From contig JAIXZW010000012.1 in assembly GCA_027489375.1 (NCBI GenBank), positions 1-64,000 of the forward strand: a DNA stretch of 64,000 bases. Direction: 5' to 3'. Made by a program: the position numbers and the translations under genes. This document shows, piece by piece, positions 1-64,000 of this stretch. The stretch comes from Paracoccaceae bacterium. Lineage in GTDB: Bacteria; Pseudomonadota; Alphaproteobacteria; Rhodobacterales; Rhodobacteraceae. The notes below the pieces were generated by a model, which ran no database searches, was not told the origin of the DNA, and worked only from the letters and a program-made list of their open reading frames with translations. Each line of letters opens with the position of its first letter. The stretch's first letter is position 1.

Positions 1-2
1 GC

Positions 3-170
3 TCGCCGCTTCTGGGCAAGAACATCGCGCTGGCACGGGTCGACGTGGCCCATGCCGAGGTGGGCACGCAGGTGGAGGTCGGCAAACTCGACGGCCACCA
101 GAAACGCCTTCCGGCAACCATCGTCGGCCTGTCGCACTACGACCCGAAAAAGACGCGGCCGCAGGGGTAG
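3..170 (+). CDS. C-terminal fragment of a GcvT/aminomethyltransferase-family protein (5' end outside window)
   Basis: Open frame from the window edge: SPLLGKNIALARVDVAHAEVGTQVEVGKLDGHQKRLPATIVGLSHYDPKKTRPQG*, resembling the GcvT C-terminal barrel; only about 55 aa visible. Confidence 0.55.
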   Translation, partial: SPLLGKNIALARVDVAHAEVGTQVEVGKLDGHQKRLPATIVGLSHYDPKKTRPQG

Positions 171-173
171 GGG

Positions 174-524
174 TTACGCCTCTACCGCGCCGCCACAGGC
201 GCACCAGTCTGCGAAGCCGCCGATGTTTTGCGCCTGATAGCCAAGCTGCGTCAGGACTTGTGCCGCCGAACCCGCCCGTGCCCCGGCCGCACAATAGACT
301 GCGATGGGCAGGGTCGGGCGGAAGCGGCTGTCGTAATCGGGGCTTCGGGGATCGGCCTTCATGGCAATGAGCGAGAGGGGCACGTGAACGGCGCCCTTGG
401 CCTTGCCTGACGCCGCGAGTTCTTTCGGTTCGCGCACGTCGAGCAGCATGATCTTCCCCTCCGATGCCAGTTCGCGGGCTTGGGCAGGGGTCAGGCGGTG
501 GGCATTGAAAGCAAATCCGGACAT
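174..524 (-). CDS. Rhodanese-like domain protein (sulfurtransferase)
   Basis: 116 aa with LLDVREPKE and active-site loop CAAGAR (CxxGxR). Confidence 0.9.
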   Translation of the reverse strand: MSGFAFNAHRLTPAQARELASEGKIMLLDVREPKELAASGKAKGAVHVPLSLIAMKADPRSPDYDSRFRPTLPIAVYCAAGARAGSAAQVLTQLGYQAQNIGGFADWCACGGAVEA

Positions 525-565
525 GGGGGTCTTGGCCTTTCATGACGCCTTCGGTTGCAGGATAT

Positions 566-585
566 ATATTCCAATTTACGAATAT
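566..585. promoter_or_regulatory. Inverted repeat ATATTC-N8-GAATAT upstream of the rhodanese gene; BigR/SqrR-like operator candidate
   Basis: Sequence atattccaatttacgaatat; 6-bp arms, 8-bp spacer, about 40 bp upstream of the rhodanese start. Confidence 0.5.
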
Positions 586-1448
586 GTAAAGACCTCGCGC
601 AGTGCAACCTCCGGCAATTCGACGCGTTGTCCGATGGCCTGCCAAAGCCGCGAAAGGTCGGGCGCCATCACCGCCGGATCGGTCGGCGCGGGAGCGTTGC
701 CAAGTTCCAGAAGCCCGGGTCGCCCTGCCGCCTCTGCCAGCACCCGTGCCAGATCGCCCAGACTGCGCGGCGACCCCGAGCCGAGGTTCATCGCCCCGCA
801 AGCGCTTGTGCCGAGCAATTCCCCGACCAGCATCCCGATATGGCGGGTCGAGGCGAAGTCGCGGACCAGTCCCGCCGCCTTGACCTGCGCCACCCTCCCC
901 TCGCGCAGGGCGCCGACGAGCGAGGGGACGAAGCGGGCAGGGGCTTCGCCCTGGCCATAGAGATGGAAAAGCCGCAGCCACAAAAGACCTGCCCCCGCCG
1001 CCCGGCAAAGTGCCGAAAGGTCGGCGCAAAGGTCGGCCTTCGCCTGACCATAGGGGGTCGCGGGCGAAAGCCGCCGCGTCTCTGGCCAAAGGCCCTGCGA
1101 CCCTGTCACCGAATACTCCGCGCAGGTACCGAAGGCCACGATCCGCTTGCCGCCCCGCTTTAGAAATCCGCGTGCAAACTCGACCGAGGCCGACCGCCAG
1201 ATATCGTTGTGCGGCGAATGCCAGAAGGTTCCGTGCTCGACGAACCATGCCGCGTGGACCAGCGTTTCGGCCTTTGTTTTGGCCAGTACCCGCGCCCGTT
1301 CCGCCGCGTCCAGCAGGTCGGCCCGATGCCCGTCGGCTGCCATGCCGCGCCCGACCGGCTCGACCCGATAGCCACGCTCCAGCAGGGCCGCATGGACCGC
1401 CCGACCGACGAAGCCGGAAGCCCCCGTCAGCAGGACGGTTTCAGACAT
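576..1448 (-). CDS. NAD-dependent epimerase/dehydratase (extended SDR; probable 4-ketosugar reductase)
   Basis: 290 aa; N-terminal TGASGFVGRAVHAALLERGY; YGQAKAD (YxxxK) motif; overlaps the epimerase gene upstream. Confidence 0.85.
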   Translation of the reverse strand: MSETVLLTGASGFVGRAVHAALLERGYRVEPVGRGMAADGHRADLLDAAERARVLAKTKAETLVHAAWFVEHGTFWHSPHNDIWRSASVEFARGFLKRGGKRIVAFGTCAEYSVTGSQGLWPETRRLSPATPYGQAKADLCADLSALCRAAGAGLLWLRLFHLYGQGEAPARFVPSLVGALREGRVAQVKAAGLVRDFASTRHIGMLVGELLGTSACGAMNLGSGSPRSLGDLARVLAEAAGRPGLLELGNAPAPTDPAVMAPDLSRLWQAIGQRVELPEVALREVFTYS

Positions 1449-1968
1449 AATCCGGCCTGTCGCGGTCGCGCTCGGACATCAGCGCCGGCGGAGCGGGCCA
1501 GTCGATGCCGAAGGCAGGATCGTTCCACCGCGCTCCACGCACGGCATCGGGCATGAAGGGCACGTCGATCATGTAATCCACCGCCGCCCCGGGCGAGAGG
1601 GTCAGGAAGCCATGAGCAAATCCGCGCGGGATGAAGAGGGCACGGCCATTCTCGGCGCTCAGCAGTTCGGCATGCCATTTGAAGCGGGTCGCACTTCCGT
1701 TGCGCAAGTCGACCGCCACATCCCAGATCGCCCCCGCCACGCAGCGCACCAGTTTCTGTTCGCCATAAGGGTCCGCCTGCCAGTGCAAACCCCTTAGAGT
1801 GTGGCTGTGGATGTTGGTGGAAAGGCTTGTCTGGCGCGGCACGAAGGCGATGCCCGCCCGTGTGAAACTGTCCGCGCACCAAAGGCGGCGAAAGTTGCCG
1901 CGCCCATCTTCGGGGGCGTTGCTTTCGACGCGCATCAGGCCCGCGATCGGGGTTGCGAAGAACTCCAT
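1441..1968 (-). CDS. rfbC: dTDP-4-dehydrorhamnose 3,5-epimerase-like protein (RmlC family)
   Basis: 175 aa; TNIHSHTLRGLHWQ, RCVAGAIWDVAVDLRNGSAT, FIPRGFAHGFLTL. Confidence 0.88.
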   Translation of the reverse strand: MEFFATPIAGLMRVESNAPEDGRGNFRRLWCADSFTRAGIAFVPRQTSLSTNIHSHTLRGLHWQADPYGEQKLVRCVAGAIWDVAVDLRNGSATRFKWHAELLSAENGRALFIPRGFAHGFLTLSPGAAVDYMIDVPFMPDAVRGARWNDPAFGIDWPAPPALMSERDRDRPDYV

Positions 1969-3201
1969 TCACAATGCCCTCATCTCGGGCACGGCTGTCC
2001 AGAGGCCGCCTGCAAAGCCCGCCCCGCGCAACTGTGCCACGACTTCGGCGGATATGTTCCACGGCAGGATCAGGATGTCGTCCGGCTGCATCGCCAGAAG
2101 CGCTGCGGGGCTGACCACGGGAATATGGCTGCCCGGCAAGAGCCTGTTCTGCTTGGAGGGCGCAAGATCGGCCACCGCAACAAGTCCTGTCGCCTTCACC
2201 CCCGCCGCGTTGAGGAAGGTGTTCCCCTTTGCCGCGGCACCATAGCCCGCCACGCGCCGCCCTGCCGCCTGCCTGTCGGCCAGCCATGCCCGAAAACCGG
2301 ACAGGGTCGTCGCGACCCGCGTGTTGAAACCGAGATAGACCCCGTCCCGATCAAGGCCGCGCTCCGCCTCGACCTTGCGCATCCGCATGAGTTGCAGCGA
2401 CGCCACCTTGGGCGCGGGCGAGGCGAGGATCCGCAGAGATCCGCCATGTGTCGGCAAGACCTCGACATCATAGACGGTCAGCCCGTGGCGGGCGAAAAGC
2501 CGTTCGACCGCGTAAAGCGACCAATAGGCGTAATGTTCGTGGTAGATCGTGTCGAACTGCACCCCGTCGATCAGCGACAGAAGATGCGGCGCTTCGACGG
2601 ACAGGGTGCCTTGGGGTTTCAGCAATCCGGCCAGCCCCCGGGTAAAGCCGTTGATGTCGGGCACATGCGCCAGCACGTTGTTCGCAATCACCAGATCGGC
2701 GCGGCCATGCGCCGCGACCACACGCGCCGCGGTTTCGGGTGTCAGAAAGGCGACCTCTGTCGGCACGCCGGCGGCCACGGCCGCCTTTGCAACATTTGCC
2801 GCCGGTTCGATCCCCAGACATGGCACGCCCGCTGCGACGAAGTTCTGCAAAAGATACCCGTCGTTCGACGCCACCTCGACCACGAAGGCTGCCTTGGTCA
2901 ATTCAAGCCGCGAGGCCATGCCCGCCGCGAATTGCGCGGCATGCGCCAGCCATGATGAGGAGGCCGACGAAAAATAGGCGTAATCGCTGAAGATTCCGGT
3001 GGCATCGACCGTGTGGTCAAGCTGCACCATCCGGCAATCCGAACAGACGACGGCGCAAAGCGGGTAGCGCGGTTCCTTGGTCGTGTCCGCATCCGGTGGC
3101 AAATAGGAATTCGCCACGGCCATTGTGCCCAGATCGCAGAGGACGGGACCGAAGGGGGCACCGCAAGCGCGGCAGCGGGTCAGTTTTTCGGCACTCATCA
3201 C
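1969..3201 (-). CDS. Sugar C-methyltransferase (NovU/TylC3-type with N-terminal zinc-binding region)
   Basis: 410 aa; CRACGAPF...CSDCRMVQLDH Cys pairs, EVASNDGYLLQNF SAM motif, C-terminal GYGAAAKGNTFLN domain. Confidence 0.85.
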   Translation of the reverse strand: MMSAEKLTRCRACGAPFGPVLCDLGTMAVANSYLPPDADTTKEPRYPLCAVVCSDCRMVQLDHTVDATGIFSDYAYFSSASSSWLAHAAQFAAGMASRLELTKAAFVVEVASNDGYLLQNFVAAGVPCLGIEPAANVAKAAVAAGVPTEVAFLTPETAARVVAAHGRADLVIANNVLAHVPDINGFTRGLAGLLKPQGTLSVEAPHLLSLIDGVQFDTIYHEHYAYWSLYAVERLFARHGLTVYDVEVLPTHGGSLRILASPAPKVASLQLMRMRKVEAERGLDRDGVYLGFNTRVATTLSGFRAWLADRQAAGRRVAGYGAAAKGNTFLNAAGVKATGLVAVADLAPSKQNRLLPGSHIPVVSPAALLAMQPDDILILPWNISAEVVAQLRGAGFAGGLWTAVPEMRAL

Positions 3202-4241
3202 ATCGTCCCCGAAAGAAAATCACGGATCATCGCATCGCTCGGCCCGGCCATCGCGGCCCCGCCCTGCCACGCCTCGTACCATGCGGCCGTCAGTCCGACG
3301 GCCGCCGCCGTGGTCAGGCGCGGACGCCAGCCAAGGCGTGTGGCGGCCAGCGTGCTGTCAAGCGCAAGGCGCGGTTTCTCCGCCATCGGCGGTGCCTTCG
3401 ATAGCTGCCGGTTGACGGGTCGCCCCGTCGCCCGCTCCCAATGGGAAAGAAGGTCGCTGACCGTCAGCTCCGCCTCGGCCGGTCCGAAATTCACCGCGGG
3501 CGGTGCTTCGCCCTTTGCCAGCGCTTCGGCCAGCACGAGATACCCCGCCAGCACGTCCATCACATGCTGGAACGGGCGGGTCGAAGCCGGATTGCGCAGG
3601 ACCAGCGGCACCCCCGCCACGCGGGCGCGGACAAGATCGGGGATCAGCCGTGCCACGCCGAAATCCCCGCCGCCGATCACATTGCCCGCCCGCGCCGTGG
3701 CAAGGGGCGGCAGATCGGGGAAAGAGGCGCGATGGCTTGCCGCCAGCACCTCGCAAGCGGCCTTGGAGGCGGAATAGGGGTCGGTATCGCCAAGCGGGTC
3801 GTCCTCGGCAAAGGGGCGGCCCGATCCGGTGTTGCGGTAAACCTTGTCCGAGGTGACGATGACCGCAGCCTGCAATCCCGCGCCGCGCATCGCTTGCAAC
3901 AGATGCAGCGTGCCGGTGACGTTGCTTTCCCATGTTCCCACGGGGTCGGCATAGCCCGTGGCGACGATGGCCTGCGCGGCAAGGTGCAGCACGATGTCCT
4001 GTCCCTGAACGGCTTGCCTCACAGCGCTTGCATCGCGCAGGTCGCCGCGCAGGTCGCGGGTGCACTCGGCCAAGCAGAGCGCCGCATGCGCCGAGGGGCC
4101 GTTCGCAGGGTCAAGCGCGAAGCCCGTCACCCGCGCCCCCATCTGCGCCAGCATCCGTGCGAGCCATGCGCCCTTGAAGCCGGTCTGTCCCGTGACCAGC
4201 ACCCGTTTGCCGCGCCAGAAATCGGGCGAGGGGCGTTTCAC
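3198..4241 (-). CDS. rfbG: CDP-glucose 4,6-dehydratase
   Basis: 347 aa from GTG (VKRPSPDFWRGKRVLVTGQTGFKGAWL); SDKVYRN, YSASKAACE; 4-bp overlaps with both neighbours. Confidence 0.9.
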   Translation of the reverse strand: MKRPSPDFWRGKRVLVTGQTGFKGAWLARMLAQMGARVTGFALDPANGPSAHAALCLAECTRDLRGDLRDASAVRQAVQGQDIVLHLAAQAIVATGYADPVGTWESNVTGTLHLLQAMRGAGLQAAVIVTSDKVYRNTGSGRPFAEDDPLGDTDPYSASKAACEVLAASHRASFPDLPPLATARAGNVIGGGDFGVARLIPDLVRARVAGVPLVLRNPASTRPFQHVMDVLAGYLVLAEALAKGEAPPAVNFGPAEAELTVSDLLSHWERATGRPVNRQLSKAPPMAEKPRLALDSTLAATRLGWRPRLTTAAAVGLTAAWYEAWQGGAAMAGPSDAMIRDFLSGTM

Positions 4242-5008
4242 CACAGTTTCCACGGCGCGCGCCCCCCGTCCCACAGGCTTTGCAGGTGGTCGCGGTCGCG
4301 CAGCGTGTCCATCGGCTGCCAGAAGCCGTGATGCTCCCACGCCATCAACTGCCCGTCGCGGGCCAGTCCTTTCAGCGGTTCCTGCTCCCAGACCGTCCCC
4401 TCGTCCGCGATGCGCGGCAGGACCGACGGGTTCAGCACGAAGAAGCCGCCGTTGATCATCCCGCCATCGCCCGCAGGCTTTTCGGTAAAGGCGGTGACGC
4501 TGTCCCCGCTGCGCTCCAGCGCGCCGAAGCGGCCGGGGGGGATGACGGCGGTGACGGTCGCCGCCCGCCCGTGGGCGCGGTGAAAGGCGACGGAACCGGC
4601 GATGTCCACATTGCCGACCCCGTCGCCATAGGTCAGGCAAAAGGCCTCCTCCTCGCGCAACAGATGCCCCACGGCGCGCAGGCGACCACCCGTCTGCGTC
4701 TCTTCGCCCGTGTCGATCAGCGTCACCCGCCACGGCTCGGCAGTAGGGCGCAGCACATCCACCGTGCCCTTGGACAGGTCCACCGTCAGGTCCGACGACA
4801 GCCGCGCGTAGTTGAGGAAGAACTCCTTGATCTGCCAGCCGCGATAGCCAAGGCAGATGACGAAATCGGTGATCCCGTTCGCCTCGTAGATCTTCATGAT
4901 GTGCCACAGGATCGGACGCCCGCCGATTTCGACCATCGGCTTCGGGCGCAGGCCCGTTTCTTCCGAAAGGCGCGTGCCGCGCCCGCCTGCAAGGATGACG
5001 GCTTTCAT
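4238..5008 (-). CDS. rfbF: Glucose-1-phosphate cytidylyltransferase
   Basis: 256 aa; MKAVILAGGRGTRLSEET, KPMVEIGGRPILWHIMK, YGDGVGNVDI. Confidence 0.93.
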   Translation of the reverse strand: MKAVILAGGRGTRLSEETGLRPKPMVEIGGRPILWHIMKIYEANGITDFVICLGYRGWQIKEFFLNYARLSSDLTVDLSKGTVDVLRPTAEPWRVTLIDTGEETQTGGRLRAVGHLLREEEAFCLTYGDGVGNVDIAGSVAFHRAHGRAATVTAVIPPGRFGALERSGDSVTAFTEKPAGDGGMINGGFFVLNPSVLPRIADEGTVWEQEPLKGLARDGQLMAWEHHGFWQPMDTLRDRDHLQSLWDGGRAPWKLW

Positions 5009-7299
5009 CGGGCTGCGACCTTTGCTGCCAACTCGTAAAAATTCTTTGTGAAGCGGGCGGGTTGGCCCAAGGGATTGGCCGCGATCTGCGCCCGCAACCC
5101 GTGGCGCAGGACAAGGCGGCGCGACCTGTCGGCGGCAAGCTCGGCGGCCTTGGCCACGTAATCCGCGACAGTTGCGACCGAAAGGTCGCCAAGCCCCGCG
5201 TTGTTGAGGTTGGAGTGTGACAGCCGCTCGGGGAAGCCCGGACCGCACAAGGATACGGTCGGCACCCCCATCCAGAGCGATTCACAGGTCGTCGTCCCGC
5301 CCACATGGGGCAGGCTGTCCAAGGCGATGTCGATCTCGTTGTAATGCCGCATATGGTCGCCCCGCACGCCGACGAAGCGCAGGCGGTCGGGGTCCACGTC
5401 ACGGCGGGCGAAAGCCGCGCGGCAGTTGGCGATGAAGCTTTCGGACCCCGCCTCGGGCCGCAGGAAGAGGAAGCGGGACTCCGGCACCGCCCGCAGCACG
5501 GCAGCCCATGCGTCAAGGCATCTGGGCGTGTATTTGTAGGGGTTGTTCGCGGTGCCGAAGGACAGATAGCCGTTGCGCGCCTCGGGCGTGCCTTCGGCAA
5601 TCTCGTGCGCGCCGAACATGCGCGACAGCGTGACCCAGCTTTCCGGCATCTCGAAGGCGCGTTCGATCAACAGGCGCGGGTCTTCGGGGCGGATGTAGGG
5701 GTCGGTCAGGATCAGGTCGATCTGCTCCAGTCCCGCCGAATGGGGATAGCCAAGCCAGCTTGCCCCCAGCCGCGCCGGACGCCGCGCCATGACGTTGAGC
5801 TTGTTCATCGCCGTCGAACCGCCCAGTTCGAACAGGATATCCAGCCCGTCGGCCGCAATCCCTTCGGCCACCTGATCGTCGGGCCGTTTGGGCCAATGGC
5901 GGAAGCCCGTGACGTTGCGGGCAAGCAGGTCTTGCACCTTGTCCGCCTCGCGCTCGTAAAAGGAATAGCAGAAGACCTCGACCTTTTCGCGGTCATAGCC
6001 TTCCAGCAGGGGCAGGGCGAAATAGGTCACGGGATGGTGGCGCAGGTCCGAGGACATGAAACCCACACGCAGCTTTCGCCCCGTCGCCAGAGCGGGCGCC
6101 GCAGCGGGGGCCACCGTCGCAATCTTGGCCGAGGTCCGCCGTCCCCATTCGCGGTGCCATTCCACCAGCCCGACACGGTCCTCCATCGTTTCGACCTGAC
6201 CAAGCTCGTAATGCACATAGGAATGGTGCCCGCCCGCAAGCCAGACCGGCAAGAGCGGCCCGAGCGGTCCGGTTTCGGCCATGCGCGGTTCGTCCAGCAC
6301 CCGCATGAAGACGGTGCGCAGCGTCCGTGCCGCCTCGCTCCGGCGTGTCGGGAAACGCTGAACCAGCAGCTTGCCCATTTCATAGGCCCGCTCCAGATGC
6401 GCGATTTCGCTGCCGTAGCGGCTGCGCGACAGGCTTTCGACCAGCCGCTCCATTGCGTCGAAACTGTCGGGATGGGCGGCGACCGCCCGTTCCAGCGCTT
6501 CGTTCACGCCTTGCCGGTCACTGTCGCCAAGCAGGCTCGCCAGCGCCAGATTGGCCTCGAGCTGCCCCGGATCGGTGCCGAGAACGCGGCCCAGCAGGGC
6601 TTTCGCATGGTCGATGTCGCCGTGCTGCCGCGCGATCCGCGCTTCAAGAACGGTCAATGCCGGAGTGTCGGGCATCGCGGCGGCAAGCTTCGCAACGATC
6701 TCGGCTGCCGCATCGCGCATCCCGTGCGCCAGCATGACCTGCACAAGAAGGTTCACGTTGGTCATCGAACCCGGCGCCAGCGCCACCGACCGCTTGAGGC
6801 TTTCCACCGCCGCCTCGGCCTGTCCCAGCCTGTGCTGTTCGCGCCCGTAAAGACGCCACAACTCGGCGGATTTCGGGGTGATCCGCAGCGCAGCGCGGTA
6901 ACTTTCGGCGGCTTTGGCATGCTGCGCCATCGCTTCGTAAACATTGCCGAGGTTCTGGTGGATCGCCCCGTCATTGGGCCGCAGCTTCCGCGCCAGTTCC
7001 AGCACTTCGGCGGCCTTTGGCAGATTGCCCGCCCGCTTGAGCAGCACACCCATCATGTTGACCGTCGCCGAGTCCTTCTGGTTCTTCGTGAACCAGGGAC
7101 GGAAAACGGCGACAGCCTCGGCATGGCGGCCAAGGCCGGACAGGGCAAGGGCGTGCCCGCGCAGGGTCAGGCGTGGCGAGGCACCCGCGGCTGCCGCCCG
7201 CTCATAGGCATCGACCGCCGCTGAATGGTCGCGCCGCTGCACTGCGGCCTCCGCTTCGGTCAATGCGGCTTCGGCAGGGGTCAGGCGGGGCTGGGACAT
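5005..7299 (-). CDS. TPR-repeat protein with C-terminal O-GlcNAc transferase (SPINDLY/OGT, GT41) domain
   Basis: 764 aa from MSQPRLTPAE; N-terminal TPRs; LRVGFMSSDLRHHPVTYF, WLGYPHSAGLEQIDLILTD, GGTTTCESLWMGVPTVSLCG. Confidence 0.87.
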   Translation of the reverse strand: MSQPRLTPAEAALTEAEAAVQRRDHSAAVDAYERAAAAGASPRLTLRGHALALSGLGRHAEAVAVFRPWFTKNQKDSATVNMMGVLLKRAGNLPKAAEVLELARKLRPNDGAIHQNLGNVYEAMAQHAKAAESYRAALRITPKSAELWRLYGREQHRLGQAEAAVESLKRSVALAPGSMTNVNLLVQVMLAHGMRDAAAEIVAKLAAAMPDTPALTVLEARIARQHGDIDHAKALLGRVLGTDPGQLEANLALASLLGDSDRQGVNEALERAVAAHPDSFDAMERLVESLSRSRYGSEIAHLERAYEMGKLLVQRFPTRRSEAARTLRTVFMRVLDEPRMAETGPLGPLLPVWLAGGHHSYVHYELGQVETMEDRVGLVEWHREWGRRTSAKIATVAPAAAPALATGRKLRVGFMSSDLRHHPVTYFALPLLEGYDREKVEVFCYSFYEREADKVQDLLARNVTGFRHWPKRPDDQVAEGIAADGLDILFELGGSTAMNKLNVMARRPARLGASWLGYPHSAGLEQIDLILTDPYIRPEDPRLLIERAFEMPESWVTLSRMFGAHEIAEGTPEARNGYLSFGTANNPYKYTPRCLDAWAAVLRAVPESRFLFLRPEAGSESFIANCRAAFARRDVDPDRLRFVGVRGDHMRHYNEIDIALDSLPHVGGTTTCESLWMGVPTVSLCGPGFPERLSHSNLNNAGLGDLSVATVADYVAKAAELAADRSRRLVLRHGLRAQIAANPLGQPARFTKNFYELAAKVAAR

Positions 7300-7539
7300 G
7301 GGGAGGAACCGATCACTGGTGAAAAAACGGCACGGCCGATTTGCCGCTCCGGAAGGAACGACGCTGCCAGCCAAGAATTTAATGAATATTTACGCCCTCG
7401 CCCCCACAGGTCGGCGCAGGCAGTGTGAACGTGTAACAGGACGCACGGATTACAGGACATGGGGCGAAGTATAAGCGCAGGAAACCGGCCAATTCCAGAC
7501 GCGGCGGTGATTTTTTGTGGGCCGTTGCCGCGCTGTCGG

Positions 7540-8892
7540 CTATCCCCGCGCCAGCTTTGCCCAAGCTTCGGCGTGCGACCCGAGCCGCGGGTCCGGCTTT
7601 TCCTCGGGCATCGCCCCCGCGTTTCCGCCCTGACCGAACAGCAGCGCCGCCCCGATCGCGGTTCCCGTCTGGGAGGCCGAAGTCGCCACCCCGCGCCCCG
7701 TCGCGGCGGCGAGCATCGCGGTGAACCAGCGGTTCTGTCCGAACGGCCCCTCGACGATCACCGGACCCTGTGCCCCGATCATGCCGAGGCATTCTGCGGT
7801 CATCAGCGCCAGATAATGCCCCAAGGCCACTTCGCGCAGTGCGGGCAGACCCGGCTCTACCGGCTGCCATCGCGCCCTCGATCTGGGGAAGGGGCCGCTG
7901 CCCTCTTGCACCGATGGCAGCAGCATGATCCCGCGGTCAAGGACCGTCTGCTGGTCGGCTTCGGTTGCCACGGGGGCCGCTTCCTGCCGGATGATCTCGT
8001 ATTCCCGCCCGCCCATGAACCGCGCCGAAGGGGTCGGCCCCCCATGCGCGTTGACGTTGACCAGCGTGTCCCGTGCGGGGTCGAGTGCTACGGATCGCCC
8101 GCCCACCGCCATGCACACCACCCATGTCCCCGTCGAGACGACCGCGAAGGGTGCCGCCCGATCCATCAGGTGCGGCAGGAGCGAGGCATTGCTGTCATGG
8201 ATACCCACCGCGACGGGTGTCCCCTTGGCCAATCCCGTGGCCTCCGCGACCTCTGCCGTGACCCCGCCGAGCATTTCGGCACAGGCTTTCGTCGGGGCGA
8301 TCTTCCCCGCAAGACCAAGCCTTTCGACCAGCGAGGAGACGTGTCCTTCATAGGGGTTCCAAAGATCGGTGTGGCAGCCGAGGCTTGTCACATCCGTGGC
8401 CTGAAGCCCCGTCAGCCGGAAGCCCCAGTATTGCGGATAGGTCAGAACCGCCGCCACACGCCCGCGCAGCGACGGGTCCGTCACCATCTGCCAATGGAAT
8501 TGCGCGCCAAGGTTCAAGCCCATCGGCAACCGCGCCGATCCCGTTTCGGCAAAGGACGGGCGCAGCGCGTCATACTCTGCCGCCAGTGCGTCCGGCCCGT
8601 CGAATTCGTAATCCATCACCGGCGCGGCCAGCGTCCCGTCCGCCGCAAGAAGCACGCCGCAGGCGCCATGTGTCGTCACGGACACCGCGTCGATCCCGTG
8701 GCTTGCCTGAAAGCCGCGCAGCCCCTCAAGCAGGAATGCCCAATGCCCTTCGGTGTCGAAATGGGGGTAGGGCGGCCCTGCCAGCACCTTGTTGGGGCGT
8801 GTGACCACCGCAACCTCGGCCCGCCGGTCCAGATCGACCAGCGCGAGCTTGGCATTGGTCTTGCCGATGTCGATGACCGCGATGTGCCTCAT
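7540..8892 (-). CDS. rhaK: FGGY-family sugar kinase, probable rhamnulokinase
   Basis: 450 aa; [20 protein letters not shown]; directly downstream of rhaU. Confidence 0.82.
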
Positions 8893-9203
8893 GGCATGTG
8901 GAACACGGTATCGAGGGCGACCGCCAGCGGTTCGTTCCTCTCGTTGGTGGCCATGATGTCGGCCATATGCGCCCACCAGCGCTGCATCACGGGCGATTTC
9001 GGCAAATCGTCCATCCCGTGATCGTCCCGCCGCCACAGCACGGCGAAAAGCGTCAGGGTTTCGCGGTCCAGATGGATGGAATAATCGCGGACACCCGCCG
9101 CATGCAGCAGGTCGACCAGTTCGGGCCAGATCTCATCGTGGCGCTTCCTGTATTCCGCCTCGCAGCCGGGATTGAGCCGCATCTTGAACGCAAATTTCTG
9201 CAT
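8889..9203 (-). CDS. rhaU: L-rhamnose mutarotase
   Basis: 104 aa; [39 protein letters not shown], RhaM/RhaU family pattern. Confidence 0.92.
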
Positions 9204-10195
9204 TACTTCCGCACCTTTGCCAGCAGCCTCGGCACTGCGATCACGCTGATCAGCAACAGGCCGAGGAAGATCGACATCACGATCCCCGGCACGTTGAGCA
9301 GTCCGAAGCCGAATGTCACAAGCCCCATGATGATGGCCGCCAGAACCACCCCCATGATCCGCCCCGACCCGCCAAGGATGTTCACCCCGCCCAGCACCAC
9401 CATCGTGACCACTTCAAGCTCCATCCCCGTCGCGATGGACGGCCGCGTCGACCCCAGGCGCGACGTAAGGCATACGGCCGCGATCCCCGACATCAGCCCT
9501 GTCAGCAGAAACAGGATGAACCTTACGCGGTTGACGCGGATGCCCGAAAACAGCGCGGCCGTGGGGTTGTTGCCGATGGCATAGACCGAACGGCCGAAAT
9601 TCGTGCGATGCAGCAGGACGAAGAAGACCACCGCCAGCACCGCAAACAAGACCAGCTCGAAGCTGAACACCCACCAGACATAGCCCTGACCGAACCACGC
9701 GAAGGAATCGGGGTAGTTGGTGAAGGCCTCATCCCCCAGAACGATGGTGCTGATGCCGCGAAACAGGCTCATCGTGCCGATCGTCACGACGATCGACGGC
9801 AAACCCAATCGGGCCACGAAGACCCCGTTCAGCGCCCCGCACAGCACCCCCGTCCCGATCCCCACGGCCACCAGCGCGGGCGTGTCGAATCCCGCCGTCA
9901 TGGCGATGCCCATTGCCGTCGAGGCCAGCGCGATGATCGAGGCGACCGAAAGGTCGATCTCGCCCGCGATGATCAGCATCGCCATCGCAAAGGCGATCAT
10001 CGCCTTTTCGGTGAAATTGAAGGTCGCGTCCGACAGGTTCCATGCATTCAGGAAATAGGGCGAGGCAAAGGAGTTGATGGCAAAGACCGCCACCGCCACC
10101 ACGACCAGAAGCGCCTCCCACGACCTGAGCGCACGCGCGAGCGGGCTTGTCAGCCGGTCGGGGATCACACGGGGGGCTGCGGAAATCTCGGTCAT
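9203..10195 (-). CDS. rhaQ: Rhamnose ABC transporter permease
   Basis: 330 aa, RbsC-like; [21 protein letters not shown]; rha cluster context. Confidence 0.85.
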
Positions 10196-11166
10196 GCGCG
10201 ATGCTCGGCGGATTTGAGGATGATGCGACCGCGCGAGCGGCCCTGCCGGGCGTTGAAGGCCACGGCGAGGATGATGGCGCTTCCCGAAATGGCAAGCTGC
10301 CAGAAGGGCGAGATGCCGACGACCGGCAGCGCGTTCTTGATCACGCCAAGGAACAGCGCCCCCAGCACCGCACCTGCAATCGTGCCCGCGCCTCCGGCGA
10401 TGGCGATTCCGCCGATCACGCAGGCCGCGACCACGTCAAGCTCGAACCCGCCTGCGATGTCGACATAGGCCACGGCATAGCGGGCGACCCACAGGTAGCC
10501 CGTCAGCCCCGCCAAGGCACCCGAGATCACGAAGGCCACGAATTGCGTCCGCCCCACGTTGATGCCGGTATAGACCGCTGCATGGGGGTTGCCGCCCACG
10601 GCATAGAAGCTTCGTCCCAACGGCGTGCGCGTCAAAAGCACCACGGCTGCGGCGATGACCGCCAGGGCGATCCACGACATGACATGGATGCCGAACAGTT
10701 CCGCCCGCGGCAGGTCCTTGAAACCGGCCGTCATCTGGTGCGCGTTGATCCATTTGCCGTCCGAGATCAGAAAGATGATCCCGCGATAGATCGTCATCGT
10801 GCCAAGCGTGACCACGATGGGGGGAATGTCGACCTTCCACACCAGCAATCCGTTGACCGACCCGAGCACCGCCCCCAAAACCACGGCGGCCAGCAGGATC
10901 AGCGGCAGGGGCACGCCCGCCCCGTTCAGCATCGCCGCCACCATCCCGCACAACGCCAGCGTCGCGGCAACCGACAGGTCGATGCATTTCGTCAGGATCA
11001 CGACCATCTGTCCGATGGCAAGAATGATCAGGGGCGAGGTGTCATTGAACACATTCGCCAGATTGCGCGGTTCGATAAAGGCCGGAAAGCGCGTGGCGAT
11101 CACGGCAAGAAGCACAAGTATGGCAAGCGCAAGCAGGGCTTCGCGCGATTTGAGCAAATTGTTCAT
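10192..11166 (-). CDS. rhaP: Rhamnose ABC transporter permease
   Basis: 324 aa from MNNLLKSREALL; GQMVVILTKCIDLSVAATLAL. Confidence 0.85.
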   Translation of the reverse strand: MNNLLKSREALLALAILVLLAVIATRFPAFIEPRNLANVFNDTSPLIILAIGQMVVILTKCIDLSVAATLALCGMVAAMLNGAGVPLPLILLAAVVLGAVLGSVNGLLVWKVDIPPIVVTLGTMTIYRGIIFLISDGKWINAHQMTAGFKDLPRAELFGIHVMSWIALAVIAAAVVLLTRTPLGRSFYAVGGNPHAAVYTGINVGRTQFVAFVISGALAGLTGYLWVARYAVAYVDIAGGFELDVVAACVIGGIAIAGGAGTIAGAVLGALFLGVIKNALPVVGISPFWQLAISGSAIILAVAFNARQGRSRGRIILKSAEHRA

Positions 11167-12689
11167 GCGGCCTTCTCGATGCCTGCCGCAGCGCGGACCA
11201 GGCGTTCGGGGGTCATCTCGGACCCGGTCAGTTCGGCGGCGATCCGGCCCTCGCGCATCACGATCACGCGGTCCGACATGCCGAGGATTTCGGGAATTTC
11301 GCTCGATACCATGATCACGGCCAATCCCTCGGCCGCCAGTTCGGCCATGAATTCGTGCACCGCCGCCTTGGAACCGATGTCGATGCCCTTCGTCGGCTCG
11401 TCCAGGATGATCACCCTCGGTTTCGTCGCCAGCCATTTGGCGATCACGACCTTCTGCTGGTTTCCGCCCGACAGCAGCCCCACGTCCTGATCCAGCGACG
11501 CCGCCCGCAAGTCCAGCCGCTGCGTATAGTCCCGCGCCAGCTTGAACTCTTCCGCCATCCGCAGGAACCCGCCGCGCGAGATGCGGCCAAGCGAGGGCAG
11601 GGTGACGTTCTGGAAGATCGGCAAGCCCTTCACCGCCCCCTGCCGCCCGCGATCCTCGGGCACATAGACGATGCCCCTCCCGATTGCATCGGCGGTAGAG
11701 CGGATCACTGCCACATCCTCGCCGATGCGGCAGGCCCCCTTCGACGGTCGGGTGATGCCGAACAGCGCCTGCATCACCTCGGACCGGCCTGCGCCGACAA
11801 GGCCGTAAAAGCCCAGGATTTCGCCGCGATGCAGGGTGAAGCCGACATCCTCGAATTCCGTGGGATGGCTGTAGCCCGAAACCGTCAGTACCGGCGCGCC
11901 GATGTTATGCGCCCGCTTGGGGAAGATCTGGTCGACCGACCGGCCCACCATCATCTGCACCAACTGTGTCTCGGTCACGTCCTTCATGCGGCCCGCGCCA
12001 ATGAACTGGCCGTCGCGGAAGACGGTGTAGCGGTCCGCGATGCGGAAGATCTCGTCGAACTTGTGGCTGATGAAAAGGATCGCCTTCCCCTCGGCTTTCA
12101 ACCGTTCGACCAGTTCGTAAAGCTCGTGGATTTCCTTGTGGCTCAGCGCGGCCGTCGGCTCGTCCATGATCACGACGCGTGCGTCGATGGACAGCGCCCG
12201 CGCGATGGCGACCAGATGCTTCGATGCGATGCCCAGCTCTTTCAGCGCAAGCCGCGGGTCAAGATCGGCCCCGATCCGGTGCAAGAGTGCCCGCGCCTCG
12301 GCTTCCATCCCCTTGCGGTCGATCAGCCCGAAGCGCCCGCGCGGGGCATGGCCCAGAAAGATGTTCTCGGCCACGCTCAACTCGTCGAAAAGCACGGTTT
12401 CCTGATGGATCGCCGTGACCCCGGCCCGTGCCGCCGCATCGGCCGTGTCGAAGCGCATCTCGGCGCCATCGACGGTGATCGTCCCCGCATCGGGCTGGTA
12501 GATGCCCGTCAGCACCTTGACGATGGTGGACTTGCCCGCGCCGTTCTCGCCGATGAGGGCGGTGACTTCGCCCGCGTGCAACTCAAGCTGCACATCCGAC
12601 AGCGCACGCACACCGGGGAAGGATTTGGATATGCCCGAAAGGCACAGCACGGGTGCTTTGTCATGCGTCATGGGATGGTCCGCTTTCAA
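11163..12689 (-). CDS. rhaT: Sugar ABC transporter ATP-binding protein (two NBDs)
   Basis: 508 aa; GENGAGKST, DEPTAAL, LLSGGNQQKVVIAKWL, DEPTKGIDIG. Internal start MTHDK at 12671 is possible. Confidence 0.9.
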   Translation of the reverse strand: MKADHPMTHDKAPVLCLSGISKSFPGVRALSDVQLELHAGEVTALIGENGAGKSTIVKVLTGIYQPDAGTITVDGAEMRFDTADAAARAGVTAIHQETVLFDELSVAENIFLGHAPRGRFGLIDRKGMEAEARALLHRIGADLDPRLALKELGIASKHLVAIARALSIDARVVIMDEPTAALSHKEIHELYELVERLKAEGKAILFISHKFDEIFRIADRYTVFRDGQFIGAGRMKDVTETQLVQMMVGRSVDQIFPKRAHNIGAPVLTVSGYSHPTEFEDVGFTLHRGEILGFYGLVGAGRSEVMQALFGITRPSKGACRIGEDVAVIRSTADAIGRGIVYVPEDRGRQGAVKGLPIFQNVTLPSLGRISRGGFLRMAEEFKLARDYTQRLDLRAASLDQDVGLLSGGNQQKVVIAKWLATKPRVIILDEPTKGIDIGSKAAVHEFMAELAAEGLAVIMVSSEIPEILGMSDRVIVMREGRIAAELTGSEMTPERLVRAAAGIEKAA

Positions 12690-12739
12690 AATGTCCTTCG
12701 GGCCGCGAAGGGAGCGATCGCGACCCGAAGGGATGACAA

Positions 12740-13729
12740 TCAGAAGATCGACTTGAACTGTTCGATGTTCGACTTGTCGTAGGTGAAGGGGTCCGACATG
12801 GCCGCTTCGTTGTTGTCGTCAAGCTTGGCGGCACCCATGCGGCCCATCGGGATTTCCGCGCCCGGTTCGGCCTTGGCCCCGTTCGAGATGTTGTAGGCAA
12901 GCATCGTCGCGGCATAGCCGAGGTCGATCGGGTTCCAGATCGCAAACGAGATCGTCGCGCCCGATTCAACAGCGCCCGCCATTTCCGACGGAAGGCCAAG
13001 CCCGGTCACGTTGATCTGGCCGATCTTGCCCGCATCGGTCACGGCCTGGCTTGCGGCAAGGATGCCGACGGTGGTCGGCGCGATGATCGCCTTGAGGTTC
13101 GGATAGGTCTGGATCAGGCCCTGCGCTTCCCGATAGGACTTGTCGGCGAGGTCGTCACCGTAGACGGTCGCCACGAGGTTCACGTTCGGATAATTCGGCA
13201 GAACCTTCGTCGCCTCTTCGATCCAGACGTTCTGGTTGGTCGAGGTGGAGGTCGCGGAAAGGATCGCCACATCACCCTTTTCGGTCATGTGATCCGCCGC
13301 GAGCTTGATGATCGTATTGCCGATCAGCGCGCTCGAGGACGGGTTCAGGTGCATCTGGCGGCCTTCCTTGGCCACGCCCGAGTCCCACGAGATGACGGTG
13401 ATGCCACGCTCCATCGCCTTTTGCAGCGCGGGGGCCACGGCGTCGGGGTCGTTGGCCGAAATGGCGATGGCGTCGACGCCTTGCGCGATCAGGCTGTTGA
13501 TCACCTCGATCTGGCCTTCGGCGGTGGTGTCGGTCGGGCCGGTGTAGATGATCTCGACATCGCCGAGTTCCTTGGCCGCCTCTTCCGCGCCTTTGTTGGC
13601 CGCTTCGAAGAAGCCGATCCCCAGTGCCTTGACCACCAGCGCGATACGCTTGGTTTCGGCATGCGCGCCGGTTGCGATAAGGGCGGTCGCGAGTGCGGCC
13701 GTCGTAAGTGCCTTGCGAAGTATGCTCAT
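12740..13729 (-). CDS. rhaS: Rhamnose ABC transporter substrate-binding protein
   Basis: 329 aa; signal peptide MSILRKALTTAALATALIATGAHAE; periplasmic binding fold. Confidence 0.9.
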   Translation of the reverse strand: MSILRKALTTAALATALIATGAHAETKRIALVVKALGIGFFEAANKGAEEAAKELGDVEIIYTGPTDTTAEGQIEVINSLIAQGVDAIAISANDPDAVAPALQKAMERGITVISWDSGVAKEGRQMHLNPSSSALIGNTIIKLAADHMTEKGDVAILSATSTSTNQNVWIEEATKVLPNYPNVNLVATVYGDDLADKSYREAQGLIQTYPNLKAIIAPTTVGILAASQAVTDAGKIGQINVTGLGLPSEMAGAVESGATISFAIWNPIDLGYAATMLAYNISNGAKAEPGAEIPMGRMGAAKLDDNNEAAMSDPFTYDKSNIEQFKSIF

Positions 13730-13770
13730 TCTTTCCTCCCTGAGCGTTCAGTCCCGTCTTGTCCCGCGCC

Positions 13771-14580
13771 TCACGCCTCCTGCGCGGTGATCTGCCTGTC
13801 CGCGGCGCCAACCTGCGCCACGATCAGCCTTACATCCGCCGCTTCCAGCATCGCTGCGTCACGGTCGGAGATTCCTTCATCGGTGATAACGGTGTGAATC
13901 CGTGCCAGCGGGCAGAGCACCATGCTCGACCGTTTGGCGAATTTCGTGCTGTCGGCCAGAACCACCAGTTCGTCCGCCTGACCGATCAGCTTCTGTTCCG
14001 CCTGTATCAGCAGCGGGTCGCCCTCCATCAGCCCGAGCGGGCCAAGACCGCGACAGCCCATGAACATCCGCCGCGCCCAGAAATGCGACGAGCCGTCATC
14101 GTCGAAGGGCGACAGGATGATGTTCTGTTCGCGGTAGATCGCGCCTGCGGGCAAAAGCACGGTGTTCTTGGAGTGCTTGAGAAGATGCTCGGCAATCGGA
14201 AAGCTGTTGGTGAACACCTGCAGCCGCTTGGCCGTAAGCGGGTGCACCATCTGGAAAGTCGTCGTGCCGCCATTGATGATGATGGGCGATCCGTCGTCGC
14301 ACAGGTCCACCGCGGCACGCGCAATCGCCCGCTTCTCGGCGATGCGCACCGATTCATCCATGCTGAAGGGGCGGGCGTTGATGCCGACAAAGTTCGGCGG
14401 CGCGATGGATTCGGCGCCGCCCCGCACACGGCGCAGCTTCTTCTGGACATGCAGCGTTGCGATGTCGCGGCGCACGGTCGCTTCGGACGCGCCGGTCAGC
14501 GTGACCAGATCGGCCACCGTTGCCACGGGCCGTTCCTGAACCGCCGACAGGATGATTCTGTGCCGTTCGCTTTCGTGCAT
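13771..14580 (-). CDS. rhaR: DeoR-family transcriptional regulator
   Basis: 269 aa from MHESERHRIILSAVQERPVATVADLVTLTGASEATVRRDIATL (DeoR HTH). Confidence 0.88.
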   Translation of the reverse strand: MHESERHRIILSAVQERPVATVADLVTLTGASEATVRRDIATLHVQKKLRRVRGGAESIAPPNFVGINARPFSMDESVRIAEKRAIARAAVDLCDDGSPIIINGGTTTFQMVHPLTAKRLQVFTNSFPIAEHLLKHSKNTVLLPAGAIYREQNIILSPFDDDGSSHFWARRMFMGCRGLGPLGLMEGDPLLIQAEQKLIGQADELVVLADSTKFAKRSSMVLCPLARIHTVITDEGISDRDAAMLEAADVRLIVAQVGAADRQITAQEA

Positions 14581-14615
14581 TGTGTCCTCCCCTGACCGAA
14601 AGCTGACCGCGAAAA

Positions 14616-14692
14616 CAATCACTGTCAATCATTTTCAATCAATGCAATCATTTTGCACTTGCAGCATGATCGAACTTGATCGTTTTTGATTG
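14616..14692. promoter_or_regulatory. Divergent rha promoter: four CAATCA and three inverted TGATYG elements in about 10-bp register
   Basis: CAATCA at 14616, 14626, 14636, 14645; TGATCG/TGATCG/TGATTG at 14667, 14677, 14687. Confidence 0.75.
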
Positions 14693-14760
14693 ACATTCAC
14701 GCCCGCTGGTCACAATCCTTGACCAAAGCGCGGGCCGTGCCGCGTCTAGGGAGGACTGCC

Positions 14761-16863
14761 ATGACCACTGCCGCCGCCGGTTCCCGGCTGATGAACCTCT
14801 GGGACGATGCCAAGGCAAAGGGCATGACCGAGCCGGAAAAGCTGCTTTACCGGTCGAACCTTCTCGGCTCGGACAAGCGCATCACCAACTATGGCGGCGG
14901 CAACACCTCGGCCAAGGTGATGGAGCGGGACCCGCTGACCGGCGACATGGTCGAGGTGCTTTGGGTCAAAGGCTCGGGCGGGGATGTCGGCTCCATCAGG
15001 ATGGACGGTTTCGCCACGCTTTACATGGATAAACTCCGCGCCCTGAAAGGCATCTATCGCGGCGTTGCGATGGAGGATGCGATGGTGGGCCTGCTGCCCC
15101 ATTGCACCTTCAACCTCAACGCCCGCGCCGCCTCCATCGACACGCCGCTGCACGCCTATGTGCCGAAAAAGCACGTCGACCACATGCACCCCGACGCGAT
15201 CATCGCCATCGCCGCGTCAAAGAACAGCCGCGAACTGACGCGAAAGATCTTCGGAGAGGACATCGGCTGGCTGCCGTGGAAGCGTCCGGGCTACGAACTC
15301 GGGCTCTGGCTTGAGAGATTCTGCCTTGAAAACCCTACGGCCAAAGGGGTGGTGCTCGAATCCCACGGGCTTTTCACATGGGATGACGATGCCAGGACCT
15401 GCTACGAGCTGACGCTTGCCATCATACAAAAGGCGATGGACTGGTTCGCCGCCGAAACCGCCGGCAAGACCATCTTCGGCGGCGCGGTCGCGCAATCGCT
15501 TGACGCGGACCGGCGCCGCGCCGTGGCCGCCCGCCTGATGCCCGCCATCCGCGGAATGATCAGCGCAGACCACCGCATGGTCGGACATTTCGACGACCAG
15601 CCCGCCGTGCTGGAATTCGTGAACTCGGCCAAACTCAAACCGCTCGCGGCGCTTGGCACATCCTGCCCCGATCACTTCCTGCGGACGAAAATCTGCCCGC
15701 TCGTCGTGGGTTTCGACCCCGCAAAGCCTGACGTCGACGCCACCCTTGCCGCCCTTGCCGGGCAGGTTGCCGAATACCGGCAGGGCTACGCCGCCTATTA
15801 CGAACGCTGCAAACACCCGAACTCGCCGCCGCTGCGCGACCCGAACGCGGTGGTCTACCTGATCCCCGGCGTCGGCATGATCACCTTTGCCAAGGACAAG
15901 GCCACCGCCCGCATCTCGGGCGAGTTCTACGTCAACGCCATCAACGTCATGCGCGGGGCCGACACCGTTTCCGAATATTGCGGCCTGCCCGAACAGGAAG
16001 CCTTCGACATAGAATACTGGCTGCTGGAAGAGGCGAAACTCCAGCGGATGCCGAAACCGAAATCCCTTGCGGGCCGCGTGGCCTTCATCACCGGCGGGGC
16101 AGGGGGCATCGGCTCGGCATGCGCCGAACGCTACCTGCGCGAAGGCGCTTGCGTGATGCTCGCCGACATCGACGCGGCCGCGCTGAAAGCCACCGCCGAA
16201 AACCTCGCCAGCCGCCACGGGCGCGACGTGATCCGTACGGTGTCCATGAACGTGACGCGCGAAGAAGAGGTGCTGTCCGCCTATGCCGAGACGGCTGTGG
16301 AATTCGGCGGGCTGGACATCCTCGTCTCCAACGCGGGCATCGCCTCCTCGGCCCCGATCGAGGACACGACCCTCGCGCTCTGGAACAAGAACATGGACAT
16401 CCTGTCCACGGGCTATTTCCTTGTCAGCCGCGAGGCGTTCAAGCTGTTCCGCGCCCAGGACATCGGCGGTGCCGTGGTCTTCGTCGCATCGAAGAACGGC
16501 CTTGCCGCCAGCCCCAACGCCTCGGCCTATTGCACGGCGAAGGCTGCCGAAATCCACCTTGCCCGCTGCCTCGCCCTCGAAGGGGCCGAAGCGGGCATCC
16601 GCGTGAATGTCGTCAACCCCGACGCCGTGCTCAAGGGGTCCAAGATCTGGTCCGGCGAATGGCTCGACCAGCGCGCCAGCACCTACAAGACCGACAAGGA
16701 CGGGCTGGAAGAAATGTACCGCCAGCGCTCCATGCTCAAGCGCTCGGTCCTGCCCGAGGATATCGCCGAGGCGGCCTATTTCCTCGCCTCGGATCAATCG
16801 GCCAAGTCCACGGGAAACATCCTCAACGTGGATGCGGGCAACGTTCAGGCTTTCACGCGGTGA
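14761..16863 (+). CDS. rhaD: Bifunctional rhamnulose-1-phosphate aldolase / short-chain dehydrogenase
   Basis: 700 aa from MTTAAAGSRLMNLWDDAKAKG; class II aldolase N-terminus and SDR C-terminus (AFITGGAGGIGSACAERYL). Confidence 0.92.
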   Translation: MTTAAAGSRLMNLWDDAKAKGMTEPEKLLYRSNLLGSDKRITNYGGGNTSAKVMERDPLTGDMVEVLWVKGSGGDVGSIRMDGFATLYMDKLRALKGIYRGVAMEDAMVGLLPHCTFNLNARAASIDTPLHAYVPKKHVDHMHPDAIIAIAASKNSRELTRKIFGEDIGWLPWKRPGYELGLWLERFCLENPTAKGVVLESHGLFTWDDDARTCYELTLAIIQKAMDWFAAETAGKTIFGGAVAQSLDADRRRAVAARLMPAIRGMISADHRMVGHFDDQPAVLEFVNSAKLKPLAALGTSCPDHFLRTKICPLVVGFDPAKPDVDATLAALAGQVAEYRQGYAAYYERCKHPNSPPLRDPNAVVYLIPGVGMITFAKDKATARISGEFYVNAINVMRGADTVSEYCGLPEQEAFDIEYWLLEEAKLQRMPKPKSLAGRVAFITGGAGGIGSACAERYLREGACVMLADIDAAALKATAENLASRHGRDVIRTVSMNVTREEEVLSAYAETAVEFGGLDILVSNAGIASSAPIEDTTLALWNKNMDILSTGYFLVSREAFKLFRAQDIGGAVVFVASKNGLAASPNASAYCTAKAAEIHLARCLALEGAEAGIRVNVVNPDAVLKGSKIWSGEWLDQRASTYKTDKDGLEEMYRQRSMLKRSVLPEDIAEAAYFLASDQSAKSTGNILNVDAGNVQAFTR

Positions 16864-16868
16864 ATGAC

Positions 16869-18143
16869 ATGATCAGCAAAAGCATCATCGACCAAGACAA
16901 CGCCAAGCGCCATTCGGCCCTGAAATCCGATTACGACGCCTTGGGCGAAAGCCTGTCCCGCCGTGGCATCGACATCGCGGCGGTCAAGGCCAAGGTGGCC
17001 GCTTACGGCGTGGCCGTGCCAAGCTGGGGTGTCGGTACCGGTGGCACGCGCTTTGCCCGCTTCCCCGGAGCGGGCGAGCCGCGCCATATCTTCGACAAGC
17101 TCGAAGATTGCGGCGTGATCCAGCAACTGACCCGCGCCACGCCTGCCGTCTCGCTGCACATTCCGTGGGACAAGGCACCAGCGGCCGACCTTCTGGCCAA
17201 GGCGCAGGAAGTCGGGCTTGGCTTCGATGCGATGAATTCCAACACGTTCCAGGATCAGCCCGACCAGAAGCACAGCTACAAATTCGGCTCGCTCTCGCAT
17301 GCGGACAGGGCGACCCGTGCGCAAGCCGTCGAACACAACATCGAATGCATCGAAATCGGAAGAACGCTCGGGTCCAGGGCGCTCACCGTCTGGATCGGCG
17401 ACGGCTCAAACTTCCCGGGCCAGACGGATTTCACCCGCCAGTTCGAACGTTACCTCGAAGCGATGAAACAGGTCTACGCCGCCCTTCCTGACGATTGGCG
17501 CATCTTCAGCGAACACAAGATGTTCGAACCGGCCTTCTATTCGACGGTGGTGCAGGATTGGGGGACCAACTACCTGATCGCCAAGGAACTGGGCGAAAAG
17601 GCGTTCTGTCTCGTCGACCTCGGCCACCACGCGCCCAACGTCAACATCGAAATGATCGTCGCCCGCCTGATCCAGTTCGGCAAACTTGGCGGCTTCCATT
17701 TCAACGACAGCAAATACGGCGACGATGACCTCGATACCGGCTCCATCGACCCCTACCGCCTGTTCCTCGTCTTCAACGAACTCGTCGGGGCCGAAGGAAA
17801 GGCGGGCTTCTCTCCCGCCCATATGCTCGACCAAAGCCACAACGTCACGGACCCCATCGAAAGCCTGATGGTTTCGGCGACCGAGGTGCAGCGCGCCTAT
17901 GCGCAGGCGCTGCTTGTCGACCGGACGGCACTGGCGGGCTATCAGGACGGCAACGACGCGCTGATGGCGACGACCACGCTGAAACGAGGGTTCCGGACGG
18001 ATGTCGAACCCATCCTTGCCATGGCGCGTCTGGAAAGCGGCGGGGCGATCGACCCCGTGGCCGCCTATCGCGCCAGCGGCTACCGCGCCCGCGTGGCCGA
18101 CGTGCGCCCCAAGGTCACAGGCGGCGGTGGCGGTATCGTCTGA
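16869..18143 (+). CDS. rhaI: L-rhamnose isomerase
   Basis: 424 aa; WGVGTGGTRFARFPGAGEPRHIFDKLEDC, HIPWDK, LGHHAPNVNIE. Confidence 0.92.
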   Translation: MISKSIIDQDNAKRHSALKSDYDALGESLSRRGIDIAAVKAKVAAYGVAVPSWGVGTGGTRFARFPGAGEPRHIFDKLEDCGVIQQLTRATPAVSLHIPWDKAPAADLLAKAQEVGLGFDAMNSNTFQDQPDQKHSYKFGSLSHADRATRAQAVEHNIECIEIGRTLGSRALTVWIGDGSNFPGQTDFTRQFERYLEAMKQVYAALPDDWRIFSEHKMFEPAFYSTVVQDWGTNYLIAKELGEKAFCLVDLGHHAPNVNIEMIVARLIQFGKLGGFHFNDSKYGDDDLDTGSIDPYRLFLVFNELVGAEGKAGFSPAHMLDQSHNVTDPIESLMVSATEVQRAYAQALLVDRTALAGYQDGNDALMATTTLKRGFRTDVEPILAMARLESGGAIDPVAAYRASGYRARVADVRPKVTGGGGGIV

Positions 18144-18175
18144 CGGCGGCCCGCGCTGCGGTCCTGCCCCCGATC

Positions 18176-18211
18176 CGGCGTCCCGCGCAGCCACGCTTGC
18201 GCGGGACGCCG
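18176..18211 (+). terminator. 14-bp perfect hairpin after rhaI
   Basis: CGGCGTCCCGCGCA-gccacgct-TGCGCGGGACGCCG, then cagtttgatgt. Confidence 0.7.
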
Positions 18212-18347
18212 CAGTTTGATGTCTTCGCATCCGCATCCGCATGCGCCGCACGGCGGAAAACACAACGGACAGCAGCGGTTCCGTCGGTCACGGCTATAAG
18301 TGGCACGGGTTTTGCCGTTCTCCCCTTCAGGTATAAGGGGGCTTGGT

Positions 18348-19112
18348 ATGGATCTGGCGACCACGATCGGTTTTGTCGGCGGTATTCTCGCCGTGGTGGG
18401 CACGATGCTGTCAGGCGGGCACATCGCCCCCTTCGTTTCCATGCACGGCTTCACCATCGTCTTCGTCGGTGGCTTCTTCGCGGTGATGTACACCGCGCCG
18501 ATGGATGTCTTTCTCGGTTCTTTCAAGGCGATGGGAACGGCGTTCAAGAAGCACAACACGGATGTCGCCTCGCTCGCCACGCTGATGTCCGAGCTTGCGA
18601 CAATCGCCCGCAAGGATGGCCTCATGGCGCTCGAAGGGCGCGAGATGCCGCACAAATTCCTTGAACGCGGGATGCAGATGCTCATCGACGGCGCGGACGA
18701 GACGAAGCTGACGAAGCAACTCACCAACGAGATCGCGTCCCTCAAGGCCCGCCATTCCGCCAAACAGGATGTCTGCAAGGCATGGGTGGAACTTGGCCCC
18801 GCCTACGGGATGATCGGCACGCTGATCGGCCTTGTGGAGATGATGGGCAACATGGCCGACCCGACGAGCGTGGGCAAGGGCATGGCGACGGCGCTGGTGG
18901 GCACCATGTATGGCGCTATTGCCGCCAACGTCTTCTTCGGACCGATGGCGACGAAGCTCAAGAACAACACCGCCCGCGAGGTGGCCTATTGCGAGGCCGC
19001 GATCGAAGGTCTGCGCGGCATCGCACGGGCCGAGGCGCCGCGCGTGATCCTCGACGGTCTGGCGGCCCGTCTGCCCCCTGCGGAACGCGCCAAGCTTCAG
19101 GCGGCGGCGTAA
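18348..19112 (+). CDS. motA: MotA/PomA-type flagellar stator protein
   Basis: 254 aa; MDLATTIGFVGGILAVVGTMLSGGHIAPFVS; KAWVELGPAYGMIGTLIGLVEMM. Confidence 0.87.
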   Translation: MDLATTIGFVGGILAVVGTMLSGGHIAPFVSMHGFTIVFVGGFFAVMYTAPMDVFLGSFKAMGTAFKKHNTDVASLATLMSELATIARKDGLMALEGREMPHKFLERGMQMLIDGADETKLTKQLTNEIASLKARHSAKQDVCKAWVELGPAYGMIGTLIGLVEMMGNMADPTSVGKGMATALVGTMYGAIAANVFFGPMATKLKNNTAREVAYCEAAIEGLRGIARAEAPRVILDGLAARLPPAERAKLQAAA

Positions 19113-20399
19113 ATGAGCAAGGCTCCGGCAAAGGCCCATGCGGCGGATCATGGTCCTCATGACGAGGATCATGGTCATGGCGGCGGCGGCGGGCATGACG
19201 ATCACGGCGGCGGTGGCCACTGCCCCCCGCCGTGGATCATCACCTTTGCCGATATGGCAACGCTGCTCATGGCCTTTTTCGTCATCATGCTGATGACGGC
19301 GACGACCGACCAGCCGAAATTCAACGCCTTCGCTGCCGTGATGCGCCAGACCTTTGGCCGCGTTCCGCTCGACCCGAACAACGCCGACAAGGGCGGCACC
19401 TCGATCATCGACCTGCATTTCGGCCCGCAATCGGGCGAACAGACCAACGATCCGCCCGCCACCACCCCGCAATCCGGCGACCCCGACATCCCCGACAGCG
19501 GCAAGGCCGAAGGCGTGGGCAATCCGGGCGGCGGCACCGGCGAAGGCGCAAGCGATGCCACGGGCAGCGGCGGCAATCCCGCGGACGAGGCCGCCAAGGC
19601 ACTGGCCAAGGCGATGCAGGATGCCGTGGCCAATGGCGAATTGTCGGTGGAAAGCGATGCGGGCGCGGTCACGATCCGCCTGCCCAAAGGCGCCAGCAAA
19701 GAGGACGCGCAGAAGATCGCCGATGCCCTTTCCGCAGGGGCCGATGCCGCCAATGCCGCATCCCCCGCCAAGGCGCCGGGCGAAGGAGCGCCCGCCGCAG
19801 GCGAAGCAACCGGCGCACCGGCCCAAGGGGACGCCACCGGCGCACCCGCCACAGGCGAAGGCACCGGCGCGAACGGTCAGGGCACGGGTGCAGCCGCAGG
19901 CGATGCCGGAGGCGGCGCGCCCGCCGCAGGGTCGGGTGTGGGCATGATCCGCGCCAAGATGGCGGCGGTGAAGCTGGGCATGGCGCTGCAAGAGCAGATG
20001 GCCTCGGGCGAGGTGCAGGTGGAACAGCGTGACGGCGCGGTTGTCGTGACCGTGGGCGCAGGGGGGGCTTTCGCCTCCGGCTCCGCCGACATGACCGAAC
20101 AGGCCAAGGCGATCATCGCCCAACTCGAAGATGTTTCCGGCAAGGCGCAGCGTATCGTGGTGACGGGGCACACCGACAACGTGCCGCTCACGGGATCGAC
20201 CTTTACCGACAACTGGGGTCTCGCCTCGGCCCGCGCCAATTCGGTCGTGCGCACCATCACCGAAAGCGGCGCGATGCCGGACACCGAACTCGTCGCCGTG
20301 TCCAAGGGCGAATCCGAACCCGTCGCCGACAACTCGACCCCCGAGGGCCGCCAGAAGAACCGCCGTATCGAGATCGAGATCGAATTCGATCAGGAGTAA
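19113..20399 (+). CDS. motB: MotB/OmpA-family stator protein with His-rich N-terminus and long low-complexity linker
   Basis: 428 aa; WIITFADMATLLMAFFVIMLM plug/TM with conserved Asp; VTGHTDNVPLTGS...NWGLASARANSVV OmpA domain. Confidence 0.87.
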   Translation: MSKAPAKAHAADHGPHDEDHGHGGGGGHDDHGGGGHCPPPWIITFADMATLLMAFFVIMLMTATTDQPKFNAFAAVMRQTFGRVPLDPNNADKGGTSIIDLHFGPQSGEQTNDPPATTPQSGDPDIPDSGKAEGVGNPGGGTGEGASDATGSGGNPADEAAKALAKAMQDAVANGELSVESDAGAVTIRLPKGASKEDAQKIADALSAGADAANAASPAKAPGEGAPAAGEATGAPAQGDATGAPATGEGTGANGQGTGAAAGDAGGGAPAAGSGVGMIRAKMAAVKLGMALQEQMASGEVQVEQRDGAVVVTVGAGGAFASGSADMTEQAKAIIAQLEDVSGKAQRIVVTGHTDNVPLTGSTFTDNWGLASARANSVVRTITESGAMPDTELVAVSKGESEPVADNSTPEGRQKNRRIEIEIEFDQE

Positions 20400-20402
20400 G
20401 AC

Positions 20403-20630
20403 ATGGACAAACTCGCCTGCGTCACCTGCCGCATCATCCGCCGCTTCGTCCTCGCCTTCGGGGCGGGGGTCTTGGTGATGTGGCAGATCACCGGAAGCCT
20501 GCCCGCCGAAGGGGCGAACAAAGGCCCGTGGCAGGGCTTTACATGGGTCGCCTGCTTCTTCCTCGTCGCCGCCGTCTTCTTCCGTATGCGCGAGATGCGC
20601 AGCCGGATGCGCGCGCGTCTGCGCGACTAG
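20403..20630 (+). CDS. Small membrane protein of unknown function downstream of motB
   Basis: 75 aa, two hydrophobic segments; starts 3 bp after the motB stop. Confidence 0.7.
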   Translation: MDKLACVTCRIIRRFVLAFGAGVLVMWQITGSLPAEGANKGPWQGFTWVACFFLVAAVFFRMREMRSRMRARLRD

Positions 20631-22108
20631 CGCATCACGAAGGGGTCGGGGATCGGCGCGTCCGAGGTGCGCAACCACACCGTCTTGACCGTGGTGTAAT
20701 CGAGCGCCGCCGCCATCCCGCCCTCGCGTCCATGCCCCGACAGGCCCGACCCGCCAAAGGGCGCGATGGGCGACACCGCGCGGTAGGTGTTCACCCAGAC
20801 CACCCCCGCCCGCAGACCACGGATCATGCGATGCGCACGGGTGAGCGAGGCGGTAAAGACCCCCGCCGCAAAGGCGTAGGCGCTGTCATTGGCGATGTTC
20901 AGCGCCTCTTCCTCGGTCTCGAAGCCGACGACCGACAGGACGGGGCCGAAAAGCTCTTGCCGGATGCAGGGCGCATCGGGGACGGCGGAGCAGTCGAGGA
21001 TGGTTGGCGGATAGTAGAACCCCGCGCCGTCCGTCGCCCTGCCGCCCGTCACGAGGGTTGCGCCTGCGGCCAGACTTTCCGCCACGATGCTTTCGATCCG
21101 GTCGCGCTGGCGCTTGGTGCAGAGCGGGCCGACCTCGGTCGCCATGTCATCGGGGGCGGCGATGCGGATCGCCTCGGCCTTGGCCTTCAGCTTGGCAAGG
21201 AAGGCGTCCTTGACGCTGGACTGCACCAGCAACCGCGACCCCGCGACACAGCTTTGCCCCGTGGCCGCGAAAATCCCCGACACCTGCGCATTGGCCGCAC
21301 TGTCCAGATCGGCATCGGCAAAGACGATGAAGGGCGATTTCCCCCCCAGTTCCAATGAGGTGGAGGCAAGGTTCTCTGCCGACCCCCGCACCACCGCCCG
21401 CGCCGTATCCGGCCCGCCGGTGAAAGCGATATGGTCGACCAGCGGGTGCCGCGTCAGCACCGCGCCGCAGGTGGGTCCAAAGCCCGTGATGACGTTGAAC
21501 ACCCCCGCAGGGAAGCCCGCCTCATGCACCAGCCGCGCGAATTCCAGCATCGGCGCGGGGCCATCCTCCGAGGCTTTCAGCACCACCGTGCAACCCGCTG
21601 CCAGCGCAGGTCCGATCTTCACCGCCGACAGGAAAAGCTGGGAATTCCACGGCACGATCGCCGCCACCACCCCCACGGGTTCGCGCCGCAGCCAGACCTC
21701 CATATCCGGCTTGTCGATGGGCAGATGCGCGCCTTCGATCTTGTCGGCGATGCCCGCGTAATAGCGGTAGTAATCCGCGACATAGGCGATCTGCGCGCTC
21801 GTCTCGCGGATGATCTTGCCCGTATCCCGTGTTTCCAGCGCCGCAAGCCGCGGTGCCGCCGCCTGCACAAGGTCCGCCAGCTTCATCAGCAGCTTCCCCC
21901 GCGCGGTAGGGGTCATCGCAGGCCAAGGCCCGGACCGGAACGCCCGATGCGCGGCGCGGACGGCGGCGTCGACCTCGGCCTCGCGGGCTTCGGGCATCTC
22001 GGCCCAAGGGGCTGCGGTGGCGGGGTCGAGGCTTGGAAACCACGCCGCACCGTCACGGAAGGCGCCGTCGATATAAAGCTGGAAGCGGTCCATCATTCCC
22101 TCAGGCAA
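20627..22108 (-). CDS. Aldehyde dehydrogenase family protein
   Basis: 493 aa; SLELGGKSPFIVFADADLD, GQSCVAGSRLLVQ, FGGSGLSGHGREGG. Confidence 0.93.
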   Translation of the reverse strand: MPEGMMDRFQLYIDGAFRDGAAWFPSLDPATAAPWAEMPEAREAEVDAAVRAAHRAFRSGPWPAMTPTARGKLLMKLADLVQAAAPRLAALETRDTGKIIRETSAQIAYVADYYRYYAGIADKIEGAHLPIDKPDMEVWLRREPVGVVAAIVPWNSQLFLSAVKIGPALAAGCTVVLKASEDGPAPMLEFARLVHEAGFPAGVFNVITGFGPTCGAVLTRHPLVDHIAFTGGPDTARAVVRGSAENLASTSLELGGKSPFIVFADADLDSAANAQVSGIFAATGQSCVAGSRLLVQSSVKDAFLAKLKAKAEAIRIAAPDDMATEVGPLCTKRQRDRIESIVAESLAAGATLVTGGRATDGAGFYYPPTILDCSAVPDAPCIRQELFGPVLSVVGFETEEEALNIANDSAYAFAAGVFTASLTRAHRMIRGLRAGVVWVNTYRAVSPIAPFGGSGLSGHGREGGMAAALDYTTVKTVWLRTSDAPIPDPFVMR

Positions 22109-23135
22109 AGGCGGGCATCACATCTTCGATAAACCGTTTCAGGCTGTCGCGCTTGCGCTCGAACGTCTGGCCGCTGTCGATCCAGAGCGAGAATTCGTCA
22201 TACCCCAGCGCCTCGATCCGGCGGAGCTTGTCGATCACCTCTGCACTGTCGCCGATCAACAGGTTCTCGCGCATCACCTGCGGCGAATAGAAGGGATGGG
22301 CGGCGATCTCTTCCTCGGTCAGCCGTTCGATCAGACCGTTGTGGATGGGCCGCTTGTTGAGGAACCACGCGCCGAAATAGTTGTAGAAGCGGTTCAGCTC
22401 ATCCGCCGCCAGATCGGCATCGGCGGCGTCCTTGGCGACATAGCCGTGTTGCAGCACCATGATCTTCGGGCGCGGCACGTGCGGAGCCTTGGCGCAGGCG
22501 TCGTTGAAACGCTGCATCAGGCTTTCGATCTCTGAAAACGGATTGTGCAGGGGGGTGCATTGCACGTTGCAGCCATTGGCGACCGCGAATTCATGGCTGT
22601 TCGGATCACGCGCCGCGACCCAGATCGGCAGCTCCTTTTGCAGCGGCTTCGGCGCGCTGGTGGTCGAGGGGAATTGCCAATACTGCCCCTCATGCGCGTA
22701 ATCGCCCTTCCACAAGCCCTTGATCGCGGGGATCAGTTCCCGCATCCGCCCGCCCGCGTTCCATGCATCCAGCCCCGGCATGACGCGCTCATACTCAAAA
22801 CTGTAAGCCCCCCGCGCGATGCCAAGGTCAAGCCGCCCGTCCATGATGATATCGGCCATCGCCGCCTCGCCCGCCAGCTTGATCGGGTGCCAGAAGGGCG
22901 CAATGACGGTCCCCGTGCCAAGCCGCACGTTCTTCGTCCGCCGTGCAAGGTCGACAAGGTTCAGCAGCGGGTTCGGCGCGATGGTAAAGGACATGCCGTG
23001 ATGCTCGCCCGTCCAGATCGCGTGCATCCCGCCTTCGTCCGCCATGCGGCAGAGTTCCAGCATTTCCTGATAGAGACGCGGTTCCGCATCCTCGGCGCTG
23101 ATGCGTTCCATATGGACGAAGAGCGAGAATTTCAT
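22101..23135 (-). CDS. LLM-class flavin-dependent monooxygenase
   Basis: 344 aa; luciferase-like pattern WTGEHHGMSFTIAPNPLLNLVDLARRTKNVRLGTGT. Confidence 0.92.
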   Translation of the reverse strand: MKFSLFVHMERISAEDAEPRLYQEMLELCRMADEGGMHAIWTGEHHGMSFTIAPNPLLNLVDLARRTKNVRLGTGTVIAPFWHPIKLAGEAAMADIIMDGRLDLGIARGAYSFEYERVMPGLDAWNAGGRMRELIPAIKGLWKGDYAHEGQYWQFPSTTSAPKPLQKELPIWVAARDPNSHEFAVANGCNVQCTPLHNPFSEIESLMQRFNDACAKAPHVPRPKIMVLQHGYVAKDAADADLAADELNRFYNYFGAWFLNKRPIHNGLIERLTEEEIAAHPFYSPQVMRENLLIGDSAEVIDKLRRIEALGYDEFSLWIDSGQTFERKRDSLKRFIEDVMPAFA

Positions 23136-24064
23136 TTGGTCGTGCCTTTCGAGACGATGGCAACCTGACCCCTGTCCTGATTGCCGAAATAGATGCCGTA
23201 ATTGCCCATCCGCGATTCATCGGCCAAGCGTTCCAGCATGGTCCGCATCGCAGGGTCCGTCACATCGCCTAGCGCCTCGCGCGAAAGTTCGACGAAAGCG
23301 CCCTTGGCGGGGGTGCCGCCCGTGGCGGGGCAGAGGAAGCTGATATGCTGGTGGCCGCGTGCGACATCCTCGTAGACGGAATAGATGAAACCGGGGGCCG
23401 CCTGCACGCCCGTGGCCTCGATCAACCGCGCAAGCGTGGCCGATGCGCCGTCACGCCCGACGCGGGCGATGGGAAGCGTCAGCCCGCCGGTGCCGTCATC
23501 CACCAGCAGGACATGCCCGTCGCGTTCGACAAGCGCGGACACCACGACCTCGGGACCCGTCGCCACGGCGGTGGCGGTGGCCGAGGGGGTGAAGTAGCTG
23601 CCACGGTAATAACCAAGGCCCGGCGCGGTCGCCGCCTCGAAGGCCACCACGCGGCCGATGAGGATGGCGTGATCCCCCGCCTCGACGCATTGGTGCAACG
23701 CGCAATCGAACCACGCGGAAACGCCCGAAATCAGCGGCGACCCGTTCGGTCCCCAGCGCCAGTAGACCGAACCGAAACGGTCCTCGACGGGGCGGGCAAA
23801 GGTGTTGGATACATCTTTCTGCCCTTCGGACAGGATGTTGACGGCAAAGCCTCCTGCGGCGGTAAAGGCCGCGTAATTGGCCGAGGACCGCGCAATCGAC
23901 ACCAAGAGAAGCGGCGGGTCTAGCGAGACGGAGGAGAAGGAGTTGGCGGTGAACCCAAGCAGTTTGCCGTCCGCATCCTTGGTCGTCACCACGGTGACGC
24001 CGGTCATGAAGGTGCCAAAGGCATCGCGCAGGGCGCGGCGGTCGATGGGGGCTTCGTCGGTCAT
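23132..24064 (-). CDS. Flavin reductase fused to a C-terminal degenerate Nudix-like domain
   Basis: 310 aa; residues about 1-175 flavin reductase (FMTGVTVVTTKDADGKLLGFTANSFSSVSLDPPLLLVSI); C-terminus VVVSALVERDGHVLLVDDG...ATLARLIEATGV. Confidence 0.88.
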   Translation of the reverse strand: MTDEAPIDRRALRDAFGTFMTGVTVVTTKDADGKLLGFTANSFSSVSLDPPLLLVSIARSSANYAAFTAAGGFAVNILSEGQKDVSNTFARPVEDRFGSVYWRWGPNGSPLISGVSAWFDCALHQCVEAGDHAILIGRVVAFEAATAPGLGYYRGSYFTPSATATAVATGPEVVVSALVERDGHVLLVDDGTGGLTLPIARVGRDGASATLARLIEATGVQAAPGFIYSVYEDVARGHQHISFLCPATGGTPAKGAFVELSREALGDVTDPAMRTMLERLADESRMGNYGIYFGNQDRGQVAIVSKGTTK

Positions 24065-24879
24065 GCGCGCACTCCGTCCCGTTCCGCCATGAGCGGTGTT
24101 TTCAACCAGTCCTGCAAGGCCTGCGTCACCTGATCGGGTGCCGTCAGGTTCACCATATGCCGATGTCCCTTGATCACGACAGCCCGCCCGCGCGGGGCCG
24201 AGGATGCCATGATGCAGGTCATCTCGGCCGTGGAATTGGCGTCCCCGTCCCCCGTCAGAACCAGTGCGGGGCAGGTGATGCGGTGCCATTGGTCGGCATA
24301 GACGTCGTCGCCACGGGCAAAGGCCGCATAGGCCGCCGCATAGCCCGCAGGATCGACCGCTGCCAGCCAACCCGCCACCTGTGCGCGGATCGCCGCATCC
24401 TCCGGCCCGAACCAGCGGGTGAGCGGGGCTTCGCTGTCGAAGGTGCCGCCCGAAATCTCGGCGGCGCGGGCTTCGACCGCCGCCCGTGCCTCGGCCGTGC
24501 GGCGATGCACGCCGTTCAGCACCGCGACACGGCGGATCAGTTCGGGACAATCCACCGCCAGCCCCGTGGCGATCAGCGCGCCCATCGAATGGCCCGCGAC
24601 ATTGACCGTGCCAAGCGCCAGCGCCTCGATCACCCGCGCCGCCCAGGCGACATAGTCCCGCAGCATCGCGCTACGGGGCAGGGCGGGCGAACGCCCGTGC
24701 CCCGGCATGTCCACCGCGATCACCCGATAGTCCTTCGACAAGTCCGCGATCTGCGGCGCCCAGGCGTGGGCGTTCATCCCCACACCGTGGATGAGCAGAA
24801 GCGGCTCGCCCGCCCCGACCTCGAGGATCGAGGCCGTGCCGCCGTCAGACAGCAGCAGGGTTCGACGCGTCATGGCCAA
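24061..24879 (-). CDS. Alpha/beta hydrolase
   Basis: 272 aa; LLLIHGVGMNAHAW, GHSMGAL nucleophile elbow, GHRHMVNL. Confidence 0.9.
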   Translation of the reverse strand: MAMTRRTLLLSDGGTASILEVGAGEPLLLIHGVGMNAHAWAPQIADLSKDYRVIAVDMPGHGRSPALPRSAMLRDYVAWAARVIEALALGTVNVAGHSMGALIATGLAVDCPELIRRVAVLNGVHRRTAEARAAVEARAAEISGGTFDSEAPLTRWFGPEDAAIRAQVAGWLAAVDPAGYAAAYAAFARGDDVYADQWHRITCPALVLTGDGDANSTAEMTCIMASSAPRGRAVVIKGHRHMVNLTAPDQVTQALQDWLKTPLMAERDGVRA

Positions 24880-25447
24880 GGTCCTTCAGGTCCTGATAGC
24901 GGTCGCCGATGCGGTGATGCGGACGCCCCCCGATGGAAGCCCCCAGCGCCACGACGATCTCGTCGGCGGCGGGGGCATCGGGAATGGCGAAATGCACGGT
25001 CAGGTAATGGCTGCGCCGCCCTTCGTCGTTCTTGTCCATCAGCGGGATCATCACGGGCGTGTTCGCCCCGCCACGGATGTTGGTGAAGGCAAGATAGGTC
25101 TTGGCCCCCACCGCCTGACGGTAATGGTTGCCGAAGCGCAGGGTGTGGATCAGGGCCGAGGCATGTTCCACCTCGCCATCCAGCCCGACGATGGAGGCCT
25201 TGCCGTAACCTTCGATCCGGTCGCCACCGCCCGCCGCATCCAGAACCATCTTGGTCAGCAGCGCGCCGAGCTCCGGCGCCACGTCATGGATTTCCGGCTT
25301 CAGGTTCTCGACGAATCCGCGCCCCGCCCAGGGGTTCTTCACCACCGCCGCCGCGCCGATCAGCGTCAGCGGCACGGGCGCGGACTTGCCGCCCTCGATA
25401 TAGGTGGTTTCGACATGGAGCAGCGTTTTGCGGATGATCGCGGGCAT
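24845..25447 (-). CDS. Amino acid synthesis family protein (AA_synth / DUF1185)
   Basis: 200 aa from MPAIIRKTLLHVETTYIEGGKSA; family pattern DVAPELGALLTKMVLDAAGGGDRIEGYGKASIVG. Confidence 0.85.
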   Translation of the reverse strand: MPAIIRKTLLHVETTYIEGGKSAPVPLTLIGAAAVVKNPWAGRGFVENLKPEIHDVAPELGALLTKMVLDAAGGGDRIEGYGKASIVGLDGEVEHASALIHTLRFGNHYRQAVGAKTYLAFTNIRGGANTPVMIPLMDKNDEGRRSHYLTVHFAIPDAPAADEIVVALGASIGGRPHHRIGDRYQDLKDLGHDASNPAAV

Positions 25448-25477
25448 GGCAGGGACCTCTGGTCTGGTTTCTCGTAG

Positions 25478-25491
25478 TATGGTATACCATA
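25478..25491. promoter_or_regulatory. Perfect 14-bp palindrome TATGGTATACCATA, candidate GntR/FadR-type operator
   Basis: In the divergent intergenic region between the AA_synth gene and the GntR gene. Confidence 0.7.
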
Positions 25492-25547
25492 AGACCATAT
25501 GTCAATGACTCGTTGCCTGGGTGCGACAGGAAGGCTAGGCTCCGCGC

Positions 25548-26213
25548 ATGGATGATGATCTGAAGATCCACGAAATGCCCCAGCGTCTGCGCGAGATGGT
25601 GCTCGCGCGGATGCGCGCCGCCATCATCTCGGGCCGGTTCGCCAGTGGCGAGCGGTTGGTGGAACGCACGCTTTGTGACCAGCTTGGCGTCTCGCGTTCC
25701 GTGGTGCGCGAGGTGATCCGCATCCTCGAAGCCGAAGGCCTTGTCGAAAGCGCGGGGCAAAAGGGGCCGACCGTGGCGCGGCTCGACCGCGATCAGGCGC
25801 GGCAGATCTACGATATCCGCCTGCTGCTCGAATCCCACGCCGCCGCCGATTGCGCCCGCATGGCCGATGCCGGTGTCATGGCCGACCTGCGCGCGGCGCT
25901 CTCGGCGCTACAAGCTGCGCAGACGGCGGGCGAGACCGCGCTCTTCGACGCCACCACCCGCTTTTACGAGGTGATCTTCCACGCCGCAGGCCACCATATC
26001 GCGTGGGAGATCGTCCAGCGTCTGAACGGGCGCATCAGCCGCCTGCGGGCGCTGACGCTTGCCACCACCGACCGCCATGTCTCGGGTCAGGCCCGCATGT
26101 CCCGCATCGCCGAAGCGATCCTCGCCCGCGACCCCGATGCCGCCGCAGGGGCCGTGCGCGACCACCTGACCGAAGCCGCCGCCATTGCCGACCGCCTTTT
26201 GCAGGGGAAATGA
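25548..26213 (+). CDS. GntR-family (FCD-domain) transcriptional regulator
   Basis: 221 aa; MRAAIISGRFASGERLVERTLCDQLGVSRSVVREVIRILEAEGLV. Confidence 0.92.
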   Translation: MDDDLKIHEMPQRLREMVLARMRAAIISGRFASGERLVERTLCDQLGVSRSVVREVIRILEAEGLVESAGQKGPTVARLDRDQARQIYDIRLLLESHAAADCARMADAGVMADLRAALSALQAAQTAGETALFDATTRFYEVIFHAAGHHIAWEIVQRLNGRISRLRALTLATTDRHVSGQARMSRIAEAILARDPDAAAGAVRDHLTEAAAIADRLLQGK

Positions 26214-26497
26214 TGCCCGCCTATTGGATCGCCCATGTCACCGTCACCGACCCCGAAGCCTACAAGGGCTACCAAGCCCTCGCCCCCGCCGCCTTTGCCG
26301 CGCATGGCGCAAGGTTTCTGGCGCGGGGGGGCGAGGCGGAAACGCTCGAAGGCCCCGGCTTCGCCCGCCATGTTGTGATCGAATTCCCGACCCTCGCCGC
26401 CGCCCGCGCCTGCTATGCCAGTGCCGCGTATCAGGCGGCCAAAGCCAAGCGTGACGGGGCTTGCGAAGCGCAGGTCGTCATCGTCGACGGGGTCTAG
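26210..26497 (+). CDS. DUF1330-family protein
   Basis: 95 aa; MMPAYWIAHVTVTDPEAYKGYQALAPAAFAAHGARFLARGG; ATGA overlap with the GntR gene. Confidence 0.9.
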   Translation: MMPAYWIAHVTVTDPEAYKGYQALAPAAFAAHGARFLARGGEAETLEGPGFARHVVIEFPTLAAARACYASAAYQAAKAKRDGACEAQVVIVDGV

Positions 26498-26574
26498 CGC
26501 CAACGAATTTTCCGCGAAAATTCAGGTGCATCGCATCAGCCGCGCTGATTTTTCGCAGAAAAATCGTTGGGCGC
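26497..26574. terminator. Nested inverted repeats between convergent genes (likely bidirectional terminator)
   Basis: Outer arms GCGCCAACGA/TCGTTGGGCGC enclose GAATTTTC-CGC-GAAAATTC (26505-26523) and GATTTTTC-GCA-GAAAAATC (26547-26565). Confidence 0.75.
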
Positions 26575-26575
26575 G

Positions 26576-29500
26576 TCAATGCGCCTCGACAGGTTCCTCG
26601 GCAGGCTTCGCCATCTCGGCCCGCGAGATCAGGGTGTAGAAGGCGGGCACGACGAAAAGCGTGAAGATCGTCCCCACGGTGATCCCCGAAAAGATCACCA
26701 GCCCCACCGAATAGCGCGCCGCAGCCCCTGCGCCGCTGGCGATGATCAGCGGGATCACCCCCAGCGCCATCGCGGCGGTCGTCATCAGGATCGGGCGCAG
26801 ACGCACCTTTGCCGCCGCGACAATCGCCTCGCGCCGCGACAGCCCGCGCGTCCGCCGCGCCTGATTGGCGAACTCCACCAGAAGGATGCCGTGCTTGGTG
26901 ATCAGCCCGATCAGCGTGATCAGCCCCACCTGCGTATAGATGTTCAGCGTGCCAAGGCCGAGGTTCAGCGGAACGATGGCGCCAAAGATCGACAGCGGCA
27001 CCGACATCAGGATGATGAAGGGGTCGCGGAAGCTTTCGAACTGCGCGGCCAGCACCAGATAGATCACCACGATGGCCGCCGCAAAGGCGAGCAGGATCGT
27101 ATTGCCCTCGGTCACTTCAAGCCGTGACTGGCCGGAATAGTCGATGAAGAACCCGTCCGGCAGCAGGGGCCGCGCCGTATCGACCAGCGTCTGCAACCCG
27201 TCCCCCGTCGACACGCCCGGAATCGGCAAGGCCGAAAGGGTGGTGGAGTTGAGCTGGTTGAACTGTTCGATGGCGCTTGGGGCCACGCCGGTATCGACGG
27301 TAATGACCGCCGAAAGCGGTACCATCTCGCCCGTGGCGGAGCGGATGTAGAAATCGCCCAGGCGTTCGGGATTGTCACGATACTCTTGCGGCACTTGAAG
27401 AATGACGTCGTAGCTGTTGGAATCACGGTCGAATTGCGCAACCGCGCCCCCGCCCACCAAAAGCCCGAGAGTGCGCCCGATGTCGGAAGCCGGAAGGTTC
27501 AATGCCGCCGCGCGGTCGCGGTCGATCTTCACCGTCACCTGCGGCGCGTTATAGGCAAGCGAGTTCTGCACGATGATGAACTTGCCCGATGCCTGCGCCT
27601 TGGCCTTGATCTCTTCGGCCACCTCGAAGATGCGTTCCGAAGGGCCGGTGGATTGCAGGACCATGCTGATCGGCAACCCGCCGCCAGCCCCGGGCAAAGA
27701 GGGCGGGGCGAAGACGAAGGCCTGCACGCCCGCAATCGGGCCGATCCGCGCTTGCAGGTCCTGCTGGATTTCCGCCTGCGACCGGTCACGCTCGGCCCAA
27801 TCCTTGAACGCCCAGAGCGCGATGCCCGAATTGGTCGCCCCCCCGAAGCCGACGATAGAGAAGTTAGCCGAAAGCTCGGGCAAATCCTTCGTCAGCTCGC
27901 GCATCTGGTCGATGTAGGTGCGGGTGTATTCGCTCGTCGCATAGGGCGGCGCGTTGACGAAGGAAAAGAGGGCACCCGAATCCTCTTCCGGCGCAAGTTC
28001 GGTCGAGGTCTTGAGGAACAGGTAGCCTGTCAGCGACACCAGCACCGCCACCATCAGGAAAGTCACAGGCCGGTAATCGAGGCTCGACGAAACCCGCCGC
28101 TCGTACCAGCCCGCCAGACGGTCAAAGGTGCGGTCCACCGCAAGCTGGAAGCCCGACCCATGCCCCGATTTGAGCACCCGCGCGGCCATCATCGGCGTAA
28201 TCGTCACGGCGACGATGCCCGAAATGATCACCGACCCCGCAAGCGTCACGGCGAATTCGCGGAACAGCGATCCGGTCAACCCGCCGGTAAAGGCAAGCGG
28301 CGCGAAGACGGCGGCAAGCGTGACCGTCATGGCGACGATGGCCCCGAAAATCTCCTTCATCGACAGGAAAGCCGCCTGGATCGGGCGGAACCCTTCCTCG
28401 ATATGGCGGTGGATGTTCTCGACCACGACGATGGCGTCATCGACCACCAGACCGATGGCGAGCACCATCGCGAGCAGCGACAGAAGGTTGATCGAATAGC
28501 CGAAGATGAACAGCACGAACAGAACCCCCGTCAGCGACAGGGGGATCGTGACGATGGGCATCAGAACCGACCGGAAAGAGCCGAGGAACAGCAGGATGAT
28601 GATCACGACGATGGTGACGGCCTCGGCAATCGTCTTGAACACCTCGTCGATCGAGGCGCTGATCTGTTCCGTGCTGTCATACATCATCGTAAGCGACATG
28701 CCGTCCGGCAGGCCGCTCTGTATGGACGGCAGTGCCTTGATCACTTCTGCCGACATATCCAGCGGGTTCGCCCCCGGCGTGGGGAAAATGCCGATGAAGG
28801 TGCCGGGCTGGCCGTTGAAATTCACGATGATGTCCGAAGACTTCGCTTCGAGCGAGACGCGCGCCACATCGCCCAGTCGCACCACCTCGTCCCCCGTGGC
28901 CCGCACGGGCAGGGCGGCAAAGGCTTCGGGGGTTTGCAGTGTGGATTGCAGCGTGACCGCATAGGCCACGAAGTCGTTTTCCGTCTTCCCCGGTGCGGAC
29001 AGGAAGTTCGACGCGTTGATCGCGGCCAGCACCTCGGCCGCGGTCACGCCGCGCCCTGCCAGTTTCACGGGGTCGATCCAGACGCGCATGGCGTAATCGG
29101 CGGCCCCGATCACCTGGATCTCGGCCACGCCGGGAATGGTGGACATGCGGGGGCGGATCACGCGCTGGATGTATTCGGTGATCTGCTCGGCGGTCATGTT
29201 GGGGTTCTGCATCGCCAGATACATCGTGGCGAAGTTCATCCCCGTGCCCTTCACGATGGTCGGATCCTCGGCTTCGGCGGGCAGTTGGCTGCGGACCTGC
29301 TGCACCTTTGACATCACCTCGGTCAGCGCCACATCGGGGTTCGCCCCCAGCCGCATGTTCACCGTCACCACCGAAGCGGATGGCCGCGAGGTCGAGGTGA
29401 CGTAATCCACATTCTCGGTCGTAGCCACCGCCGCCGCGATGGGCGAGGTGATGAAGCCCTGGATCAGTTCGGGCGCGGCACCGGCATAGACCGTGGTGAT

Positions 29501-29638
29501 GGTGATGACGGTTTCGTCCACCTTGGGATATTGCCGGATCGACAGCGAATTCAGACCCTGAAACCCCAGAAGCAGGATCAGAAGGCCGAGCACCGTCGAC
29601 AGCACGGGCCGTTTGATGAAAATGTCCGAAGGGCTCAT
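26576..29638 (-). CDS. RND-family efflux transporter permease
   Basis: 1020 aa, AcrB/MexF-like; FIKRPVLSTVLGLLILLLGFQGLNSLSIRQYPKVDETVITI; GLVVDDAIVVVENI. Confidence 0.93.
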   Translation of the reverse strand: MSPSDIFIKRPVLSTVLGLLILLLGFQGLNSLSIRQYPKVDETVITITTVYAGAAPELIQGFITSPIAAAVATTENVDYVTSTSRPSASVVTVNMRLGANPDVALTEVMSKVQQVRSQLPAEAEDPTIVKGTGMNFATMYLAMQNPNMTAEQITEYIQRVIRPRMSTIPGVAEIQVIGAADYAMRVWIDPVKLAGRGVTAAEVLAAINASNFLSAPGKTENDFVAYAVTLQSTLQTPEAFAALPVRATGDEVVRLGDVARVSLEAKSSDIIVNFNGQPGTFIGIFPTPGANPLDMSAEVIKALPSIQSGLPDGMSLTMMYDSTEQISASIDEVFKTIAEAVTIVVIIILLFLGSFRSVLMPIVTIPLSLTGVLFVLFIFGYSINLLSLLAMVLAIGLVVDDAIVVVENIHRHIEEGFRPIQAAFLSMKEIFGAIVAMTVTLAAVFAPLAFTGGLTGSLFREFAVTLAGSVIISGIVAVTITPMMAARVLKSGHGSGFQLAVDRTFDRLAGWYERRVSSSLDYRPVTFLMVAVLVSLTGYLFLKTSTELAPEEDSGALFSFVNAPPYATSEYTRTYIDQMRELTKDLPELSANFSIVGFGGATNSGIALWAFKDWAERDRSQAEIQQDLQARIGPIAGVQAFVFAPPSLPGAGGGLPISMVLQSTGPSERIFEVAEEIKAKAQASGKFIIVQNSLAYNAPQVTVKIDRDRAAALNLPASDIGRTLGLLVGGGAVAQFDRDSNSYDVILQVPQEYRDNPERLGDFYIRSATGEMVPLSAVITVDTGVAPSAIEQFNQLNSTTLSALPIPGVSTGDGLQTLVDTARPLLPDGFFIDYSGQSRLEVTEGNTILLAFAAAIVVIYLVLAAQFESFRDPFIILMSVPLSIFGAIVPLNLGLGTLNIYTQVGLITLIGLITKHGILLVEFANQARRTRGLSRREAIVAAAKVRLRPILMTTAAMALGVIPLIIASGAGAAARYSVGLVIFSGITVGTIFTLFVVPAFYTLISRAEMAKPAEEPVEAH

Positions 29639-30780
29639 TCCGTGGCCCCCACTGCATCGCCCGTGGCTTTTGCCGCGGGGTTCACGCTGTTGTCCACCAC
29701 GGCGGGCTGTCCGTTCGACAGCCGGTTCTGACCCGCCGTCACCACCTGATCGCCCGCAGCGACGCCCGTGACCACCTCGACCAGCCCGCCCGAACGGCGG
29801 CCCGTCTGCACGAAGACTTGCCGGACCTCGAGCGCCGGCGCCTCGCCTTCAGCCGGTGCGGGCGCATCCTCCTTGGGGCGCACCACATAGACGTAATCGC
29901 CGTAGAGGCTTGCGCTCACCGCGGTCTGGGGCAGGGCGATCACCCCGTCCTCGGTCGGCAATTCGACCTTGATCCGCACGAACTGGCCCGGCGTCAGCTT
30001 TGCGCCCGCATTGGCGACCGACCCCCGCAACGCGACAAGACGCGTCGCGGGATCGACACGCGGATCTATTCCCGTCAACGCGCCGGCAAAAGCCTCGTCC
30101 AGCCCTTCGATCCGCACCGATATCTTCTGGCCCACGGCCAGTTTCGGCAAATCCTGTTCCGGCAGGTTGAAATCGACCCGCATGGAGGAAAGGTCCTGCA
30201 ACGTCGCAACCACCGTGCCCGGCGTCACATATTGCCCGACATCCACGCGCGCGATGCCTACGGTGCCGCCAAAGGGGGCCGAAACCACCCGTTGCGCCAG
30301 CACCGCCTCGGCCCGGGCAAGCTGCGCCTTTGCCGCCTCTGCCGCCGCCTCCGTCTGCTCGCGCGAGGCGTTCGTGGCCGCGCCCCGCTGCGACAGTTCC
30401 GACGTGCGCTTCAGGCTCGTCTCGGCAAGCCCGGCCTGCGTGCGCGCCGCTTCCACATCGGCCCGTTCCACCACGTCATCCAGACGCAGCAATTCGTCAC
30501 CGGCCTTCACCTCGCTGTTGGCGGTGAAGCCGATTTCCTTGACCACCCCTGCCGTTTCGGTCGTCAGGTCGACACCCTTGGCCGCGTTCACGGTGCCGAT
30601 GGCTTCGATCACCGGCGTCCATGTCACGGGTTTTGCCTCGATGGTGGACACCGTCGCCGCCTGTTGCGGCATATTGGCAAAGATCTGCGCGATCATGTTG
30701 TCGCGGAACAGGTTGAACCCGACCAGTCCCCCTCCGACCAGACCAAGCAACAGAACGGCAATGACCAGACGCTTGACCAT
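29635..30780 (-). CDS. RND efflux periplasmic adaptor (HlyD/MFP)
   Basis: 381 aa; single N-terminal TM; VVSAPFGGTVGIARVDVGQYVTPGT. Confidence 0.92.
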   Translation of the reverse strand: MVKRLVIAVLLLGLVGGGLVGFNLFRDNMIAQIFANMPQQAATVSTIEAKPVTWTPVIEAIGTVNAAKGVDLTTETAGVVKEIGFTANSEVKAGDELLRLDDVVERADVEAARTQAGLAETSLKRTSELSQRGAATNASREQTEAAAEAAKAQLARAEAVLAQRVVSAPFGGTVGIARVDVGQYVTPGTVVATLQDLSSMRVDFNLPEQDLPKLAVGQKISVRIEGLDEAFAGALTGIDPRVDPATRLVALRGSVANAGAKLTPGQFVRIKVELPTEDGVIALPQTAVSASLYGDYVYVVRPKEDAPAPAEGEAPALEVRQVFVQTGRRSGGLVEVVTGVAAGDQVVTAGQNRLSNGQPAVVDNSVNPAAKATGDAVGATE

Positions 30781-30810
30781 GTTTCGGACCTTTCGAACGA
30801 CTGCGCGCGA

Positions 30811-30834
30811 TGTAATGCTCTGATTGCATTTACA
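30811..30834. promoter_or_regulatory. Inverted repeat TGTAATGC-N7-GCATTTACA upstream of the RND operon
   Basis: tgtaatgctctgattgcatttaca; arms complementary apart from a 1-nt insertion. Confidence 0.5.
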
Positions 30835-30868
30835 CTTGCGCAGGCATTGTCAAGGAAAGGCCGGTCAC

Positions 30869-30890
30869 GGCGCCGTCGCGGAACGGCGCC
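30869..30890 (-). terminator. Hairpin GGCGCCGT/ACGGCGCC at the end of the TadE operon
   Basis: Perfect 8-bp arms, 6-nt loop, 3 nt from the stop of the 30894 gene. Confidence 0.5.
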
Positions 30891-30893
30891 CGT

Positions 30894-31289
30894 CTAGCCC
30901 AGAGGCACGATCCGCTCGACCGTGACGGTCCCCGCGCGCCGCAGGAAACCGGGGGTCAGATATTGCAGCGGCATGGCCAGAGTCACCTTCCGGTAGGGGC
31001 GTTGCCCGATGGTCACGCTGGTCAGGGTAAGGGTCATCCGGTCGAACCCCAGCGTCGGAAAGGCGGTCTGGATGCGTTGCGCCACCTGTGTCTCGGACGC
31101 GGCCTTGTCCAGAAACAGCGTCCGCGCCGCCACATCGGCGGCATGGGCCAAGCGCCCCTGCAAGTCGAAGTTGCGGCCAAAGTCGATCAGTCCCATGCAC
31201 ATCACAACGAAGACCGCGCTGACGATGGCGAATTCCACCGCGGCGGCCCCGCGGGTTTCGCGCAGGAAGTTGCTGACGGGGCGTCTCAT
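30894..31289 (-). CDS. TadE-like pseudopilin
   Basis: 131 aa; FLRETRGAAAVEFAIVSAVFVVMCMGLIDFGR. Confidence 0.82.
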   Translation of the reverse strand: MRRPVSNFLRETRGAAAVEFAIVSAVFVVMCMGLIDFGRNFDLQGRLAHAADVAARTLFLDKAASETQVAQRIQTAFPTLGFDRMTLTLTSVTIGQRPYRKVTLAMPLQYLTPGFLRRAGTVTVERIVPLG

Positions 31290-31735
31290 CTGACCTGCAC
31301 CTGCAGGACGGGCGCAAGGTCGAAGCGCGGGAACAGGATGCCGTCGAAGCGCAGCGCCGCCGTCATGCGGTAGAAGGTCAGCGTCGGCAGGTTTCCGGTG
31401 CAGATCGTTCCACATGAGGTTCCCGATGCGGGCGAATTCGGACAGGCGCAGAACTTCTGCGCACCGAGCGTGATCTGCCCCGCCCCCGTCCCTTGCGTGA
31501 AATCCTCCGAAGCCGCCGCCTGCATCACGGAAAGCACCACGTCGCTGCCCGCATCCGCCATTGCGGATTGCGCGCCCGACCGCAGCACATGGTCCACCGC
31601 TTCGCGCACCGAAAGAACACCGCTCAGGTCGATCGCGGCCAGCAGCATCATCAGCAGCGTCGGCGCAAGCAGCGCGAATTCCATCGCCGCCACCCCGGAC
31701 GTGTCGCGCAGGAACCGCCCGACCAAACCGCGCAT
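31286..31735 (-). CDS. TadE-like pseudopilin
   Basis: 149 aa; FLRDTSGVAAMEFALLAPTLLMMLLAAIDLSG. Confidence 0.82.
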   Translation of the reverse strand: MRGLVGRFLRDTSGVAAMEFALLAPTLLMMLLAAIDLSGVLSVREAVDHVLRSGAQSAMADAGSDVVLSVMQAAASEDFTQGTGAGQITLGAQKFCACPNSPASGTSCGTICTGNLPTLTFYRMTAALRFDGILFPRFDLAPVLQVQVR

Positions 31736-31738
31736 CGC

Positions 31739-33028
31739 TCAGGCCCGCCGGAACAGACGTTGCAAGAGCGGCTTCTGCGCGGGTTTCACCGCAGTCGCCC
31801 GCGCCGCCGGTCCGGCCAAAGCGCGCACAAGCGGCTGCAAGGCCGATGCCGCCGACCGCCCCGCACGCGTCGCCACATGGACGCGGCCAAGGTTGGCCGA
31901 ATGCGAGAACCCCTTGGCATCGAAATGCACCACGGCGGCCAGTCCGATTCCCAGCGTCTGGGCAAAGTCCTTCGCGCTGATTTCTGTCCGCTTCGACTGC
32001 CCGACCTTGTTCAGCACCACGAGCGGCATGCCGTCATCCGGCCGCAAGGTGGCAATCAGATCGAGAAGTTTCCGGCAATTCTTCAATCCGGCAAGGTCCG
32101 GCGTCGCGGTCAGCACCACGCGGTCCGCGGCAAGCAGTGCCCGCCGCGTTGCCGGATGGCCGATCGCAGGCAGGTCCAGCACGACCCTTTGCCCCCCACT
32201 CCGTGCAAGGTCGGTCAGATGGTCGAGCGCTTCGGGTGCAGGGGCGTCGGAAAGGCCCGCCGCCTCGGTCGCCACCAGCACCCGCAAATGCGCGTCATAG
32301 GTGTCGAACAGACCGTCGAGCAACTGGCCGTCAAGGTTCTGCCCCGCCCGGAACGCCTCGGCGATGCCGCGCGCGCCGTCCAGCGCCAGCGAAAGCCCCG
32401 CCGTTCCGAAATCGAGGTCGAGGTCGATCAATCCGGTCGGCCCGTGCCCCTCGTCACCCCGACCCATCAGCCATGCCGTGTTCAGCGCCACGGTCGACGA
32501 CCCCGCCCCGCCGGATGCCCCGATGAATGCCGTGACCTGACCTTTGGCCGCGGCCCCCGATCCGCTCGCCACATCCGACAGGCTTTGCAGGATATGCGCC
32601 GCCGCCACGGGCCGCGGCAGGTAATCCGACACTCCGCGCCCGATCAATGCACGGTAAAGCGCGATGTCGTTCTCGCCGCCGACCAGCAAAAGCCGCGTGT
32701 CGGGATCGCAAAGCTCGGACAGCGCATCCAGCCCTTCCAGCAAGGCGTCCTGTGCCAGCGAGGTTTCGATGAGCAGCACATGCGGCGCCTGCGCATTGGC
32801 AAAGGCGGACAGAGCCGCTTGCAGTCCGCCACCGGTCTGCGACAGCCGCACCCGCCCGAACTGGCGGCTCCGCCCGAGCGTTTCGACCAGCGCCGCCAGT
32901 TCCGGCGTCTCGGTGAACACGGCGAGTTCCAACGCGGGCAGTGGCGGCACGGGCTGCGAGAAAAGTCCGGCCACCTCGGGCAGCGTGGCAGCGGGCGGCC
33001 GGGCGAAATCGGTCAGATGCAGCGTCAT
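31739..33028 (-). CDS. cpaE: CpaE/TadZ-like ATPase of the Tad pilus system
   Basis: 429 aa; N-terminal receiver-like region, GASGGAGSSTVALNTAWLM deviant Walker A, VLNKVGQ. Confidence 0.87.
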   Translation of the reverse strand: MTLHLTDFARPPAATLPEVAGLFSQPVPPLPALELAVFTETPELAALVETLGRSRQFGRVRLSQTGGGLQAALSAFANAQAPHVLLIETSLAQDALLEGLDALSELCDPDTRLLLVGGENDIALYRALIGRGVSDYLPRPVAAAHILQSLSDVASGSGAAAKGQVTAFIGASGGAGSSTVALNTAWLMGRGDEGHGPTGLIDLDLDFGTAGLSLALDGARGIAEAFRAGQNLDGQLLDGLFDTYDAHLRVLVATEAAGLSDAPAPEALDHLTDLARSGGQRVVLDLPAIGHPATRRALLAADRVVLTATPDLAGLKNCRKLLDLIATLRPDDGMPLVVLNKVGQSKRTEISAKDFAQTLGIGLAAVVHFDAKGFSHSANLGRVHVATRAGRSAASALQPLVRALAGPAARATAVKPAQKPLLQRLFRRA

Positions 33029-33052
33029 GGTCAGATATCCATCCGTCTCGGA

Positions 33053-33877
33053 TCAATTCACGTCATAGGTCGCAACCACGCCGCCACGCATCACGCGCAC
33101 GGTTCTGGGTTGCGGCTGGGGGGCGGCTTCGGCAGGGGCGGCGGCCGCGGGTTCTTCCGCGCCAAGCGCCACGATGGCCTCGTCCTGGCTGGCCCGCAGC
33201 ACGAGCGACAGCTTTCCGGCCGCTTCGGCCGCCACGATCCGCTCGGCATCGCCGGGCGACAGTTCCAGCGTCGCGGTCTTGCCCACGACGGCGCTCTTGT
33301 CGGGGTCGGTGCCCGATTGGTCGATGGCGAGCACGCGCACGTTTTGCAGGATCGTCCGCACCGCCACGCCATCGGCGCAGGAACCGGCGTTCTGGCAACT
33401 CGTGACCAGCAGCACGTCCACGTGGTTGTTGGGGAGGATGAAACCGCCAGCCGTCCGTTCGGCCGAAACCGGGATCGCCACCGCCCGCATCCCCGGGGTC
33501 AACACGCCCGACAGGAACCCGTTCGACGTATCGCCCACCTGATCGTCAAGCACCGGCGTGCCTGCCCGCAGCGGCATGCGCAACAACGTTCCGGCAAGTT
33601 CCGCAGGCGCCGTCGGGCGCGAGGAGTAGCGGATGAAAGAAGCGTTCGCCGCCTCGGCGGGCCACACCTGCCAGCGCATATCCTCGGCCCGCAGGGCTTG
33701 CCCGGCCGGAAGGTCGACCGCCGCCACCAGAACCTCGACCGTCGCCATCGCGGCGGTCTTGTCGGTATTGCTGTCGGCATTCGCCTCGGTCGGTTGCACC
33801 GCCTCGACAAGCCAGGCCGCAGTCACGCCTGCGGCAAGGGCGATGGAAAGTAGGATCACGCGCAGCATGAGAGGCAT
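33053..33877 (-). CDS. cpaB: Tad pilus assembly protein CpaB/RcpC
   Basis: 274 aa; VLVAAVDLPAGQALRAEDMRWQVWP (SAF), FILPNNHVDVLLV. Confidence 0.88.
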   Translation of the reverse strand: MPLMLRVILLSIALAAGVTAAWLVEAVQPTEANADSNTDKTAAMATVEVLVAAVDLPAGQALRAEDMRWQVWPAEAANASFIRYSSRPTAPAELAGTLLRMPLRAGTPVLDDQVGDTSNGFLSGVLTPGMRAVAIPVSAERTAGGFILPNNHVDVLLVTSCQNAGSCADGVAVRTILQNVRVLAIDQSGTDPDKSAVVGKTATLELSPGDAERIVAAEAAGKLSLVLRASQDEAIVALGAEEPAAAAPAEAAPQPQPRTVRVMRGGVVATYDVN

Positions 33878-33902
33878 CCTTTGGCTAAACGGCAAGCGGG
33901 CA

Positions 33903-34445
33903 TCAAAGCAGGCCCAGCCACTGGGTACGGGGAAGCACGGCCACCGCCCCGATGGCGATGGCGAGGGCATAGGGAAGGTCCGAGCGCACGGCCTCGGCCG
34001 CGCCTGCGGCACGGTTCGGCCAAAGCAGCGGATGGGGCAGGGGATTGGGCAAAAGCCGCAACACCGTAACCAGAAGCGCAAGCCCGCCACCTGCCAGCAT
34101 CGTCGCCATGAGGAAGGGCAGCACCGCGCCCGCTCCAAGCCAGAGCGCCGAAACGGTCAGCAGCTTGCTGTCTCCCGCGCCCATCCAGCCCATCGCATAG
34201 GCCGCAACCGTTGCAAAGAACACCATCGCCGCCGCGCCCGTGTTCAAAGCCATGTCGCGGGGCGCAAGTCCGGCCGCGGGGGCAAGCAGTCCCCAGCCGA
34301 CAAGCAGCGTGACGACAAGCGCATTGGGAATGGTCAGGGTGCGCAGGTCGCGGACCGCCGCATAGCCCAATGCACCAAGGAACAGCGCCGCCGCAGCCAG
34401 TGCAGCGGCTTTCTCGGTATCGGGCAGGAAGGAGTGAATGTCCAT
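33903..34445 (-). CDS. cpaA: Type IV prepilin peptidase CpaA/TadV
   Basis: 180 aa from MDIHSFLPDTEKAAAL; AAVRDLRTLTIPNAL and GAGDSKLLT (GxGDxK) motifs. Confidence 0.9.
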   Translation of the reverse strand: MDIHSFLPDTEKAAALAAAALFLGALGYAAVRDLRTLTIPNALVVTLLVGWGLLAPAAGLAPRDMALNTGAAAMVFFATVAAYAMGWMGAGDSKLLTVSALWLGAGAVLPFLMATMLAGGGLALLVTVLRLLPNPLPHPLLWPNRAAGAAEAVRSDLPYALAIAIGAVAVLPRTQWLGLL

Positions 34446-34464
34446 CACGGGCGTCCTTGGTGTC

Positions 34465-34526
34465 GCGCCCCTTTTGTCTCGCGGGGCGCTTTCATCGCTG
34501 TGCGGGGCAGTCATCCGGCCCCGCAC
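34465..34526. promoter_or_regulatory. Two tandem hairpins between flp and cpaA
   Basis: GTGCGGGGC-N9-GCCCCGCAC (34500-34526) and GCGCCCC-N11-GGGGCGC (34465-34489). Confidence 0.55.
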
Positions 34527-34551
34527 GGCATCGCAGTTCGGGTTGCCCCGA

Positions 34552-34728
34552 TTACTGGGTCGCGCCGCCCAGAGCGGTGGCGATGGAATCGAAGGTCGAG
34601 GTCAGGTTGGAACCCATCGTGGTGATGGCGGTGATGATCACGACCGAGACGAGCGCGGCGATGAGGCCGTATTCGATCGCGGTGGCACCCGATTCCGATT
34701 TCACGAAACGCGAGACGAGGTTTTTCAT
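34552..34728 (-). CDS. flp: Flp/Fap-type major pilin
   Basis: 58 aa; MKNLVSRFVKSESGATAIEYGLIAALVSVVIITAITTMG, with G/A cleavage and E+5/Y+6. Confidence 0.95.
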   Translation of the reverse strand: MKNLVSRFVKSESGATAIEYGLIAALVSVVIITAITTMGSNLTSTFDSIATALGGATQ

Positions 34729-34879
34729 GGTCTTGATCCCTTGGTGGTCCGGGCCTCTTGCCCGGGATTGCTTCGGTTTCGGCCAGTCGCCTTGTGGTCT
34801 GTCCGATGGGATGAAGATCGTCTTTTTCCGCCTGTCGCACCATTCGGGCGGGTGCTTTAGGCCATCGCCGCCGGGCATA

Positions 34880-34895
34880 TAGGCCATTTGGCCTA
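34880..34895. promoter_or_regulatory. Palindrome TAGGCCATTTGGCCTA upstream of flp
   Basis: 7-bp perfect arms; related half-motif TAGGCCATCGCCG at 34858; 13/16 match to 38100-38115. Confidence 0.65.
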
Positions 34896-34995
34896 GGTGC
34901 GCGTTTGGTGCGATAAATAATTTATTTTCAAACACTTAAACTCCATCCAAAAGGATGTCGTGCACACCTTTCGGTCAGCCGCGGGATGGGTGTTG

Positions 34996-37002
34996 TCAGA
35001 CCTTCGATACGCGTGCCAGAAGCGCGGGCAACAGCGCCTCGGCGTTTGCCGCCTCGCGGGCCAGAAGGGTGCGGGCCTGGGTCAGGTCGGCGCCCGCGTC
35101 GATGGCCTCTTCCAGCGCAAGCGCGGCCTCGGCCAAGGCGGGCAGGCCAAGCTGCCCCGCGTCCGAAACCAGCCGGTGCGCCTTGATGCGGAGTGCGGAC
35201 GGCTCCGTCTCGTCTGCCACCCAGTCGAAATCGCGCAGCGCCGCCCGCAACCGCGCCTGAACCCAGTCACCGCCCAGAAGCGCCGCCAACTCCGCCAACG
35301 CGCCCTCGGCCGACGGACCCGTCGCCGTCGGCGGGGACAGGGCGGCTGCATCCGTGGCATCGGCTGCCGCGACCATCGCCTCGACCGTCGCGGTCAGATC
35401 GTCCAGCGCAAAAGGCTTTGCCAGATGCCGCCCTGCACCGGCCCGCGCCATCGCCGCCACCTGATCGGGCAGGGCATTGGCCGAAAGCGCCAGCACCGGC
35501 ACCTTGCCCGCCGCGCCGGACAGGGCGCGGATGGCGGCGGTCGCCGCGATGCCGTCCATCCGCGGCATCTGCATATCCATGATCACCAGATCGTAAGCGC
35601 CACTCCGCGCCGCTTCCAACCCTTCGATCCCGTCCATCGCCCGCGTGCAGCGGTGCCCCGCCCGCTCCAGCACCGCGCCGATGAGATCCTGGTTCTGGAC
35701 ACTGTCCTCGACCACCAAAACCCGCGCGGCCCCCCGTGCCGGGCGCGCCGCGCCGCGCACCCCTGCGGGGGCCGGATCGTCCGCCGCTTCCGCCGCCTCG
35801 ACCAGCGGGAGGATGACCGTGAAACGGCTGCCCTCGCCATAGGTGCTCTCGACACCGATCTCGCCGCCCATCCGTTCCACCAGACCGCGGCTGATCGCCA
35901 GTCCAAGCCCGCTTCCCGCATGGGCGCGGGTCAGCGAACTGTCGATCTGGCTGAAACGCTTGAACAGGCGCGGCACGTCGGCGGGCGCAATCCCTATTCC
36001 GGTATCGCTCACCGCAAGCGACAGACGCCCTTCATCCCGTGTCACCGAGAGCGAGACGCCGCCCTTTCCGGTGAACTTCACCGCGTTGTTGGTCAGGTTC
36101 AGCAAGACCTGCAAAAGACGCCCCGTGTCACCCTGCACGAAACGCGGCACGTCCGGCGAGATGCTGCACCCCAGCGCCAAGCCCTTCGCCGCCGCCGTTG
36201 GCCGGACCAGTGCGATCACCCGCTCGGCAAGGGCGCGCAGATCGACGGCATCGCGGTGCAGGTCGATCCGCCCCGCCTCGATCTTCGCAAGATCGAGGAT
36301 GTCGTCGATCAGCACTCCCAGAACCTCTCCCGCATCGCGCAATTTGCCCAATTCGTCGCGCTGCCGCACATCGAGCGGGCCGGAGCCGAGCAATTCGGCA
36401 TAGCCCTTGATCGCGGTCAGGGGGGTGCGGATCTCGTGGCTCATCGTGGCAAGGAAATCGGATTTCGCGGCATTCGCCGCTTCCGCATCCGCGCGGGCGC
36501 GGCGCAACTGCGCCTCGGTGCGGTCCCGTGCCGACAGATAGGCCAGACTGCGCAGCACGACCGTGAACAGAAGAACCACGATCGAGGCGAGCGAGACCGA
36601 CAGCGAATGCGACAGATCGGCGCTCGCCTCGCCCCACAGCGTGACCAGACCGTCACGCCGTGCGGCTTCCGTCGCGGCAAGTTCCGCGACGCGCAAGGCC
36701 CGATCCTCTGCCGCGCCGGACCGAAGCCTTTCGACCGCCTCCGCATCGGCCCCTTCGGTCGCCGCCACCGCCGCCACCGCCTCTGCAAAGGCCACCTTGT
36801 CCGACACCACCGTCCCGGCACGCGCCAAGGCATCGGCCCTTTGCGCGCTTTCCGCGATCTGCGTGCGGAGCGAGGCCGACAAATCCCCGAAACGGTAGAT
36901 TTCAAGGGCGGAATAGGTGGTGAAAAGCCCGACGGCCGAGACCGAAACGATGATCAGGCGCAGCCCGTCGACGCGCAAACCGCCAGTCGGGCGGCGGCGC
37001 AT
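34996..37002 (-). CDS. Hybrid sensor histidine kinase (TM - HisKA - HATPase - REC - Hpt)
   Basis: 668 aa; FLATMSHEIRTPLTAIKGYAELL H-box, DTGIGIAPADVPRLFKRF, VLVVEDSVQNQDLIG REC, C-terminal IKAHRLVSDAGQLGLPAL Hpt-like. Confidence 0.9.
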   Translation of the reverse strand: MRRRPTGGLRVDGLRLIIVSVSAVGLFTTYSALEIYRFGDLSASLRTQIAESAQRADALARAGTVVSDKVAFAEAVAAVAATEGADAEAVERLRSGAAEDRALRVAELAATEAARRDGLVTLWGEASADLSHSLSVSLASIVVLLFTVVLRSLAYLSARDRTEAQLRRARADAEAANAAKSDFLATMSHEIRTPLTAIKGYAELLGSGPLDVRQRDELGKLRDAGEVLGVLIDDILDLAKIEAGRIDLHRDAVDLRALAERVIALVRPTAAAKGLALGCSISPDVPRFVQGDTGRLLQVLLNLTNNAVKFTGKGGVSLSVTRDEGRLSLAVSDTGIGIAPADVPRLFKRFSQIDSSLTRAHAGSGLGLAISRGLVERMGGEIGVESTYGEGSRFTVILPLVEAAEAADDPAPAGVRGAARPARGAARVLVVEDSVQNQDLIGAVLERAGHRCTRAMDGIEGLEAARSGAYDLVIMDMQMPRMDGIAATAAIRALSGAAGKVPVLALSANALPDQVAAMARAGAGRHLAKPFALDDLTATVEAMVAAADATDAAALSPPTATGPSAEGALAELAALLGGDWVQARLRAALRDFDWVADETEPSALRIKAHRLVSDAGQLGLPALAEAALALEEAIDAGADLTQARTLLAREAANAEALLPALLARVSKV

Positions 37003-37003
37003 C

Positions 37004-37810
37004 TCAGGCTCCGATCAGCCGGGTTCCCGCCACGGCGGCCGCGGCGCGGTTGGCAACGCCAAGTTTGGCGAACAGCGCCGCCATGTGCACCTTGACCGTC
37101 CCCGCGCCAAGGTTCAGCTCGCGCGCGATTTCCTTGTTCGACTTGCCGCGCACCAGCATTTCCAGCACCCGCGACTGGCGCGGCGAAAGGGCCGGCCCTT
37201 CGGGCTGCGGCTGCGCTTCGGCTGCGGCCGAAACCGCACGGGACGGGGCAGGGGGTTGCACGGCGGGCTGCGCCGGCGCGATTTCGGCGATCAGGCGCGG
37301 AACATAGATCCGCCCGTCGAGGATTTGCCCCAGCGCATCCGAAAGTTCCTGCACGCCCGATGCCTTGCATACATAACCATGCGCACCGGCGGACAGCGTC
37401 TCGATGATATCCTCGCGCCGGCGCGACGCCGACACCACGGCGACCTTCTCAAGATGGTCGCAGGTCTCGCGCAGATGGTGCAGCAGGGCCGGACCCTCCA
37501 TCCCGGGCATGTTGAGGTCGAACAGCGCCAGCGTGACGTGGTCTTCGGCTTCGATTGCGGCGATTGCCTCTTCGTAGCTGCCGGTCTGGATCACGCGGGC
37601 AAAGTCGCAGCGCTGGGTCAGCACCGCCGCCAGTGCCATGCGGAAGAATTCGTCATCATCCGCAACCACCGCCACGCGCAGGGCAGGCTTGGCCATCGGG
37701 CGCAGCATATGCGCTGCAAAGGCTGCATTAGCGCTCATGCTACGGATGTGCATCTGATCCATTCGGCCCTCCATCCGGCACCGGCGATACTTTGTCCGCC
37801 GTGTCGTCAC
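37004..37810 (-). CDS. NarL/LuxR-family response regulator
   Basis: REC (VAVVADDDEFFRMAL...LALFDLNMPGMEG) and HTH (LSPRQSRVLEMLVRGKSNKEIARELNLGAGTVKVHMAALFAKLGVANRAAA); start uncertain (possibly 37762 or 37738). Confidence 0.9.
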   Translation of the reverse strand: MTTRRTKYRRCRMEGRMDQMHIRSMSANAAFAAHMLRPMAKPALRVAVVADDDEFFRMALAAVLTQRCDFARVIQTGSYEEAIAAIEAEDHVTLALFDLNMPGMEGPALLHHLRETCDHLEKVAVVSASRRREDIIETLSAGAHGYVCKASGVQELSDALGQILDGRIYVPRLIAEIAPAQPAVQPPAPSRAVSAAAEAQPQPEGPALSPRQSRVLEMLVRGKSNKEIARELNLGAGTVKVHMAALFAKLGVANRAAAAVAGTRLIGA

Positions 37811-38099
37811 CGTGAGTAATTAACTATTTTTTAGTCCCGTAAAGCGCTTCCCGCCCGAAACCATCCCGACGATGAAGCCACCCATCCGTTGGTCTGCGGG
37901 CTGTGGCCTTCGTTCCGGTGGGAATGTGGCGCGCTTCGCCATCGGCCTTCCCCGATTTCGCCCCGCTTCGCCCCTCGGCCGTCGCATTCCTGCAGGTTGT
38001 GCGGCAATTGCCGGACTGGCCTCCTGGGTGATTCGCCGCATTTTCGCGCCGCATGTCCGCCTTGCCTTCGTCAATCCCGCCCATCTGCATCCCCCGGAT

Positions 38100-38115
38100 T
38101 AGGCCATCAGGCCGA
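38100..38115. promoter_or_regulatory. Motif TAGGCCATCAGGCCGA upstream of cpaF, matching the flp palindrome
   Basis: 13/16 identical to 34880-34895; 94 bp upstream of the cpaF start. Confidence 0.6.
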
Positions 38116-38208
38116 ATGTCGCCCCCTGCTTGCAAGGCGTATTCCCTCTCCTTGCGCCGCAGTCACTTTTTTGCGGTGCCATCGCCAGACCAGCTTTCAG
38201 GGATTGCC

Positions 38209-39618
38209 ATGTTCGGTAAACGCCAGCGCCTGCCCGAGGTCCACCCCAAGCCGCAAGCGGCATCGCAGCCGCCTGTCCGGCCCGCTTCGCGGCCTGCGGG
38301 CGCGGCCGAACCCGTGGCCCCGCAGCGTGCGCAGGAATTCGACGGTCTGCGCAAGGCGGTCTTCGACGCGCTGATCGACACGATCGACATGAAGCGCGTG
38401 GGCCAGCAGGACAGCGAGATCGCAAGGCGCGAGATCGGTCTGCTCGTCGCCGAAATCCTGACCGCGAAAAAGGCGGTGATGACGGCGGCCGAGCAAGAGG
38501 TCCTGCTGACCGACCTTCTCAACGACATTCTCGGCTATGGCCCGCTCGAGCCGCTCCTTGCCCGCGACGACATCGCCGACATCATGGTGAACGGTTGCCG
38601 CCCCATCATGATCGAGGTCGGCGGCAAGATGGTCGAAACCGACATCCGCTTCCGCGACGAGACCCAGCTTCTGAACATCTGCCAGCGCATCGTGTCGCAG
38701 GTGGGTCGTCGCGTCGATGAATCCTCGCCCATCTGCGACGCCCGCCTTCAGGACGGAAGCCGCGTCAACGTCATCGCGCCGCCCCTGTCCATCGACGGCA
38801 CCACGCTGACCATCCGTAAATTCAAGAAGGACAAGCTGACGCTCGACCAGCTCGTCCGCTTCGGTTCGATCACGCCCGAAGGCGCTGAAATCCTGCGGAT
38901 CATCGGGCGTGTGCGCTGCAACGTGCTCATCTCGGGCGGAACGGGGTCGGGCAAGACGACGCTGTTGAACTGCATGACCCGCTCCATCGACGCCACCGAA
39001 CGCATCGTCACCTGCGAGGACGCTGCCGAACTGCAACTGCAACAGCCCCATGTCGTCCGCCTCGAAACCCGTCCGAAGAACCTAGAGGGCGAAGGCGAGG
39101 TGACGATGCGTGACCTCGTGAAGAACTGCCTCCGCATGCGTCCCGAACGCATCATCGTCGGCGAAGTCCGGGGGGCCGAAGCGATCGACTTGTTGCAGGC
39201 CATGAACACCGGCCATGACGGTTCCATGGGGACGGTCCACGCCAACAGCCCGCGGGAAGCGCTCTCGCGTCTGGAAACCATGATCACGATGGGCGGCTCC
39301 ACCCTTCCCGCCCGCACCTTGCGCGAGATGATCTCCAAATCCATCGACGTGGTGGTGCAGGCGGCGCGCCTGCGCGATGGCAGCCGCAAGATCACCCATA
39401 TCTCCGAAGTGCTCGGGATGGAGGGCGACGTGATCGTCACCCAAGACCTCTTCATCTACGACATCGAAGGCGAGGATGCGAACGGCCATATCATCGGTCG
39501 CCACCGCGCCACCGGCGTCATGCGCCCCGGCTTCTGGGACCGCGCCCGTTACTTCGGCGAAGCGAAGAACCTGACCGCCGCGCTCGAGGCTGCGGCCAAG
39601 ACGACAGGGGGGCTGTGA
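38209..39618 (+). CDS. cpaF: Tad secretion ATPase CpaF/TadA
   Basis: 469 aa from MFGKRQRLPEVH; ISGGTGSGKTTLLNCM Walker A; MNTGHDGSMGTVHANSPREALSRLE. Confidence 0.95.
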   Translation: MFGKRQRLPEVHPKPQAASQPPVRPASRPAGAAEPVAPQRAQEFDGLRKAVFDALIDTIDMKRVGQQDSEIARREIGLLVAEILTAKKAVMTAAEQEVLLTDLLNDILGYGPLEPLLARDDIADIMVNGCRPIMIEVGGKMVETDIRFRDETQLLNICQRIVSQVGRRVDESSPICDARLQDGSRVNVIAPPLSIDGTTLTIRKFKKDKLTLDQLVRFGSITPEGAEILRIIGRVRCNVLISGGTGSGKTTLLNCMTRSIDATERIVTCEDAAELQLQQPHVVRLETRPKNLEGEGEVTMRDLVKNCLRMRPERIIVGEVRGAEAIDLLQAMNTGHDGSMGTVHANSPREALSRLETMITMGGSTLPARTLREMISKSIDVVVQAARLRDGSRKITHISEVLGMEGDVIVTQDLFIYDIEGEDANGHIIGRHRATGVMRPGFWDRARYFGEAKNLTAALEAAAKTTGGL

Positions 39619-40613
39619 TGCAGGTCTCGCTGCTACAGGTTGCGATCTTCTGCTTCGTCACCGTCGGCCTTGCCGCGCTCGTCCTCGGCTGGGCGACACC
39701 CTCCGATGCGGTGCGGCTCAGGGAGCGGATCGACCGCCTCGGCAAACGCGCCGAGGATGACCCGCTCGACGGTCAGGCGACCGAAGACCTCCGCCGCAAG
39801 CGCCGCGTGCGTGAATCCCTGCGCGAGTTGCGCGCCCGCGAGATCGGTCGCGCCCGCCGCCGCGCCAAGCCCACACTGACGGGCCGGTTGCGGCAGGCCG
39901 GTCTGGAATGGTCACGCAAGCAATATTACACCGGCTCCTTGCTTCTGGGGCTCGGTGTGCTGATCCTTGCGCTCGGCCTTGCGCGCCTCGCCTTGCTTCC
40001 GGCGCTGGGTTTCGCCACCGCGACGGGGCTGATACTGCCGCACCTTTTCGTTGCCAGGAAGCGGTCCGCCCGTCTGAAGAAATTCTCCGAGGACTTCCCC
40101 ACCGCCATCGACATCATCGTCCGCGGCGTCCGCTCGGGGATGGCATTGGCGGACGGACTCAAGACAATCGCCGCAGAAATGGAAGAACCCGTCCGCGGCG
40201 AATTCGCCGCCGTGGTCCGCGACCAGACCTTCGGCGTCCCGCTGGACGAGGCGGTGCAACGCCTCGCCGACCGCGTCCCGCTGTCGGAGACGTCGTTCTT
40301 CGCCATCGTCGTCGGCATCCAGTCCAAGACGGGTGGCAACCTGTCCGAAGCGCTGTCCAACCTTTCCCGCGTGATACGGGGGCGCAAGCACATCGCGGGC
40401 AAGATCAGGGCGATGAGCTCCGAGGCGATCACCTCTGCCGCGATCATCGGCGCGATGCCGCCCCTCGTGATGCTCGTCCTCTATTTCATCAGCCCCGGCT
40501 ACCTTGGCGTCCTCTTCACCACATTGCTCGGCAACATGATCCTCGGTGCCTCGGTCCTCTGGATGGGCATCGGCATTCTCGTCATGCGCGGCATGATCCG
40601 TTTCGATTACTGA
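39618..40613 (+). CDS. tadB: TadB-like pilus assembly inner membrane protein
   Basis: 331 aa; T2SSF pattern FPTAIDIIVRGVRSGMALADGLKTIA. Confidence 0.9.
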   Translation: MQVSLLQVAIFCFVTVGLAALVLGWATPSDAVRLRERIDRLGKRAEDDPLDGQATEDLRRKRRVRESLRELRAREIGRARRRAKPTLTGRLRQAGLEWSRKQYYTGSLLLGLGVLILALGLARLALLPALGFATATGLILPHLFVARKRSARLKKFSEDFPTAIDIIVRGVRSGMALADGLKTIAAEMEEPVRGEFAAVVRDQTFGVPLDEAVQRLADRVPLSETSFFAIVVGIQSKTGGNLSEALSNLSRVIRGRKHIAGKIRAMSSEAITSAAIIGAMPPLVMLVLYFISPGYLGVLFTTLLGNMILGASVLWMGIGILVMRGMIRFDY

Positions 40614-40626
40614 CAAGGGGGGCACC

Positions 40627-41562
40627 ATGACCTTCGGCACCATCGCAACCAATCCCGCAGCGCTCTTGTCCTTCGTCTCGGTCACGGCGGCGGTCTGCGC
40701 CATCGTCTTGCCGCAGCTCGGACGGGACCGCCTCGCCATCCGTCTGGCACAGGTCGCGGGCGAGGCAGAAGCCCGCCACACCCGCGGGGCCGATGCGCGC
40801 GACCGGCGCGGCCTTCCCGCGCTCTACGAGGCGCTTGCCAACCGGTTCGAGATCCTCCGCAGCCTGCCGGGGGGCGATGCGGCCCGCAAGCTGCAGATGG
40901 CGGGAATGCGCGGCTCCTCGGCGCTTGCCACCTATCTTTCCTTGCGATTTCTCGGCGCGGTGGCGCTGGGACCGATCACCTTCTTCTATCTCGAATTCAT
41001 CCTCAAACTCGACCAGCCGCTTCCCGTTCTGCTGCTGATGGGCCTTGCCGGAAGCGTGGTCGGCTTCCTGATGCCGGCCATCCTTCTGAAGAACCGCATC
41101 ATCAAACGCCAGCAGGCGATCCAGCGGGCCTGGCCCAATGCGCTCGACCTCATGCTCATCTGCGTCGAATCCGGCATGGGAATCGACCAGGCCCTGCGCA
41201 AGGTGGCAGACGAGATCGGCCTCGATTCCGTCGATCTGGCCGAAGAGATCATGCTGACCGTATCGGAACTTTCCTACCTTCCCGACCGCCGCATGGCCTT
41301 TGAAAACCTTGCGGCGCGGACGGGTCTCGATGCGGTCAAGGCGGTGATCGCCTCGCTCAAACAGGCGGAACGGCACGGCACCTCGCTCGGTGCCTCGCTC
41401 CGCGTCCTCAGTCAGGAAAACCGCGACATCCGCCTTCAGGCCGCCGAGAAGAAGGCGGCTGCCCTGCCGCCCAAGCTTACCGTGCCCATGATCCTTTTCT
41501 TCCTGCCCGTGCTTTTCGCCGTGATCATCGCCCCCGCGATGATGCAGGTCTTCGGACCCTGA
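40627..41562 (+). CDS. tadC: TadC-like pilus assembly inner membrane protein
   Basis: 311 aa; T2SSF pattern WPNALDLMLICVESGMGIDQALRKVADEI. Confidence 0.9.
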   Translation: MTFGTIATNPAALLSFVSVTAAVCAIVLPQLGRDRLAIRLAQVAGEAEARHTRGADARDRRGLPALYEALANRFEILRSLPGGDAARKLQMAGMRGSSALATYLSLRFLGAVALGPITFFYLEFILKLDQPLPVLLLMGLAGSVVGFLMPAILLKNRIIKRQQAIQRAWPNALDLMLICVESGMGIDQALRKVADEIGLDSVDLAEEIMLTVSELSYLPDRRMAFENLAARTGLDAVKAVIASLKQAERHGTSLGASLRVLSQENRDIRLQAAEKKAAALPPKLTVPMILFFLPVLFAVIIAPAMMQVFGP

Positions 41563-41569
41563 GGTCGCC

Positions 41570-42883
41570 ATGTCCCTTTTCGCCCATATCGCCGCCGCCT
41601 TCCGCCGTTACGGATCGGACCGGCGCGGCAGCGTCATAACCCTCGCCGCGATCCTGTTTCCCGTGGTGATCGGGGGCCTCGGTCTCTGGGTCGAAACCGG
41701 CTACTGGTATCACATGCAACGGCGCGTCCAGCACATCGCCGATGTCTCGGCCCATGCCGCCGGCGTGCGCATCCGCGCCGGCGACTCCAAGGCGCAAGCC
41801 ACCGCCGCTGCCCGCTACATCGCAACGCAAGCAGGATTTCCCGCCACGGCCAGCCTGACCGTCAACATCCCGCCGCTTGCCGGGGCGCGAAAGGGCAATC
41901 CCAACGCGATCGAGGTCATCCTGTCGGAAAACCACAACCGCTGGTTCACCGCCCTGTTCGCCGGGGGGCAGGTCGCCCTGGCCGGTCGCGCCGTGACAGT
42001 GATCGAAGGCGATGCGACCGCCTGCATGCTGGCCCTGTCCGGCTCGGCCAGCGGCGCGGTCACGGTCAGCGGATCGACAGCCGTGTCGCTGACGGGCTGC
42101 GACATCGCCTCGAATTCGGTGGCCGCCAATTCCTACGCGATGGGCGGGCTGGGTGCATCCATATCCACGGGCTGCATCCATACGGTGGGCGGGGCTTCCG
42201 TCACCACGGGCCTCACGCTCACCAACTGCGCCGCCGTAAAGACGAACGCGGCCCGCGCCCGGGACCCCTATGCCGACCTGCCCGAACCGGCCATCGTCGG
42301 CAATTGCGTCAGCAAGACGGTCGGCAACAACAAATACCCGACCACGCTTACGCCCACCGATGTCCACCCGCTTGGGGGCGGACTGAAATCCATGCGCTTC
42401 TGCAACGGCTTCGACTTGCGCGGCGAGGTGACGCTGATGCCCGGCCTTTACATCATCGAAGGCGGCGGCCTTTCGGTGAACGGCGGCAGCCTTACCTCCA
42501 CCACTGCGGCCAAGCTTGTCGGGCACGGCGTGACGTTCTATCTCGCCGCGCCGACGGTCGAGATGCGCCTGAACGGCAACGTCACGCTCGACCTTTCCGC
42601 CCCGACCTCCGGCCCGCTGTCCGGCATCCTGTTCTTCGGAACCCGCAGCGCGACCTCGGCCAGCCACATCATCAACGGCTCGTCGGGTTCGGTGATGCAG
42701 GGCGCGATCTATGTACCTGCCTCGGCCATCCAGTATTCCGGCGATTCCGCAGGGACAAACGGCTGCACGCAGGTCATCGCCTCGACCATAACCCTGACGG
42801 GAAACTCGGCGTTGAAAGCCACCTGTGCCTCGGCCGGAACCCGCGACCTTTGGGCATCCGAGACTGTCCGTCTTTTCGAGTGA
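41570..42883 (+). CDS. TadG-like pilus-associated protein
   Basis: 437 aa; DRRGSVITLAAILFPVVIGGLGLWVETGYWYHMQRRVQHIADVSAHAA; long Gly/Ser/Thr-rich C-terminal region. Confidence 0.85.
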   Translation: MSLFAHIAAAFRRYGSDRRGSVITLAAILFPVVIGGLGLWVETGYWYHMQRRVQHIADVSAHAAGVRIRAGDSKAQATAAARYIATQAGFPATASLTVNIPPLAGARKGNPNAIEVILSENHNRWFTALFAGGQVALAGRAVTVIEGDATACMLALSGSASGAVTVSGSTAVSLTGCDIASNSVAANSYAMGGLGASISTGCIHTVGGASVTTGLTLTNCAAVKTNAARARDPYADLPEPAIVGNCVSKTVGNNKYPTTLTPTDVHPLGGGLKSMRFCNGFDLRGEVTLMPGLYIIEGGGLSVNGGSLTSTTAAKLVGHGVTFYLAAPTVEMRLNGNVTLDLSAPTSGPLSGILFFGTRSATSASHIINGSSGSVMQGAIYVPASAIQYSGDSAGTNGCTQVIASTITLTGNSALKATCASAGTRDLWASETVRLFE

Positions 42884-42951
42884 CGACAGGTTTCGGTTGC
42901 CGCACGGCGCCGCTTCTGACAGATGATCGCGCGAAGCAGAGGGAGCCAAGG

Positions 42952-43632
42952 ATGGCCAGCGACGTCGAGATCATCCCCGAATTGCGCGTTGCCGACGTGG
43001 CGGCGGCCGAAGCCATGCTCGCCCGCGTTTTCGGCTTTTCTTCCCACGCGGGTTTCATGACGCTCGGCTCGCAACGCATCGCGCTGGTGCAGGGGACGGG
43101 CGCATTGACCCACGGCGGGATCGACCATCTCGCCCTCGCCGTGTCGGACCTTCCCGCCGCCGTCGCTGCCATGTCGGCCAACGGGGCACAGCTTGAAGCC
43201 ACGACGCCCGAAGGCCCGCGAAGCATCGCGGAATTCTGGGATGCAGGCATCGCTTACGTGTTTCTTCGCGGGCCGGAAGGCGCCCGTATCGAACTGTGCC
43301 AGCGCCTGCCTGCGGAGACCCGCGCCGGACTGCCCGGTCACGACCATATCGGCATCCCCTGCACCGACATCGCCGCTTCGGTCGCATTTTTCGAAGACCT
43401 CGGCTGCGGGATACTCTCCAAGGTCAGCCTGCACCGCGACGATGGCGTGACCGAGGTGCGCTTTCTGTCCGCCGGCCGCAGCGTGGTCGAACTCTATGAA
43501 CCCCCGGCGTTGCGTGCGGAGAAACCCGCCTTCGCGCCGAACGGTTTCTGGTCCGGTCTGCGACTTCTCGGATCACGCCTGCCGAAGGGCTTGCGTACCG
43601 GACCCGACGGTCTGCGCGTCACCCTGCTCTGA
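42952..43632 (+). CDS. VOC (glyoxalase-fold) family protein
   Basis: 226 aa; GGIDHLALAVSDLPAAVAAM and GHDHIGIPCTDIAASVAFFEDLG repeats. Confidence 0.85.
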   Translation: MASDVEIIPELRVADVAAAEAMLARVFGFSSHAGFMTLGSQRIALVQGTGALTHGGIDHLALAVSDLPAAVAAMSANGAQLEATTPEGPRSIAEFWDAGIAYVFLRGPEGARIELCQRLPAETRAGLPGHDHIGIPCTDIAASVAFFEDLGCGILSKVSLHRDDGVTEVRFLSAGRSVVELYEPPALRAEKPAFAPNGFWSGLRLLGSRLPKGLRTGPDGLRVTLL

Positions 43633-44254
43633 CCAGCGCGGGCATCGCGTCCCAATGGTCAAAGGCCGCGTGGTGCGGCAACTGCGCCACCGCTGCGCTG
43701 CGATAACCTTGGGTGAAAAGAAGAAGCGGCACCCCTGCGGCGACGGCGGTTGCGGCATCGACCTCGCTGTCGCCCACAAAGACGGCCCCGCCTCCGATGC
43801 GCCGGACCGCTTCTACCAAGGGCGCAGGGTCGGGCTTGCGGACCGGCAGGGTATCCCCGCCCACGATGACGGAAAACCTTGCGCTCCATCCCAGATGCGC
43901 CAGCAATGTCCGCGTCGGGCCTTCGGGCTTGTTGGTACACAACCCGAGAGGAAGGCTGGACAAGGCATCAAGCGCCGCCTCCACCCCGTCATAGGGCCGC
44001 GTCAATCCGCCGGGGTCGTGTTCGTAGCGTTCGACGAATCTCGCGCACATCGCCGCATGCAGCGCCGCGTCCATTCCCGTGGCGGCGATCACCCGCGACA
44101 TCAGCACCGGCACCCCGCCGCCGATAAAGCCGCGGACGGTGGCAAAGGGCAGGGGGGCGACGCCCTCGTCCGCCAGAATGGCATTGACGCCCGCATGGAT
44201 ATCCGGCGCGGAATCGACCAGCGTTCCGTCCAGATCGAAAAGCACCGCCCGCAT
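43619..44254 (-). CDS. gph: HAD-family phosphatase, phosphoglycolate phosphatase-like
   Basis: 211 aa; MRAVLFDLDGTLVDSAPDI, LCTNKPEGPTRTLL, KPDPAPL, FVGDSEVDA. Confidence 0.88.
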   Translation of the reverse strand: MRAVLFDLDGTLVDSAPDIHAGVNAILADEGVAPLPFATVRGFIGGGVPVLMSRVIAATGMDAALHAAMCARFVERYEHDPGGLTRPYDGVEAALDALSSLPLGLCTNKPEGPTRTLLAHLGWSARFSVIVGGDTLPVRKPDPAPLVEAVRRIGGGAVFVGDSEVDAATAVAAGVPLLLFTQGYRSAAVAQLPHHAAFDHWDAMPALVRAG

Positions 44255-44256
44255 CG

Positions 44257-45633
44257 TCACCGTCCCGTCAACCTGTTGCCAAGCCGCGCGAGCGCCGAGG
44301 GCGGTCCCCCTTTGGCCTCGGCGCGATCGGCTGCCGCGTAAAGCCTGTACATGCCGTGCACGCCAAGCCAGCGCAACGGCTCCGGCTCCCATTTGCGGGG
44401 GCTGCGGTTGACCCAAGGCAGTCGCGTCAACGCCGTCTCGCCGCCAACGACCAGATCGCACAGCGTCCGCCCCGAAAGGTTCGAGGTCGATACCCCGACG
44501 CCGACATAGCCCCCCGCCCAGCCGATCCGTGTCACGGGGTCGAAGCCGACGGTCGCGCACCAGTCGCGTGGCACGCCCAGAACCCCGCACCACGCATGGT
44601 CGATCCGTGCCGCCTTTGCCGCGGGAAAATGCCGGTGCAGGATGCCGACCAGACGCCGCACCGTTTCCGCATCCGGTGTGCCGTTCTCGTCGATGGCCGA
44701 TCCGAAGCGATAGGGCACCCCCCGTGCCCCCACGGTGATCCGGCCTTCGCGCGTCCGCTGGCAGTAGCAATAGGCATTGGCGAAATCGCCCAGTATTTCA
44801 TGGCCTTGCCAGCCGATCTTGTCCCATGCGTCCTTCCCCAGAGGTTCGGTCACGATCTGCGCCGAATTCATCGGCAACCACGCGCGCCGCAGGCCCGGCA
44901 GGCGCGCCGTGAACCCTTCGGTGCAGCGCAGGATGGTCCGCGCCGTGACCCGGCCCCGATCCGTCTCGACCAGACCCGATCCGAATGACGTGACCGCCGT
45001 TCCCTCGGCGATCCTGACCCCCATCCGCTCCACGACTGCCGCCAATCCGCGGACCAACTTCGCGGGCTGCACCCTTGCCACGCCTTCGACCACCATCCCG
45101 CCCAGCGTGCCCGGAATGTCCACCCGCGCCCGCGCCGCTCCGGCCGCCACGAAATGCGCCCGCTCCTCGCCCCATTTGCGCCGGTGCGCCACCTCTGCCT
45201 TGGCGCGTTCGAGTTGCGCCGGATGCGTGGCGACCATCAACTCGTCGGTGCGCAGGATGTCCGCCTCGATCCCTTCCGTCTCGGCCACGCGGATCACCTC
45301 GTCCACCGTGCCGTTCATGGCCTGCACCATCGCACGCACGGCGGCTTCGCTCGATCCTTTCAGATACTTCTCGTGGCTCCACGCGAAGCCGCCCGAAAGC
45401 CAGCCCCCGTTCCGCCCCGAGGCGCCGAATCCCGCGAATTCCTTTTCCACCACCACGATCGACAGCGTCGGGTCCGCAAGTTTGAGGTAATAGGCCGACC
45501 AAAGCCCCGTATAGCCCGCACCGATGATGCAGACATCGCAGTCCGTATCGCCATCAAGCGCCGCCCGCCGTTCGGGCAGGCCGATATCCGCATACCAGAA
45601 GGAAACGTCACCAAGACGGGCAGGGCGTGTCAT
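44257..45633 (-). CDS. FAD-dependent oxidoreductase (DAO family)
   Basis: 458 aa; CDVCIIGAGYTGLWSAYYLKL; GFGASGRNGGWLSGGFAWS. Confidence 0.9.
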   Translation of the reverse strand: MTRPARLGDVSFWYADIGLPERRAALDGDTDCDVCIIGAGYTGLWSAYYLKLADPTLSIVVVEKEFAGFGASGRNGGWLSGGFAWSHEKYLKGSSEAAVRAMVQAMNGTVDEVIRVAETEGIEADILRTDELMVATHPAQLERAKAEVAHRRKWGEERAHFVAAGAARARVDIPGTLGGMVVEGVARVQPAKLVRGLAAVVERMGVRIAEGTAVTSFGSGLVETDRGRVTARTILRCTEGFTARLPGLRRAWLPMNSAQIVTEPLGKDAWDKIGWQGHEILGDFANAYCYCQRTREGRITVGARGVPYRFGSAIDENGTPDAETVRRLVGILHRHFPAAKAARIDHAWCGVLGVPRDWCATVGFDPVTRIGWAGGYVGVGVSTSNLSGRTLCDLVVGGETALTRLPWVNRSPRKWEPEPLRWLGVHGMYRLYAAADRAEAKGGPPSALARLGNRLTGR

Positions 45634-45805
45634 GCATTCAGCCTAACCCGCTGCCCGCCGATGTCGGTCTTGAAAACGACAAGGCCCGTCGCATCGGGAC
45701 CCGTGCCGCTCTGCCGTGCGAAAAAGACGGCAATGGACCCTGCACCGATTCCTTGTTGCGCGGCGGGGCGGTCGCTGTAGCGTGACGGCGGGCAGGAGGA
45801 GACGC

Positions 45806-46951
45806 ATGGACGCTTTCGCAAGGCTGTCGCTGGTGGCACAGGCCTCGGTCGACGTGGCCGAGCCGCACCCTGTCCGTGCGCTGGAAGCGGCCTTGGGTGC
45901 GGGTCCCTTTGCCGTGGTGATCCTGTTCATCTCGCCCGAGGTGGACATGGACCGGCTTGCAGGGCGTATGGCCGACCGTTTCGGCGGCGCGCCGGTGATC
46001 GGTTGCACCACGGCAGGGGAGCTTTCCGGCAGCGGCTATACCGAAGGCGAGATCGTCGCCGTGGGCCTTCCGGCCGCGCATTTCGCCGCCGATGTGCTGC
46101 TGATCCCCGATCTTTCGGTGCTGGAGCGCGAAACGCTGATCGGCGAGCTGATCCGGCGGCGGCAATCGCTGGCGCGGCAGCGGGCGGGATGGCAGGGGGA
46201 ATTCGCCTTTCTCATGGTCGACGGGCTGTCGGTGCAGGAGGATGCGCTGGCCTCGGCCCTTGCCAGCGGGCTTGGCCCCGTGCCGCTGTTCGGCGGCAGC
46301 GCGGGGGACGGGACGCGCTTCAAGCAGACCTTCGTGCTGCATGGCGGGCAGGCCTTGCAGAACGCTGCCGTGCTGACGCTGGTGCGCACCGATTGCCGCG
46401 TGAAGGTGTTCAGCCTCGACCATCTTGTCCCGACCGAGCGGCGGATGGTGGTGACGGGGGCAGACCCCGCGCGGCGCGTGGTGCGCATGATCAATGCCGA
46501 ACCCGCGGCGCAGGAATATGCGCGGCTCTTGGGCAAGGACCCCGCGCAACTGACGACATTCACCTTCGCCGCCCATCCCGTGGTGGTCAGGATCGGTGGC
46601 AAGCATCACGTTCGGGCCATCCAGCAGGTCGGAGAGAACGGCGACCTCGTCTTCTTCTCGGCCATCGACGAAGGGGTCGTGCTGACGCTGGCCGAACCTC
46701 GGGACATGGTGGCGCATCTGGCGTCGGAAATGGCGGCACTTTCGGCCAAGGGGCGGCCCGAGGTCATCTTGGCCTGCGACTGCATCCTGCGGCGGATGGA
46801 GGCGCAAGAGAAGCAGAAGACCGGGGCGGTGTCGGCCATCCTGCGCGAGAACCGCGTGGTCGGGTTTTCGACCTATGGCGAGCAGTTGAATTCGATGCAC
46901 GTCAACCAGACCATGACGGGCGTCGCCATCTATCCGCCGGACGCGCCCTGA
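45806..46951 (+). CDS. FIST N/C-domain sensory protein, NosP-like
   Basis: 381 aa; VIGCTTAGELSGSGYTEGEIVAVGL, LFGGSAGDGTRFKQTFVLHGG; ATGA overlap with a kinase gene. Confidence 0.85.
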   Translation: MDAFARLSLVAQASVDVAEPHPVRALEAALGAGPFAVVILFISPEVDMDRLAGRMADRFGGAPVIGCTTAGELSGSGYTEGEIVAVGLPAAHFAADVLLIPDLSVLERETLIGELIRRRQSLARQRAGWQGEFAFLMVDGLSVQEDALASALASGLGPVPLFGGSAGDGTRFKQTFVLHGGQALQNAAVLTLVRTDCRVKVFSLDHLVPTERRMVVTGADPARRVVRMINAEPAAQEYARLLGKDPAQLTTFTFAAHPVVVRIGGKHHVRAIQQVGENGDLVFFSAIDEGVVLTLAEPRDMVAHLASEMAALSAKGRPEVILACDCILRRMEAQEKQKTGAVSAILRENRVVGFSTYGEQLNSMHVNQTMTGVAIYPPDAP

Positions 46952-49149
46952 TGGAAACGCTGATCAACCCCGCCGACAGCCCCGAGCGGCAGACCGAGAA
47001 GCTTCTGACCATCGCAAAGGTGCTGATGCGGCGGGTGGAACAGATCACCGACGATTCGGGTGCTGCCTATGCCCAGTTCCAGCGGGCGGCGATGCTCGAG
47101 GATCAGGTGCGCGAACGCACCCGCGATCTGGAACGCGCGCTCGATCTTTTGAACGACTCCAACGCCCAGCTTGCGCAAGCCAACCGCGAGACGGAGGCGG
47201 CACGGCAGAACCTCGCCAATGCCATCGAGACGGTGCAGGAGGGGTTCGCGCTGTTCGATGCGGATGACGTGCTGGTCATGTGCAACTCGCGCTTCGGGCT
47301 TTACATGGCCGATGTGCGACCGCATCTGAAACCGGGTTTGCGCTTTGGCGATTATGTCGGGCTGGTCAGCCGGTCGCGGTTTCTCGAGCTTCCGGCGGGC
47401 GAGCGGCCCGAGGATTGGGCCGTGGCGCGGCAGCGGCGGCATCAGGACCGGCATGTGATGTTCAACGTGGCCATGACCCGCGACCGCTGGGTGCAGGTGT
47501 CCGAGCATCGCACGGGGGACGGGGGGACCGTCATTCTCCAGACCGATGTGACCGAGATCATCCGGCTGGAGCGGCTGGAGCGGGGCAAGCTTCTGGACGA
47601 TCAGGCGCGGGTGATCCGCGCCACGCTTGACCATATCGGGCAGGGGGTCTGCATCTTCGACGCCGAGGCGCGGCTGGTGGGGTGGAACCAGCGGCTGGGG
47701 CAGTTGCTGGCGATCCCGATGGCGCGGTTCCGCATGGGGACGGGGTTCGATGCGGTGATCGACCGTTTCCGCCCCGATTTCCGCTTTGGCGCGGGGATGG
47801 ACGAGGGGCGGCTGGCCGATTGGGTTGCCGCGCGGCGGCGCGGGGCGCTGCGCTTCGAGTTGCGGCGCGATGCCGAGATGATCCTCGACGTCTTTGCCGA
47901 AGGGATGCCGGACGGCGGTTTCGTGATGAGCTTTACCGATGTGACGGCGGAGCGGGCGGCGATCGAAGGCCTGAGCCGCGCGAATGAAACGCTGGAAGCG
48001 CGGGTGATGGCGCGGACGCTCGAGTTGGAGGATGCGCTGGGGAATGCCGAACGCGCCAATGCCTCGCGTTCGCGTTTCGTGGCGGCGGCGAGCCATGACC
48101 TGTTGCAGCCCCTGTCGGCGGCGAAGCTGTTTCTGTCCTCTATCGGGGACGAGGGGCTGACGCCGCTTGCGCGCGGGGCGCTCGACAAGGCGCAGAATGC
48201 GCTGGTGTCGGTCGAGGGGATTCTGGGCGCGTTGCTGGATATTTCCAAGCTGGAAAGCGGGAAGGCGGCGGTGACGGTGGGTCCGGTGCGGCTGGACCGG
48301 TTGCTGTCGCAGCTCAACGACGAATTCGGGGCCATTGCGGCGGCGAAGGGCTTGGCCTTCCGCGTGGTGGGGTCGGGGGCGGTGGTGGCATCGGATGCGG
48401 CCTATCTGCGGCGGATCTTGCAGAACCTGATCGGGAACGCGATTCGCTATACCGAGCGGGGGCGTGTGCTGGTCGGCGTGCGGCGGGCGGGGCCGATGCT
48501 GCGGATCGAGGTCAGCGACACGGGGCCGGGGATTCCCGAAGAGGCGCAGGACGATATCTTCAAGGAATTCCACCGACTGAACGCCCAGGCCTCGGCGTCC
48601 GAGGGGTTGGGGCTGGGGCTGGCCATCGTGGAGCGGGCCTGTGCGCTGCTGGGCCATCCGCTGGGCCTGCGGTCGGTTGTGGGGCGGGGCACGACCTTCA
48701 TGGTGCAGGTCCCCCGCTACGAAGGTCGCGAGGTCGTGACCGAGGTGGCGCGGATCGAAACGGCGCCGGTGACAATGGAGGGGCGGATCGTCTTTCTGGT
48801 GGAGAACGATGCCGAATTGCGCCGCGCGATGGGGCTGTTGCTGGAGAAATGGGGGCTGAGCGTGCTTGAGGCGTCAAGCGGCGAAGCGGCGCTCGACCTG
48901 CTCGACGAACTCGGTATCCTGCCCGACTGTTTCCTTGTGGATCAAGACCTTGGCGCAGGAATGGACGGGTTGTCCTTTCTTGCGGCCACGCGGGCGCGGC
49001 ACGGGGCGGTTCCGGCGCGTCTGGTCACGGCGCTGCGCGGCGCAGAACTTTCCGCACGTGCAGCGGCGGCAGGGATAGGTTTGATGGCAAAACCCATCGA
49101 CGCCCGCGCCTTGCAAGCCTTCGTTGCGGGGGTCGCGGTGCGGTCCTAG
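46951..49149 (+). CDS. Hybrid histidine kinase/response regulator, NahK-like (PAS - PAS - HisKA - HATPase - REC)
   Basis: 732 aa from METLINPADSPERQTEKLL; AIETVQEGFALFDADDVLVMCNSRF, AASHDLLQPLSAAKLFLSS, DTGPGIPEEAQDDIFKEFHRL. Confidence 0.9.
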   Translation: METLINPADSPERQTEKLLTIAKVLMRRVEQITDDSGAAYAQFQRAAMLEDQVRERTRDLERALDLLNDSNAQLAQANRETEAARQNLANAIETVQEGFALFDADDVLVMCNSRFGLYMADVRPHLKPGLRFGDYVGLVSRSRFLELPAGERPEDWAVARQRRHQDRHVMFNVAMTRDRWVQVSEHRTGDGGTVILQTDVTEIIRLERLERGKLLDDQARVIRATLDHIGQGVCIFDAEARLVGWNQRLGQLLAIPMARFRMGTGFDAVIDRFRPDFRFGAGMDEGRLADWVAARRRGALRFELRRDAEMILDVFAEGMPDGGFVMSFTDVTAERAAIEGLSRANETLEARVMARTLELEDALGNAERANASRSRFVAAASHDLLQPLSAAKLFLSSIGDEGLTPLARGALDKAQNALVSVEGILGALLDISKLESGKAAVTVGPVRLDRLLSQLNDEFGAIAAAKGLAFRVVGSGAVVASDAAYLRRILQNLIGNAIRYTERGRVLVGVRRAGPMLRIEVSDTGPGIPEEAQDDIFKEFHRLNAQASASEGLGLGLAIVERACALLGHPLGLRSVVGRGTTFMVQVPRYEGREVVTEVARIETAPVTMEGRIVFLVENDAELRRAMGLLLEKWGLSVLEASSGEAALDLLDELGILPDCFLVDQDLGAGMDGLSFLAATRARHGAVPARLVTALRGAELSARAAAAGIGLMAKPIDARALQAFVAGVAVRS

Positions 49150-49219
49150 CCTCTACGACCTTTGGCCGATTGCGCCGAGACGCGGGTCGCATAGACTTCT
49201 GCCAAAATCAGGGGGGACC

Positions 49220-49753
49220 ATGCAGCTTACCGACCACCGCGACATCAACGCCGATCCGCAAACCGTCTGGGCGGCGATCCTGAACCCCGACGTTCTGAAA
49301 GACTGCGTTCCGGGCTGCGAAAGCATGACCGGCACCCCCGACACGCAATTCGAAGCGGTGGTGACGCAGAAGGTCGGCCCCGTGAAGGCGACGTTCAAGG
49401 GTGTCGTCACGCTCTCCGACATGGTGCCGGGCCAGTCGCTGCGCATCAGCGGCGAAGGCAAGGGCGGGCCTGCGGGCTTTGCCAAGGGCGGGGCCAATGT
49501 CACGCTGACGGCCATCGAGGGCGGCACGCGCCTGTCCTACGAGGTGGAAGCCAGCGTCGGCGGCAAGATCGCCCAGCTTGGCAGCCGCATCATCGACGGT
49601 TTCGCCAAGAAGATGGCCGACGAATTCTTCACCCGCTTTCAGGAGGCCGTCGAAGGTCCGGCGGAGGAAGACGCTGACGAAGAGGGTGCCGAAGAGGGTG
49701 CCGAAGGTGACGGCGAAAAGAAAAAAGGCTGGTTCAAACGCCTGATCGGTTGA
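49220..49753 (+). CDS. coxG: CoxG-like SRPBCC protein
   Basis: 177 aa; [27 protein letters not shown]; acidic tail then [11 protein letters not shown]. Confidence 0.88.
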
Positions 49754-49802
49754 TTTTCGGTCCGGCTTTGGCTGGACTGTCGGGTATAACAGGGAGGAAA
49801 AC

Positions 49803-50288
49803 ATGACGAAAGTCACGATGACCGTGAACGGCAAGGCCGTTTCGGGCGAGGTCGAGGGGCGCACGCTCCTGTCGGCCTTTCTGCGCGAGGGGCTGGGCCT
49901 GACCGGCACGCATGTCGGCTGCGATACGTCGCAATGCGGCGCCTGCGTCGTCCATGTCGATGGCAAGGCGGTGAAGTCCTGCACCATGTTCGCGCTGGAT
50001 GCGGCGGGGTCCACGGTCAAGACCATCGAAGGCATGAACAATCCCGACGGATCGCTCGGCACGCTCCAGCAGGCGTTCCAGAATTACCACGGGCTGCAAT
50101 GCGGCTTCTGCACGCCGGGCATGGTGATGTCCTCGGCGGCGCTGCTGGCCGAGAACCCCAAGCCGACCGAGGCCGAGGTGCGCCATTACCTCGAAGGGAA
50201 CATCTGCCGCTGCACGGGGTATCATAACATCGTCAAGGCCGTTCTGGCGGCGTCCGGTCAGGACGTGCCTGCGGTCGCGGCGGAATAA
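49803..50288 (+). CDS. coxS: CO dehydrogenase-like small (2Fe-2S) subunit
   Basis: 161 aa; [49 protein letters not shown]. Confidence 0.95.
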
Positions 50289-50302
50289 GGGAGGGGGAGC
50301 AT

Positions 50303-52681
50303 ATGCCGAAGGATTACGGGATCGGCGCCAGCACCAAGCGGCGCGAGGATATCCGCTTTCTGAGCGGGTTGGGCAATTATACCGACGACATCAACGTCGC
50401 GGGCCAGAGCTATGCGGCCTTTGTCCGCTCGACCGTGGCGCATGGCAAGATCAAGAAGGTGGCGACCGAGGCGGCGAAAGCCATGCCGGGGGTCTTGGGT
50501 GTTTTCACCGGCGAGGATTTCAAGGATGTCGGCAGCAACCCCGCGGGTTGGCTGATCCACAGCCGCGACGGCTCGCCCATGCATGAACCCAAGCGCCCCG
50601 TTCTGGCCTATGGCAAGGTGCGCCATGTCGGTGACGCCTATGCCTGCGTCGTGGCGGAAACGCTGCAACAGGCCAAGGATGCCGTGCAGCGCATCGCGGA
50701 CGAGAGCGAGATCGACGAACTTCCCGCCATCGTCGACATGGCACAGGCCTTGGCCAACAGCGCCAACCGCGTGCATGACGAGATGCCCGGCAACCAGGTC
50801 TTCGACTGGGGCTGGATCGAGGACAACCGCGCCAAGACCGACGAAGCCTTTGCCTCGGCCCCGCATGTGACCACGCTGGAACTGGTGAACAACCGTCTGG
50901 TGCCGAACGCGATGGAGCCGCGCGCCTCCATCGGCGAATTCAACCACGGCACGGGCGACTGGAAGCTGACCACGACCAGCCAGAACCCGCATGTGACGCG
51001 GATTTTGATCGCGGCCTTCGTTCTGGGCATCCCCGAGAACAAGCTGACCGTGGTGGCCCCCGATGTGGGCGGCGGCTTCGGGTCGAAGATCTACCACTAC
51101 GGCGAGGAAGCGACCGTGCTTCTGGCCGCCAAGGCGCTGCGCCGTCCGGTGAAATGGGTGGCGGAACGGTCGGAAAGCTTCATGACCGACGCGCATGGCC
51201 GCGACCATGTCACGAAGATCCAGCTTGCCTGCGACAAGCAAGGCAACTTCATCGCCTTCCGCACCGAGACGATGGCGAACGTCGGCGCCTATCTGTCGAA
51301 CTTTGCCCCCGTCACCCCGACCTTCCTGCACGGCACGCTGATGGCCGGACCCTACAAGGTGCCGAACGTATATGTGAACGTGAAGGCGGTGATGACCAAT
51401 ACCGCACCGGTCGATGCCTATCGCGGCGCGGGGCGGCCCGAGGCGACCTATTCGCTCGAGCGTGTCATCGACAAGATGTGCCGCGAGCTGAACCTTGACC
51501 CGTTCGAGGTGCGGCGCAAGAACTTCGTCACCACGGACATGTTCCCCTACACCACGCCGGTGGCGCTGGTTTACGACACCGGCAACTACCACGCCACGCT
51601 CGACAAGGCGATGGAGCTGGGCGATGTGGCGGGCTTCGAGAAGCGCCGCGCCGAAAGCGCCAAGCGCGGCAAGCTGCGCGGCATGGGGCTTTCGACATGG
51701 ATCGAGGCTTGCGGCATCGCGCCTTCGCACCTTGTCGGGATGCTGGGCAGCCGCGTCGGCCTTTATGACGCGGCAACGGTGCGGGTGAATGCGACGGGCA
51801 GCATTTCGGTGATGACCGGCGCGCATAGCCACGGGCAGGGACACGAGACGGTCTTTGCCCAGATCGTCGCCGACAAGCTGGGCATCCCCGACAGCTCGGT
51901 CGAGATCGTGCATGGCGACACGTCGAAGATTCCCTTCGGCATGGGGTCCTACGGGTCGCGGTCGCTGGCGGTTTGCGGGTCGGCCATGACGCGGGCGGTC
52001 GACAAGATCATCGCCAAGGGCAAGAAGATCGCGGCGCATATGCTGGAAGCGGCGGAAAGCGACATCACCTTTGCCGATGGCAAGTTCAGTGTCGCAGGGA
52101 CGGACAAGGCCAAGACCTTCGGCGAGATCGCCTTCTCGGCCTATGTTCCGCACAACTACCCGCTGGAAACGCTGGAACCGGGGCTGGAAGAGACGGCCTT
52201 CTACGATCCGGCCAACTTCACCTATCCCGCAGGCGCCTATATCTGCGAGGTCGAGGTCGATCCCGACACCGGCAAGGTGGATATCTGTTCCTTCACCTGC
52301 GCCGACGACTTCGGCAACGTGATGAACCCGATGATCGTCGAAGGTCAGGTTCATGGCGGTGTGGGGCAGGGCATCGGGCAGGCGCTGCTGGAAAACACGG
52401 TCTATGACGAGAACGGCCAGCTTCTGACCGGTTCCTACATGGATTACGCCATGCCGCGCGCCGATGACGTGCCGTTCTATACGGTGGACGCATCCTGCGC
52501 GACGCCCTGCACGCACAACCCGCTCGGGGTGAAGGGCTGCGGCGAGGCGGGGGCCATCGGTTCGCCTCCGGCAGTCGTCAACGCGGTGATCGACGCGCTC
52601 CAGCGCGGCGGCCACAAGAACGTGACCCATATCGACATGCCTGTCAGCCCCGCGCGGGTCTGGTCGGCGATCAACGCCTGA
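50303..52681 (+). CDS. coxL: Form II CO dehydrogenase-like large (Mo-binding) subunit
   Basis: 792 aa xanthine-oxidase fold; active-site segment AYRGAGR (form II) rather than AYRCSFR (form I). Confidence 0.92.
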   Translation: MPKDYGIGASTKRREDIRFLSGLGNYTDDINVAGQSYAAFVRSTVAHGKIKKVATEAAKAMPGVLGVFTGEDFKDVGSNPAGWLIHSRDGSPMHEPKRPVLAYGKVRHVGDAYACVVAETLQQAKDAVQRIADESEIDELPAIVDMAQALANSANRVHDEMPGNQVFDWGWIEDNRAKTDEAFASAPHVTTLELVNNRLVPNAMEPRASIGEFNHGTGDWKLTTTSQNPHVTRILIAAFVLGIPENKLTVVAPDVGGGFGSKIYHYGEEATVLLAAKALRRPVKWVAERSESFMTDAHGRDHVTKIQLACDKQGNFIAFRTETMANVGAYLSNFAPVTPTFLHGTLMAGPYKVPNVYVNVKAVMTNTAPVDAYRGAGRPEATYSLERVIDKMCRELNLDPFEVRRKNFVTTDMFPYTTPVALVYDTGNYHATLDKAMELGDVAGFEKRRAESAKRGKLRGMGLSTWIEACGIAPSHLVGMLGSRVGLYDAATVRVNATGSISVMTGAHSHGQGHETVFAQIVADKLGIPDSSVEIVHGDTSKIPFGMGSYGSRSLAVCGSAMTRAVDKIIAKGKKIAAHMLEAAESDITFADGKFSVAGTDKAKTFGEIAFSAYVPHNYPLETLEPGLEETAFYDPANFTYPAGAYICEVEVDPDTGKVDICSFTCADDFGNVMNPMIVEGQVHGGVGQGIGQALLENTVYDENGQLLTGSYMDYAMPRADDVPFYTVDASCATPCTHNPLGVKGCGEAGAIGSPPAVVNAVIDALQRGGHKNVTHIDMPVSPARVWSAINA

Positions 52682-52695
52682 AGGGAGGGTGAAAG

Positions 52696-53484
52696 ATGCA
52701 TAATTTCGACTTCGTGAAACCCTCGACCATCGCCGATGCGGTCAAGGCCCTGACGGGCGATGGCGCGCAGGCGCTGTCGGGCGGGCAGACCCTGACGCCG
52801 ACGATGAAGCAGCGTCTGGCGGCACCGACGGTGCTTGTCAGCCTGACCGGCATCGCCGAGATGAAGGGCGTCTGCATGGGCGACGACGGGCTGAGCGTGG
52901 GTGCGGCAACGCCCCATGCGGTGGTCGCCAAGGAAGCCGCCAAGCAGTATCCGGCGCTGGCGGCGCTTGCGGGCGGCATCGGTGATCCGGCGGTGCGCAA
53001 CCGTGGCACCATCGGCGGGTCGCTGGCCAACAACGACCCCGCCGCCTGTTACCCTTCGGCGGTGCTGGGGTCGGGTGCGACGGTCGTGACCAACAAGCGC
53101 AAGATTGCGGCGGACGACTACTTCCAGGGCATGTTCTCGACCGCGCTGGACGAGGGCGAGATCATCACCGGCGTCACCTTCCCCGTGCCGGAGAAGGCCG
53201 CTTACGTGAAGTTCAACCAGCCTGCGAGCCGCTTCGCGCTGACCGGCGTTTTCGTGGCGAAGTTCAAGGGCGGCGTGCGTGTCGCGGTCACGGGGGCGTC
53301 GAACAACGGCGTCTTCCGCTGGGCCGAGGCGGAAAAGGCGCTGTCGGCGAATTTCGCGGCCTCGGCGTTGGACGGGCTGACGGTCAGTGCCGATGACCTG
53401 ATCGGCGACCTGCACGGCACGCCTGCCTATCGCGCCAATCTGGTCAAGGTTCTGACCAAACGCGCAGTCGAAGCGGCACGCTGA
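52696..53484 (+). CDS. coxM: CO dehydrogenase-like medium (FAD) subunit
   Basis: 262 aa; LSGGQTLTPTMKQRLAAPTVLVSL, RNRGTIGGSLANNDPAACYP. Confidence 0.93.
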   Translation: MHNFDFVKPSTIADAVKALTGDGAQALSGGQTLTPTMKQRLAAPTVLVSLTGIAEMKGVCMGDDGLSVGAATPHAVVAKEAAKQYPALAALAGGIGDPAVRNRGTIGGSLANNDPAACYPSAVLGSGATVVTNKRKIAADDYFQGMFSTALDEGEIITGVTFPVPEKAAYVKFNQPASRFALTGVFVAKFKGGVRVAVTGASNNGVFRWAEAEKALSANFAASALDGLTVSADDLIGDLHGTPAYRANLVKVLTKRAVEAAR

Positions 53485-53507
53485 AGCGCGTATCGCAATC
53501 TTCGGGG

Positions 53508-53540
53508 CGGCCCTGCCAGCGGCGGGGCCGTTTCCTTTTC
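53508..53540 (+). terminator. Hairpin plus T-rich tail after coxM
   Basis: CGGCCCTGCC-agc-GGCGGGGCCG followed by TTTCCTTTT; 9/10 pairing. Confidence 0.65.
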
Positions 53541-53778
53541 GCGTCCTGCCTGCCCCGTCGCCTTGCACGGCAAACCGGCCCCGCGCGATCCGCGCAGAAT
53601 TCCGGCAGATCCGGTCACTTGGGCGTTACATCCGCAGGCTATGCCCGACGAAGGCACGGCCCCACAGCTTGAGGGGCTTGCCAGAGGTGTTACGCCATAT
53701 ATAGTTTGACCTGTCGGGGCGGGGCTCCCCGCCCCGGGTCGGAAGGCATCGGGTCGATAGCGGAGTCTCAACGGACCA

Positions 53779-54363
53779 ATGGACGGCGATTTCAGGACAC
53801 AGTTCGTACGCGATCCGGCGGCGCTGAAGCATTACCCCGCTTTGGTGCTGAACGCCGATTACCGCCCGCTCAGCTATTACCCTCTCAGCCTCTGGCCGTG
53901 GCAAGAAGCGATAAAGGCGGCCTTCCTCGACCGTGTGCAGATCGTGGCGGAATATGACCATGTGGTGCGCAGCCAAAGGCAGGAATTCCGCATACCTTCG
54001 GTCGTCGTGCTGAAAGAATTCGTCAAACCCCAGAAGCGCGTGGCATTCACGCGCTTCAATCTTTTTCTGCGGGACGAATTCTGCTGCCAGTATTGCGGCG
54101 CGAAGGGCGATCTGACCTTTGACCACGTCCTTCCCCGCTCGCGCGGCGGGGTGACGAGTTGGGAGAATGTCGTTGCCGCCTGTTCCCCCTGCAACCTGCG
54201 CAAAGGGTCGAAGACGCTGAAACAGGCAAACATGGGCCTGCGCCGCCCGCCGCGCCAGCCGACGGCAGAGGAGATGCAGGCGCATGGCCGCCGCTTCCCG
54301 CCGAACCATCTGCACGAAAGCTGGATGGATTACCTGTATTGGGACGCCGAACTCGACGCCTGA
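53779..54363 (+). CDS. HNH endonuclease family protein
   Basis: 194 aa; CCQYCGAKGDLTFDHVLPRSRGGVTSWENVVAACSPCNLRKGSKTL. Confidence 0.92.
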   Translation: MDGDFRTQFVRDPAALKHYPALVLNADYRPLSYYPLSLWPWQEAIKAAFLDRVQIVAEYDHVVRSQRQEFRIPSVVVLKEFVKPQKRVAFTRFNLFLRDEFCCQYCGAKGDLTFDHVLPRSRGGVTSWENVVAACSPCNLRKGSKTLKQANMGLRRPPRQPTAEEMQAHGRRFPPNHLHESWMDYLYWDAELDA

Positions 54364-54453
54364 CCCAAGCGGAGCGGCGGTGCCGCACGCCCGATGCGAA
54401 GGGCTGAGGGGGCGTTCCGCCCCCAACGGGGCGCTGAAGCGCCCCTCCCCCCT

Positions 54454-54477
54454 GAGGATATTTGTGGCGAGAGGAAG
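54454..54477 (+). repeat. Intergenic repeat copy 1: GAGGATATTTGTGGCGAGAGGAAG
   Basis: 23/24 match to the reverse complement of 59138-59161; both follow GC-rich hairpins downstream of a gene. Confidence 0.75.
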
Positions 54478-54478
54478 C

Positions 54479-54492
54479 GGGGGGGGGGGGGG
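54479..54492. repeat. Homopolymeric G tract (14 nt)
   Basis: Uninterrupted run of G between HNH and mgtC. Confidence 0.8.
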
Positions 54493-54574
54493 CGGGCGCG
54501 GCTTTGCATCGGTCGCGTTTGCGTCTTTCGCTGTGGCGCGTTCGGGTTCAGGATGCCGCAAAAGGGAGGGCTTC

Positions 54575-55264
54575 ATGATTTCCTTGCACATGGCGGCGGT
54601 GAACCTTGGCATAGCGATGGCCTGCGGCGCGCTGATCGGGTCGGAGCGGCAGGTGCGGCAGCGCATGGCGGGACTGCGCACCAATGCGCTTGTGGCGATG
54701 GGGGCTGCGGCTTTCGTGATCTTCTCGCAACTCGTGCCGAACGAGGTCAGCCCCACGCGGGTGGCGGCGCAGGTCGTGTCGGGGATCGGTTTCCTTGGGG
54801 CGGGGATCATCTTCCGCGACGGGTTCAACGTGCACGGGCTGAACACCGCGGCAACGCTGTGGTGTTCGGCGGCGGTGGGGTTGATGGCGGGAATCGGCGA
54901 GGCGGCCTTTGCGGGGGTGATGACGGCTGGGGTGGTTTTCGTGAACCTCGGCCTGCGCCCCCTGGTCAAATGGTTGAAGAGAAAGACCCGTGCGGGCGTG
55001 CCGGTGCTGCGGGCTTACCGCGTGGCCGTCATCTGTCGGGCCGAGGCCGAGGGCGATGTCCGCGCGTTGGTCCTGCGGGTGCTCGGCATCGGCGGATTGA
55101 AGATTTCCGAGGTGTCGGCCCGCGAGGGCGAGGAGGGGCTGGAGCTTTCCGCCACGGTTTCGGCCGAGGGCGTGCCGGAAGAGGCGCTGGAGCTTGCCGT
55201 CCAGCGTCTTGCGGCAGAACCCGGTCTGGTCAAGGTGCGGTGGGACACTCTGGAGGATGGCTGA
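54575..55264 (+). CDS. MgtC/SapB family membrane protein
   Basis: 229 aa; GALIGSERQVRQRMAGLRTNALVAMGAAAF, VVSGIGFLGAGIIFRDG, GLNTAATLWCSAAVG. Confidence 0.92.
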   Translation: MISLHMAAVNLGIAMACGALIGSERQVRQRMAGLRTNALVAMGAAAFVIFSQLVPNEVSPTRVAAQVVSGIGFLGAGIIFRDGFNVHGLNTAATLWCSAAVGLMAGIGEAAFAGVMTAGVVFVNLGLRPLVKWLKRKTRAGVPVLRAYRVAVICRAEAEGDVRALVLRVLGIGGLKISEVSAREGEEGLELSATVSAEGVPEEALELAVQRLAAEPGLVKVRWDTLEDG

Positions 55265-55349
55265 ATCCATGCTGCAATGCAGCAACGGCATTCCGGCAAG
55301 ATGAAAGCGGTGCTAGACAGGGCGCGGATCGGGGAGTAAAAGCGGTTTC

Positions 55350-55361
55350 GTTAGCGCTAAC
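55350..55361. promoter_or_regulatory. Perfect palindrome GTTAGCGCTAAC upstream of zwf; LacI-type operator candidate
   Basis: 12-bp palindrome centred about 42 bp upstream of the zwf start. Confidence 0.7.
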
Positions 55362-55397
55362 AGCGCAGCGCACGACCAGCAGCAGCGAGGGAATTCA

Positions 55398-56852
55398 ATG
55401 GTTTCGCGTGTCATTCCGGTCGACAGCTTCGACCTCGTGATCTTTGGCGGGACAGGAGACCTTGCACGGCGCAAGATCCTGCCGGGGCTGTATCGCCGGT
55501 TTCTGGCAGGGCAGATGCCCGCCGACAGCCGGATCATCGGCGCGGCACGGGCCGACCTGACCGAAGCCGCGTTCCGCGAGACGGTGCGCGAAGCGATCAT
55601 CGAGTTCATTCCCGCAGGGCGGGTGGATGCGAAAGCCGTCGACGCTTTCCTCGGCCAGATCGGCTATGTCTCCATCGACGCCAAGGGCACGGGCGGCTGG
55701 GACGCGCTGAAAGCCATGATGCGCGAAAATGTCGTGCGGGCCTTTTACTTTTCCGTCGCACCCGCGCTGTTCGGAGATATCGCGGAACGTCTGCACAGCC
55801 ACGGCATCGCCGATGCCTGGAGCCGGATCGTGGTGGAAAAGCCCTTCGGGCGAGACCTCGCCTCGGCCCGCGCGCTGAACGCGGTTCTGGCCGCGCATTT
55901 CACCGAACAGCAGATTTACCGGATCGACCATTATCTGGGCAAGGAGACGGTCCAGAACCTGATGGCGGTGCGCTTTGCCAATATCCTGTTCGAACCGCTC
56001 TGGAAGGCCGAATACATCGACCACGTGCAGATCACGGTGGCCGAAACCGTTGGGGTCGAGGGGCGCGGCGCCTATTACGACAAGTCGGGTGCCATGCGGG
56101 ACATGGTGCAGAACCACCTGATGCAGCTTCTCTGCCTCATCGCGATGGAGCCGCCGTATCATTTCGACCCCGATGCCGTGCGGGACGAGAAGCTAAAGGT
56201 GATCCGCGCGCTCGATCCGGTAAAACCCGAAGATATCGTGCGGGGCCAATACCTTGCCGGTGGCGGTCAGGGCGGCTACGTCGAACATTCGGAAGACCCG
56301 GCGTCGAAGACCGAAAGCTACATCGCGCTCAAGGTGCACATCTCGAACTGGCGCTGGAAGGGCACGCCCTTCTACCTGCGCACGGGCAAGCGGCTACGGG
56401 CGCGGGCGTCCGAGATTGCGATCACCTTCAAGGAACCGCCGCATTCCATCTTTGACGATGCCGAAGGCTGGCGCGAGAACGTCCTTGTGATCCGGCTTCA
56501 GCCCAACGAGGGTATGAACCTGATGATGATGATCAAGGAACCGGGGCCGGGCGGCATGCGCCTGATGCAGGTGCCGCTCGACATGGCCTTTGCCGATGCG
56601 CTTGGCGCGGATGCCGAGGATATTCCCGACGCCTATGAACGGCTGATCATGGATGTGATCCGTGGCAACCAGACGCTCTTCATGCGTGGCGACGAGGTGG
56701 AGGCCGCCTGGGCCTGGGCCGATCCGATCATCGAAGGCTGGGAAACGCGCGGACACAAGCCGCAGGGCTATGATCCGGGATCCAGCGGGCCGGAAGATGC
56801 GTTGATGCTGATGCACCGCGACGGGCGGCGCTGGCGGGAGATCAAGGAATGA
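55398..56852 (+). CDS. zwf: Glucose-6-phosphate 1-dehydrogenase
   Basis: 484 aa; LVIFGGTGDLARRKILPGLY, RIDHYLGKETVQNLMAVRFAN. Confidence 0.97.
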   Translation: MVSRVIPVDSFDLVIFGGTGDLARRKILPGLYRRFLAGQMPADSRIIGAARADLTEAAFRETVREAIIEFIPAGRVDAKAVDAFLGQIGYVSIDAKGTGGWDALKAMMRENVVRAFYFSVAPALFGDIAERLHSHGIADAWSRIVVEKPFGRDLASARALNAVLAAHFTEQQIYRIDHYLGKETVQNLMAVRFANILFEPLWKAEYIDHVQITVAETVGVEGRGAYYDKSGAMRDMVQNHLMQLLCLIAMEPPYHFDPDAVRDEKLKVIRALDPVKPEDIVRGQYLAGGGQGGYVEHSEDPASKTESYIALKVHISNWRWKGTPFYLRTGKRLRARASEIAITFKEPPHSIFDDAEGWRENVLVIRLQPNEGMNLMMMIKEPGPGGMRLMQVPLDMAFADALGADAEDIPDAYERLIMDVIRGNQTLFMRGDEVEAAWAWADPIIEGWETRGHKPQGYDPGSSGPEDALMLMHRDGRRWREIKE

Positions 56853-57520
56853 AGTTCGAAACCTATCCCGACCGTGAATTCCTCATGCTCGGCCTTGCGA
56901 ATGTGATCGCGGGGCAGCTTGCGGATTTCCTGCGGCGGGAGGGGAAGGCTTCGCTTTCCGTGCCCGGCGGCACCACGCCGGGACCGATCTTCGACACGCT
57001 GTCGGGGGTGGATATCGACTGGGCCAATGTCGCCGTCTTCCTGAACGACGAGCGGTGGGTGGACGAGGACAGCCCGCGGTCGAACACGCGGCTTCTGCGC
57101 GAACGGCTTCTGCGCGGCAAGGCGGCAGCGGCGCGGCTTGTCCCGCTTTACGCGCCCGCAGCAGCGCCCGAACAGGCTTTGGATGAGCTTTCCGAAGGGA
57201 TCGCCCCGCATCTGCCGATTTCGGTTCTGCTTCTGGGAATGGGGGCCGACATGCACACGGCCTCGCTCTTTCCCGGCGCGGACCGGCTGGAACAGGCGCT
57301 CGCGGCGGATGCGCCCGTTCTTATGGCCCTGCGCGCCGAAGCCGCGGGCGAGCCTCGCATCACCCTGACGGCCCCCGTGTTGCGCGGGGCGATGAACATA
57401 CACATCCTTATCACCGGAAACGAAAAGCGTGCGGCGCTCGAGCGGGCTATGGAACTGGCCCCGACCGAAGCGCCGGTGCGCGCCGTGCTCGACAATGCGA
57501 CCGTCCATTGGGCGGAATGA
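56849..57520 (+). CDS. pgl: 6-phosphogluconolactonase
   Basis: 223 aa; [49 protein letters not shown]. Confidence 0.95.
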
Positions 57521-57533
57521 CGGGGGAACGACG

Positions 57534-59135
57534 ATGAAAGAACTCTGGCAGGCGCTTTCGGCGCATCACGAAGGCGTGGCGGGTCGCTCGATCCTGTCGC
57601 TTTTCGGCGATCCTTCCCGCGCCGAACGCTTCACCGCACGGGCGGGCGATATGATCTTCGACTGGTCCAAAACCAACATCGACAGCGACGGCCGCGCCAT
57701 GCTGGTCGCGCTGGCAGAAGCCTCGGGCGTTGCTGCCAAGCGGCAGGCGATGTTCACGGGCGAGAGGATCAACGAAACCGAAGGCCGCGCCGTGCTGCAT
57801 ACGGCGTTGCGCAACCTTGACGGCACGGTGATCGTGGACGGCAAGAACGTGGTTCCGGCCATCGTCGAAACCCTGAAGCGGATGGAGGCTTTCGCCCGTG
57901 ACGTGCGCGAGGGGCGCTTTACGGGACAGGGCGGCAAGATCACCGATGTGATCAACATCGGCATCGGCGGGTCGGACCTCGGCCCCGCGATGGCAACGCT
58001 GGCGCTTGCACCGTTTCACGACGGGCCGCGGGTGCATTATGTCTCGAACGTCGACGGGGCGCATATCGCCGACACGCTGAAAGGGCTGGACCCTGCAACC
58101 ACGCTGGTGATCGTGGCCTCGAAGACGTTCACCACCATCGAGACGATGACCAATGCCATGACCGCCCGTGACTGGATGGCACAGGTCGTGAAAAACCCCG
58201 CCGCGCAATTCGCCGCCGTCTCCACGGCCGCCGACAAGACCGCAGCCTTCGGCATCGACCCCTCGCGCGTTTTCGGCTTCGAGGATTGGGTCGGCGGTCG
58301 CTATTCCATGTGGGGGCCGATCGGTCTTGCGTTGATGCTTGCCGTGGGGCCGGATGATTTCCGCGCCTTCCTGGCCGGCGGACGGGCGATGGATGACCAC
58401 TTCCAGACCGCCGCCTTCGATGAAAACCTGCCCGTGCTGCTTGCCCTTGTCGGCATCTGGCACAACCAGATTTGCGGCCACGCCACGCGGGCGGTGCTGC
58501 CCTATGACCAGCGGCTTTCGCGCCTTCCTGCCTATCTCCAGCAACTCGAGATGGAAAGCAACGGCAAGCGTGTCGGCATGGACGGGCAGGATCTGGCGAT
58601 CCATTCCGGACCCGTGGTCTGGGGCGAGCCGGGGACCAACGGGCAACATGCCTTTTATCAGTTGATCCATCAGGGCACGCGGGTCGTGCCTTGCGAATTC
58701 CTGATTGCCCGCCACGGACATGAGACGGAGCTTGCACATCAGCACGTGCTTCTGGTGTCGAATTGCCTTGCCCAAGCCGAAGCGCTCATGCGCGGCCGGT
58801 CTCTGGACGAGGCGCGCGCGATCATGTCGGCAAAGGGGCTGACGGGCGCCGAACTGGAACGGCAGGCGCGGCATCGGGTGTTCCCGGGCAACCGGCCCTC
58901 GACCGTGCTCGCCTATCCGAAACTGACGCCCTTTGTCCTAGGCCAGATCATCGCGCTCTACGAGCACCGCGTCTTTGTCGAAGGGGTGATCCTTGGCATC
59001 AACTCTTACGACCAATGGGGGGTGGAGCTGGGCAAGGAACTTGCGCTGGCGCTGCAACCGATCCTCGAAGGCAAGCAGTCGGCGGCGGGCAAGGATGGCT
59101 CGACCCAAGGGCTGGTCGATTACCTGAAACCCTGA
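57534..59135 (+). CDS. pgi: Glucose-6-phosphate isomerase
   Basis: 533 aa; [44 protein letters not shown]. Confidence 0.97.
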
Positions 59136-59137
59136 CC

Positions 59138-59191
59138 CTTCCTCTCGCCCCAAATATCCTCGGGGGGTGCGGGGGGCAGAAGGCCCCCCGC
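59138..59191 (-). terminator. Terminator hairpin plus intergenic repeat copy 2 downstream of the RidA gene
   Basis: GCGGGGGGC-agaag-GCCCCCCGC (59169-59191) followed on the minus strand by GAGGATATTTGGGGCGAGAGGAAG (59161-59138). Confidence 0.7.
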
Positions 59192-59196
59192 TCCTG

Positions 59197-59550
59197 TCAC
59201 TTGAGCGCGACGGTGACGATCACCTCGACCTTGTAATCGGGGGTGGCGAGCTTTGCCTCGCCCGTGGCGCGGGCGGGGGTATGGCCCTGCGGGACCCACT
59301 GGTCCCAGACGGCGTTCATCTCGGCAAAGTCCTTGATGTCGGCCAGCCAGATCTGCGTGGACAGGATGCGCGTCTTGTCCGTTCCGGCGGCGGCGAGGAT
59401 GCGGTCCACCTCGGCCAGACAGGTGCGGGTCTGGTCGGCGACCGAGTCGCCCGGATTGCCGACTTGCCCTGCCACCCAAAGAATGCCGTTAAAGGCCACG
59501 CCTTCCGACATGCGCGGGCCGGTGCCGAAGCGGGTGATATCGCTGTTCAT
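59197..59550 (-). CDS. RidA/YjgF family protein
   Basis: 117 aa; FNGILWVAGQVGNPGDSVADQTRTCLAEVDRILAAAG. Confidence 0.92.
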   Translation of the reverse strand: MNSDITRFGTGPRMSEGVAFNGILWVAGQVGNPGDSVADQTRTCLAEVDRILAAAGTDKTRILSTQIWLADIKDFAEMNAVWDQWVPQGHTPARATGEAKLATPDYKVEVIVTVALK

Positions 59551-59628
59551 CTGGAAAACCCCTGTTTTGACGATGCAAGATGCCTAGCGCCGGATGCGGG
59601 CGAAGGAAAGGGCAGGGATGGGGAAGAT

Positions 59629-59702
59629 TGGAGCGGGTGAAGGGAATCGAACCCTCGTATTCAGCTTGGGAAGCTGCTGCTCTACCATTGAGCTACACCC
59701 GC
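59629..59702 (-). tRNA. tRNA-Gly (anticodon CCC), CCA encoded
   Basis: Reverse complement GCGGGTGTAGCTCAATGGTAGAGCAGCAGCTTCCCAAGCTGAATACGAGGGTTCGATTCCCTTCACCCGCTCCA; loop TTCCCAA. Confidence 0.93.
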
Positions 59703-59875
59703 CTGCGGAACGTGAGGTAAGCGATGGGGCAGCCCGCGTCAAGCGGGAACGGGGGCTCCGAGTGACCGGAACCCCCTGCGGGCAGCGTTGCCGTGCGGGG
59801 ACATGAGGCAGGGCAACCCGCCCGTCCGGCGCAAGGGTGGTTCGGGGAAAAGTGGCCACCCCCGCGCGTGACAGG

Positions 59876-60433
59876 TCAGCCTTTGGGCAACATCACCGTG
59901 TCGATCACATGGATCACGCCGTTCGATTGCTTCACATCGGCGATGGTCACGGTGGCGCTGTTGCCATTCTCGTCGGTCAGCTTGATCATGTCGCCTTCAT
60001 AGCTTGCCTGCAGCGTGCAACCGCCAAGGGTGGGGACAGGGTGATTGCCGCCATCATCCTTGATCATCTGGTTCAGCGCCTCGGCCATGACCGCCTTGCC
60101 GACCACGTGACAGGTGAGGATCTTCACCAGCTGGTCCTTGTTCTCCGGCTTCAGCAGCGTCTCGACCGTGCCTGCGGGCAGTTTGGCAAAGGCATCGTTC
60201 GTCGGGGCAAAGACCGTGAACGGCCCGTCGCCTTGCAGCGTTTCGACCAGCCCCGCGGCCTGCACGGCGGCCACCAGCGTGGTGTGGTCCTTCGAATTCA
60301 CGGCGTTCTCCACGATGTTCTTGTCGGCGAACATCGCAGCGCCCCCGACCATCGGGTTCTCTCCGCCATGCGAGCCGGCAAAGGCGACGGAAGCGGTAAG
60401 GGCGAGGATGGCGGTGGCCATGCGGAATTTCAT
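59876..60433 (-). CDS. Fasciclin-domain secreted protein
   Basis: 185 aa; signal peptide MKFRMATAILALTASVAFA; GPFTVFAPTNDAFAKLPAGTVETLL, NGVIHVIDTVMLPKG. Confidence 0.95.
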   Translation of the reverse strand: MKFRMATAILALTASVAFAGSHGGENPMVGGAAMFADKNIVENAVNSKDHTTLVAAVQAAGLVETLQGDGPFTVFAPTNDAFAKLPAGTVETLLKPENKDQLVKILTCHVVGKAVMAEALNQMIKDDGGNHPVPTLGGCTLQASYEGDMIKLTDENGNSATVTIADVKQSNGVIHVIDTVMLPKG

Positions 60434-60518
60434 CTGTGTCTCTCCTGTTCGCGGCGGGCCATTCCCGCCTTGCCCGAGGAGCTACGGGGCGCAGTCGGTC
60501 GAAGTTTCAGGCGACGAT

Positions 60519-60538
60519 GAATTTTCGGAAGAAAAATC
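60519..60538. terminator. Inverted repeat GAATTTTC-N4-GAAAAATC downstream of the anti-sigma gene
   Basis: Arms nearly identical to the hairpins at 26505-26565; lies between the anti-sigma stop and the fasciclin start. Confidence 0.45.
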
Positions 60539-60649
60539 TGGATGTCGCAAAAAACCGCTCGCCGCCCTTGTCCAAGCCCGCATGAACGTGGCAAGGGACG
60601 CGTCCTTTCCGCTCGTACGGGAAGGGCCTTGCGCCGTCACGACCGCGCG

Positions 60650-61306
60650 TCAGAGATCGGTGATCGTGCCAGCCGCCAGAACCGGTCCCGTCGGTGCGCC
60701 GGTGGGCGAGCCACCCTCGGGTTCAAGCGATACGGCAAGCGTCCAGCCGGTCGGCGTGTCGGGATAGGCCACGGTCAGCGGCGCCTCGGCCAAAAGACCA
60801 AGCGAGACGGGCGCCGCATCGGGCGCGATGATCCAGAGTTCCTGCACCTGTCCCGCGGGGGCAGGGGGGCCTGCCACCCGCGTCACGATCAGGTTCGCAC
60901 CGTCATGACGCGCCTCGAAGCGCAGCGGGTCGGTCTGCGCCCCCAGCGTGGCCACGATCGGCGCAGGCGGAGCGGGCAGCAACACGGCAACGGCAACCAT
61001 TGCCACGGCTGCGGCGGCCAAAGCTCCGGCAAGCCAGCCGAACAGGGGACGGCGGCGCGGGGCCTGTCCGAAGATCCGCGCCTCGATCCGTGGCAACAGG
61101 TCCGGCGCGGGCACTTCGGCAAAGCCTTCGTTCAACCCCTCGAGCCGCGCTTCCCATGCCGCGATCCGTGCGGCGAAAACACCGTCGGTCTTGGCGCGCG
61201 CTTCCACGGCGGCGCGTTCGGCAAGGTCGATCACACCCAGCACATATTCGGCAGCAAGCGCGTCATCGGCCTCTTCGGGGGGCAGGGGCAGGTCGTCGGG
61301 GGTCAT
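60650..61306 (-). CDS. Anti-sigma factor (RskA-like, single TM)
   Basis: 218 aa from MTPDDLPLPPEEADDALAAEYVLGVIDLAERAAVEAR; central TM; ATGA overlap with the sigma gene. Confidence 0.85.
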   Translation of the reverse strand: MTPDDLPLPPEEADDALAAEYVLGVIDLAERAAVEARAKTDGVFAARIAAWEARLEGLNEGFAEVPAPDLLPRIEARIFGQAPRRRPLFGWLAGALAAAAVAMVAVAVLLPAPPAPIVATLGAQTDPLRFEARHDGANLIVTRVAGPPAPAGQVQELWIIAPDAAPVSLGLLAEAPLTVAYPDTPTGWTLAVSLEPEGGSPTGAPTGPVLAAGTITDL

Positions 61307-61845
61307 TGGTCCAGACACTCCCGCAATTTCAGCAGACTTCTGCGCAGCCATGTCCGCATGGTGTTCAGCGGCACGGCATGGCGGGCAGCAAGATCGACAT
61401 AGGACAAGCCGTCCAGATAGGCTCCGCGCACGGCATCGGCGCGGTCGGGTTCAAGCGTTGCGAAGCAATCCCTCATGCGCCCCGCCTCGCCCATCGCGAT
61501 CAGGCGGCCTTCGGCGGAAACCGAGCTGTCGGGCACGGCGTCAATCTCGTCCCCGCTGTCTCCGGCGGCGGCGGGCGGGCGGCTGCGAAGGCGGTCGATG
61601 GCATGGTTGCGCGCAATGGCGATCAGCCAAGTCATGCCGCGCCCCTTTTCAGGATCGAACCGTCCGGCCCGCAGCCAGACACGCGTGAACACTTCCTGCA
61701 ATGCATCTTCCGCCTCGGACCTTGTGCCGAGTATACGCAAGGTGACACCGAGAAGTTTCGGGGCCGTCGCGGAATAGAGATCGCGAAAGGCGGCTCGGTC
61801 CTGTGCGGCAACCCTGACAACCATTTCCGCGACCGGATCGTCCAT
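61303..61845 (-). CDS. ECF RNA polymerase sigma factor
   Basis: 180 aa; FRDLYSATAPKLLGVTLRILGTRSEAEDALQEVFTRVW; MTWLIAIARNHAIDRLR. Confidence 0.92.
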   Translation of the reverse strand: MDDPVAEMVVRVAAQDRAAFRDLYSATAPKLLGVTLRILGTRSEAEDALQEVFTRVWLRAGRFDPEKGRGMTWLIAIARNHAIDRLRSRPPAAAGDSGDEIDAVPDSSVSAEGRLIAMGEAGRMRDCFATLEPDRADAVRGAYLDGLSYVDLAARHAVPLNTMRTWLRRSLLKLRECLDQ

Positions 61846-61903
61846 CTTCTTCCCGCCAGACCTGCCCCAGTTCTAGGGCAACCCGACGGGAAGGAAAGAG
61901 GTT

Positions 61904-63940
61904 TTAACGCCGCCGCCTGCGCCCTTCGCCGCCCGAACCGCCCGCATTGAAGCTGACCTCGGGCAGGGTGACGATGCTGCGCAGGTTGGGGAAGGGGTCC
62001 GTCTTGTGCGGAATGGCGTTGGCCGCGACGAAATGTTCCTGAAAGCGCGGCTCGATCGCGGTTTCCACCTTGTGGATGTTGTGGACCGTCTCCTCGATCT
62101 GGTCGCGCAACCCGATGTTGCACAGCGCCATGCGCGCGCCCGTGCCCGCGGCGTTGCCCGCGCTTTGCACCTTGTCCAGCGGCACATCGGGGATCATGCC
62201 CAGCACCATCGCGTGTTTCGGGCTGATATGCGCGCCGAACGCCCCCGCAAGGGTGACGCGGTCGACGTGATCGACGCCCATCTCGTCCATCAACAGCCGC
62301 GCACCGGCATAGAGGGCCGATTTCGCAAGCTGGATGGCGCGGATGTCGCCTTGTGTCACCATGATCCGCGCGCCACCCGTGGCGCTGGCGTCATGCAGGA
62401 CGTAGCTGTGCGTGCGCCCCTCGGGCGTGCAGCGCCATGTGCCGGTCTGTTCGGGGCTGCCGATCAGCCCGCCCTCGTCCAGCAGCCCCGCCGTGCGCAG
62501 TTCGGCCACGGCTTCGATGATGCCCGAGCCGCAGATGCCGGTGATGCCGCTTTGCTTCGTCGCCTCGTCGAAGCCCGGATCGGTGGACCAGAGGTCCGAA
62601 CCGATCACCTTGAAGCGCGGCTCCTTCGTCACGGGGTCGATCTCCACCCGTTCGATGGCCCCCGGTGCGGCGCGCTGGCCCGAGCTGATCTGCGCGCCCT
62701 CGAAGGCGGGGCCGGTGGGCGAGGAGCAGGCAAGCACGCGGCTTTCGTTGCCAAGCAGGATTTCCGCGTTGGTGCCCACGTCGACGATCAGCACCATGTC
62801 CTTGGATTTGTTGGGTTCTTCCGACAGCGCCACGGCGGCGGCATCGGCCCCCACGTGGCCCGCGATGCAGGGCAGGACATAGACGCGGGCGGCGGCGTTG
62901 ATCTTCGACAGGTCCAGTTCTTTCGCATCGAGCGAAAGCGAGCCGGAGGTCGCAAGCGCAAAGGGCGCCTGACCGAGTTCGACGGGATCAATGCCCAGAA
63001 GCAGGTGGTGCATCACGGGGTTGCAGACGAAGACCACCTCGTAGATCAACGAAGGCTCGATCTGCGCCTCGGCCGCGATGGAGGCCGCAAGGTCGTTGAT
63101 CGACGACCGCACGGCCGAGGTCATCTCCACATCCCCGCCGGGGTTCATCATCGCGTAAGACACGCGCGACATGAGGTCTTCGCCGAAGCGGATCTGCGGG
63201 TTCATCAGGCCGGATGAGGCAAGCACCGATCCATCCCGCAAATCGCAAAGATGGGCGGCGATGGTGGTGGAACCAAGGTCGATGGCAAGCCCGTAAAGCC
63301 CGCCGTCGTAGAAACCGGGGAAGATGTCGAGGATGCGCGGGCGGGCATCGTGGTTGCCCTTGTGCAGCGCGACCGTCACCTTCCAGTCGCCCTTGCGCAG
63401 CACGGGTTGCAGGCGGCGCATCAGGGCAAGGCCCGCCGTGACATTCTCCACCTGCCACTGGTCGCGCAGCGCGTTGGCAAGGCGCTCGAAATCGCCCGTG
63501 GGTTCGTGCATGTCGGGTTCGGCAACCTCGACGTAAAGCAGGCGGGTGGCGGGGTCCATCACGATGTCGCGCTGGGTCGCCGACTTGCGGATCACCTGCT
63601 TGTGGACCTGTGATTCCGGCGGCACGTCGATGACCACATCGCCCATCACCTGCGCCTGACAGCCAAGGCGGCGACCGGGGGCCATGCCGCGCTTCGACTT
63701 GTAGCGCTCCTCCACCGAGTTCCATTCGGTCAGCGCGTCGGATTCGACCGTGACGCCATGCTTGGGGAAATCGCCGTAGGACGGGGTGATCTGGCACTTG
63801 GAACAGATGCCCCGCCCGCCGCAGACGGAATCGAGGTCGACCCCCAATTGGCGGGCCGCCGTCAGCACGGGCGTGCCGAGCGGGAAGCGCCCGCGCTTGC
63901 CCGAAGGGGTGAAGATCACAAGGGCATCTTGGTTAGACAT
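61904..63940 (-). CDS. 2Fe-2S ferredoxin/ASKHA protein, RamA-like corrinoid-protein reductive activase
   Basis: 678 aa; CGGRGICSKCQ motif, GLAIDLGSTTIAAHLCDL, VDVGTNAEILLGN. Confidence 0.88.
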   Translation of the reverse strand: MSNQDALVIFTPSGKRGRFPLGTPVLTAARQLGVDLDSVCGGRGICSKCQITPSYGDFPKHGVTVESDALTEWNSVEERYKSKRGMAPGRRLGCQAQVMGDVVIDVPPESQVHKQVIRKSATQRDIVMDPATRLLYVEVAEPDMHEPTGDFERLANALRDQWQVENVTAGLALMRRLQPVLRKGDWKVTVALHKGNHDARPRILDIFPGFYDGGLYGLAIDLGSTTIAAHLCDLRDGSVLASSGLMNPQIRFGEDLMSRVSYAMMNPGGDVEMTSAVRSSINDLAASIAAEAQIEPSLIYEVVFVCNPVMHHLLLGIDPVELGQAPFALATSGSLSLDAKELDLSKINAAARVYVLPCIAGHVGADAAAVALSEEPNKSKDMVLIVDVGTNAEILLGNESRVLACSSPTGPAFEGAQISSGQRAAPGAIERVEIDPVTKEPRFKVIGSDLWSTDPGFDEATKQSGITGICGSGIIEAVAELRTAGLLDEGGLIGSPEQTGTWRCTPEGRTHSYVLHDASATGGARIMVTQGDIRAIQLAKSALYAGARLLMDEMGVDHVDRVTLAGAFGAHISPKHAMVLGMIPDVPLDKVQSAGNAAGTGARMALCNIGLRDQIEETVHNIHKVETAIEPRFQEHFVAANAIPHKTDPFPNLRSIVTLPEVSFNAGGSGGEGRRRRR

Positions 63941-64000
63941 GTATCACCGGTTCATGTTCGCGCATGTCCTTCTTAAGCCGCAGACGGGCAAGGGCAATGT
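63933..64000 (-). CDS. C-terminal fragment of an upstream CDS (unidentified)
   Basis: Minus-strand open frame ...IALARLRLKKDMREHEPVIHV* overlapping the start of the 61904 gene; only about 21 aa visible. Confidence 0.35.
   Translation of the reverse strand, partial: IALARLRLKKDMREHEPVIHV

Follow-up and report, generated by a model that had tools for sequence, protein, structure and literature searches.

Tandem inverted repeats upstream of Tad pilus operons as candidate operators of a linked NarL-type response regulator in Alphaproteobacteria

In the Paracoccaceae DNA analysed here, a stretch of 64,000 nucleotides referred to as the window, two divergent Tad operons flank the genes of a two-component system. 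This arrangement raises the question whether similar palindromes upstream of both operons are binding sites of the regulator encoded between them. The leftward operon starts on the minus strand with the pilin gene flp (34552-34728, PF04964) and continues at 30894-34526 with genes for a prepilin peptidase, CpaB, a CpaE/TadZ-like protein and two TadE-like proteins. No secretin was found among the scanned ORFs of this operon. The rightward operon (38209-42883, plus strand) comprises cpaF, tadB, tadC and a TadG-like gene. Domain matches confirmed that the intervening genes, both on the minus strand, code for a hybrid histidine kinase and a LuxR-type regulator, as the initial annotation had stated. 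The kinase (34996-37002) has the architecture HisKA-HATPase-REC followed by a C-terminal Hpt-like domain, the latter matched with an E value of 0.0011 in the window and of 3e-5 in a relative. The NarL/LuxR-type response regulator, the proposed binder, occupies 37004-37774, with its start at 37774 or at a GTG at 37810. An RND efflux operon (26576-30780) follows the leftward Tad operon and is found in the same place in both related genomes. Several regulator-linked Tad clusters (window, 30894-34526; L214, 1090-7306; L083; L289) seem to be without a CpaC/RcpA secretin gene between cpaB and cpaE, which matches what is reported for flp-2 of Sinorhizobium meliloti.

Both palindromes were located as initially annotated. 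TAGGCCATTTGGCCTA (34880-34895) lies 152 bp 5' of the flp start codon (ATG at 34728, minus strand) and TAGGCCATCAGGCCGA (38100-38115) 94 bp 5' of the cpaF start codon (ATG at 38209, plus strand); the recomputed distances and the identity of 13 of 16 positions between the two agree with the earlier values. The half-motif TAGGCCATCGCCG (34858-34870, plus strand) starts at 34858 as described, but it does not stand alone, since it adjoins a degenerate second copy of the site, TAAAGCACCCGCCCGAAT (34842-34859, minus strand), with an overlap of 2 bp. Its minus-strand core TGGCCTAAAG is kept in three genomes of the genus. Read towards flp on the minus strand, the upstream region thus presents a candidate site 1, TAGGCCA-AA-TGGCCTA, and 36 bp downstream, in the same register as in relatives, a candidate site 2, whose score of 16.5 compared with 22-25 for good copies makes it the weaker assignment. 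The palindrome before cpaF is of the site 2 type (TAGGCCATCAGGCCGAAT, 38100-38117, plus strand).

The motif is infrequent across the genome. In the whole 3.89-Mb genome, exact matches to TAGGCCATNNGGCCNA were restricted to the two reported palindromes, and the nine one-mismatch matches examined all fell within long ORFs according to a crude gene calling. With up to two mismatches, six places were observed in the window versus 1.56 expected. Single 16-mers nevertheless arise at random: the exact palindrome is present in 16 other genomes of the family, in none of them at a Tad gene, and the copies in genomes G001 and G077 lie inside ORFs, the latter 65 kb away from that genome's own regulator gene.

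The regulator combines a REC domain (PF00072, 2.9e-17) with a GerE/LuxR helix-turn-helix domain (PF00196, 4e-19). In the alignment, D86 and K137 are invariant and D39 and D41 nearly so, which accounts for the phosphoacceptor aspartate, the acidic pocket and the lysine. NarL is the nearest solved structure (1a04; DNA-binding domain 1je8). CrbR/ErdR was among the best family matches and is a near relative by family score, with 97.6 bits for the ErdR/CrbR family NF041830, below its curated score of 390 bits. A recognition helix GTVK[VI]HMAA[LI]F is common to most Tad-linked regulators; the two linked regulators with KFH helices (L066, L013) have degenerate sites, which is suggestive for two cases only. 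The regulator carries alanine in place of lysine at a residue aligned with a DNA-contact position of NarL. A class-wide search retrieved mostly paralogues below approximately 200 bits that are not linked to Tad genes, and these served as negative controls.

Within the genus, the regulator is encoded in three of 19 genomes, the window's genome included; another of these is Gemmobacter straminiformis. All three have both the flp and the cpaF site. Upstream of cpaF, a 25-bp block, CCGGATTAGGCCATCAGGCCGAATG, which encloses the palindrome, is invariant while the flanking DNA has diverged. In the flp upstream region, conservation covers the palindrome and also a block that lies 20-36 bp downstream of it. 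In a sample of 150 Rhodobacteraceae genomes, the closest relatives of flp were found only in the same three genomes as the regulator, an indication that the pilus cluster and its regulator are transferred jointly.

Relatives of the regulator with 42-56% identity were found in Microvirga, a Rhodospirillales MAG, a Hyphomicrobiales MAG, Salipiger and a Loktanella MAG, and many of them adjoin Tad genes. Footprinting showed the motif to be conserved at related loci as far as other orders, and the flp upstream regions beyond the genus revealed a tandem structure. Site 1 has the consensus TAGGCCR-TT-YGGCCKA, inverted heptamers with NarL-like 7-2-7 spacing over 16 bp. Site 2, with the consensus TAGGCCATCAGGCYGAAT, follows 33-36 bp past site 1 and abuts a predicted -35 element; in the promoters of Sinorhizobium and Microvirga it ends at, and not within, the predicted -35. 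The information content amounted to 22 bits for site 1 (25 sites) and 26 bits for site 2 (26 sites), both hand-collected. At the sequence level the candidate operator is an inverted repeat of the 7-2-7 type looked for with NarL/FixJ regulators. As judged from sequence, the same regulator and candidate site recur at Tad promoters in several alphaproteobacterial orders. A further regulator copy not assigned to a Tad cluster was seen in Microvirga vignae, with tandem sites before its own gene and one site before an ORF of 901 amino acids (L070, 1098-1113 and 4184-4235), hinting at autoregulation and further targets.

All 53,248 inverted repeats having 6-bp arms and a spacer between 0 and 12 bp were scored on upstream regions from genomes that do not belong to the window's genus. 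Since the set contains the loci in which the tandem was first recognized, this enumeration is unbiased as to the motif and not blind as to the loci. TAGGCC-N4-GGCCTA ranked first upstream of flp (13 of 18 regions with at most two mismatches, compared with 0.22 for the mean dyad), first upstream of cpaF (11/18, tied with the close variant TCGGCC), first upstream of the regulator gene, there in a minority of regions (7/49), and first overall (31 of 85 regions; mean dyad 1.04, s.d. 1.20). Chance, or an unselected common ancestry of intergenic DNA, could account for stray 16-mers such as those away from Tad genes, but it is contradicted by this first rank in other genera and orders and by the blind tests. 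Conserved islands amid diverged flanks and a tandem spacing kept across orders argue in the same direction, and we regard this explanation as practically negligible. An equally minute probability is assigned to an RNA hairpin, a terminator or a recombination or methylation site. The palindromic, GGCC-rich sequence would suit such an element; site 2, however, is asymmetric with its GAAT tail and is not followed by a T-run, the sites keep a constant place with respect to promoters and to each other, and the copies are nearly confined to Tad promoters and one che promoter.

The motif tracks the regulator gene. The dyad, with at most two mismatches, was present in 19 of 28 flp upstream regions of regulator-positive genomes versus one of 21 in regulator-negative genomes; the contrast (Fisher p 5e-6) is indicative only, as the genomes are related. 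The tandem pattern had six matches in the 12 genomes holding a regulator homologue, all six upstream of flp and two of them unforeseen, on contigs other than that of the query regulator. The 397 other genomes of the order gave no match, nor did the reversed control. In Microvirga, all five tandem matches were in regulator-bearing genomes, and two of these matches precede cpaF. Of 16 loci in Microvirga that contain both regulator and cpaF, 15 reached a site 2 score of at least 21 (the exception is L199), compared with none of 37 loci around paralogous regulators. Eight of those Microvirga loci have a copy in front of flp and another in front of cpaF, repeating the pattern of the window in another family. 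No clear flp site was seen in the regulator-positive genome G550, although flp is near the regulator gene, nor in G977, G996 and G957, for which linkage between flp and the regulator was not established. The regulator is rare. Where its gene adjoins a Tad cluster, flp is nearly always preceded by the motif, and cpaF often is as well. The sites, their tandem order, their spacing and their co-occurrence with the regulator are all read from the sequence.

Sinorhizobium served as a blind test. The weights of the site 2 score had been set by eye on alignments without Sinorhizobium prior to any inspection of that genus, and searching plasmids at the protein level retrieved the regulator with approximately 50% identity. 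On pSymA of S. meliloti, the neighbours of the regulator gene are the flp-2 Tad cluster and an operon for accessory chemotaxis; a two-component system is encoded beside tad genes here as well as at the window locus and in relatives. The flp-2 promoters of S. meliloti, S. fredii NGR234 and strain K101 all carried sites, and in pSymA-type plasmids the divergent cpaA2/tadG region did too. At flp-2, CTATAT follows 22 bp after the GAAT end of site 2; the gene is not mentioned in the main text of a study of transcription start sites in S. meliloti (PMC3616915). Another site 2 copy on pSymA (L285, 14692-14709) is located in the interval that separates the regulator gene from cheR, a gene of the accessory chemotaxis operon, which suggests a co-regulation of pili and that chemosensory system. 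Contrary to prediction, the detached secretin locus of S. meliloti (Locus 3) contained no site and is therefore unlikely to be targeted directly. In Sinorhizobium, the gene preceding that of the regulator did not match the hybrid kinase, which leaves room for a different input. The annotation of this gene (L285, 10580-13795) is that of a PAS protein, and on visual inspection its C-terminal part appears EAL-like; a link to cyclic-di-GMP is possible.

Taken from sequence evidence, the palindromes are very likely operators to which the linked NarL-type regulator would bind directly, probably for class II activation. Our confidence is high for the operator, somewhat lower for the identity of its binder and lower again for the sign of regulation; binding, activation rather than repression, the phosphorelay and a signal feeding it are what we infer. 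A phosphorylated regulator dimer would occupy each inverted repeat of 16-18 bp, with its TAGGCCA/TGGCCTA heptamers 2 bp apart. At flp-type promoters with two sites, the downstream one (about -53 to -36) would end with GAAT at the -35 region. From this site 2 the regulator would most likely contact RNA polymerase, with a second dimer bound upstream. In the window's genome the linked hybrid kinase, with its His-Asp-His relay, is the likely phosphate donor. As a result, the pilin (flp operon) and the motor and platform (cpaF operon) may be switched jointly.

The layout of the sites has precedents. The binding sites of Escherichia coli NarL consist of inverted heptamers with 2 bp between them, TACCCCTAAAGGGGTA (PMC4549865). 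The candidate site 1 has the same 16-bp 7-2-7 layout with TA ends, whereas the heptamer TAGGCCA and the target genes differ; with NarL as the nearest structure, this geometry fits a NarL-type binder. CrbR/ErdR recognizes a single inverted repeat, TACTACCATCGTCGAAT (the ACTU motif), at -52 to -36 directly before an RpoD promoter (PMC5715377). Its repeat ends with GAAT like site 2 and has the same predicted place before the promoter, whereas the motif itself, the acetate genes and the gammaproteobacterial hosts differ, and the accessible text reports no tandem site. Together, the NarL-like layout and the CrbR-like end and predicted position of site 2 make class II activation the best guess. Alternatively, the regulator might bind and repress, or alternate between repression and activation. 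The sign is not readable from sequence, and no good -10 is evident in the window. Yet in Sinorhizobium and Microvirga, site 2 is at the edge of the predicted -35, the place of a class II activator as described for CrbR (PMC5715377), and a repressor site would more often overlap the -10 or +1 region. We consider this alternative rather unlikely.

True operators could also belong to another transcription factor, the linked regulator merely travelling with the Tad cluster. Transfer as one block could explain the co-occurrence, given that flp relatives and regulator share the same three of 150 family genomes. This is difficult to reconcile with the sites also present before some regulator genes, with a site geometry that is that of NarL-type proteins (PMC4549865) and with the helix shared by most linked regulators next to the KFH-helix pair with degenerate sites. 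CtrA, which controls pilA in Caulobacter (PMC11264516), is comparable as a transcriptional regulator of an alphaproteobacterial Tad pilin and differs in being of the OmpR type. The CtrA site TTAA-N7-TTAA was absent from the window, and control by CtrA via a full site was rejected for this DNA. A foreign binder is thus judged very unlikely, and the linked regulator remains our preferred candidate.

That Tad genes can be controlled by a two-component system encoded next to them is already known from PprAB (PMC3510237) and from Pectobacterium (PMC3767616). In Pseudomonas aeruginosa, the regulator of the two-component system PprA-PprB controls the flp-tad-rcp genes (PMC3510237, PMC6821963). LuxR-type control of Tad is likewise established with PprB. 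The reported PprB recognition sequence, GGCTAATAC (PMC6821963), had no exact match in the window and two matches with one mismatch, neither of them upstream of flp or cpaF; a PprB-type site at the flp promoter was therefore rejected. In Pectobacterium, the adjacent system ECA0785-ECA0786 is needed for flp/tad expression; its regulator is of the OmpR type, and the accessible text describes no site (PMC3767616). For the present regulator/operator pair, no report was found in the open-access literature covered, and there the pair appears undescribed.

More tentatively, and with somewhat less than even confidence, regulator and operator can be read as a mobile module that in several alphaproteobacterial orders marks a class of Tad clusters without an in-cluster secretin gene. 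Operator and targets would stay constant, while the upstream partner would be swapped between lineages, being the hybrid kinase in the Gemmobacter group and, in Sinorhizobium, a system of the chemotaxis type next to a PAS/EAL-like gene. If this holds true, pilus production in Sinorhizobium would be coupled to a chemosensory array not used for flagella. The switch of the Tad pilus is known for few bacteria, and a specific operator and regulator are proposed here for a group of alphaproteobacterial Tad clusters. This group includes the alfalfa symbiont S. meliloti, whose pilus switch had been unknown and in which the sites at flp-2, at cpaA2/tadG and at the che operon predict a common control.
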